Shown: positions 1 to 35,015 of the stretch, in pieces
Layout of the letters: each line of letters starts with the position of its first letter
How positions within the stretch are numbered: the stretch's first letter is position 1
Position numbers and translations under genes: made by a program
Notes under the pieces: generated by a model
The model's database searches: none
What the model was told of the DNA's origin: nothing
Seen by the model: the letters and a program-made list of their open reading frames with translations, nothing else
NCBI GenBank assembly: GCA_021324635.1
Contig: JAJPIS010000076.1
Location: 1-35,015 of the forward strand
Direction of reading: 5' to 3'
Length of the DNA: 35,015 nucleotides
Origin: Gemmatimonadota bacterium
GTDB lineage: Bacteria; Gemmatimonadota; Gemmatimonadetes; Gemmatimonadales; Gemmatimonadaceae

Positions 1-63
1 CTTGAATACATTCCCGATTCGCCATCCACCCGGCATCGGAAGCGCTAGCGGACCGCGTGCGCC

Positions 64-741
64 TCAACGTTTTCGGCGCCGGTCCGAGCGGCCGTGCTCG
101 CGGCGCCGAAGGGCAGCCCAGCGTTCGGCCACCGCAACACGAAGCGATAGATAGTCGATGCGCGCGATCCAGCGCTGCATTTCCGCGTCGGTGATCGCGC
201 CGCGGATCGCGAGCTCGGGCAAATGGCTGAATCGGCGGCCGCGCCGGGCCGAGAGGTACAGGGTGTCGAGTAGGGCCTTCGCCGGTGTGGCCAGTTCGAA
301 CCGGCCATAGGCATCGCCGGGCTTGTAGCCGTCGAGCAGCTCCGGTTGGATCTGATAGAACTCGAAGTTGCCGATCGGCGTGTGCACCGTTTCGTGCTGC
401 TGAGCAACCGCTATCTGAATCGCAGGGGGGATTTGTGAGAGGATGCCGTGCAGCTGCAGGGCTGAAAGGAACGACACGTAACCGATCGGCGGATGTCCGG
501 CGCTTGTAGAGGACCGCGCGAGCAAGAAGGGCACGACGGCGTACGGTGAGAAGTCTGGATGACGCGTATCGGCCCACAAGCCGCGCACGAGTCGAGTGAC
601 GAGGCCTCGTTCCTCGAGGCGGGCGAGGGCGCGCGACGCGGTGTTCGGTGATACGCCCGCCGCGGTCGCGGCGGTCGCCGTCGTGAAGATCGGCGCCCGG
701 GGGGTGATATCCCGTAACACGATCGGACTGACCTGGCTCAT
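64..741 (-). CDS. abiEi: AbiEi-family antitoxin (type IV toxin-antitoxin)
   Basis: 225-residue protein. The first ~65 residues read as a winged-helix DNA-binding domain (segment with ATAAGVSPNTASRALARLEE, then GLVTRLVRGLWA). The rest carries the AbiEi C-terminal pattern: YVSFLSALQLHGILSQIP, then a TPIGNFEFYQI strand and the LATPAKALLDTLYL helix. In known AbiE systems this protein binds inverted repeats in its own promoter and counteracts the AbiEii nucleotidyltransferase. I chose the ATG at 741 because it forms an ATGA overlap with the toxin stop; the reading frame stays open upstream but only as an antisense-like shadow of the toxin gene. The order is toxin first, antitoxin second, the opposite of the classical abiEi-abiEii order. 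The family call is firm; binding to the palindrome at 1582-1620 is inferred. Confidence 0.88.
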   Translation of the reverse strand: MSQVSPIVLRDITPRAPIFTTATAATAAGVSPNTASRALARLEERGLVTRLVRGLWADTRHPDFSPYAVVPFLLARSSTSAGHPPIGYVSFLSALQLHGILSQIPPAIQIAVAQQHETVHTPIGNFEFYQIQPELLDGYKPGDAYGRFELATPAKALLDTLYLSARRGRRFSHLPELAIRGAITDAEMQRWIARIDYLSLRVAVAERWAALRRREHGRSDRRRKR

Positions 742-1571
742 GGGCGCGACCCTCTCGGCTGAGCTGTCGGTGGGAGCGGTTGCTGCTCCAGGTGCTCGAT
801 GAAGCTCGCGACGCGTACTTGCGTCGTGTCCCATGTCGCAGTGTGGCGGGTGCGCGCGTCGGGTCGGAGGAAGACCGCGACCTGGTCCTCGAATTGGTCG
901 TGCGTCATGTCGAGGGTGCGGGCGGCAGCCTCGCGGAGGATCTGATCGGACAGGTGATCGCGTAGCAGGTGGAGGTCGACGCGCGACAGCTGCGCGTCGA
1001 GCTCGTCGCTGAGCAGGAGGCCCAGGTCGAACACGTCGCGCGCCTGGACCTCGTTGCGGAGCGCCAGCGCCGTGATCTTCTGCCACACGGCCGGCGTGCG
1101 GAGGTAGTGCCCGACCTCCGGGAAGGTGGTGCCTGGGGACAGGTACGGGTCGACGATTTTGGGTAGCGGACGTGCGAGACGTGCCCAGCCGGCCGGCGCC
1201 TCGCCGCGGTAGGAGACCTCGATCTTGGTGGGGTAGGGGACGCCCGCGGCGATGAGTCTCAGCTTGTACCGCAGGACGGTGTCCGTGTCTTTCGCGGGCT
1301 TCTCGGGTACATCGAGATCCCGGATTCCGAGGAGGAGCAGCTCACGACGGAGTGTTGGCGCGTGCAGCGTTTTGCGGAGCACGGCCTTGAGCCGTTGGCG
1401 GAGTCGCGGATCCGCGTCGAGGTCCATGTCTTCCGAATAGCGCTCGCTGCCGTAGAAGAAGCGGAGGTTGACGCCGCCCTTAAGCCGCAAGGCGAGGCCT
1501 TCAGCTGGTGCTATGGCTTGCAGCACCAGGCAGTGAAACGCCTCGCGGATCTGAATCGGGTCGAGGGGCAT
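738..1571 (-). CDS. abiEii: AbiEii/AbiGii-family nucleotidyltransferase toxin
   Basis: 277-residue protein of the DUF1814/AbiEii nucleotidyltransferase family. Motif I is K31-GGVNLRFFYG with RYSEDMDLD (S46, D48, D50 being the expected metal ligands); motif III is TKIEVSYRG with K116; motif IV is QARDVFDL (D179, D182). All key residues of the fold are present, so the toxin looks intact. Family members transfer nucleotides onto RNA targets such as tRNA acceptor ends, and AbiE is bacteriostatic and can act in abortive infection. The start is the ATG at 1571, only 7 bases after TATATT on the minus strand, suggesting a leaderless message; a TTG at 1580 is in frame but lies within that spacing. It is translationally coupled to the downstream antitoxin by ATGA. 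Confidence 0.9.
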   Translation of the reverse strand: MPLDPIQIREAFHCLVLQAIAPAEGLALRLKGGVNLRFFYGSERYSEDMDLDADPRLRQRLKAVLRKTLHAPTLRRELLLLGIRDLDVPEKPAKDTDTVLRYKLRLIAAGVPYPTKIEVSYRGEAPAGWARLARPLPKIVDPYLSPGTTFPEVGHYLRTPAVWQKITALALRNEVQARDVFDLGLLLSDELDAQLSRVDLHLLRDHLSDQILREAAARTLDMTHDQFEDQVAVFLRPDARTRHTATWDTTQVRVASFIEHLEQQPLPPTAQPRGSRP

Positions 1572-1581
1572 TTGACACAAT

Positions 1582-1620
1582 ATACTGCCGAACTAGCCGA
1601 AATGGCTAGTTGAGCAGTAT
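1582..1620. promoter_or_regulatory. Palindromic operator/promoter of the AbiE pair
   Basis: Imperfect inverted repeat with 17-base arms (ATACTGCCGAACTAGCC and GGCTAGTTGAGCAGTAT) around a GAAAT centre; 15 of 17 arm positions pair and one more pair can be added on each side. It lies immediately upstream of the toxin start, and the toxin's likely -10 box TATATT (1584-1579, minus strand) overlaps its edge. AbiEi antitoxins are known to repress by binding inverted repeats, so this is the probable autoregulatory site. It is AT-richer than its surroundings. A TATAAT on the plus strand at 1618-1623 could also drive rightward transcription, but no gene follows it directly. Confidence 0.7.
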
Positions 1621-1621
1621 A

Positions 1622-2049
1622 ATGATTTCGGCGCGGTTCTCGCCGGCACTGCCGGCGGCCAACCGAGCAACGGCCGACGAGGGCAACGGTCGCGAAGCGG
1701 TCTAGCCCGGGGAGCGAGCCGTCGGTGAAAGCCCGCTCCGCCCTGCATAGGGCGGTTATGGTCGCGTAGCACCTCAGCCCGGCGCGAGAGCGCGGAGCGA
1801 CGACGCTCGGGCATTCGACAGCAAGCAGCTATGCAGTCCGATGCAGTACATCGCCGAAGCGAGCCGAAGGCGTCGCCCGAGGCGATGTCGCGGAGCGTGC
1901 CCGCGCGGGAGCGGACGCGCAGCGGACGCGCAGCGTGGGCATGGGTGGCGCTCAGTGAGTGGCGCTAATGATTGCTGGACGCCCGCGGCGGGCTAGTCGT
2001 GGGACGCGCACATGGGGAGGACGGGTGCTCGGGCAGGCAGGCTGGCCGT
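1622..2049. other. Gene-poor stretch between AbiE and the toxin remnant
   Basis: I see no credible gene here on either strand. It contains a perfect 7-bp hairpin with a GCAT loop (1738-1755, arms CCGCCCT/AGGGCGG) and a longer palindrome with 8-bp arms ACATCGCC/GGCGATGT (1848-1855 and 1881-1888). A short in-frame stretch from a TTG at 1972 leads into the toxin remnant but shows no recognisable N-terminal domain. Together with the remnant it looks like decayed accessory DNA. Confidence 0.5.
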
Positions 2050-2465
2050 GGTGGCACGTGCGTCAAGAAGTGCTTCTTCGAGACATATCGATTTTCTGAA
2101 GATCTGGACTATTCACTGTTGCCCGAAGCGCCGTACGACGCGACGAGCATCGCCTCGACGCTTCGTGAGCTCGCCGAGTCCACGAGCAACTTGAGCGGCG
2201 TTCGGTTTGGTGCAGAGCATTGCACCGTCAAGGAGCACAAAGACAAGTTCGCGCGCGTGACCTTTGAAGGCCGGACGAGCACCTGGGCTTCGCCTTCCGG
2301 CGGAAGGGAGAGCCGATCTACTTGGAGAACGGCATCGCAAGCATGGAGCTCGCGGTCACCTATCGCGGTGGGGCCTGGACGAGCATCACGGTCGATGTCG
2401 CTCGCGAGGAGCCCGGGGAAGATGAGGTCGAGCTCGTGCCGGCGTACACCTCGCTCCGAGCGCCG
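2050..2465 (+). pseudogene. Remnant of a second AbiEii-type nucleotidyltransferase
   Basis: In the first frame the segment from 2050 reads GGTCVKKCFFETYRFSEDLD, the AbiEii motif I with its GGT and SEDLD residues, followed by a helical stretch ending KFARVTFEGR near 2273. The match then moves to the frame starting at 2322 mod 3 = 0, where it continues FAFRRKGEPIYLENGIASME and LAVTYRGG, the region equivalent to motif III. A frameshift at about 2275-2290 therefore splits it. The usual N-terminus before the GGT motif and the whole C-terminal half after about 2465 are missing. The codon use is less GC-biased than that of neighbouring genes (aaa, att, tat, tct codons), consistent with acquired DNA. 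The sequence is more similar in style to KKCFFETYRFSEDLDF-type toxins than to the intact toxin at 738-1571, so it is not a simple duplicate of it. Confidence 0.75.
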
Positions 2466-2562
2466 TCGGTTGCGCGCTCGACCAATCCCGGTTCGGGTCG
2501 TCATGGCGAGGGCGCCGGCCCGGTGAGCTTGGCGAGCGAGTGGGCTATTCTTTACCGGTACC

Positions 2563-4035
2563 GTGCTCACCACCGTTCACGCCCCCCGCCACGCTCGCCC
2601 GGACCGGCCCGCCGGCGGCATCTCCCCGGCTCGCTCCTCGACCCCGCTCGCGCGGGCCGCACACGCTGCACGGGTCGCGCTCGCGGCGGGCGCGGCGCTG
2701 GCAGGGAGCGCGGCGGCCATTGCGTGCCGGTCGACGCCGGCTGCGTTCGGCCCGACCGGCGCCGCGGCCAGCGCGCGCGCCGACGATCTGCTCACGGGGC
2801 TCGGCAACCGGTTCACCCGCATCGACCGGGATGCCAAGTACACGCACGCGATCGAGCAACTGGCGCGCGGCGCGCTCATGCCGTCACGCGTCTACGATGA
2901 CACGGCGGTCTGGACGGGGAGCACGCGCGATGGCACCCGGATCCTCGCGAGCCGCGGTCACTTCGAGGGCGACCACTACGTGGTCGCCGCCATGCCGGAC
3001 CCGCCAGCACCGGCGGCGCTCGCGGACACGCGCGACTCCATCCGGCTGACGCGGATCGCTCGCGGCGAGTTCACCTGGCACACGTCCGACGTACAGGCGC
3101 TCGGCGCACTCGACCCCGACGACATCGCCAACGTCCTCGCCTCGATGCTCGCCGCCGCGGCGACCAGCTCGACGGAGGGGACGCGCGGCACGGGACGGGA
3201 CGGCGCGGGCGACGGCGCGACGCTGAAGGCCGGGTCGCTGGCGAGCTTCCCGCGATCGGCCGCGATCCTCGGCCAACTCTTCTCGCTCGACACCGTCCAC
3301 ACCGCCCAGGCCCCCAACGCCACCACCGCGGTCACGCTCGTCTTCGGCGTCCATCCCGACCGACTGCGGGCCGCACACCCCGCCTACGCGGCGTTCCTGC
3401 AACGCTACACCGGCGCGACCCACCTCCGGTGCGACCTCACCGATGCCGAGGGCGCCGAGTGGTTCGCGGCATCGTTCGGCAACGGGCAGCTGGCGATGCG
3501 GTTTCGCGCGACCGGGGACGGACACCTCGCGCCGGGCAGCGGCCCGCCCCGCCCGATGCCCGACTCGCTCGTGTTGCACGGGGACCTCGAGACCAGAATG
3601 TGGGTCTTCACGCTCGGATTCAGCGGGCTGGCGAGCGACTTCGTGATCGAGCGCGGCCCGCGCGCGCGCGCGTGGCGGTTCGCCTTTCGACACGAGCCCC
3701 AGTGGCACTTCCCGCTCGCGATCGATCACCTCGTGAAGTCGTCCCTGCACCGCCCGTTCGACGGGTCGGGCTCCCAGCTTCGACTCGCACTCCGCGGCAC
3801 GCCGGACGGGCACACGTGGCTCGTTCGTGACCTCGAGCTGACCGTGCAGGAGAGCGCGGTCGTGCGCTGGCTGGGCGGATTGGGCGGCAACGCCATGGCC
3901 GATTTCGGTGCCCACGCCGAGGCGGACGAAAACGCGTTCCTGGCCTCGGTCTTCCTCGCCCTCCGCGATGACATCCGCGCCGATCTCCGGGGACGGGCGC
4001 GGGCGGGCGAGATTGGCCAGCAGCGGGAGCAATGA
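2563..4035 (+). CDS. Conserved-looking secreted or lipoprotein of unknown function
   Basis: 490-residue protein that I do not recognise. The N-terminus has a basic stretch, then a hydrophobic segment (about residues 36-54) ending AAIAC, a plausible lipobox with Cys55, so it is probably anchored to a membrane and faces outward. The remainder is mixed alpha/beta with WTGSTRDGTRILASRGHFEG and ELTVQESAVVRWLGGLGG segments; no catalytic motif stands out. Its codon use is typical of the window and the frame is open for its full length, so it is very likely real. The start is a GTG at 2563 with TATTCT eleven bases before it and no Shine-Dalgarno. It converges on the tRNA gene and its stop sits at the edge of the 4039-4062 hairpin. 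Confidence 0.7.
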   Translation: MLTTVHAPRHARPDRPAGGISPARSSTPLARAAHAARVALAAGAALAGSAAAIACRSTPAAFGPTGAAASARADDLLTGLGNRFTRIDRDAKYTHAIEQLARGALMPSRVYDDTAVWTGSTRDGTRILASRGHFEGDHYVVAAMPDPPAPAALADTRDSIRLTRIARGEFTWHTSDVQALGALDPDDIANVLASMLAAAATSSTEGTRGTGRDGAGDGATLKAGSLASFPRSAAILGQLFSLDTVHTAQAPNATTAVTLVFGVHPDRLRAAHPAYAAFLQRYTGATHLRCDLTDAEGAEWFAASFGNGQLAMRFRATGDGHLAPGSGPPRPMPDSLVLHGDLETRMWVFTLGFSGLASDFVIERGPRARAWRFAFRHEPQWHFPLAIDHLVKSSLHRPFDGSGSQLRLALRGTPDGHTWLVRDLELTVQESAVVRWLGGLGGNAMADFGAHAEADENAFLASVFLALRDDIRADLRGRARAGEIGQQREQ

Positions 4036-4038
4036 AAA

Positions 4039-4062
4039 ACGCCGCAGAGCAATCCGCGGCGT
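4039..4062 (-). terminator. Rho-independent terminator for tRNA-Ala (possibly bidirectional)
   Basis: Seven-bp GC-rich stem ACGCCGC/GCGGCGT with a 10-base loop. Read on the minus strand it is followed directly by TTTTT (positions 4039-4035), the form of an intrinsic terminator for the minus-strand tRNA transcript. On the plus strand it lies immediately after the stop of the 2563-4035 gene but has no T-run there. Confidence 0.65.
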
Positions 4063-4159
4063 CCATTCCATTAGGGATTTGCCACGCGCGCCGTCATTGG
4101 AACTCTCCGTCCTACCGAGCGGCGGCGGGCAACATCCCCTAAGCGATTTTCGTACCACA

Positions 4160-4178
4160 CCGCCTCACGCGGAGGCGG
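4160..4178 (-). terminator. Hairpin just downstream of tRNA-Ala
   Basis: Perfect 7-bp stem CCGCCTC/GAGGCGG with an ACGCG loop, beginning about 10 bases past the tRNA 3' end on the minus strand. No strong T-run follows, so it may act as a processing or pausing structure, with the hairpin at 4039-4062 being the true terminator. Confidence 0.45.
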
Positions 4179-4188
4179 ACGACAACAA

Positions 4189-4261
4189 TGGAGCTGAGGG
4201 GAGTCGAACCCCTGACCTCTGCAGTGCGATTGCAGCGCTCTCCCAACTGAGCTACAGCCCC
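4189..4261 (-). tRNA. tRNA-Ala (anticodon CGC)
   Basis: On the minus strand a 73-nt cloverleaf begins GGGGCTGTAGCTCAGTTGG and ends CAGCTCCA. The acceptor stem GGGGCTG/CAGCTCC has the G3-U70 wobble pair that marks alanine tRNAs. The anticodon stem is CTGCA/TGCAG with loop ATCGCAC, giving anticodon CGC, which reads GCG. The T arm AGGGGTTCGACTCCCCT is intact. The 3' CCA is not encoded, so it must be added after transcription. A good sigma-70 promoter lies upstream. Confidence 0.95.
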
Positions 4262-4274
4262 GGGCGCTGCATGC

Positions 4275-4302
4275 AACGTAGAGACGGATGAAACGAAGTC
4301 AA
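4275..4302 (-). promoter_or_regulatory. Sigma-70 promoter of tRNA-Ala
   Basis: Minus strand: -35 TTGACT (4302-4297), 16-base spacer, -10 TACGTT (4280-4275), with the tRNA 5' end 13 bases beyond. This is the most canonical promoter in the window. A perfect 10-bp direct duplication (AAGGTAACGC at 4301-4310 and 4311-4320) abuts the -35. Confidence 0.7.
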
Positions 4303-4395
4303 GGTAACGCAAGGTAACGCGGTGCGCGCCGCGGACGCGGCGAGAGCGCGCCGCATTGGCGGCGCGCGATACCGGACCCGGAGCGGGTGGGGCGG

Positions 4396-4812
4396 TCAGC
4401 CCGCCCCTGCCCCCTCTCCCGCCTCGGCCTGATCGCCCCGCTGCGAGCGCGAGATCCGGCTCCGGTCTTCCACGATCGATTCGTTGCGCTGGCCAGCCGC
4501 GCGCTTCCGAGCGCTCGCGCTCCGGGCGCCGCCGCCCTCACGACCGATCGCCGCCATGTGCTCCCGGTCGCGACTCACCGTCTCGCCGCCCTTGCGGCCC
4601 GCGACCCGAGCTTCCTCTGCCGTCCACTCGTGTGCGGTTCCCTTCTGGTGCGCGGCCCGACCGCCCTTGCTGGCGATCTCCCGCTGCCGGCTGCGGTCCA
4701 TGGACGCGAAGCCGCGATTGCTCGTTCCACTACGGCTCTGGCCCGGCCGGCTTCGCGCGCCGTCCGCCTGTGCCCCCGAGCGATCCGTCTCGATACTGGT
4801 GCGATCCGCCAT
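4396..4812 (-). CDS. KGG-repeat general stress protein
   Basis: 138-residue, very hydrophilic protein with repeated KGG motifs of the stress-induced family (PF10685, related to YciG and con-10). The segment FASMDRSRQREIASKGG is followed by WTAEEARVAGRKGG and then a degenerate third copy ending GREGG. Family members are small, basic, glycine-rich proteins induced in stationary phase or stress; their molecular function is not established. A strong Shine-Dalgarno AGGAGG lies six bases before the ATG at 4812. The tails outside the repeats are rich in R, S, G and A and probably disordered. Transcribed away from rnz across a long shared upstream region. Confidence 0.85.
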   Translation of the reverse strand: MADRTSIETDRSGAQADGARSRPGQSRSGTSNRGFASMDRSRQREIASKGGRAAHQKGTAHEWTAEEARVAGRKGGETVSRDREHMAAIGREGGGARSASARKRAAGQRNESIVEDRSRISRSQRGDQAEAGEGAGAG

Positions 4813-5313
4813 GCTTGCCTCCTCTCAATGCTCCACGAGCAGCCTTAGCCACCATCGGACCCGCAAAAGCGAGACCAAACCCAGCTTGTCGGCCGCGAGT
4901 CGAGGGCCATCACCCCCGCGTCACTCTTTTCGTCACCCCTGCGCGTCGTGACGTGGCTCGGTCGATCCGTCCCACTGCCGGCTCACCGGCCTTCACCTGC
5001 GTTCACCTGCGCGCACCCGCGCGCACCTGCGCGCACCCGCGTTCGCCCACGTCTCGATTGCATCTCACGCGCGCCCGCGCGCGCTTACGCGCGCCGATGC
5101 GCGCCCATTCGGCCCCACGCGCGCCTCACACGCCGCTCCCCCTCGCCGCGGGTGATGCGGGCCGGAGGGGACGGAGCCCCCACCAGCGGCACATATCGGT
5201 CCACCACGACGCCGCGGCCCTCGTATACGGTCGTACAACTACCGTCATATAACGCCCGGCCCCCCGCGCCGCGAGCGAGACACGTCTGCGGCCAGGGAAA
5301 CAAGAGGCGCCGT
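4813..5313. other. Long divergent intergenic region upstream of the KGG gene and rnz
   Basis: About 500 bases without a credible gene. It contains the KGG gene's leader with Shine-Dalgarno, the 10-bp repeat array at 4992-5051, then a GCGCGC-rich alternating purine/pyrimidine stretch (about 5065-5130), and an AT-richer patch at 5222-5252 with the palindrome CGTATACG and TATAAC (5249-5254 region) that could hold a promoter. Open frames here are products of the GC bias. Confidence 0.55.
4992..5051. repeat. Six 10-bp tandem repeats
   Basis: Six consecutive 10-base units: TTCACCTGCG twice, CGCACCCGCG, CGCACCTGCG, CGCACCCGCG and TTCGCCCACG. The first two are identical and the rest share the frame with changes at positions 1-2 and 7. 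The period equals about one helical turn, so all copies would face the same side of the DNA. It sits in the divergent region between a stress gene and rnz. Confidence 0.8.
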
Positions 5314-5319
5314 TATATT
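5314..5319 (+). promoter_or_regulatory. -10 box of rnz
   Basis: TATATT with eight bases (CCCGTCGC) before the rnz ATG at 5328 and no Shine-Dalgarno between. Transcription would start at or within 1-2 bases of the ATG, giving a leaderless mRNA. No TTGACA-like -35 is visible at the usual distance. The same TATATTCCC...ATG arrangement occurs at 8861-8866. Confidence 0.55.
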
Positions 5320-5327
5320 CCCGTCGC

Positions 5328-6287
5328 ATGTCGCTCACCGTGCGGTTCCTCGGCACCGCGGCGTCACGGCCGACGGTCGAGCGGGGCGTGTCGGCGGTCG
5401 CCCTGGTGCGGGAGGGGGACACGCTCCTCTTCGACTGCGGCGAGGGTACCCAGCGCCAGATGATGCGCTACGGTATCTCATTCTCCCTGAGCGACGTGTT
5501 CTTCACGCACTTTCATACCGACCACGTGCTCGGCGTGATCGGTCTCATGCGAACCCTCCAACTTCAGGGCCGGACCGAGCCCCTGCGGGTCTGGGGGCCC
5601 AGAGGGGCCGTGCGGTTCCTCAAGAGTGCCGAGGTCTTCGCTTCCGACCGGATGGGCTACCCGGTCACGGTTGCAGAAGTGGAGGCCGGGACGCCGATCG
5701 CCCGTGACGGGTATGCCATCGTCCCGTTCCCCGTCTCCCACCGCGGCGCGCTCGCGGTCGGGTATGCGCTGGTCGAGGAGACGCGCCTGGGCCGCTTCAA
5801 CCCGGATCGGGCGCGGGAGCTCGGGATCCCGGAGGGGCCCATGTGGGGGCATCTCCACCGCGGCCGCTCGGTCACCCTGCCGGACGGGCGCACCATCGAG
5901 CCGGGTGAGCTGGTCGGTCCGACACGCCCGGGTCGCCGCGTCGTGCTCACCGGGGACACCCGGCCGTGCGAGGCCACGATCGAGGTGGCCCGCCACGCCG
6001 ACCTCCTCGTGCACGAGGCGACGTTCGCGGAGGAGGAGGCCGCGCGCGCAGTGGAGACCGGGCACTCGACCGCGCGCGAGGCCGCCGAGGTCGCGGAGCG
6101 GGCCGGGGTTCGCCGCCTGGTGCTGACCCACGTGTCGGCCCGCTACTCGCGTGACACGTCCGATCTCGAACGCGAGGCGAAGCTGATCTTCCCGAATGTC
6201 CTGGTGGCGCGCGACGGCACGGAGATCGATGTCCCGTTCCCGGCCGAGCTACCGCTCGAGACCCAGCCGAGCCACCCGCGCCAGTAG
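5328..6287 (+). CDS. rnz: Ribonuclease Z
   Basis: 319-residue metallo-beta-lactamase-fold endonuclease that removes the 3' trailer of tRNA precursors, which matters here because the neighbouring tRNA-Ala does not encode CCA. The N-terminal strand VRFLGTAASRPTVERG and FDCGEGTQRQMM are typical of RNase Z. The zinc motif is H61-F-H63-T-D65-H66; further ligands are in PVSHR, the LTGDTRPC loop, LLVHEATF and the late LVLTHVSARY histidine. Length is usual for the short, bacterial form. The ATG at 5328 is preceded by a TATATT box at 8-base spacing. It converges on the DUF2203 gene with a 49-base gap. Confidence 0.94.
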   Translation: MSLTVRFLGTAASRPTVERGVSAVALVREGDTLLFDCGEGTQRQMMRYGISFSLSDVFFTHFHTDHVLGVIGLMRTLQLQGRTEPLRVWGPRGAVRFLKSAEVFASDRMGYPVTVAEVEAGTPIARDGYAIVPFPVSHRGALAVGYALVEETRLGRFNPDRARELGIPEGPMWGHLHRGRSVTLPDGRTIEPGELVGPTRPGRRVVLTGDTRPCEATIEVARHADLLVHEATFAEEEAARAVETGHSTAREAAEVAERAGVRRLVLTHVSARYSRDTSDLEREAKLIFPNVLVARDGTEIDVPFPAELPLETQPSHPRQ

Positions 6288-6336
6288 AGCGACCCGGGCC
6301 GACAGCCGACCGTCTGACCGCGGAGGGCCAGCGCCT

Positions 6337-6741
6337 TCACGCCGCGACGCGCGGGATCAGGCGTTGACGCCCGGCGAACCCGGCATCGACTTCGTGCCAG
6401 TACTCGACCGTCGGCTCACCGAGCCGCCAGCAGAGATACACGGGCCGCCCATCCTGCTCGGCGGGGAAGTCGACCAATCCGAGCGTGTAGTCCTTGAACA
6501 CCACGCCGAGCGCCGACAGCTCGGCGTGAAAGTGCTCGAGCTCCGCGGCCAGTCCCGCCACCTCGCGCTCGAGCTCCGCAGCGCGCGGACTGGGGTCGGA
6601 CACCGAGTTGCTCGCCGTCACCAGCTCGAACTCGCGGACCCGCGCCTGCCATCGCGCGAACTGCACCACGATGTCCTCGACGATGCGGCGCACGAGCGGG
6701 AGACTACGGTTGGCCAACTCGGGAGTGTAGGGCTTGGGCAC
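6337..6741 (-). CDS. DUF2203 family protein
   Basis: 134-residue protein of the DUF2203 family. It starts with PYTPELANRSLPLVRRIVEDI, has a central coiled-coil-like helix (RAAELEREVAGLAAELEHFHAE) and ends with the family hallmark FKDYTLGLVDFPAEQDGRPV, then YLCWRLGEP and the closing EVDAGFAGRQRL. Function is unknown. The start is a GTG at 6741, as no ATG is in frame near the conserved start. It is the third gene of a minus-strand run (lipoprotein, thioesterase, DUF2203), 30 bases after the thioesterase stop. Confidence 0.85.
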   Translation of the reverse strand: MPKPYTPELANRSLPLVRRIVEDIVVQFARWQARVREFELVTASNSVSDPSPRAAELEREVAGLAAELEHFHAELSALGVVFKDYTLGLVDFPAEQDGRPVYLCWRLGEPTVEYWHEVDAGFAGRQRLIPRVAA

Positions 6742-6771
6742 GTCGCAGCATGGCGGGCGACGGGGCAGCGG

Positions 6772-7311
6772 TCAAGCCCGGGACGACCGCTGCGCTTCGG
6801 CGTTCCGTTCCTCGAGGCGACGTCGGCGGCGCTCTCTGGCCGCGGCATGGCGGCGCACCTCGTCGGGCGTCTCGGCCAGGAGCGGCGGCACCTCGACGGG
6901 CCGGCCGTTCCGGTCGACGGCGACGAAGGTGAGATAGCACGAGTTCGTGTGGCGACGTCGCCCGGTGATGAGATCCTCGGCCTCCACGCGCACCCCGACT
7001 TCCATCGACGTCCGCCCCGCGTAGTTGACGCTCGCCTTCATGATCACCAGATCGCCGACGTGGATCGGTTCCCGAAAGTCGACGCGATCGACCGATGCGG
7101 TCACGCAGGCCGACCTCGCGTGACGGATCGCCGAGATCGCGGCGGTCCGATCGAGCATCGAGAGCACGACGCCGCCGAACACGTGGCCGAGGACGTTGGC
7201 GTGCTGCGGCATCATGAGCTCGGACGTCTCGTGCTGCGAGTCGCGCACGGGACGCGGCGGCGGCGGCGTCGACCCGGACTGGTGGCTGGCGGCCGTCGAC
7301 GTGCCGCTCAT
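6772..7311 (-). CDS. Acyl-CoA thioesterase (hotdog fold)
   Basis: 179-residue hotdog-fold protein of the YciA/BACH acyl-CoA hydrolase group. Visible signatures are MMPQHANVLGHVFGGVVLSM, the active-site region with N38 to G47, then RVDFREPIHVGDLV and the strand SYLTFVAVD-like NSCYLTFVAVD. It would hydrolyse acyl-CoA to free fatty acid and CoA in the cytoplasm. The first ~25 residues (proline- and serine-rich) and the last ~25 (arginine- and glutamate-rich) lie outside the domain. The ATG at 7311 overlaps the stop of the upstream lipoprotein gene as ATGA, inside an 11-bp tandem repeat. Confidence 0.9.
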   Translation of the reverse strand: MSGTSTAASHQSGSTPPPPRPVRDSQHETSELMMPQHANVLGHVFGGVVLSMLDRTAAISAIRHARSACVTASVDRVDFREPIHVGDLVIMKASVNYAGRTSMEVGVRVEAEDLITGRRRHTNSCYLTFVAVDRNGRPVEVPPLLAETPDEVRRHAAARERRRRRLEERNAEAQRSSRA

Positions 7312-7339
7312 GCTGGCCTCATGCTGGCCTCATGCCGGC
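7307..7339. repeat. Three 11-bp tandem repeats at a gene junction
   Basis: Three adjacent copies of CTCATGCTGGC (7307-7317, 7318-7328, and 7329-7339 with one change). On the minus strand each copy carries an ATGA, but because 11 is not a multiple of three the three ATGs fall in different frames; only the last, at 7311, opens the thioesterase. Confidence 0.85.
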
Positions 7340-8852
7340 CGCCTGCCCGCCGGCTGCCGCTCGCGCGCCGGGGCGGGGTCTGCGGCCGCGGGCGCCCGGA
7401 GCGCCGGAGTGGCGTCCCGAGGGCGGCCAGGGTGACGCGCGGTCTCGCCCCCCGCGCGGCCGGGAGCGGTGCGCGCACCGTCCGGGCGTCGTCACCATAG
7501 AGCGCGCTTTCGTCGAACGCGCGAACGAGGGCCCGCCGCTCCGCGGTGTCGAGCGCTCCGCCGTCCAGCCAGTAGAGCCGCCTCGCCGGGCCCGGAAAGC
7601 GTCCGAGCCGCCACTCGTGGATGCCGCCGTCCCTACTCCGCCCCGCCAGCGCACCGCCAGCCCCACGCTCCCGCCCCGCGCGAGCGCCGCGCGCCGCGCT
7701 GTCCGGACGGTCCGCACGCCCGGCGCGGAGCAGCAGGACGATCCCGCCATCGTCGGCGCCGCCGCTCGGGGCGGCATGGCCGGCCCCGTAGCCGGCCCCC
7801 GGCGCGCCTTCCCTGGTGCCGCCGGCCGTGTCGTACCGGGCGACGACCTCCAGGTCCGGACGGGCCCAGATGTCACTCGCCGAGTCGGCGCCCGCGAGCG
7901 GCAAGGCCGCCTGCTCCGCGCGCCACCAGGGCGCCCGCTCGCCACCCCTCACGTGGAGCGGCGGGATGGGCAGCGCCAGCCCCCCACCCTGGGCCCCGCG
8001 GCCCGGCGCGAAGAACTGCACGGCCGGCTCGCGGCCCACGTCCATGAGCGTGAAGCTCAGCGAGTCGAAGGAAAACTCGCGCAGGGCCGCAGCCGCCCGC
8101 CGCGCGCGCTCGTCGCCGGCGGCGCGGGCGGCCCGGATGGAGTCCATCGTCGCGGCCAGGGCGCGGCGCCCATCGGCGATCGTGGCCCGCGCCGCCGGCG
8201 CGCCGAACATCGCGGCGAGCGACGCCCGCCCCCCGCCCCGCAGATCGACCACGCCGCGCCGCACCGTCTCCTGTTCCGGCCGCCCATCCGCCGTATCGGC
8301 GTCGCCTCGGCGCGCGACGGCGGAGCCCCGATACTCGAAGGAGAGATACGGGCCGGCCACGTCGACGATGTCGACCTCGCCCGTGACCGACGTCGACGGG
8401 TTCTCGGACGCGTCCTCGTCCGGCGGGAGTGGAGTCTCGCCCGGATGCGCGACGGCGTACCCGCGGGCCGCGTGGGCCACGGTCGTGTCCCGGAAGACGG
8501 CCATCGAGTCGCCGGTCAGGAGGTCGCGCCGGTAGATGCGCTGGCTCGTGAACACCGCGTCGTAGTACGAGTGGTCTTCGTCGGCGACGTACACCTCGTA
8601 GAAGCGGCCACCGAACCGAGCGAGCACGAGCGGGGATCCCCGCACGCGAACCCCCTGCGGGCCGGTCGTCACCCAGAATGTCGAGTCGCCCGCGGTGAGG
8701 AGGAACTCGGCGGCCGGGGCCGGCGCCGGTCGCCAGGCCGTCGGGGCCGCGCGGCAGCCCATCCCGACGACGAGCGCGAGCGCCAGCGCGGCGCCCGCTC
8801 GCATCCCCTGGCGCCGCGTCCGCGTCTCCACCGGCGGCGATCCGTGACGCAT
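7308..8852 (-). CDS. Large lipoprotein of unknown function
   Basis: 514-residue protein that I cannot assign to a named family. A hydrophobic signal, MRAGAALALALVVGMGC, gives a lipobox with Cys at about residue 33, so it is probably anchored in the outer or inner membrane. The mature part begins with beta-strand-rich sequence (VRVRGSPLVLARFGGRFYEV, SYYDAVFTSQRIYRRDLLTG) and the last ~150 residues are Ala-, Gly- and Arg-rich, likely flexible. The ATG at 8852 is eight bases from a TATATT box; the ATG at 8804 would give a tighter signal peptide and is an alternative. It heads the operon with the thioesterase and DUF2203 genes, to which it is joined by ATGA. Confidence 0.72.
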   Translation of the reverse strand: MRHGSPPVETRTRRQGMRAGAALALALVVGMGCRAAPTAWRPAPAPAAEFLLTAGDSTFWVTTGPQGVRVRGSPLVLARFGGRFYEVYVADEDHSYYDAVFTSQRIYRRDLLTGDSMAVFRDTTVAHAARGYAVAHPGETPLPPDEDASENPSTSVTGEVDIVDVAGPYLSFEYRGSAVARRGDADTADGRPEQETVRRGVVDLRGGGRASLAAMFGAPAARATIADGRRALAATMDSIRAARAAGDERARRAAAALREFSFDSLSFTLMDVGREPAVQFFAPGRGAQGGGLALPIPPLHVRGGERAPWWRAEQAALPLAGADSASDIWARPDLEVVARYDTAGGTREGAPGAGYGAGHAAPSGGADDGGIVLLLRAGRADRPDSAARGARAGRERGAGGALAGRSRDGGIHEWRLGRFPGPARRLYWLDGGALDTAERRALVRAFDESALYGDDARTVRAPLPAARGARPRVTLAALGTPLRRSGRPRPQTPPRRASGSRRAGGRHEASMRPA

Positions 8853-8860
8853 GGCGGGGG

Positions 8861-8866
8861 AATATA
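8861..8866 (-). promoter_or_regulatory. -10 box of the lipoprotein operon
   Basis: Minus-strand TATATT followed by CCCCCGCC (8 bases) and the ATG at 8852. Spacing and flanking C-tract match the rnz promoter at 5314-5319, which supports use of a leaderless start. Confidence 0.55.
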
Positions 8867-8951
8867 GTCCTGCCCCGCAGGTGGAGCAGACGACGCCCCG
8901 CGCGACCTGGTCCACTAGATTGTCGAGCCCCTGACGCCGACGCACGTCCCC

Positions 8952-8978
8952 GTCCCCGCCGTCCCCGCCGTCCCCGCC
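8952..8978. repeat. Three 9-bp tandem repeats
   Basis: Three perfect adjacent copies of GTCCCCGCC, preceded by a partial copy, in the leader of the 8984 gene. No coding role is seen. Confidence 0.8.
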
Positions 8979-8983
8979 ATCCT

Positions 8984-10162
8984 GTGCCTCCGCTCGCTCG
9001 ATCGCATTCGCGCTGCCGCTCGGCGACCGCGCTCCTCGTCGCGTTGGTGAGCGCCGCTCCCGCGCTCAGCGCCGACCGTGGTGTCGCGCTCCGCACGCCC
9101 CTCCCGCCGACCTCCGCGGCCGGACCCGGCAGCGCGCCCCCCGTCGTCCGCGGGCTCTACGTCAACCGCTTCGCGGCCCAGAGCCCGCGCAAGATGCGCA
9201 CACTCATCGCCCTCGCCGATTCGACGGAAATCAACGCCTTCGTCATCGACATCAAGGACGAATTCGGGATCAACTACGCCTCGTCCGACACGCTCGTGCG
9301 CCGGAACGCCGGACGCGCCGGGGTCATCCCCGACCTGCCGGCACTGCTCGACACCCTGCGGGCGCATCGCATCCTGCCGATCGCGCGCATCGTGGTGTTC
9401 AAGGACTCGGTGGCCGCCCGACGCAACCCCGGGTGGACGATCCGGAAGGCCGACGGGACACCCTGGCGCGACAAGAAGGGATTGGCCTGGGTGAATCCGT
9501 TCGACCGCGCGCTCTGGGAGTACGACCTCCGGGTCGCCGACGAGGTCGCGCGGCTCGGCTTCGCCGAGATCCAGTTCGATTACATCCGCTTCCCCGAGCC
9601 GTATCCCAGTCTGCCGCCACAGGTCTTCCCCGGTCAGGGGGACCAGAAGAAGCCCGAGGTGCTGGCCGAGTTCCTGCGCACCGCGCGCGGGCGACTGGAG
9701 AAGCTCGGCGTGCGGACGACGGCGGACATCTTCGGCCTGGTGACGTCGGTCCGCAGTCCACTCGAGGTCGGCCAGCAGTGGGAGCAGCTCGCCGCGGCCA
9801 CCGACGTCCTGCTACCGATGGTCTACCCCTCGCACTACCCGCACGGCTCCTTCGACCTCCCGCACCCCAACGCGGAGCCGTACAAAGTCGTGGCCGCCGC
9901 CATCTCGGCGGCGCATCGCCGGGACTCGGCGCTCGGCCTGACCGGTGAGCACGTCCGACCCTGGCTTCAGGCCTTCACCCTGGGCGCACCCCACTACGGC
10001 GCCGCCGAGCTCGAGGCCCAGAAGCGCGCCGTCTACGACGCGGGCTACCAGGGCTGGGTGCTGTGGAACCCGGGCTCGCAGTACCGGGCGGTCGCCGGTG
10101 GCCTCGAGCGGAAGGGAGCGACGCGATTGAACGCCGCCGCCAGCGCGAGCCGGAGTCGGTAG
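8984..10162 (+). CDS. Secreted putative glycoside hydrolase (DUF4015)
   Basis: 392-residue protein with an N-terminal signal peptide (ATALLVALVSAAPALSA) and a DUF4015 (PF13200) TIM-barrel domain. Family hallmarks are RGLYVNRFAAQSPRKM, AFVIDIKDEFGINYAS, the WVNPFDRALWEYDLRVADEV segment, EIQFDYIRFPEP and LLPMVYPSHYPHG; the acidic residues in DIKDE and FDYIRFP are the likely catalytic region. It probably acts on a polysaccharide outside the cytoplasmic membrane, but the substrate is not known. The start is a GTG at 8984; the leader contains a 9-bp tandem repeat and a TAGATT (8916-8921) that could be the -10. Its stop is one base from the stop of the convergent dehydrogenase gene. Confidence 0.85.
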   Translation: MPPLARSHSRCRSATALLVALVSAAPALSADRGVALRTPLPPTSAAGPGSAPPVVRGLYVNRFAAQSPRKMRTLIALADSTEINAFVIDIKDEFGINYASSDTLVRRNAGRAGVIPDLPALLDTLRAHRILPIARIVVFKDSVAARRNPGWTIRKADGTPWRDKKGLAWVNPFDRALWEYDLRVADEVARLGFAEIQFDYIRFPEPYPSLPPQVFPGQGDQKKPEVLAEFLRTARGRLEKLGVRTTADIFGLVTSVRSPLEVGQQWEQLAAATDVLLPMVYPSHYPHGSFDLPHPNAEPYKVVAAAISAAHRRDSALGLTGEHVRPWLQAFTLGAPHYGAAELEAQKRAVYDAGYQGWVLWNPGSQYRAVAGGLERKGATRLNAAASASRSR

Positions 10163-10163
10163 C

Positions 10164-11075
10164 TCAGGCGATCTCGGCGCCGGCCCAGCGCTCGACGATC
10201 TGCACCGCTTCCACGTGGTCGGCCGCCTCGCCCAGGGCGGCGTGGGCCATGCGCATGAGCTCAGCCGCGAGCTGGGTGATCGGTGCCGGGACGCGCTCCT
10301 CGCGCAGGAACGCGGCCGCGATCGCAACGTCCTTGTCGAGGAGCGCGAGCCGGAAGGTACGGGGGAACGCCCGTGTCAGGACGCGCTGCGGAATCAGCGT
10401 CATGGTCGCGTTGGACCGGCCACTCGAGGCGTTGATGACGTCGAGCGCGACGTCGGGCGCGACACCGGCTTTGCGCAGCGCGGCGAGCCCCTCGGCGGCC
10501 GACCAGAGGTTCACCGCCAGCAACGCGTTGTTCACGGCCTTGACGGCGTCCCCGGAACCGACCGGTCCGCAGTGCACGATCTTGCCGCCAAAGGTCGCCA
10601 GCACCGGCCGCACACGGTCCAGCGTCGCCAGCTCGCCGCCACACATCACCGTGAGCGTCCCCTGCTCCGCGCCGGTCGTCCCCCCGCTCACCGGCGCGTC
10701 GAGGTAGGCGACGCCGTGGCCCGCCAGGGTCGCCGCGAGCCGCCGCGAGGTCGGCGGATCCCCCGACGTACAGTCCACCCAGACGGCACCGCGCGAGAGT
10801 GACCGAAGGACGGCCGGATCACCCGCGAGCACGCTCTCCACATCGGCCGACGTCGACAGACAGCTGATGATCGTGTCGGCACCACGCACCGCCTCGCCGG
10901 CGGACGACGCGACGCGCACCCGATCGGCCGATGCGGACGACGCAATGTCGCTCATGAAGCGCTGCGCCCGCGCCGCCGTGCGGTTCCACACCGTGAGGTC
11001 CATCCCGGCGGCCGCCACTCGACGGGCCATGCGGCCGCCGATGTCTCCCAGTCCCAAGAACGCGACTCGTGTCAT
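10164..11075 (-). CDS. NAD(P)-dependent 3-hydroxyisobutyrate dehydrogenase-like oxidoreductase
   Basis: 303-residue beta-hydroxyacid dehydrogenase. The Rossmann motif is FLGLGDIGGRMARR, followed by the WNRT segment that often favours NADP. The substrate-binding signature is YLDAPVSGGTTGAEQGTLTV and the catalytic lysine lies in GPVGSGDAVKAVNNALLA. It could reduce glyoxylate or succinic semialdehyde or oxidise 3-hydroxyisobutyrate; the sequence does not decide. I chose the ATG at 11075 because MTRVAFLGLG is the normal N-terminus; a GTG at 11096 would add seven residues. TAAACT lies seven bases before the ATG, overlapping the end of SURF1, so it may have its own leaderless promoter as well as readthrough. 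Confidence 0.88.
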   Translation of the reverse strand: MTRVAFLGLGDIGGRMARRVAAAGMDLTVWNRTAARAQRFMSDIASSASADRVRVASSAGEAVRGADTIISCLSTSADVESVLAGDPAVLRSLSRGAVWVDCTSGDPPTSRRLAATLAGHGVAYLDAPVSGGTTGAEQGTLTVMCGGELATLDRVRPVLATFGGKIVHCGPVGSGDAVKAVNNALLAVNLWSAAEGLAALRKAGVAPDVALDVINASSGRSNATMTLIPQRVLTRAFPRTFRLALLDKDVAIAAAFLREERVPAPITQLAAELMRMAHAALGEAADHVEAVQIVERWAGAEIA

Positions 11076-11085
11076 GGGCAGAAGT

Positions 11086-11844
11086 TTACGCGACACCGCC
11101 CCGTGAGGGCGAGCGCCGCCGCGGCAGGACGAAGACGACGAGGAGCGCGCCGGCGATCGCGATCACGGCGAAGGAGAACCATTGGATCGCGTAGCTCAGG
11201 TGCGGGCCCTCGTCGAGCGGCGGGGGTGGCACCCGCACGGGCGTGCGGGGCGGTCCTGCCGCCGCATCCGCCGCCGTGTCCGGGGCGAGGGCGACGTAGA
11301 AGGGCGCCACCGGGCGTCCCACCCGCGCGCCGATGCGCGAGCGATCGAGCCACCGGAACCGCTCGGGATGTGCGCCGGCCGGGTCCTCGGACGCGCCCGG
11401 GGCACTCCGCGTGAACGGCTCGACATAGCCGACGCCGTCGAGCCGCTCCGGCTCCCGCCATCGCCCCACGTCGATCGTCGCGCCGTCGGGCGCGTACACC
11501 CAGCCCCGGTCGATCATCACCACCGTGTCGCCGCCGAATCCCGAATCGGGACGGAGCGGCGTCAGGACCTGTACCCCCGGCGCCCCATCGCGGATGCGGT
11601 TCGTGTACAGGAGCTCGTGCGCGAAGTCGTAGCGCCCGACGACCCGCACGCGACGGAAGCGGGCGGCCGCCGGGTCGCGCGGGAGGTCGGCCAGCGGCAC
11701 GGGTGGCGCGCTCAGGCGTCGGCCCTCGATGGCGTTCCGGGCGCGTCGCTCGGACCGGCGATGCAGTTGCCAGACGCCGAGCCGCACGAACAGAACCGCG
11801 AGCAGTGCGGAGCAGATGAGGAAGAGCGCGTTGCGACGGGTCAC
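11086..11844 (-). CDS. SURF1-family cytochrome oxidase assembly protein
   Basis: 252-residue membrane protein with the SURF1 layout: an N-terminal transmembrane helix followed by LGVWQLHRRSERRARN, a periplasmic domain with VRVVGRYDFAHELLYTNRIR and VMIDRGWVYAP, and a C-terminal helix in HLSYAIQWFSFAVIAIAGAL. SURF1 helps insert haem a into cytochrome c oxidase subunit I. No oxidase genes are in the window. The start is GTG at 11844, ten bases after the DUF72 stop, so the two are probably cotranscribed. Confidence 0.9.
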   Translation of the reverse strand: MTRRNALFLICSALLAVLFVRLGVWQLHRRSERRARNAIEGRRLSAPPVPLADLPRDPAAARFRRVRVVGRYDFAHELLYTNRIRDGAPGVQVLTPLRPDSGFGGDTVVMIDRGWVYAPDGATIDVGRWREPERLDGVGYVEPFTRSAPGASEDPAGAHPERFRWLDRSRIGARVGRPVAPFYVALAPDTAADAAAGPPRTPVRVPPPPLDEGPHLSYAIQWFSFAVIAIAGALLVVFVLPRRRSPSRGGVA

Positions 11845-11854
11845 GACCCCGGAA

Positions 11855-12721
11855 TCAGAAGAGCAGCAGCTGATCTCCCAGCTGCTCGGGAGGCACGACC
11901 CGAAGGCCGAGCCGTTCCTGAAGCATCCGCGCCGTCGCCGGGGCGTGGCCGGCGAAGAAGTTGCCGGCGTACACGTAGCAGGTGCGGACCTGTGCGCGCA
12001 GTCGCCCGATCGCGTCCGCCCAGACGGCGATATCCCGGGAGCGGTCGACCTGGATCCGCCCGTGGTCGACGAGGTCTCGGTCAGCGCCGAGCCATCGCAC
12101 GTACGCGAAGTCGGCCGTCGGCCGATCGACGAGTCCGAGAGTCACCCGGCGCGTGATGAAGCGGGCGTCGGTGAGGGCGAGGGCGATATTGTGCTCGGCG
12201 AGGAGCGCGAGGATCCCGTCGTGGATCCAGCCCCGGTGCCTGAACTCGACGGCCACCCGCAGGTCGCGCGGCACGAAGGGGAGGAAGGATGCCAGGGCCG
12301 GCAACTCCGCTGGCCCGAAGTCCGCCGGAAACTGTATCAGGATGGGGCCGAGCTTGGGGCCGAGCCCGCGCGCGCGCTCGAAGAACTCGCCCGCCACGTC
12401 CTCGGCGCCGCGGAGGCGCTGCTCGTGTGTGACCTGCTGCGGCATCTTGAGCGCGAAGACGAAGCCGGGCGGGACATGCGCGGACCACCCACGAATCGTG
12501 CTCGGCGACGGCGTGGCGTAGAACGTGGCGTCGACTTCCACCGTGTCGAAGGCGCGCGCGTACACCGTCAGATAGTCGGCCGGCCTGGTCTCGGGCGGAT
12601 AGAAGGACCCGGACCAGTCCGCGTAGTTCCAGCCCTGCGTGCCGACCCGCACCGCGCCATCCCCCGGCCCCGGCGTCCCGGGCGCGGCGCCCGGTGGGAC
12701 ACGTGGCGTGGCGCGTGGCAT
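11855..12721 (-). CDS. DUF72 family protein (YecE-like)
   Basis: 288-residue TIM-barrel protein of the DUF72 family. Signatures are VRVGTQGWNYADWSGSFYPP, TVEVDATFYATPS, FALKMPQQVTHEQRL, LGPILIQFPADF, VAVEFRHRGW and the closing YVYAGNFFAGHAPATARML. The biochemical role of the family is unknown. The ATG at 12721 has no Shine-Dalgarno; a perfect TTGACA (12756-12751 on the minus strand) is upstream, but its -10 partner is weak. It is first in a run with SURF1 and the dehydrogenase. About 20 residues before the domain are proline- and glycine-rich. Confidence 0.9.
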   Translation of the reverse strand: MPRATPRVPPGAAPGTPGPGDGAVRVGTQGWNYADWSGSFYPPETRPADYLTVYARAFDTVEVDATFYATPSPSTIRGWSAHVPPGFVFALKMPQQVTHEQRLRGAEDVAGEFFERARGLGPKLGPILIQFPADFGPAELPALASFLPFVPRDLRVAVEFRHRGWIHDGILALLAEHNIALALTDARFITRRVTLGLVDRPTADFAYVRWLGADRDLVDHGRIQVDRSRDIAVWADAIGRLRAQVRTCYVYAGNFFAGHAPATARMLQERLGLRVVPPEQLGDQLLLF

Positions 12722-12773
12722 GGGAGGAATCGGGCTGTCCGGGGGACGGCTGTCAATGGGGGCGAAGACGGCT

Positions 12774-12821
12774 CACCGACCGGCGCACCGACCGGCGCAC
12801 CGACCGGCGCACCGACCCGGT
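12774..12821. repeat. Four 12-bp tandem repeats between operons
   Basis: Three perfect copies of CACCGACCGGCG and a fourth, CACCGACCCGGT, ending on the first base of the 12821 stop codon; the next bases (CACCGATACG) resemble a fifth degraded copy that lies inside the gene end. It fills most of the gap between the transporter operon and the DUF72 gene. Confidence 0.85.
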
Positions 12822-14335
12822 CACCGATACGTCTCGAAGAAGCCCGTCCCTTCCCCGGCGATCGGCGCCCCGCCGATCCGTCCGGAGAGTCGGGCGAGTC
12901 CCTTCATCTGGATGAAGTACGGGTGCGCGAGTCGGCGCGCCGCGTCGGTGGCACCGCGTTCGATGAGGGGTCGGCGGGTATCGGTCGCCACCGCGTCCTC
13001 GACCGTCAGCACCAACCGCAGGGTATCGTTGCCGCGCACATCCACCAGATCCGCGCGCGACGGGACGCGGAGCGGACGGCCGTCCACGCGCAGGACACGA
13101 TCGTCGACGTAGGCGATCCGCGTCGGGCGGAACGCCGCGCGGAAGCCGAGCGAGTCCACCAGGTACACGAAGAGCGGCGCCGACCCACCCAGCGAGTCCG
13201 GCGGCTGGACGCGCCCGAAGAGGAGGCCGTAGCTCCCCGCCCTGGCCGCGCCCCACTCCCACGTCACGCCGCGCCAGACACCCCAGTTGTGGTCGTGGTA
13301 GGCCTGTGCACCCTGGTACCGCTCGCAGCGGCCGCCGACGCAGAGTGCGCCCGTGGCATTGGCCTCGAGGCCCGGAACCACGTAGCCAGACTCGAAATCG
13401 CCGGTCGCGATCTCGGCGCCGGGGAAATACGCCCGCGGGACCGGCGTGACGACGAGATCGAGGTCGAGCGGCTCGCGCCCGCCCTCCCGGCGCGCGCGGG
13501 CATGCAACGCGTATCGACCGTCGGGCAGCAGGCGCACCGTCGACGCGCCGATCCGCAGATCGGGCGAGCTGGTCGAGAACTCGACGTCCCGTGCCGGTGC
13601 CTCCGCGATATACCGGCGCGCCGGTTGGCGGACGCCGGCGGGCGAGGTCCCGTGGGTCGTCACCAACACCTGTCCGCCCCATCGCGATGGATCCCCGCCG
13701 ACATCGCCCGCCAGGATGAACGAGATGAAGGCCCAGCGTCGCCGGTCGGCGGACACGACGTTGAAGTAGTGCCACTCGGCCCAGCTTCCGCGGTTCGCCA
13801 GCGCCGCCGGCGGCCGATGAAAGTGATCGATGTCGGCGTCCAGCTCGGCGGGCGTCGGGTCCGCCCATCGGCGATCGCCGGGGTCGTCGACCCAGCGGCC
13901 GGCGCGGAGCGTCGGTGCCGCGCCGACGCCGCGGGTCGCCGACGGCAACTCTCCCGCCGCGCGCACCGGCCGCTCGACGCCGTCGGGCGTCGTGAGGTAG
14001 AGCAGCTTGTCCTCGCTCTCCGGCGCCACCGCGCGCACGAGGGGTGCGAGCCGTGGCGCGGCGAGCAGCTGTAGGTAGATGAACCGGGCATCGGGAATCG
14101 AGAAATACAGGCCCCCGAGCCCACCCGTCTTCAGCACCTCGAGGTCGATGCCCTCGGGGAGCACCGTGATGTCGCCGCCGCCGACCAGGCGCTCATCCTG
14201 TGCTTGCGTGACCATCGCCTCACCGATGGAGAGCAGGACGATCATGACGCCCACTCCCAGGCCGAAGCCCAGGAACAGCAGCGCCGACCGCCACGGCTTG
14301 TAGAGGAAATTGCGAAGGGCGAGCCGGGCGATCAC
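12821..14335 (-). CDS. Permease-like N-terminus fused to an AttH/CrtC lipocalin-like domain
   Basis: 504-residue protein. Residues 1-45 look like the start of a FtsX/LolC-type ABC permease (RNFLYKPWRSALLFLGFGLG plus VGVMIVLLSIGEAM, one transmembrane helix), followed by a short extracytoplasmic piece with GGGDITVLPEGIDLEVLKTG. From about residue 180 it switches to an AttH/CrtC domain (PF07143): W188-HYFNVV, beta-strand repeats, then Y346-HDHNWGVWRGVTWEWG and a C-terminal GTGFFETYR. The permease core and its last three helices are absent. In AttEFGH-type systems AttH is a separate secreted lipocalin-like partner of the transporter. Here it would be tethered to the membrane. The start is GTG at 14335, overlapping the ATPase stop as GTGA. 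Ligand unknown. Confidence 0.8.
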   Translation of the reverse strand: MIARLALRNFLYKPWRSALLFLGFGLGVGVMIVLLSIGEAMVTQAQDERLVGGGDITVLPEGIDLEVLKTGGLGGLYFSIPDARFIYLQLLAAPRLAPLVRAVAPESEDKLLYLTTPDGVERPVRAAGELPSATRGVGAAPTLRAGRWVDDPGDRRWADPTPAELDADIDHFHRPPAALANRGSWAEWHYFNVVSADRRRWAFISFILAGDVGGDPSRWGGQVLVTTHGTSPAGVRQPARRYIAEAPARDVEFSTSSPDLRIGASTVRLLPDGRYALHARARREGGREPLDLDLVVTPVPRAYFPGAEIATGDFESGYVVPGLEANATGALCVGGRCERYQGAQAYHDHNWGVWRGVTWEWGAARAGSYGLLFGRVQPPDSLGGSAPLFVYLVDSLGFRAAFRPTRIAYVDDRVLRVDGRPLRVPSRADLVDVRGNDTLRLVLTVEDAVATDTRRPLIERGATDAARRLAHPYFIQMKGLARLSGRIGGAPIAGEGTGFFETYR

Positions 14336-15060
14336 CGGCCGACGATCCCCCCGTCGCGCATCTGGATCACCCGTCCTGCGGCCCTCGCCAGCGCGTCATC
14401 GTGCGTGACGACGACGAGCGTCGTCCCATCCTCCCGGAGCCGCTGGAACAGCGCGATCACCTCGCCGCCGGTCGCCGCGTCCAGCTCGCCCGTGGGCTCG
14501 TCCGCCAGCAGGAGCGTCGGCCGGTTGGCGAGCGCCCGCGCGATCGCCACTCGCTGCTGCTCGCCGCCGGAGAGCTGCGCCGGCCGATGTCGCTCGCGGT
14601 CCGCGAGCCCGACGTACGCCAGCAGCTCGCGGGCGCGGGCGGCCCGCGCGGCCGCAGGCACACCCGCCTCGGCCATCGGCAGCTCGACGTTTTCCCGGGC
14701 CGACAGCATGGGCATGAGGTAGAAGCGCTGGAAGACGAATCCGATGTGGCGGAGCCGAAACGCGGTCGCCTCGCGGTCGGGAAGCCCACCGACATCGCGC
14801 CCCTGGATCCGCACCTCGCCGGCCGTCGGGCGATCGATCACGCCGAGGAGATTGAGGAGCGTCGACTTCCCGCATCCGGACGGCCCGACGATCGCCACAT
14901 GCTCGCCGGCGCCGATATCGAACGACACACCTCTGAGCGCCCGCACGATCTCGTCACCCATCGGGTAGTCTCGGCGGAGGCCCCGGACGCTCACGACCGG
15001 AGCCCGCGCCGCTCCGGGGGTCGGCGCCGGCTGTGCGGCCATGGCGGCCGTCCTGGTCAC
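14332..15060 (-). CDS. ABC transporter ATPase, LolD/MacB type
   Basis: 242-residue nucleotide-binding subunit. Walker A is G59-PSGCGKST, the Q-loop is in FVFQRFYLMPMLSARENVEL, the signature is LSGGEQQRVAIARAL, Walker B is LLLADEPTGELD and the switch histidine is in VVVTHDD, so it should be an active ATPase. Its spacing and DEPTGELD loop are typical of the LolD/MacB class, which drives mechanotransmission to the periplasm rather than conventional import. The GTG at 15060 overlaps the permease stop as GTGA; an ATG at 15042 would shorten it by six residues. It is third in the 17100-12821 operon. Confidence 0.93.
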   Translation of the reverse strand: MTRTAAMAAQPAPTPGAARAPVVSVRGLRRDYPMGDEIVRALRGVSFDIGAGEHVAIVGPSGCGKSTLLNLLGVIDRPTAGEVRIQGRDVGGLPDREATAFRLRHIGFVFQRFYLMPMLSARENVELPMAEAGVPAAARAARARELLAYVGLADRERHRPAQLSGGEQQRVAIARALANRPTLLLADEPTGELDAATGGEVIALFQRLREDGTTLVVVTHDDALARAAGRVIQMRDGGIVGR

Positions 15061-16244
15061 GCGATCGCCTCGCGGCGCAATGTGCCGGCAATCGGCAGGA
15101 TGGCGGCCCGCCACGCCGGGTACGCGCCGGCCAGCGCGCCGCAGGCGACCAGGAGCCCGAGTGACCGCCAGGCCGCGACGGGCTGGAAGAGGAAGAAGTG
15201 GAACGTGGAGGGAAGCCCCGGGAAGTCGGAGAGGATCGCATTGAGCTGCCGCGCGGTCACGAGGCCGAGCGCCAGGCCGAGGATCGCTCCGACGAGCGTG
15301 AGCCAGAGTCCCTCCAGCACGATCTGCTGCACGATCCGCCGGCGGCGCACGCCGATCGCGCGCATGACCGCGATCTCGCCCACCCGCTCGTTGACCGAGA
15401 CCGTCACCAGCGTGGCGACGAGCAGGAACCCGACCGCGAGACTCACGGCGCCGAGGATGAGGCCGAGTTGCCGGAAGTAGCCCATGCGCTCGTCGACCTG
15501 CCGGAGCGCGACATTGGTGGAGAGCGTCGAGACGCGCGGCACGTGGCGGTCCACCCACGCGGCGACACGGTCCGCGTCCGCGCCCTCGCGCACCCTGGCG
15601 AGGACGAGCGACACGCGATCGGCGCGCTCCGGGCCGCCCATCGCCTGGAGCGTGGCGATCGGCAGCGCCGCGACCGGCTCATCGGCGGCGGTGTACAGGA
15701 AGCGGGCGCGTCCTCCGAGCACCAGTCGGCGCCGGCCCGTGTACACGCGGAGCTGCGGGTCGAATCCGGCGGCGACATCGAGCGTGTCTCCCAGCCGCGC
15801 GTGCGTCGCCGCGAGGAACGCCGCATTGGCGACCATCCAGTCCGCGTGGCCCGGGCTCACGCCAGCCTCCAGCACGTAATCCGCCTGGGTCGCCGGGTCG
15901 ATGCCGACCGCGAAGCTCGTCACCGTCCGGCCCCGCTCGATCACGTGGAGTTGCGCCCCGAGCACCGGCGTCGCGACCGCGATGTCGGGGTTGGCGCGAA
16001 GCGTCCGGAGGAGCCCATCCGCGTCGCCGATCGTCGCCTCGGTGTCCATCGGCAGCGTGCCCTTGGGGGCGATCCGCAGGTCGAAGCCCTGCACGAGGAG
16101 GAACCGACGAAACGACTCCCGCATCCCGGTCGCGAGCATCACCATGTCGAGGAGGAGCGCGGCGGCGACGGCGACCCCGAGGACCGCGAGGACGGTTCGC
16201 GCCGGGTGGCGGCGCAGGGCAGCGGCCGCGAGGAGGCCGATCAT
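15057..16244 (-). CDS. ABC transporter permease, LolC/FtsX type
   Basis: 395-residue permease with the normal four-helix layout: one N-terminal helix (ARTVLAVLGVAVAAALLLDM), a periplasmic domain of about 220 residues, then three helices starting at about residue 270 (LGLILGAVSLAVGFLLVATL). The FtsX-type loop VNERVGEIAVMRAIGVRRRR precedes the second-to-last pair of helices. It likely pairs with the 16252-17100 permease and the downstream ATPase to move a hydrophobic substrate at the cell envelope. The ATG at 16244 is chosen because MIGLLAAAALRRHPARTVLA is the usual family start; the longer frame upstream overlaps the preceding gene. Confidence 0.9.
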   Translation of the reverse strand: MIGLLAAAALRRHPARTVLAVLGVAVAAALLLDMVMLATGMRESFRRFLLVQGFDLRIAPKGTLPMDTEATIGDADGLLRTLRANPDIAVATPVLGAQLHVIERGRTVTSFAVGIDPATQADYVLEAGVSPGHADWMVANAAFLAATHARLGDTLDVAAGFDPQLRVYTGRRRLVLGGRARFLYTAADEPVAALPIATLQAMGGPERADRVSLVLARVREGADADRVAAWVDRHVPRVSTLSTNVALRQVDERMGYFRQLGLILGAVSLAVGFLLVATLVTVSVNERVGEIAVMRAIGVRRRRIVQQIVLEGLWLTLVGAILGLALGLVTARQLNAILSDFPGLPSTFHFFLFQPVAAWRSLGLLVACGALAGAYPAWRAAILPIAGTLRREAIA

Positions 16245-16251
16245 CGGTCGG

Positions 16252-17100
16252 TCATCGGCCGAAGAGGGCGAGCGGGGGCAACCGCACGAGCCGCGTCGCC
16301 GCGAGCGCGCCGGCACCGACCCCGAGGACGATCGCCAGCGCGACCGCGACGAGCACGATGTCCGGCGTCACGCGCGCGAACGCCAGGGGCGTCCGATAGA
16401 CCCCTCGATAGTGCCAGTTGATCGCGAGCGACGCCGCCCAGCCGACGGCGGTGCCGAGCCCACTGCCGACGAGCGAGATCAGCGCCGCCTCGACGACGAT
16501 CGACCCGACGATCGACCGGCGCGAGATCCCGAGCAGCCGGAGGGCGGCGACATCGCGGCGGCGCTCATCGACCCGGAGCACGAGGATGCAGAGCAGGAAG
16601 ATGGAGCTCGCGACGATCGTGATGAGCGCGATCGCTCGGTGGAAGCGGTTGACGACCTGAAACGTCCGGGACGTTCGGACCGCCACCTCCGATGAGCGAT
16701 AGGCGTGGAACCCGAACGCCGCCGCGTTGATGCGGGCGAGCGCCTCGTCAGTGACATCCTGCCGGCCGGGCGCCGCGGTCGTGCGCACGGCGAACCGATC
16801 CACGCGGTCGCCGGTACCAACCAGCCGTTGAAGCTCGGAGAGATGGAGCCGGATCCGGTAGTCGGCCCGCGCGATCTCGGACGGATCCGCATTCGGCGCG
16901 ACGATCGCCGCCACGACGACGGTGTCGCCGCCCTCCGCCGCGGCCGGCTGTCCGGCGAGCACCACCCGGTCGCCGACGCGGAGCCGCGCATCCTCGGCGA
17001 GCCGGGTGTCGATCGCGATCGTGCGGACGTGCGGCGGCACGGCGATCGGGCCGCCGCGAGTTCCGAGCTGCATCGCGGCGGCGAGCACGAGCGAGAGCAT
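16252..17100 (-). CDS. ABC transporter permease, shortened LolC/FtsX type
   Basis: 282-residue membrane protein. The C-terminal half is a standard FtsX domain: a helix with IALITIVASSIFLLCILVLR, the coupling loop VDERRRDVAALRLLGISRRS, then two helices ending in IVLGVGAGALAATRLV. The N-terminal part is short: one weak hydrophobic stretch (MLSLVLAAAMQL) and an ~130-residue domain, against ~230 in its partner, so the usual first helix with R-rich entry is reduced or lost. It opens the operon. TAGTTT lies six bases before the ATG at 17100 with TTGTCG 19 bases further up, again a near-leaderless promoter. Whether the short N-terminus is functional or a truncation cannot be settled here. Confidence 0.82.
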   Translation of the reverse strand: MLSLVLAAAMQLGTRGGPIAVPPHVRTIAIDTRLAEDARLRVGDRVVLAGQPAAAEGGDTVVVAAIVAPNADPSEIARADYRIRLHLSELQRLVGTGDRVDRFAVRTTAAPGRQDVTDEALARINAAAFGFHAYRSSEVAVRTSRTFQVVNRFHRAIALITIVASSIFLLCILVLRVDERRRDVAALRLLGISRRSIVGSIVVEAALISLVGSGLGTAVGWAASLAINWHYRGVYRTPLAFARVTPDIVLVAVALAIVLGVGAGALAATRLVRLPPLALFGR

Positions 17101-17209
17101 CAGCGCAAACTACGAGGCGCGCACGACGACGCGACAATCGCCGTCGCGGCGCAGACCTCCACCCGCATCACCGGGTGCACATCCGGTGCACATCCGGTGG
17201 ACCACGCGC

Positions 17210-17635
17210 TCAATCGGCGCGGGGCGCCGCGACCCAGCTCTCCGTCTCCCGGAGCGATGCTCGCGTTTCCGGCAGGGAATACGACACCCGGCCGAGCGTT
17301 CGTACGCCCTGCTGCACGCAGACGAGCCCGACGACGAGCTCGACCACCCCGATGACGATGGCGCCGATCCAGAGCTTCCCGACCGCCGCGGCGATCGCCG
17401 CGATCCCGCAGATCGTGAGCGCCGAGAGAGCGACGACGCCGGCGCCGAAGGCGATCCCCAGCTCCATCGCGCCGCGCCCGCCGGTGCGCACATGCTCCGC
17501 CATCTCGAGCTTCGCCAGCCGCACTTCGTTGCCGGCCAACCGCTTGGAGTCATCGGTGAGCTGTTGGATGAGCTCGGCGAATCCGGCATCCGTGTCGGGA
17601 CTGGGGCGGTGGTTCGGGAACTGACTGGTCGCCAT
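17210..17635 (-). CDS. Holin-X family (phage holin superfamily III-like) membrane protein
   Basis: 141-residue protein with a soluble, helical N-terminus (FAELIQQLTDDSKRLAGNEV, RLAKLEMAEH) and two hydrophobic helices at about residues 60-110 (FGAGVVALSALTICGIAAIA and LWIGAIVIGVVELVVGLVCV). This matches the putative actinobacterial Holin-X family, PF07332, which despite its name is a common chromosomal membrane protein of unknown role. No prophage genes are nearby. The ATG at 17635 has GGAG seven bases upstream; the longer frame includes an out-of-family proline-rich tail. It is last in the rhodanese-Nudix-Usp run. Confidence 0.8.
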   Translation of the reverse strand: MATSQFPNHRPSPDTDAGFAELIQQLTDDSKRLAGNEVRLAKLEMAEHVRTGGRGAMELGIAFGAGVVALSALTICGIAAIAAAVGKLWIGAIVIGVVELVVGLVCVQQGVRTLGRVSYSLPETRASLRETESWVAAPRAD

Positions 17636-17670
17636 GGGGCGCTCCGGACGGCGTGGCGTCACGCTGGGCG

Positions 17671-18132
17671 TCACGCTGGCGGGCAAACATCGTTCCCCGA
17701 GCGCTCCACCCGCCGAGCTCGAACCAGCAGCACGGGCACCAGAGAGCGGTGCCGGACCTCGTTGGCCACGCTCCCGCGCCAGAGATCGGCAAGGAACCGG
17801 TGCCCGTGCGTCGACATCGCGATCAGCGAGCAGCGCTCCCGCTCGGCGGCTAATGCGATCTCGGCCGCCGGATCGCCCGTCGCCAGCACCGCCTCGGTCG
17901 GGAAGCCATCGGCCGCGAGCTCGGCAGCAGTGCGGTCCAGGTAGGCGCGATCGTCGCGCATCTCCTCCGACTCGCGGAGCTGGAGCTGGCGGATGTTGCG
18001 AGCGACCCAGCCGTCGGCCACATGGATCAGGACCAGACTCGAGTGGCAGACACGCGCCAGAGCGCGGACGTGGTCGAGGATCGACGCATCCGCCGGTGAG
18101 TGCTCGAGCGCGACCAGGATGCGGGCGTACAT
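17671..18132 (-). CDS. Universal stress protein (UspA family)
   Basis: 153-residue single Usp domain: N-terminal ARILVALEHSPADASILDHV, the central LVLIHVADG strand and the C-terminal ATP-binding-type loop SLIAMSTHGHRFLADLWRGS followed by VANEVRHRSLVPVLLVRA. The G-x2-G-x9-G(S) pattern is approximated by STHGHRFLADLWRGSVANE, so nucleotide binding is possible. The ATG at 18132 is 28 bases after the Nudix stop. Its neighbours (rhodanese, CoA pyrophosphatase) suggest a stress-related run. Confidence 0.92.
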   Translation of the reverse strand: MYARILVALEHSPADASILDHVRALARVCHSSLVLIHVADGWVARNIRQLQLRESEEMRDDRAYLDRTAAELAADGFPTEAVLATGDPAAEIALAAERERCSLIAMSTHGHRFLADLWRGSVANEVRHRSLVPVLLVRARRVERSGNDVCPPA

Positions 18133-18160
18133 GCGCTCTCGCGGCTGCCGGTCGACGGAA

Positions 18161-18817
18161 CTACTGAAAGGTCGGGAGGGAGAGCACGGCCAGCAACTGC
18201 CGGAGCACCCGCTCGGTCATGCCCCAGACGACATACTCGCCGTGGCGAAAGCTCCGCACCCGCCGGGCGACGCCGCGCACGTGGACGATCGACTCCGTGG
18301 AGCTCTCCGGCGCGACGAGCGTGGCGAGCGGGACCCAGAACGCGGCCGCGACCTCGTCGTTGAGGGTGAGCGCCACGTCGTGCCCCAGGATCGCGACAAA
18401 GGGCCGGACGAGGAGCGACATCCCGCTGCGCGGCTCGAGATCGTCGAGGGCGCCGAGGACCCTCCCGTGCCGAGCGAGGTCGATCCCGGTCTCCTCGCGC
18501 GTCTCGCGGATCGCCGTCTCCGCGAGCGTGGCGTCGCGCGGCTCCTGACGGCCGCCGGGGAGCGCGACGTGGCCGCTCCACGGATCATCCTCATGCTCAG
18601 CGCGCTTGATGAGCAGCAGCTCGGCCCCGCTCGCCGCACGCCGGAGCACGAGGGCGACGGCCGCCCGCGCGGTCGGCGCGTCGGGTGGGCCCGGGGTGTC
18701 TGCGGGGTCCGCGGAGTCGGCGGGTCGGCGGGCGCGCGCCCACCGGCCGAGGGCGTCCAGCACGGCGGGCCAGTTCCCGCCGCCGGCGGGCGCCGAGTCA
18801 GCCCTCGACGTCGCCAC
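18161..18817 (-). CDS. Nudix hydrolase, probable CoA pyrophosphatase
   Basis: 218-residue Nudix protein. The box is GGRQEPRDATLAETAIRE followed by TREETG (Arg104, Glu105, Glu108, Glu109), with the one-residue-longer spacing also seen in E. coli NudL. The preceding LLLIKRAEHEDDPWSGHVALP matches the CoA-pyrophosphatase signature region. It probably splits CoA into 3',5'-ADP and 4'-phosphopantetheine. The start is uncertain: the GTG at 18817 gives a 20-base overlap with the rhodanese gene and keeps a 50-residue disordered N-terminus; no ATG is close. Confidence 0.85.
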   Translation of the reverse strand: MATSRADSAPAGGGNWPAVLDALGRWARARRPADSADPADTPGPPDAPTARAAVALVLRRAASGAELLLIKRAEHEDDPWSGHVALPGGRQEPRDATLAETAIRETREETGIDLARHGRVLGALDDLEPRSGMSLLVRPFVAILGHDVALTLNDEVAAAFWVPLATLVAPESSTESIVHVRGVARRVRSFRHGEYVVWGMTERVLRQLLAVLSLPTFQ

Positions 18818-19160
18818 CCCCCTCGACCCAGGCGCGGAACCCGCCCGCCATCGACGCCACGTCGCGATAGCCCATCTGCTGGAGCGTGTCGGCGGCCAGC
18901 GCGGATCGGTTGCCACTCGCGCAGTACACCACGATCGTGGCGTCGCGGGGAACGCGCTGCTCGATCGTCGTCTCGAGCGTGCCGCGCGGGAGGAACGTGG
19001 CGCGCGGGAGGCGACCCAGATTCCACTCGTTCTGCTCGCGGACGTCGAGGTACACCACAGGCTGGCCGCGTGCCTGCATCTCGCGCACGTCGGCGGCGGC
19101 CACCTCCCTGATCCGCCGCTTGGCGTCGTTGATCAACTCCCCTCCACTCCTGATCGGCAT
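18798..19160 (-). CDS. Single-domain rhodanese
   Basis: 120-residue rhodanese-homology protein. It has VVYLDVREQNEWNLGRLP, the active-site loop VVYCASGNRSALAA with the catalytic Cys, and the closing DVASMAGGFRAWVEGG. It would carry persulfide sulfur or act as a small thiosulfate sulfurtransferase. The first ~30 residues (SGGELINDAKRRIREVAAAD) form a helix seen in this subgroup. The ATG at 19160 has GGGAG six bases upstream, so it is a classical translated leader, unlike the leaderless genes. First gene of the minus-strand run ending at 17210. Confidence 0.92.
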   Translation of the reverse strand: MPIRSGGELINDAKRRIREVAAADVREMQARGQPVVYLDVREQNEWNLGRLPRATFLPRGTLETTIEQRVPRDATIVVYCASGNRSALAADTLQQMGYRDVASMAGGFRAWVEGGGDVEG

Positions 19161-19432
19161 CAGCGCTCCCGCGTAATCGGGGCCGGCGTCGGTGCTGCTC
19201 CGGTGTCGCCGCCGATACCCGCCAGCGATCGCCTCGTGACGCAGCTCGTCCCTGAATGTTCGCCACGTGGCATGTGCATTGCCACTCTCCACGCCCGCTG
19301 CCCGGAGCGCGGCGGCGACACGCGTCGATCGCGTCGCACAGCACCGCCCGGCATCGCGCGGGCGCCCGGACCCCGGAGACGACGCCCCGGCGCCCCCGGG
19401 GCGCGCGCACCACACATGCGGAGGGTCGCACC

Positions 19433-20308
19433 ATGACAGAACGCGATCGCGACCAACAGACCGACCAACAGGCCGACGAACAGACCGACCAGCAGGGCGA
19501 CCAGCAGGGCGACCAGCAGGGCGACCAGCAGGGCGACGGGTACAAGGCGGACCCCGGCACCGGTGGCGGGCGTGGGAACGCCGGTCGTGACTCGCACGCG
19601 CACGAGTCGCGCGGGAATAGAGAGGGTGGGGAGGGTGGGGAGGGTGGCGAGGGGGGGACGAGCGACGCCGACGACGTCGGCGACGCCGGCCCGGGCCGCA
19701 CCGGCGCGGCGAGCGACGGCACCGATGTGGGGAGCGCGGCAGGCGGGGCCCCGCGCCAGCGACTCGGCGCGAGCGGAGCATCTCGCGGCCGGCGCGAGGG
19801 CCGCCGGAGTCCTGACCCGGGTGCCGATCGCGGTCCCGACGTCGGTCCCGACCAGATGACACACGCGGGGAGCGACTACGGCGGCTACGGCGCGTCGAGC
19901 GGATACGACGATCCTCGCCCCGAACGGTCGTCCGACCGCGCGCCGGACGACGGGGCGGACGAGGCGGCGGACGAGGCGACCGACGTGGGCGGCGCGAGTG
20001 ACGGCGACGCGGGCGACGATGCCGCGGCACGCCGCGCCGAGGCGATCGACCTGGCCGGCGGCCTCACGGGGACGGGACGCAGCGGCGACTACAACTACGC
20101 CGTCGACGAGCTCGACGACGAGCGCGAGGGGGACGCCCGCGGACCGATGGGGGCCATCCAGGCCAGTGATCCGAGCCAGGTCGGCACATCCGGACGCGCC
20201 GATGACATGAGCGGCACGCAGGGCACCAGCGGCTCGCAGGGGAACATCGGCGACACGGCGCCGTACGGCCCGGGCTCCGGCCGCGACGAGGGACGCATCT
20301 CGCCGTAG
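19433..20308 (+). CDS. Acidic intrinsically disordered repeat protein
   Basis: 291-residue protein that I do not recognise. It opens with seven tetrapeptide repeats (DQQT, DQQA, DEQT, then DQQG four times) encoded by 12-bp DNA repeats, then a GEG triplet repeat, and continues rich in Asp, Gly, Ala, Arg and Ser. I see no Cys, Trp or Phe and only one Lys; Asp plus Glu clearly exceed Arg plus Lys, so it is strongly acidic. There is no signal peptide or membrane helix. A good Shine-Dalgarno GGAGG precedes the ATG at 19433 by about 8 bases, and the frame is kept over repeats of different phase, which supports real translation. It could be a hydrophilin-like stress protein or a DNA mimic; both are speculative. 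It lies just upstream of the methyltransferase module on the same strand. Confidence 0.65.
   Translation: MTERDRDQQTDQQADEQTDQQGDQQGDQQGDQQGDGYKADPGTGGGRGNAGRDSHAHESRGNREGGEGGEGGEGGTSDADDVGDAGPGRTGAASDGTDVGSAAGGAPRQRLGASGASRGRREGRRSPDPGADRGPDVGPDQMTHAGSDYGGYGASSGYDDPRPERSSDRAPDDGADEAADEATDVGGASDGDAGDDAAARRAEAIDLAGGLTGTGRSGDYNYAVDELDDEREGDARGPMGAIQASDPSQVGTSGRADDMSGTQGTSGSQGNIGDTAPYGPGSGRDEGRISP
19451..19534. repeat. Seven 12-bp coding tandem repeats
   Basis: Seven adjacent 12-base units inside the acidic protein gene: GACCAACAGACC, GACCAACAGGCC, GACGAACAGACC, then four identical GACCAGCAGGGC. The identical last four suggest recent expansion; the unit is a multiple of three so copy-number change keeps the frame. 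Confidence 0.9.
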
Positions 20309-20342
20309 GTCGCCCGACCACGGCGCGCGGCCGGTCCCCGGC

Positions 20343-20419
20343 GTGCCGGGACGGCCCGTGCCGGGGACGGGGCCGTGCCGGGAGCGGCCGTGCCGGGAGG
20401 GGCCGTGCCGGCGGGCGTG
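20343..20419. repeat. GC-rich tandem repeats before the methyltransferase
   Basis: Four full units of 15, 17, 15 and 15 bases, each starting GTGCCGGG (20343, 20358, 20375, 20390), and a fifth partial unit at 20405. The general form is GTGCCGGGAnnGGCC. They lie between the acidic protein gene and the methyltransferase start, where a promoter or leader would be. A long frame runs through them but encodes only an R/C/G-rich stretch, so I do not count it as coding. Confidence 0.8.
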
Positions 20420-20528
20420 GTGTTGGCGGCACGGCCGGCGGTCCGGATGGCGCTGCCGACGGCGTGCCGATGGGCGTCGCGTCGAGCCGATGCGGGCCCC
20501 GATCCGGCGGGCGCGCATCCTCGGGGCG

Positions 20529-22877
20529 ATGCTCACCCTGCGCGCGGCGGCGGCGCTCCTTGCAGCGGACGGACTCGACGGCCTGGCCGCCCTCGCCGCG
20601 ATGTGCGGCTGTGGCGGGCCGCTCCTCCCGCTCGACGAGTCGATGCGCGGACGGCTCGGGCTCGACGAGCGGCCGGGCCCTCCGGGCGCGGCGGCGTATG
20701 TGGCGCGTGGGGCCGGGCCACTCCGTGCGCTCGTCCTCCGCGCGGATCCGGGGCCCACCGGCGTCTCGCTTCGCGAGCTCGTCGTCCGCGTCGCGGCGCG
20801 GCTCGCCCGGCAGACGCCGCACCTCGCATGGCTCTGCATCGCGGCCGCGCGCCGCCCTGCCCCGCGCCCCGCGCGCGAGCTGCTGCTGGCATCGTGGTGG
20901 CCTGACCGGTTGCCGCCGCGGCTCGCCGCCCTCGCCGTCGACCAGGATGCGGTCGTCGACAGTGACGCCGAGACGCTGTGTGGGCTCGCGACAGCGGGTG
21001 CGCTGGGCGATACGCTGACGCAGGCCCGGTGGCTCGAGGTCCTCGGCCGCGAGGCGCTGACACGTCGCTTCTATCGTGCCCTGCGCGGTGCGGTCGGCGA
21101 CCTGGCGGCGACCCTCCGCGTCCCACCCGGTGCCCGGCGGCCGACCGGCGATGCGCGGCAGGGGCTCGCCCTGTTGTACGCGTCCCGCCTGCTGTTCCTC
21201 GCATTTCTGGAGGCGAAAGGGTGGCTCGACGGCGATCGCGCCTTCCTCGCCCGCACGTTCGGGGAGTGTGCCGCGGGGGGCGGCGGGTATCACGCGCGGG
21301 TGCTTCGGCCGCTGTTCTTCGGCACGCTCAACACGCCGGTCCGGCGGCGGGCGGCGGCGGCCCGCCGCTTCGGGCGGCTGCCGTTCCTGAACGGCGGCCT
21401 GTTCGCGCCCACGCCGCTCGAGCGCCGCCTCCGGGACGCGGCGTTTGGGGACGACGCGCTGGGCGGGTTGCTCGGCGGTGTGCTCGGGCGCTTCCGGTTC
21501 ACGGCTCGTGAGGACCGGAGCACGTGGAGCGAGGCAGCGGTCGATCCCGAGATGCTGGGCAAGGCGTTCGAGGCGCTCATGTCCCCGGCCGAGCGGCACC
21601 GCACGGGCGCGTACTTCACGCCGCAGCACCTCGTCGAGCGCACGACGGAGGGGGCGCTCCGAGCGCTGCTGAGTGCCGGGGTGGGGGTCGGGGCGACGGA
21701 GGCGCTCCTTGCCGGCGAGCCCGTGGGCCGGACGGCGGCCCGGGAGGCGCGCGAGTACCTGGCGCGGGTCCGTGTGATCGACCCGGCCTGCGGGTCGGGC
21801 GCGTTCCTCGTCCACGTGCTGGACGTCGTGTCGGGGCTGCTGGGGCGGGTCGGCGACGCACGCCCCGCGTACGAGCGCCGCCGAGCCGTGCTCACGCGCT
21901 CGATCTTCGGCGTCGACGTCAATCCGGCGGCCGTGTGGCTCTGCGAGCTTCGGCTCTGGCTCGCCGTGGTCGTGGACTGCGACGACACGGCGCCGGAGCA
22001 GGTCGTGCCGCTTCCCAATCTCGACCGCAACATCCGCGTGGGCGATGCGCTCACGGGCGGTGGCTTCGAGGATGGCGCGGGAGGCGACAGCCTGGCGGCG
22101 CGGGTCGTCGCGGCCGGCGGGGGTCGGATCCGCGAGCTGCGCGAGCGGTACGTGCGCGCCGCGGGGGCGCGCAAGCGCGCGGCCGCCCGTCTGCTCGAGC
22201 GCGCGGAGCGGGCACGGGCCATCGGCGCCGCCGCACGCGAGCTGGCGATCGTCGAGCATGCCCGCCGCGGGGCGCTCGCCGACGCGCGTCGGCGAGATCT
22301 CTTCGGCGCGCGGACGCCGACGACGGGCGAGGCGCGGGCGCGGCGGCTCGCGCTCAGGGCACAGGCGCGGGCGTTGCGGGCGCGCCTGGCGGCGTTACGG
22401 GACGGCGCCGCCCTACCGTTCGCGTTCGCGGCGCACTTCGCCGATGCGCAGTCCGACGGCGGGTTCGACGCCGTCGTTGGGAACCCGCCGTGGGTCCGGC
22501 CGCACGCACTCCGGGTCGCGGATCGCGAGTGGCTGCACCGGGCGTTCGCGGTCTGCCGGGACGCGGCGTGGGCGCGCGGGGCGGCCGCCGGACGTGCCGG
22601 CGGGTTCGGGGCGCAGGTCGACCTTTCGGCGCTCTTCCTCGAGCGCGGTCTGTCGCTGGTCCGGCCTGGCGGGGTCGTGGCGCTCCTGCTGCCGGCCAAG
22701 CTCTGGCGCTGTCTGGCCGGCGGCGGCGCGCGGCGGCTCGTCATGCGGGAATCGGCCGTGCTCGAGATCGAGGATTGGTCGGCGAGTCGCTCGGCGTTCG
22801 ACGCCGCCGCGTACCCGTCGCTGCTCGTCGCGCGCCGCACGCGACCGCACGCGGCGCGCATCGCCGTCCCGTCGTGA
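20529..22877 (+). CDS. Eco57I-type N6-adenine DNA methyltransferase, catalytic part
   Basis: 782-residue protein (from the ATG at 20529; GTG 20343 and ATG 20490 are in-frame alternatives). Residues 1-170 are a family-typical N-terminal region without a visible PD-(D/E)xK motif. Then come the helical ALLYASRLLFLAFLEAKGWL segment, R358-TGAYFTP, SAM-binding motif I VIDPACGSGAFL (D418, G422, G424) and catalytic motif IV N652-PPW. The methyltransferase therefore looks active and should methylate adenine N6. It ends shortly after the last Rossmann-like block (VVALLLPAKLWRCL, VLEIEDWSAS), whereas full-length relatives continue into a target-recognition domain. That domain is the next gene, joined by a GTGA overlap. 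In BREX PglX and DISARM DrmMI both parts are one chain. Start choice is uncertain. Confidence 0.88.
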   Translation: MLTLRAAAALLAADGLDGLAALAAMCGCGGPLLPLDESMRGRLGLDERPGPPGAAAYVARGAGPLRALVLRADPGPTGVSLRELVVRVAARLARQTPHLAWLCIAAARRPAPRPARELLLASWWPDRLPPRLAALAVDQDAVVDSDAETLCGLATAGALGDTLTQARWLEVLGREALTRRFYRALRGAVGDLAATLRVPPGARRPTGDARQGLALLYASRLLFLAFLEAKGWLDGDRAFLARTFGECAAGGGGYHARVLRPLFFGTLNTPVRRRAAAARRFGRLPFLNGGLFAPTPLERRLRDAAFGDDALGGLLGGVLGRFRFTAREDRSTWSEAAVDPEMLGKAFEALMSPAERHRTGAYFTPQHLVERTTEGALRALLSAGVGVGATEALLAGEPVGRTAAREAREYLARVRVIDPACGSGAFLVHVLDVVSGLLGRVGDARPAYERRRAVLTRSIFGVDVNPAAVWLCELRLWLAVVVDCDDTAPEQVVPLPNLDRNIRVGDALTGGGFEDGAGGDSLAARVVAAGGGRIRELRERYVRAAGARKRAAARLLERAERARAIGAAARELAIVEHARRGALADARRRDLFGARTPTTGEARARRLALRAQARALRARLAALRDGAALPFAFAAHFADAQSDGGFDAVVGNPPWVRPHALRVADREWLHRAFAVCRDAAWARGAAAGRAGGFGAQVDLSALFLERGLSLVRPGGVVALLLPAKLWRCLAGGGARRLVMRESAVLEIEDWSASRSAFDAAAYPSLLVARRTRPHAARIAVPS

Positions 22878-24028
22878 CCGGCCCCGCGACCATCCCGCCG
22901 ATCGACGCGACGGAGGCCCGGGGATCGCGCGAGGCCAGTCGGGCGAGCGGCGCCGCCGAGGCGGCGGAGACGGCCGCAGTCGCGGGTGACGGGGCAGGAC
23001 CGACCGGCGTGATGGTCGCCGTGCATACGCGGGCGGGCGTGCACCGATGGCGGGGAGCGGCGGACGCGCTGCCGTTCGATCGGTCACCGGGCAGTCCGTG
23101 GCTGCTCGTGCCGCCGGCCGTGCGGGCGGGGTTCGACGCCGTGTGCGAGGCCGGGACTGCACTGGCCGACACGCCGTTTGGCGCGCCGACCCTCGGCGTC
23201 AAGTGCGGCTGCAACGCCGCCTTCATCGTGCGCCGTCGTGACCCCGAGTCCGAGGAATCCACCGTCTGGATCACCACCGCCCGCGGATGCGCGCCGCCGC
23301 GGAGCGGCCGGATCGAGCGGGCGATGCTTCGCCCCCTGGTGCGGGGCGAGACGGTCGCGCTGGGCGCGGCGGCGCGAGCCGACGGCGGAGGTGGTGTGGC
23401 AGGTCCGGTCGCGGACACCGGGACTGCGGGACTGGCGGCGGGTGGTGAGTGGATCATCTGGACGGCGCGCGAGGTCGACGGGACGCAGGAGCCGATCGAC
23501 GAGCTGCCGCCGCACGCGGCACGGTGGTTCGCGCCCTGGCGCCATCGCCTCGCCGCCCGCGCCGATACGCGGGGCCGCGCGCCCTGGTGGGCGCTCTTCC
23601 GCACCGAGGGCGCATCCTCGGCGACGCCGCGCCTCGTCTGGGCGGACCTCGCCCGGCGGCCGCGCGCGATCGTGCTCGCGGCGGGGGACCCGACGGTGCC
23701 GCTCAACAGTTGCTACGTGCTCCGCACGAGCGACCTGCGCGACGCCGAGGGGCTGCGGGGATTGCTGACGAGCCCTCTGGCGGCCGCCTGGTTGGCCGTC
23801 ATTGCGGAGCCGGCGCGCGGCCTGCACCGCCGGTATCTCGGGTGGACCGTCGGGCTCCTGCCGGTCCCGCACGATTGGGAGCGCGCCCGCGCACTGCTGG
23901 CGCAGGTCGCGCAGGCCAGGACGGCTGGCGCACCGCTCGGGCCGGTGCGGGAAGCGGCCATCGCGGCGCGGGCGTATCGGCTGCCACTCGCGCGGGTGCG
24001 GGCACTGCTCGCGTGGACGACCTGCTGA
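22874..24028 (+). CDS. Detached target-recognition/C-terminal part of the methyltransferase
   Basis: 384-residue protein. After a ~45-residue Ala/Gly/Glu-rich linker comes a conserved block typical of Eco57I-class C-termini: FGAPTLGVKCGCNAAFIVR, then LRPLVRGETVALG, EWIIWTAREVDG, PRLVWADLARRPRAIVLAAG and NSCYVLRTSDLRD. In related enzymes this region supplies DNA target recognition. It lacks any SAM motif and so should work only with the 20529-22877 protein. The GTG at 22874 overlaps the upstream stop as GTGA. The segment could also be read as the product of a frame shift between the two genes; the low-complexity linker at the break is where an insertion or deletion would do least harm. It overlaps the translocase gene by 16 bases. 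Confidence 0.8.
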   Translation: MTGPATIPPIDATEARGSREASRASGAAEAAETAAVAGDGAGPTGVMVAVHTRAGVHRWRGAADALPFDRSPGSPWLLVPPAVRAGFDAVCEAGTALADTPFGAPTLGVKCGCNAAFIVRRRDPESEESTVWITTARGCAPPRSGRIERAMLRPLVRGETVALGAAARADGGGGVAGPVADTGTAGLAAGGEWIIWTAREVDGTQEPIDELPPHAARWFAPWRHRLAARADTRGRAPWWALFRTEGASSATPRLVWADLARRPRAIVLAAGDPTVPLNSCYVLRTSDLRDAEGLRGLLTSPLAAAWLAVIAEPARGLHRRYLGWTVGLLPVPHDWERARALLAQVAQARTAGAPLGPVREAAIAARAYRLPLARVRALLAWTTC

Positions 24029-26493
24029 GCGCGCGGGCGGTGCCGCTCGACGCCGTGCGCGGGGCGATCGCCCGATGCTGGCTGGGCGGATCACTCGGGG
24101 CGGAGCACGTCGAGGCTGGCCGCGACGCGCCAGGCGAGTCCGGGCCGTGCGCGGCCCACCTCGGATCGATCGTTCTCAGACCACATCAGGTGGCGGCCGT
24201 CCGCGAGCTCCGTGCGATTCTGCGCGCGGCGGGAGGGGCGGTACTGGCCGATGATGTCGGCACCGGGAAGACCTACGTCGCCCTCGCGCTCGCCCGCGAC
24301 GCGCGCGCGCCGGCCGTGGTCGCGCCGGCGGGGCTGCGCGCGATGTGGGACGATGCGGCGGCCCGGGCCGGCGTGTCGCTGGCGCTGCTCACGACCGAGT
24401 CGCTGAGCCGTGGCTCGGCGCGGCCGCATCTCCCCGAGCCGTGCGATCTGCTCGTGGTCGACGAGGCGCATCACTTCCGTAACGCACGCACGGCGCGCTA
24501 CCGCGCGCTCATGCGCCTGTCGGCCCAGACGCCGGTGCTGCTCGTCACCGCCACGCCCGTCCACAACCGGACCGCCGATCTCGCGACGCTCCTCGGGCTC
24601 TTCCTCGGCGGGCGCGCGTGGACGCTGACCGATGCCGATCGGTCCCGTTACGTCGTGCGGCGACGGGTGGCCGAGCTGCGGCCCGCTGGCGGCGGTCCCT
24701 CGGGCGACGCGCGGGGGACCGCCGCTCACTGGCCGGCGGTCGACGGTCCGCACCTCCTTCGGAGCGCCGACGACGCGGACACGGCCCAGGCGCTGGTGGA
24801 GCTGCCGCCGGCGCTGCCGGCGCGCGGGGCGGGTGAGGCGGGCGCACTGGCCGTGATCGGGCTCATGCGCCAGTGGGCGTCGAGCGCCGGTGCGCTCCGG
24901 GCAGCCCTCGAGCGCCGTGCTGCGCGGGCTGCGGCGCTCGCCGCGGCGCTCGAGTCGGGTCGGCACCCGTCGGACCGGGAGCTCCGTGCCTGGTGCGTGG
25001 GGGAGGGCGCCCAGCAGCTCGCCTTCCCGGAGCTGCTCGTGCCGGCGGCGCCGGTCGCCGAGGGCCTCCTGGACGCGCTCCGAGCCCACGCCGAGGGGGT
25101 ACGGCGCCTCGCGAGCCGGCTGGCCCGGGCGCCGGATCCGGATATCGCGCGCGCCGACCGGCTCCGTGCGATCGTTGCGGCACACGCGGGCACGCCGGTC
25201 GTCGCGTTCAGTGGTTACGAGGACACGGTCCGGGCCCTCTATCGGTTGCTCGTCCGCGACGTGCGCGTCTGCGCACTCACGGCCGGCGGCGGGACGATCG
25301 TCGGCGGCCGACTCTCGCGCGCCGCGGTGACGGCGCAATTGGCCCGCGATCCGCGGCGGCCCGGCAGTGGCTCGGCCGCCGAGCGCATCGACCTCCTCCT
25401 CACGACCGATCTGCTGTCGGAAGGCGTGAACCTCCACGCCGCCGGCGTGGTCGTCCATCTCGACCTCCCCTGGACTCCCGCGCGACTCGAGCAGCGCGTG
25501 GGGCGTGTCGCGCGGATGGGCAACCCGTATCCCTCCGTCACGGTGTACGCCTTCGCGCCGCCGGCGTCCTCGGAAGTGGTCCTCCAGCTCGAGCGCCGAC
25601 TGCATGCGAAAGTGGCCGCGGCGGCGCGCGCGGTCGGCATGGCGGGGTCGATCGTGCCCTCGCTGGTCGCGGGCCTCGGCGACGGTGTGCCCGGACGGGT
25701 ATCGCTCGCGGCCGGGCTACCCGAGTGCACGGCAACGGCCCGGGACGTCGTGCGGGCGTGGGGACGACGCTGGGCCTCGCGCCTCGCGCGGGGCGGCGCG
25801 CAGGGTCCCTGGGGGGCGGGGAGGCCGGCCGCGGACCGTGTGTGCGCGAACGGAGGGCCGGTCGAGCCCGGCGGCGGTGACGAGAGCGACGCCGGTGACC
25901 GGGCCGTGGTCTACGCCGCCGTGCGGGGCACGCGACCGGGGTTCCTGGCGGCCGGGATGCTGGATGGACGGCCGGTGCTGATCGGATCGACCGGCGGGTC
26001 GGCCAGCGATGCGCCGGACATCGTCGCCGCGGCGGTGCAGGCAGCGGACAGCGCGGGTGGCGCACCAGCTGCGCCGCACCCGGCGGCGTTGCGGGGGGCG
26101 GCCGATGCGCTCCAGCGCTGGTGGGCGGCGCGGCGCGCCACCGACACCGTGGGCCTGACCGATCTGGCGGCGGTCGGGGTCCGCCATCGGGTGTTGCGGC
26201 GCATCGCGAGCGTGGTTCGGCGCACGCCGGCGCATGCCCGACCGCGGATCCTGGCGCTCGCGAGCCGGGCGCGCCGAGCGGCCACCGCGCCGTTCGGGGC
26301 CGGGGCGGAGGGGGTGCTGCGCGAGCTCGCCGACGCGCAACTCCCCGAGGTCGCCTGGCTGCGGGCCGTGGGCGCCTTCGGCGACGCGTTCGCCGCGCGG
26401 CACGCCGCATCGCTCGGCCACGATCGGGAATCGGAGCTCCGGATCGGCGCCGTGCTGTTGATCGTCCAGGAGGACGACCACCGAGCGGGATGA
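24013..26493 (+). CDS. SNF2-family DNA translocase/helicase
   Basis: 826-residue superfamily-2 ATPase. Motif I is D80-DVGTGKT (DEMGLGKT in most SNF2 proteins), motif II D150-EAHHFRN, motif III V178-TATPVHN, motif V LLLTTDLLSEGVNLHAAG and motif VI Q494-RVGRVARMG with both arginines. It should hydrolyse ATP and translocate on double-stranded DNA. Residues 200-400 are a long helical insertion and residues 520-826 a C-terminal region I cannot assign; it contains no nuclease or phospholipase-D motif. DrmD of class 1 DISARM and RapA-like proteins have the same core. Start GTG 24013 lies inside the preceding gene, giving tight translational coupling of all three genes. Confidence 0.88.
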   Translation: MDDLLSARAVPLDAVRGAIARCWLGGSLGAEHVEAGRDAPGESGPCAAHLGSIVLRPHQVAAVRELRAILRAAGGAVLADDVGTGKTYVALALARDARAPAVVAPAGLRAMWDDAAARAGVSLALLTTESLSRGSARPHLPEPCDLLVVDEAHHFRNARTARYRALMRLSAQTPVLLVTATPVHNRTADLATLLGLFLGGRAWTLTDADRSRYVVRRRVAELRPAGGGPSGDARGTAAHWPAVDGPHLLRSADDADTAQALVELPPALPARGAGEAGALAVIGLMRQWASSAGALRAALERRAARAAALAAALESGRHPSDRELRAWCVGEGAQQLAFPELLVPAAPVAEGLLDALRAHAEGVRRLASRLARAPDPDIARADRLRAIVAAHAGTPVVAFSGYEDTVRALYRLLVRDVRVCALTAGGGTIVGGRLSRAAVTAQLARDPRRPGSGSAAERIDLLLTTDLLSEGVNLHAAGVVVHLDLPWTPARLEQRVGRVARMGNPYPSVTVYAFAPPASSEVVLQLERRLHAKVAAAARAVGMAGSIVPSLVAGLGDGVPGRVSLAAGLPECTATARDVVRAWGRRWASRLARGGAQGPWGAGRPAADRVCANGGPVEPGGGDESDAGDRAVVYAAVRGTRPGFLAAGMLDGRPVLIGSTGGSASDAPDIVAAAVQAADSAGGAPAAPHPAALRGAADALQRWWAARRATDTVGLTDLAAVGVRHRVLRRIASVVRRTPAHARPRILALASRARRAATAPFGAGAEGVLRELADAQLPEVAWLRAVGAFGDAFAARHAASLGHDRESELRIGAVLLIVQEDDHRAG

Positions 26494-26495
26494 TA

Positions 26496-26518
26496 CCGGG
26501 CCCGCGATTCGCGCCCGG
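26496..26518 (+). terminator. GC hairpin after the SNF2 gene
   Basis: CCGGGC and GCCCGG arms around an inner GCG/CGC stem with ATT loop, starting three bases after the SNF2 stop. No T-run follows, so termination would be weak or factor-aided. It separates the module from the HAD phosphatase gene. Confidence 0.4.
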
Positions 26519-26567
26519 GAGGGTCGCGTGCCGACGCGCGCGACGGATGGGTTAGCTTAGACCCGCC

Positions 26568-27245
26568 ATGCCAGACGCCCTGCTGCGCGCGGTGCTCTTC
26601 GACCTCGACGGCACACTCGTCGACACCCTCGAGCTGCTCCTCAGCTCGATGCGCCACGCCTTCGACGGGTGGAGCGGGGCCAGACCCACGACCGCCGAGT
26701 GGACGGCCGGGATCGGGACCCCGCTCGCGACACAGTTCGGCGTGTACGCGCCCGATCCGGCCGGTCTGCGCCACCTGACGGAGCGGTATCGGGCGTTCCA
26801 GCGCGCGCATCACGATCGCTTCACGCGCTGCTTCCCCGACGCCGCCGCGACCGTCCGGCGGCTGCACGAGCGTGGTCACCCGCTCGCCGTCGTCACCTCC
26901 AAGGCGAACGACATCGCGGCCCGAACGGTGGCGCATGTGGGCCTGGCCGAGTACCTCCCGGTGATCGTCGGCGTCGAGTCGACGCGCCGCCACAAGCCCG
27001 ATCCCGAGCCCGTCCGATACGCTCTGGAGCAGCTCGGTGTGCCGGCGAGCCGGGCAGTGTTCGTCGGCGACTCCCCACACGATATCGCCGCCGGGAAAGC
27101 GGCGGGGGTCTGCACGATCGCGGCGCTCTGGGGCATCTGCGGACGAGCCGCGCTCGATGCGGCCCGGCCCGACCATGTGCTGGAGCACATCGCCGAGCTG
27201 CCGGCGCTCCTGGATGCGCTGCCCCAGCCGGCGGCCGGCGCCTGA
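26568..27245 (+). CDS. HAD-superfamily phosphatase (phosphoglycolate phosphatase/PpaX-like)
   Basis: 225-residue HAD hydrolase with motif I F-D12-L-D14-GTLVDT, motif II in VVTSKAND, the lysine of motif III in TRRHKPDPEP and motif IV FVGDSPHDIAAGKAAG. The helical cap between motifs I and II is of the C1 type found in Gph and PpaX. It likely removes phosphate from a small metabolite such as 2-phosphoglycolate or from pyrophosphate; the substrate is not fixed by sequence. TAGCTT lies nine bases before the ATG at 26568, again a near-leaderless promoter. Confidence 0.9.
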   Translation: MPDALLRAVLFDLDGTLVDTLELLLSSMRHAFDGWSGARPTTAEWTAGIGTPLATQFGVYAPDPAGLRHLTERYRAFQRAHHDRFTRCFPDAAATVRRLHERGHPLAVVTSKANDIAARTVAHVGLAEYLPVIVGVESTRRHKPDPEPVRYALEQLGVPASRAVFVGDSPHDIAAGKAAGVCTIAALWGICGRAALDAARPDHVLEHIAELPALLDALPQPAAGA

Positions 27246-27383
27246 GCGACGGCCCGGGGCGCCCGTGCACCCCCGGACGGCGGGATCCGGCCCGGCGACC
27301 CGGAGGCCGGAGCATCTCGGCCGATTCAAACGATTTAGGGCTCCGGGCCATCCTATCTCCCGAGACCATGATCGAATCTCCGC

Positions 27384-28055
27384 ATGTCACCTCTGCCCGA
27401 CGTGGCCCTGCCTGAGACCGAGCCGAACCATGAGCGGCCCTGGGAGCCGCGCGATGCCGGTGCCGGGGACGAGAGCGGGACGGCGGTCAGCAGCATGATG
27501 GCCGACGTGGCGCTCGCGGCGGCGGGCGATCGGGTGGCCTTCGAGCGGGTGTACCGCGCGCATGTCGACCGCGTCTACTCGATCTGCATGCGGATGACGA
27601 CCGACCGGACGACGGCGGAGGAGCTGACGCAGGACACCTTCGTCCGGGCGTGGGAGAAGCTGGGCCTGTTCCGCGGCGAGAGCAGCTTTGCGACCTGGCT
27701 TCATCGCCTGGCCGTGAACGTGGTGCTCAATGCGCGCAAGACCGAAGGCCGCACCCGGCGGCGGTTGGTCGCGAGCACGGACGAGGCGGACGAGGATGCG
27801 GCCGGCGGGATCGGAGGCGGGGCCGGGGGTGGCTGGGAGCCATCGGCGAAGCTGCCGTTCGCTCCCGGGGAGTGGATGGACATCGAGGCCGCGATCGCGC
27901 GGCTTCCGGCGGGCGCGCGGCGGGTGTTCGTGCTGCACGACGTCGAGGGATACCGACACGAGGAGATCGGGGCCATGCTCGGGATCACGGCTGGCGGCAG
28001 CAAAGCACAGCTCCACCGGGCGCGGATGCTCATACGGGAGGCGCTGGACCGATGA
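27384..28055 (+). CDS. ECF sigma-70 family RNA polymerase sigma factor
   Basis: 223-residue ECF sigma factor. Region 2 is FERVYRAHVDRVYSICMRMT through ELTQDTFVRAWEKLGLFRGE and FATWLHRLAVNVVL; region 4 is ARLPAGARRVFVLHDVEGY then RHEEIGAMLGITAGGSKAQL. The first ~45 residues precede region 2 and are family-variable. The linker between regions 2 and 4 is longer than usual and has a GGIGGGAGGG run. It is joined by ATGA to the anti-sigma gene. TATCTC (27354-27359) may be its -10. A second ATG eight bases after it (27368) opens only a 15-codon frame. The circuit probably senses the envelope. Confidence 0.93.
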   Translation: MSPLPDVALPETEPNHERPWEPRDAGAGDESGTAVSSMMADVALAAAGDRVAFERVYRAHVDRVYSICMRMTTDRTTAEELTQDTFVRAWEKLGLFRGESSFATWLHRLAVNVVLNARKTEGRTRRRLVASTDEADEDAAGGIGGGAGGGWEPSAKLPFAPGEWMDIEAAIARLPAGARRVFVLHDVEGYRHEEIGAMLGITAGGSKAQLHRARMLIREALDR

Positions 28056-28951
28056 TGACCTGGCGAGATGAAACCGGGCGTGGAGAAGACGCCGCGACAG
28101 GCTGCGAGGCCTTCGAGTCAGCGCTTCCCGATTACCTGGACGGATCGCTGGACGCCGAACGGTCGGACATGGCGCGGAGCCACATCGCGTCCTGCGATCG
28201 CTGTCGGTCGCTCGTCCGTGACCTCGAGTCGATTCGGGGACGGGCCGCGGCACTGCCGGTGCTCCGCCCATCGCGTGACCTGTGGGCGGGCATCGAGGCG
28301 CGAATCCAGGGGGCGCGCGACGAGCGGTCGGGCGCGGACGCGTCCGCTGACGTGATGCCGGTGCAGGTCGGGAAGCGCGGGCGGCCGGGGTCGGCGCGCG
28401 CCCACGCCATGAGGCGCTGGTTCGGCGAGCGGCAGCGTGCGCGCTCGGTGGCGCTCGCGGCGGGACTCGTGATCGCGACAGCTGCCGTGACGTTCACGGC
28501 GACCTGGCAGTGGACGCACCAGCAGCCGGTCACACCGCGGTCGACCACGGGCGGATCGAGTCAGGTGGCGGCCGCCGGGCCGGCGGGAGCGACGCCCGGG
28601 GCAGGTGTCCAGCGCACGCCGGCCGACCGGCCGTCCGCCCCGAGTCGCTCCGGACCGACGGCGGGGCGCGTGGAGTCGGTCGCCCGCGCGATTCCGAGCC
28701 CCGAGTTCCTGTACGATCGGCAGATCGATGCATTGCACACCATCCTCGTTCAGCGCCGCAGCCAACTGGATCCGAAGACCGTCGCCGTCGTCGAGCGGAA
28801 TCTCCGGCTCATCGACACGGCGATCGCGGAGAGCAAGGCGGCACTGGCGCACGATCCGGCGAACCGCTTCCTCGCGGACCAATTGAATCACGCCCTGGAC
28901 ACGAAGCTGGAGCTGCTGCAAACGGCCGCGTTGCTCCCGAGTCGGACATGA
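28052..28951 (+). CDS. Zinc-finger anti-sigma factor
   Basis: 299-residue protein with an N-terminal zf-HC2 domain: CEAFESALPDYLDGSLDAER followed by SHIASCDRC (the H-x3-C-x2-C zinc motif), one membrane helix at about residues 131-151 (SVALAAGLVIATAAVTFTAT) and an outward C-terminal helical domain (residues ~210-299, LYDRQIDALHTILVQRRSQL). It should hold the ECF sigma factor at the membrane and release it on signal. A disordered P/G/S/T-rich stalk separates the membrane helix from the outer domain. The ATG at 28052 overlaps the sigma stop (ATGA); its own stop overlaps the next start the same way. Confidence 0.9.
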   Translation: MMTWRDETGRGEDAATGCEAFESALPDYLDGSLDAERSDMARSHIASCDRCRSLVRDLESIRGRAAALPVLRPSRDLWAGIEARIQGARDERSGADASADVMPVQVGKRGRPGSARAHAMRRWFGERQRARSVALAAGLVIATAAVTFTATWQWTHQQPVTPRSTTGGSSQVAAAGPAGATPGAGVQRTPADRPSAPSRSGPTAGRVESVARAIPSPEFLYDRQIDALHTILVQRRSQLDPKTVAVVERNLRLIDTAIAESKAALAHDPANRFLADQLNHALDTKLELLQTAALLPSRT

Positions 28952-29985
28952 CCGCCTCCCTTCTCTTCCCGATGCAGACCACCACCATGTCGCGAGCCAC
29001 TACCACCACCCTGAGACTCTCGCTGCTCGCCCTGTTGGGCGGCCCGGGCGGGCTCGGACTCCCGCGCATCGTGCAGGCCCAGGCCGGTGGCCGGGCGGAG
29101 CCCGGAACCGTCGAGCAGACCGTGACCGACGGCGACGACGGCGCGACGATCGACACGACCCTCCCCTTCGCAGCGAGCGGCGGGGTGGTCGATCTGAGCC
29201 TGATCTCGGGCGAGATCACGGTCAGGGGCTGGGGACGAAACGAGGCGCGTGTGCACGTCTCGAGTGAGGACGTGCCCGTCCGCTTCGAGCACGGCCCCTC
29301 GCGGATCCTCCTCGAGGTCGATCACGGGCGGCACGAGGACAGCGACAACGATGTGCAGTACGACATCACCGTTCCGACCGGGACGCGGGTCCTGATGCAC
29401 AGCACCTCCGGGGACCTCCACGCCCGTGGCACGCACGGCGAGATCGAAGCGCGATCGGTGAGCGGCGATGTCGACGTCGATGATGTCGTGCGGATGGCCA
29501 CGCTCGAGAGCGTCTCCGGTAGCGTCCGGGCACGCGACGTCGAAGGCGACATCCGGGCGCGATCGGTGAGCGGGGACATCGACCTGGACGCGGTCCACGG
29601 CGACGTGACGGTGTCGTCGGTCAGCGGACACGGGTACGTCACGGGCGGCCGCTCGCGCGTCCTGCGCATGGAGACCGTGAGCGGAGATCTGTCGTACGCG
29701 GGGACCCTCGATCCGACCGGGACCTATGATTTCCGCGCCCACTCGGGCGCCGTGCGGCTCGAGATCCCGCCGGACGCGGGCGCGACGCTGTCGATCGACA
29801 GCTTCAGCGGTGAGATCGCGACCGACTTTCCGATCACCATCCAGCCGCAGGGCACCGACGACCATGGCCCGATGCGCCACCACCTGGACACGACGTTGGG
29901 TCGGGGCGGCGCGCACGTGACGATCTCCACCTTCAGCGGCGACGTCGAGCTACGGCGGACCGGCAGCCGCTCGCACCCGGAGTGA
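28948..29985 (+). CDS. Secreted DUF4097 beta-helix protein
   Basis: 345-residue protein with a signal peptide (TLRLSLLALLGGPGGLGLPR then VQAQA) and a DUF4097/putative adhesin domain. The repeat core reads as successive ~20-residue strands containing SVSGD, SVSGS, SVSGH and SFSGD, which form the stacked turns of a right-handed beta-helix in this family. It probably works outside the cytoplasmic membrane; the family's function is not established. It is coupled to the anti-sigma gene (ATGA) and followed 7 bases later by a second DUF4097 gene. MTASLLF may precede the true signal; an ATG at 28972 or 28987 would shorten the N-terminus. Confidence 0.87.
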   Translation: MTASLLFPMQTTTMSRATTTTLRLSLLALLGGPGGLGLPRIVQAQAGGRAEPGTVEQTVTDGDDGATIDTTLPFAASGGVVDLSLISGEITVRGWGRNEARVHVSSEDVPVRFEHGPSRILLEVDHGRHEDSDNDVQYDITVPTGTRVLMHSTSGDLHARGTHGEIEARSVSGDVDVDDVVRMATLESVSGSVRARDVEGDIRARSVSGDIDLDAVHGDVTVSSVSGHGYVTGGRSRVLRMETVSGDLSYAGTLDPTGTYDFRAHSGAVRLEIPPDAGATLSIDSFSGEIATDFPITIQPQGTDDHGPMRHHLDTTLGRGGAHVTISTFSGDVELRRTGSRSHPE

Positions 29986-29992
29986 CCACCCG

Positions 29993-30934
29993 ATGACCCG
30001 AAACCAGGGCGTGGAACTCGACCTCGGCCGCGCGCTCCGGACACTCGCCGGCGGTGTCGCGATCGCCGCCGCGATGCCGGTCGTCGCTGCGGCGGCACCT
30101 GCGGCGGCACCTGCGGCGGCCCTTGCATCGTCGGCCGCCGTGCCGCCGGGCCGGGGAGTGACCGACGCGACCCGCGGCGACACGGCGACGGACTTCCACT
30201 GGACGGGGCATGTCGATGCCCACCGATGGGTCCGAGTCCGGAACCTGTCCGGGTCGATCCGGGTGGACCGGGCGCCCGGCGCCGATGTCGAGATCCGGGG
30301 ACACAAGCGCTGGCGCCGTGGGAACCCCGACGATGTGCGGTTCGCGATGTCTCGGACGGGGCCGGGCGACGGCGACGTCCTCGTCTGTGCGCTGTGGGGC
30401 GACGAGAGCCGGTGCGACGAGCATGCCTACGACTCGGACTCGCGCCACCATCACGCGCACGATGATGACGTCAGCGTGGACTTCACGGTGCTCCTCCCGG
30501 CGGGCGTCAAGGTGCTCGCCGGGACGGTGAACGGCGAGGTCCAGGTGGAGGGCGTCACGGAGGAAGTCGACGCGTCCAGCGTCAATGGCCGTGTCGAGGC
30601 GGCATCGTCGGGGGGTCCGGTGCGGGCGTCGAGCGTGAACGGCTCCGTCGATGCGCGCATGGGCACGATCGGCGCAGGCTCGCGCCTGACGCTCGAGTCG
30701 GTGAACGGATCGGTGTCGGTGACGCTGCCGGCCGATCTCCGGGCCGAGGTCGACCTCACGACGACGAACGGGTCGGTGCAGTCGGACTTCCCGATCGCGG
30801 TACTCGGCTCCCTCGATCGGCGGCATCTGCACGGCACGATCGGGGGCGCGCCGGGGACCGCCGGCGGGGGCACGCCGGAGCTCCGCATCGAGACGGTGAA
30901 CGGGTCGATCGCGCTTCGCAAAGGGTCGGCGTGA
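29993..30934 (+). CDS. Second secreted DUF4097 protein
   Basis: 313-residue companion of the preceding gene. The hydrophobic signal peptide contains a 12-bp DNA duplication that encodes AAAPAAAPAAAL. The mature part has an acidic/His-rich loop (HHHAHDDD) and then repeated strands with SVNGE, SVNGR, SVNGS and TVNGS, so the turn motif is VNG where the first paralogue has VSG. A metal-binding role of the His/Asp loop is possible but unproven. It starts with an ATG 7 bases after the previous stop and is followed at once by a terminator hairpin, so it closes the sigma operon. Confidence 0.87.
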   Translation: MTRNQGVELDLGRALRTLAGGVAIAAAMPVVAAAAPAAAPAAALASSAAVPPGRGVTDATRGDTATDFHWTGHVDAHRWVRVRNLSGSIRVDRAPGADVEIRGHKRWRRGNPDDVRFAMSRTGPGDGDVLVCALWGDESRCDEHAYDSDSRHHHAHDDDVSVDFTVLLPAGVKVLAGTVNGEVQVEGVTEEVDASSVNGRVEAASSGGPVRASSVNGSVDARMGTIGAGSRLTLESVNGSVSVTLPADLRAEVDLTTTNGSVQSDFPIAVLGSLDRRHLHGTIGGAPGTAGGGTPELRIETVNGSIALRKGSA

Positions 30935-30938
30935 CAGG

Positions 30939-30960
30939 GCCGCCCCCGTGCGGGGGCGGC
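30939..30960 (+). terminator. Terminator of the ECF sigma operon
   Basis: Nine-bp perfect GC stem GCCGCCCCC/GGGGGCGGC with a GTGC loop, five bases after the last DUF4097 stop, followed by GCGGTTT. The T-run is short. Confidence 0.65.
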
Positions 30961-30998
30961 GCGGTTTGCCGGGTGGGAGCGTGGTCGTCACTCCGGTG

Positions 30999-31004
30999 TA
31001 TATT
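30999..31004 (+). promoter_or_regulatory. -10 box of the Bax-inhibitor gene
   Basis: TATATT followed by a ~24-base leader that contains a GGAG Shine-Dalgarno (near 31025-31028). Unlike the leaderless genes, this -10 box is 30 bases from the ATG. Confidence 0.55.
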
Positions 31005-31034
31005 TCACCCGACCGATCTTCCACGGAGCAGACC

Positions 31035-31715
31035 ATGGGCGTCTCGTACGCCACCAGCACGCTCGTCCGCACCGGGGCCGAGCGGCTCACGCTGATCCGC
31101 CGGACCTACGCGCTCGTCCTCGCCGGGTTGTTGGTGACGATGCTCGGGGTCGTGGTGGCGGGCACGCAGCCGCAAATCCTCGCCGTCGTTGCGGCGCACC
31201 CTTTTCTGACCTTCTTCGTCTCGCTCGCACCGCTCTTCATGGCGCAGCGGACGGCCAGGACGTTCCCGGCGAACGTCGGGTTCATGTTCCTGTACACGTT
31301 CCTGGTCGGGCTCTGGCTCGCGCCGTTGCTGCTCGTCGTGGAACGGTCGCAGCCCGGGATCCTGGGGCAGACCGCGCTGCTGAGCGGGACCGCGTTCGGC
31401 GGCCTCACGATGTATGCGCTCGTGAGTCGGCGTGATTTCAGCGCCTGGGGCGGCTTCTTTCTCGTGGGCTTGCTCGTCGTCCTCGTGACCGGACTGCTCA
31501 ATGCCTTCCTGCTGCACAGCGTCGGCGCGGGGCTCTGGATCGCCGCCGGCACGGTGCTGGTGTTCAGCGGGCTGCTGGTATTCGACACCTGGCGCATCCG
31601 GAACGTCTACGGCCCCGACGACTACATCCCGGCGGCGATCAACATCTATCTCGATTTCATCAATCTGTTCCTGGCCGTTCTTCGCCTGCTCGGCGGAGGC
31701 AACCGCAACCGGTAA
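31035..31715 (+). CDS. Bax inhibitor-1/YccA family membrane protein
   Basis: 226-residue integral membrane protein with seven hydrophobic helices. It has the BI-1 family features: the first helix TYALVLAGLLVTMLGVVVAG, a middle helix LLSGTAFGGLTMYALVSRRD, and the last helices with LLVFDTWRIRNVYGPDDYIP and AAINIYLDFINLFLAVLRLL (the conserved Asp pair thought to gate ion leak). In bacteria such proteins (YccA, YbhL) affect membrane protease FtsH or act as pH-dependent calcium leak channels. Start is the ATG at 31035 with its GGAG; the GTG further upstream is not used by the family. A strong 13-bp hairpin follows. Confidence 0.93.
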   Translation: MGVSYATSTLVRTGAERLTLIRRTYALVLAGLLVTMLGVVVAGTQPQILAVVAAHPFLTFFVSLAPLFMAQRTARTFPANVGFMFLYTFLVGLWLAPLLLVVERSQPGILGQTALLSGTAFGGLTMYALVSRRDFSAWGGFFLVGLLVVLVTGLLNAFLLHSVGAGLWIAAGTVLVFSGLLVFDTWRIRNVYGPDDYIPAAINIYLDFINLFLAVLRLLGGGNRNR

Positions 31716-31739
31716 GGAACGAAGGTGTGGGATGATGCG

Positions 31740-31768
31740 AGAGCCCCCGCGCGTTGCGCGGGGGCTCT
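31740..31768. terminator. Bidirectional terminator hairpin
   Basis: Perfect 13-bp stem AGAGCCCCCGCGC/GCGCGGGGGCTCT with a GTT loop, placed between the convergent Bax-inhibitor (+) and radical SAM (-) genes. It is the strongest hairpin in the window. Confidence 0.8.
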
Positions 31769-31769
31769 G

Positions 31770-32909
31770 TCATCCAGGGCCGGCGAGGAGGTCGAGCTGC
31801 GCGTCGATCGGAGCGGCGGGAGCCGGGTCCGGGGCACGCTCCTCGTCGAACCGGCCGTGGCGGATGCGGTGCCGCGCGCAGAGCTGGCGCACCGCACGCG
31901 CCAGCCCGGCGCGATAGCGATCGCCGAGGTCTGACGCGCCGGCGTAGGTCGCCCGATATCGCGCCGCGAGGTGCGGGAACTCGGCCTCGATGAACGGCAG
32001 GTACCGCCGCCGCGCCTCCGATTGCAGGCGGAGCGCCCCGACGTTCACGTGGGTGGCACCGAGCGAGGCGACCCGGGCGATCAGGGCCTCGAGCCCGGCC
32101 GGCTGGTCGGTGATGCCGGGGAGAACCGGCATGACGTTGATACCGACGTCGATCCCCACCTCGCGAAGCCGGACGAGGGCGCGGAGCCGAGCGTCGGGCG
32201 TCGGCGCCCGCGGCTCGATGCGGCGGGCGAGATCGCGATCGAGCGTGATCAGGGACAGGTGCACGGTGAGGCGGGAGCGTCGCGCGATGCGCGCCAGGAT
32301 GTCGACGTCGCGCGAGATGAGTGCGCTCTTCGTGATGATCACGATGCGCAGACCGGTCCGTTCGGCCAGTGCCTCCAGCGCGCCGCGCGTGACCCGAAAG
32401 TGCCGCTCCGCCGGTTGGTACGGATCGGTCGCCGTCCCGATCACGAGCGAGTCGCCCCGCGCGAGCCGCGCATACCGGCCGGACACCGGCCCCCCGGAGG
32501 TCCCGAGCGCCGCGCGCAGGACCTCGGCCGCGTTGGTCTTGACATAGATCCGCCGCTCGAAGGCGAGCCAGGGCGGCAGCGGCTCGGCGTCCTCCGGGGT
32601 ATCGCCGCCCGCAGTGCCCGCGACGTCGGGGCCGCGTTCCCGGAGGACGCGCCGCTCGGACAGGTACCGGTGCGCGTAGCGCGCGTAGCAGTACGCGCAG
32701 CCGAATGCGCACCCGACGTACGGGTTGAGCGACCAGTACGGCATGCCGGTGCTCTCCGGCGGGTTGAGCACCGTCCGTGCGACGAGCGCCCGGTAGACGA
32801 TGTCCGCCTGCTGCCCGACGATCGGCAGATCCCGGCCCCGCTCGGCCGCTACCCGGTCGGGCGGATCGTGGAACAGAGCGGGCTGGCCAAGGGTCGGCGT
32901 CGGGCGCAC
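31770..32909 (-). CDS. SPL-family radical SAM protein
   Basis: 379-residue radical SAM protein. The cluster motif is C67-AFGC71-AYC74, preceded by WSLNPYVG, as in spore-photoproduct-lyase-like (Rv2578c-type) proteins. Other motifs are DSLVIGTATDPYQPAE, the strand LRIVIITKSALISRDVDIL, HLSLITLD and INVMPVLPGITD. It should bind a [4Fe-4S] cluster and generate a 5'-deoxyadenosyl radical; the substrate is unknown and spore photoproduct lyase activity is not implied. The start is a GTG at 32909 with GGAGG 12 bases upstream and TAGTTAT (32939-32933) as the likely -10. Divergent from the glycosyltransferase-like gene. Confidence 0.88.
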   Translation of the reverse strand: MRPTPTLGQPALFHDPPDRVAAERGRDLPIVGQQADIVYRALVARTVLNPPESTGMPYWSLNPYVGCAFGCAYCYARYAHRYLSERRVLRERGPDVAGTAGGDTPEDAEPLPPWLAFERRIYVKTNAAEVLRAALGTSGGPVSGRYARLARGDSLVIGTATDPYQPAERHFRVTRGALEALAERTGLRIVIITKSALISRDVDILARIARRSRLTVHLSLITLDRDLARRIEPRAPTPDARLRALVRLREVGIDVGINVMPVLPGITDQPAGLEALIARVASLGATHVNVGALRLQSEARRRYLPFIEAEFPHLAARYRATYAGASDLGDRYRAGLARAVRQLCARHRIRHGRFDEERAPDPAPAAPIDAQLDLLAGPG

Positions 32910-33067
32910 GTTACGCGATGACCTCCGGCGGGATAACTAGCCGAACAGACACCGAATCCGCAAGGGCGTCGCGCCCCGCGGCCTCGCGGCTGCCCCCGGA
33001 CGCCGGCCGATCGGACGCGCGCCCGCGGGGCGGGCGGCCCACGACAGGCTCCGCGCTCGCGCAGAGG

Positions 33068-35008
33068 ATGGCCGCCACGATGTACGCTGGGGGAGCACCC
33101 GCCGCGTCACCGTCGAGACGATCCAACCAGGATCAGCCCGGTGGAGCAGGACCCCGGTCGGAGGCGCCGGGCCGGACGAGATGGGGACCGGGCGGGGGGC
33201 GGCGTCTCCCGGCGTGGCCGCTCAGGCTGCCGACCGTGCTGGTCGTCGGACTGCTGATGGGGTTGCTGGCAGCGACCACGGTCGCGATCGGCACGGCGCC
33301 GCCCGGTCCTGGGCTCGATCCCGACGCCGAGTCGTACCTCGGAGCCGCCCAGGCGGTCGTCCGGGGGGACGGCCTTCGCGTCCCGACGAGTGGGTGGGCC
33401 GACGCCGACTCGACTGAGCCGCTGACTCACTTCCCACCCGGTTTCCCGCTCGCGGTCGCAGCGCCCGTCACGTTGGGCGCGAGCCCGGTGCAGGCCGCCC
33501 GCTGGATCATCGTCGTGTCGGCGCTCGTGACCTGGACGACACTGGTGGTGCTCGTCGGCCGGGTGGCCGGCGCCCGGGCCGGTGTGGGCGTCGGAGTCGC
33601 CGCGCTCGCCACGCCCGCGATCGCGACGGTCCACCTCTCGATCCTCAGCGAGCCGTCGTTTCTCACTGCGCTCGTCCTGACGCTCACCGGGATGGTCGCG
33701 CTCACGCGCGCCGCGCCGGTCGCGCCCGCGCTCGCCGGCGATGCGGGTCGCGCCGCGCAGTTGGACGGCACGTCGCTCGGGACGCCGGCGGAGGCGACCG
33801 CGACCGGCGCGCCGCGGATCGCTGCGGCCGACGAGGCGCGACGTGGCGGCCATGTACGGAAGCCTGGGTGGAGCGGGGTCGCGCTCCGCACGACAGCGGC
33901 GCTCGGTGATGGTGGCCGGGGGAGCGCGGTCGGCGGCATGCGCCGCGTGGCACTCGTGGCGGCCGGGACCGGCGTCGCGGCGGCCGCCGCCGTGAGCCTG
34001 CGCTACGCAGGCTTCTCGATCGTGGCGGCGGCCGCCCTCTGGGTCGCGTTCGACCGACGGCTCGCCCGACGATCCACGCAGACGCTCGCGCTGGCGCTCG
34101 CCCTGATCCTGGCGCCGACCCTGTGCACGGTGGGTCCCTGGCTGGTGCGTGCGACGCGGCTGGCCGGCCCGCGCGGCGTGCGGGCACTCGCCGCGTACGG
34201 GCAGCTCGGGAACACCCTGCGGGAAGGGGTGCAGACCCTCGCCTCCTGGGTCGTGCCGGTCGGCGATGGCTGGTGGCGCGTCGCCGTGCTCGCGGTCGTG
34301 CTGGCCGGGGTCGCGGCCATGGGCGCGAGCGCGTGGCGGCGTGTGCGGCGCACGGAGGTCGCGCTCGGGCCGGCCGTGCCGGCGGTCGTGAGCGCGCATC
34401 GGTCGGCGACGGTGTTGCGGGTCGTCGCCGTCACCGCCGCGTGCTATCTCGATTTCGTGCTGATCTCGCGCCAGTTCGCGGACCCCAACATCCCGTTCGA
34501 TGAGCGCATTCTCGCTCCGCTTCTGCTGCTCGCCGAGATCGCGATCGCCCTCGTGATCGCGACCTGGTGGCGCGGGCGCCGGCGCTGGAGTCGCCTCACG
34601 GTGACCGGCGCGCTCGCAGTCTGGCTCGCGCTGTCCGCCGGGACGACGATCTCACGGATCGCCTTTGCGCGCGAGGATGGCGACGACTTCGCGAGCAGCG
34701 ACTGGCGCGAGTCGCCGACGATCGCCTGGGTCCGGTCGCCGTCCGGCGGCGCGGATCGAACACTCTACTCCAACTGGCCGGCGGCGCTCTATTTCCACGC
34801 CCACCGTGCGGCCCGCGATCTTCCCGACCGGCTCGATGCCGCGACGATCGCTCGTTTTCGCGACCGCCTGTCGCGCACCGGCGGCGTGGTCGTGGCGTTC
34901 ACGACCCCGAGCCCCGATGTGGCATCGCCCTACAGCCTGGCGCGGCGCGCCGGCCTCCGGCCGGTCGCACGCTTCGCCGACGGGACGGTGTGGGACACCC
35001 CGCCGTAG
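33068..35008 (+). CDS. GT-C-type glycosyltransferase-like membrane protein
   Basis: 646-residue polytopic membrane protein. After the first helix (LPTVLVVGLLMGLLAATTVA) comes the GT-C style periplasmic loop with DPDAESYLGAAQAVVRGDGL and then EPLTHFPPGFPL, where an acidic residue is the usual catalytic site of PMT/ArnT-like enzymes that use polyprenyl-phosphate sugars. At least eight more helices follow, and the C-terminal ~130 residues form a soluble domain with LYSNWPAALYFHAHRAARDL. A ~75-residue Ala/Gly/Arg-rich loop (about 33730-33940) interrupts the helices. Start uncertain: ATG 33068 or 33080 is favoured over 32918, whose first codons (ATA, ACT, ACA) look non-coding. It ends 7 bases before the window edge. 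Confidence 0.78.
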   Translation: MAATMYAGGAPAASPSRRSNQDQPGGAGPRSEAPGRTRWGPGGGRRLPAWPLRLPTVLVVGLLMGLLAATTVAIGTAPPGPGLDPDAESYLGAAQAVVRGDGLRVPTSGWADADSTEPLTHFPPGFPLAVAAPVTLGASPVQAARWIIVVSALVTWTTLVVLVGRVAGARAGVGVGVAALATPAIATVHLSILSEPSFLTALVLTLTGMVALTRAAPVAPALAGDAGRAAQLDGTSLGTPAEATATGAPRIAAADEARRGGHVRKPGWSGVALRTTAALGDGGRGSAVGGMRRVALVAAGTGVAAAAAVSLRYAGFSIVAAAALWVAFDRRLARRSTQTLALALALILAPTLCTVGPWLVRATRLAGPRGVRALAAYGQLGNTLREGVQTLASWVVPVGDGWWRVAVLAVVLAGVAAMGASAWRRVRRTEVALGPAVPAVVSAHRSATVLRVVAVTAACYLDFVLISRQFADPNIPFDERILAPLLLLAEIAIALVIATWWRGRRRWSRLTVTGALAVWLALSAGTTISRIAFAREDGDDFASSDWRESPTIAWVRSPSGGADRTLYSNWPAALYFHAHRAARDLPDRLDAATIARFRDRLSRTGGVVVAFTTPSPDVASPYSLARRAGLRPVARFADGTVWDTPP

Positions 35009-35015
35009 GGGCGGC

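Follow-up and report, generated by a model that had tools for sequence, protein, structure and literature searches.

The window, meaning the whole 35,015-nucleotide stretch of DNA analysed here, carries a gene pair that appears to be what is left of a restriction-type module after loss of the nuclease, namely a DNA-marking methyltransferase that is fixed in the core and works with an SNF2 translocase; to this reading we assign a probability of roughly 0.6. The stretch comes from a 4.09-Mb, 97%-complete genome of Gemmatimonadaceae, a family of soil and freshwater bacteria. In it, a methyltransferase, a separate target-recognition domain (TRD) and an SNF2-family protein are encoded by three genes that form a co-translated unit without a recognisable nuclease. 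A search of the open-access literature found no paper describing this methyltransferase/SNF2 pair.

Anatomy and predicted enzymes of the gene trio

Three open reading frames (ORFs) on the plus strand make up the unit, and their order, strand and overlaps are those given in the original prediction. The methyltransferase gene (20529-22877, 782 aa) starts with ATG at 20529, although translation could also begin at a GTG or ATG in the same frame before it, for example at 20490. It is followed by the TRD gene (22874-24028, 384 aa, GTG at 22874) and the SNF2 gene (24013-26493, 826 aa, GTG at 24013). The first two genes share a 4-base start/stop overlap, GTGA (22874-22877, plus strand), which is kept as NTGA in 3/3 species of the genus. 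The TRD and SNF2 genes overlap by 16 bases (24013-24028, plus strand), with GTG at -15 in the same 3/3 species, and an ATG or GTG at -15 makes this overlap possible also in loci L063, L067 and L080 of other genera. Because NTGA is common to the three species and the 16-base overlap is possible there and in these other loci, the overlaps are not due to chance, which bears out the earlier claim that they mark a unit.

In the other genera examined, methyltransferase and TRD are encoded by one ORF of about 1000-1150 aa, and the middle protein of the window aligns with the C-terminal third of these single-ORF homologues. All three species of the window's genus have the split, so an assembly error was ruled out as its source. 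The middle protein is thus a detached TRD, since a single ORF covers both proteins elsewhere and the genus is split throughout. The protein itself had no match in searches of Pfam, PADLOC, NCBIfam or PDB sequences. Its motif LGVKCG (residues 107-112; 23192-23209, plus strand) retains L, G, V, K and the second G in at least 95% of homologues.

The methyltransferase matched Eco57I (PF07669, E=6.9e-16, 59 bits) and N6_Mtase (PF02384) in Pfam, and is predicted to be an N6-adenine DNA methyltransferase of the Eco57I/PglX/type IIG-like kind that has no TRD of its own. The SAM-binding motif I, DPACGSGAFL (residues 418-427; 21780-21809, plus strand), is invariant or nearly so among 21 homologues from three families, and catalytic motif IV, NPPW (residues 652-655; 22482-22493, plus strand), which reads GNPPW with the preceding residue, is invariant in 21/21 aligned homologues; motif X is also conserved among them. 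When the core methyltransferases were considered together, 43/43 contained NPP[WFYH] and motif I. The AF2 model (pLDDT 88) gave fold matches in the PDB to BrxX/PglX, MmeI, BsaXI and CamA, the last being a core orphan methyltransferase.

For the SNF2 protein, a predicted dsDNA translocase without an HKD nuclease domain, the Pfam matches above cut-offs were Helicase_C, SNF2-rel_dom and ResIII. Across 20 homologues, both G and the K of Walker A, GTGKT (residues 83-87; 24259-24273, plus strand), and all of Walker B, DEAH (residues 150-153; 24460-24471, plus strand), are invariant. In helicase motif VI, QRVGR (residues 494-498; 25492-25506, plus strand), the Q and both R are invariant and the G is present in 95%. 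SNF2 motifs I, II, III, V and VI, together with the TRD motifs, are retained by every one, or almost every one, of 20-21 homologues belonging to three families. The AF2 model (pLDDT 74, with the C-terminal third modelled poorly) matched the folds of Chd1 and ISWI, which are chromatin remodellers, and of RapA and ZorD in the PDB. All catalytic motifs are kept and the trio still looks like enzymes, their activity being predicted from sequence.

Distribution, chromosomal setting and descent

The original prediction had suggested an accessory, undescribed defence system. We found instead that the pair is near-universal, syntenic and vertically inherited in Gemmatimonadales, and its status as a vertical, nuclease-less core pair is well supported. 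TRD homologues were present in 86 and SNF2 homologues in 89 of 99 related genomes, the two matches lying adjacent on one contig in nearly all relatives; among good-quality relatives, 77 of 86 have a homologue in the TRD search. The control Cas1, a real but patchy defence gene, was found in 16/99 of the same genomes. The window's genome itself has cas1 (G000:C6:61698-62540), which is absent from two other searched species of the genus. With a methyltransferase profile, 123 of 140 genomes of Gemmatimonadaceae (our reading of family code f1) were positive, as were 78 genomes of two sister families (f2 and f3) and 20 genomes from further families of the same class, among whose matches the weakest are of the distant accessory type; family counts were tallied by hand from the table. 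No plasmid homologue covering 80% of the SNF2 query was found by tblastn, and viral contigs contained distant methyltransferases only, the best being 33% identical (L200, IMGVR_UViG_3300003315_000001, classed as viral).

Absence of the pair was associated with small genomes. The Gemmatimonadaceae genomes that gave no match are smaller than the others (medians of 3.0 and 3.8 Mb, p=3e-5), some of the counted absences being fragmented assemblies; the copy in G254 is truncated by a contig end (L191). At 2.4 Mb or below, the pair is absent in 7 genomes of the family and present in 1. In four small genomes (L187-L190) the flanks are retained and closed up and the pair is gone, and in the 2.1-Mb genome G197 a methyltransferase remnant of about 200 aa (L196:1512-2114) lies between HAD and DUF4097-type genes, the SNF2 gene having disappeared.

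The setting of the pair was compared in 21 neighbourhoods, whose genes were called by a home-made program based on codon usage and then grouped by BLAST; part of the genes were Pfam-scanned and the other names were judged from sequence. Most of the 21, from the three families f1-f3, share a common setting, with individual genes sometimes missing: upstream lie a NUDIX-position gene and rhodanese, universal stress protein, LD-carboxypeptidase-like and glycosyltransferase-like genes, and downstream HAD, ECF sigma, anti-sigma, DUF4097 and Bax1-I genes. The HAD phosphatase gene (26568-27245, plus strand), a conserved neighbour outside the module, adjoins or lies near the pair in f1, f2, f3 and f9 and is also found at empty sites; in family f9 the pair is thus kept with HAD nearby. 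The upstream NUDIX-position gene (18161-18763, minus strand), also outside the module and named from reading its sequence with no profile behind the name, occurs in 15 of the 21 first neighbourhoods and in 12 of 13 genomes without a methyltransferase match. As the original prediction had stated, no gene for DrmA, DrmB, DrmC, PglZ or BrxC is recognisable nearby: homology clustering, together with selected scans against Pfam, revealed none in the window or in 20 neighbourhoods. Directly upstream of the module lies an ORF of low complexity (19256-20308), in which D, G, Q and S abound and the unit QQGD recurs; its part at 19370-20308 had no match in Pfam. A tRNA-Ala (CGC) gene is located at 4189-4261 on the minus strand of the window.

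In a 51-row methyltransferase tree, each family formed one clade (SH-aLRT 100 for f1, f3, f4 and f9, and 86 for f2), which fits vertical inheritance within families. The branching order between families was not supported, and a few sequences from Myxococcota and Acidobacteriota metagenome-assembled genomes (MAGs) fall among them; for orthology between families the evidence is therefore shared synteny, the tree giving no proof of it. We also compared the identity of the TRD with that of the catalytic domain. The TRD/catalytic ratio was 0.98 +/- 0.06 (minimum 0.84) over 277 Gemmatimonadaceae pairs at 38-60% catalytic identity, whereas in nuclease-bearing relatives it was 0.74 +/- 0.25 (minimum 0.13) over 407 pairs at 38% or more, including pairs with 81% catalytic against 23% TRD identity; the pairs are non-independent and the window protein served to define the columns, yet the two groups differ strongly. 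The alignments indicate that the TRD is swapped among nuclease-bearing relatives and evolves as slowly as the catalytic domain in Gemmatimonadaceae. Such constancy of the TRD would be expected of a fixed motif and not of an arms race.

Nuclease-bearing relatives and known systems

Distant homologues (L107-L160, together with L182 and L184-L186 from other Gemmatimonadota families) consist of an SNF2 protein with an N-terminal HKD (PLD) nuclease and an Eco57I-type methyltransferase, and are patchily spread over many phyla. One of these helicases matched the PADLOC candidate C3a139 'HKD+Snf2' with 194 bits over most of its length, and the helicase-nuclease of such systems is distantly similar to NCBIfam NF042964. 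An HxK about 150 residues upstream of Walker A was found in 40/40 distant helicases against 0/52 core helicases, the window's own among those lacking it, which agrees with the earlier statement that the unit has no recognisable nuclease; the count covers helicases with a recognisable Walker A, and L141, the lone exception in the accessory range, is a core sequence and was counted as core. The two types have in common the same two-protein pairing, encoded together, with a homologous SNF2 core and a homologous methyltransferase that is about 22-30% identical to the sequence heading the alignment. They differ in that the HKD-SNF2 systems carry the N-terminal HKD domain, are mostly helicase-first, are scattered across phyla and have swapped TRDs, whereas the core pair has no nuclease, is methyltransferase-first, core and vertical, and has a fixed TRD. 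The HKD-SNF2 and methyltransferase systems are likely the ancestral type of the core pair.

Traces of the nuclease persist in two families. The HKD domain is missing in f1-f3, and in f9 a degenerate remnant was detected (HHalign probability 68%). In f4, a detached gene of about 160-225 aa without a Pfam match lies between the methyltransferase and SNF2 genes (L178:5066-5623, L179:5778-6308, L183:5385-6062, and in L180 and L181), and in its product, which can be aligned to the HKD domain (98.6% probability), other residues stand in place of the catalytic HxK. On this alignment, the detached degenerate gene is possibly an intermediate in nuclease loss. Because HKD is present in all the scattered distant relatives and dead remnants occur in f4 and f9, the change was probably a loss here and not a gain elsewhere. 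The suggestion that a nuclease is encoded elsewhere proved unlikely for the PLD type, since the only PLDc_2 matches in the window's genome are a polyphosphate kinase and a cardiolipin-synthase-like protein.

Three relatives have further genes at their loci. In a cyanobacterial relative, an OLD/AriA/GajA-like ATPase gene (L107:9362-11191) lies between the methyltransferase and HKD-SNF2 genes. The gene after the HKD-SNF2 and methyltransferase pair of a Chitinophagaceae MAG (L142:9008-10921) weakly matches LmuB and MAD3, and in an Acidobacteriota MAG a 794-aa ORF (L100:3-2384), which shares 4 bases with the start of a related methyltransferase gene, had no PADLOC match at 1e-8.

In profile searches, the trio did not emerge as a curated member of DISARM, BREX or LlaGI. 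The best family scores of the SNF2 protein were with DrmD and DpdE, far below curated cut-offs (DrmD: NF038317, 108.5 bits against 610, and NF038318, 78 against 950; DpdE: 94 against 500), and the methyltransferase scored 48.9 bits against 400 with the PglX equivalog NF033451 and far below cut-off with other PglX models. Class 1 DISARM (DrmMI-DrmD) likewise pairs an Eco57I/PglX-type methyltransferase with an SNF2 helicase; however, DrmA, DrmB and DrmC were not recognised nearby and the gene order is opposite, with the methyltransferase before the helicase. MZB (PF09369), the mark of YprA-type helicases, had no match in the whole genome, the control being positive in 8/14 genomes, and no drmA or drmB was recognised beside close homologues, so that the observation which the original prediction had named as refuting it was not made. 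DISARM membership was rejected on the absence of these genes, the DrmD scores and the lack of MZB, and the earlier idea of a reduced DISARM gives way to HKD-SNF2 and methyltransferase systems as the nearest nuclease-bearing kin. Type ISP (LlaGI) enzymes are single polypeptides with nuclease, translocase, methyltransferase and TRD. Type ISP and type IIG/IIL (MmeI) enzymes share the methyltransferase-TRD architecture, and type ISP also couples a translocase, but the window's proteins are separate chains, as in relatives, and show no recognisable nuclease signature. ARMADA (PMC12458937) comprises ArmA (a BrxHII-like SNF2 protein), ArmB (a PglX-like methyltransferase) and ArmC (YprA); the SNF2 and PglX-like components are shared, and membership failed on the genome-wide lack of an MZB match and hence of a YprA-type helicase. 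The Hma or DUF499-centred BREX-related systems also have an N6-methyltransferase and an SNF2 helicase, with an N-terminal HKD nuclease in type 2 helicases (PMC12839542), whereas the window's genome has neither this nuclease nor, genome-wide, a DUF499 ATPase (PF04465), so membership was rejected here too.

The core orphan methyltransferases Dam, CcrM and CamA resemble the window's enzyme in being near-universal in a taxon, in having no cognate nuclease and a conserved specificity domain, and in a fold related to CamA. The pair differs in being translationally coupled to an SNF2 translocase and in spanning several families of an order; to our knowledge, core orphan methyltransferases described so far act alone. 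The highly conserved methyltransferases of Oliveira and Fang, which PMC8407109 cites, also count as core orphans.

Function of the pair and its implications

On the reading that we favour, the ancestor would have been an HKD-nuclease-SNF2 protein with an Eco57I-type N6-adenine methyltransferase; the nuclease would have been lost in the Gemmatimonadota lineage, and the pair would have become a fixture of the core chromosome. Methyltransferase and TRD, which are co-translated as two chains in the window's genus and form one chain elsewhere, would write N6-methyladenine at one lineage-wide motif. The SNF2 protein would move along dsDNA using ATP and help the methyltransferase to gain access to its sites or to read them, for instance through removal of bound proteins, and the outcome would be a permanent genome-wide mark for gene or chromosome regulation. 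We infer that the proteins form a complex, that translocation and methylation take place, the latter at such a motif, and that the role is one of housekeeping and not of immunity. The stronger statement, that a vertically inherited core N6-adenine methyltransferase obligately coupled to a remodeller-like SNF2 translocase arose by nuclease loss from an antiviral system and sets an order-wide fixed mark, and is thus a new kind of bacterial epigenetic machine, is to us an even bet. Several points weigh against a core mark: Dam and CamA, as core orphan methyltransferases, need no translocase, retention of SNF2 is equally expected under nuclease-free immunity, and the N-terminal alpha/beta domain of the methyltransferase could be a cryptic nuclease fold.

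Nuclease-free immunity that became fixed in the core is the main rival, and we consider it rather unlikely. The methyltransferase would mark self, and the SNF2 motor would block or remodel unmethylated incoming DNA in a BREX- or ARMADA-like manner, perhaps handing it to host nucleases. Anti-phage defence by ARMADA indeed requires both the SNF2 protein and the PglX-like methyltransferase (PMC12458937), the nearest nuclease-bearing kin are RM-like, and the pair is dispensable in some genomes. An arms-race system would nevertheless hardly be expected to be prevalent in the core, to stay at one locus, to descend vertically and to leave its TRD undiversified, and the genome contains no YprA/MZB, DUF499 or HKD nuclease partner.

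That the pair still restricts DNA, by way of a nuclease that escaped recognition in the N-terminal domain of the methyltransferase or is encoded in trans, is very improbable. In type IIG/IIL restriction-modification enzymes the methyltransferase chain includes an active PD-(D/E)XK nuclease, and type IIG enzymes have their nuclease at this N-terminal position; the domain is alpha/beta in the AF2 model and the methyltransferase has a PADLOC type IIG match (132 bits). Yet no nuclease-like D/E/K array is conserved there in the core or accessory homologues aligned, the domain is the fastest-evolving part of the protein (39% vs 55% identity), and the genome has no PLD-type nuclease. We give least credence to a gapped DISARM or BREX, in which the pair would be drmMI-drmD or pglX-brxHII and its partner genes would have been lost or would lie at another place, as the resemblance to DrmD and DpdE stays far under cut-offs, the core order is methyltransferase then helicase, the genome has no YprA/MZB helicase and the neighbourhoods across three families hold no conserved cluster of such genes.

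At this locus a restriction-type defence module looks to have turned, clearly and in steps, into a core function of the chromosome; the nuclease domain can still be seen in each of its states, intact, detached and dead, and gone. It also cautions that a nuclease-less, defence-like gene pair need not be a defence island. A core mark predicts one shared 6mA motif across Gemmatimonadaceae; we found no Gemmatimonas methylome data in the open-access literature. If the methylation prediction holds, the few core methyltransferases known in bacteria would gain a case with an ATP-driven SNF2 partner, and the pair would parallel the eukaryotic link of DNA methylation with SNF2 remodellers such as DDM1.
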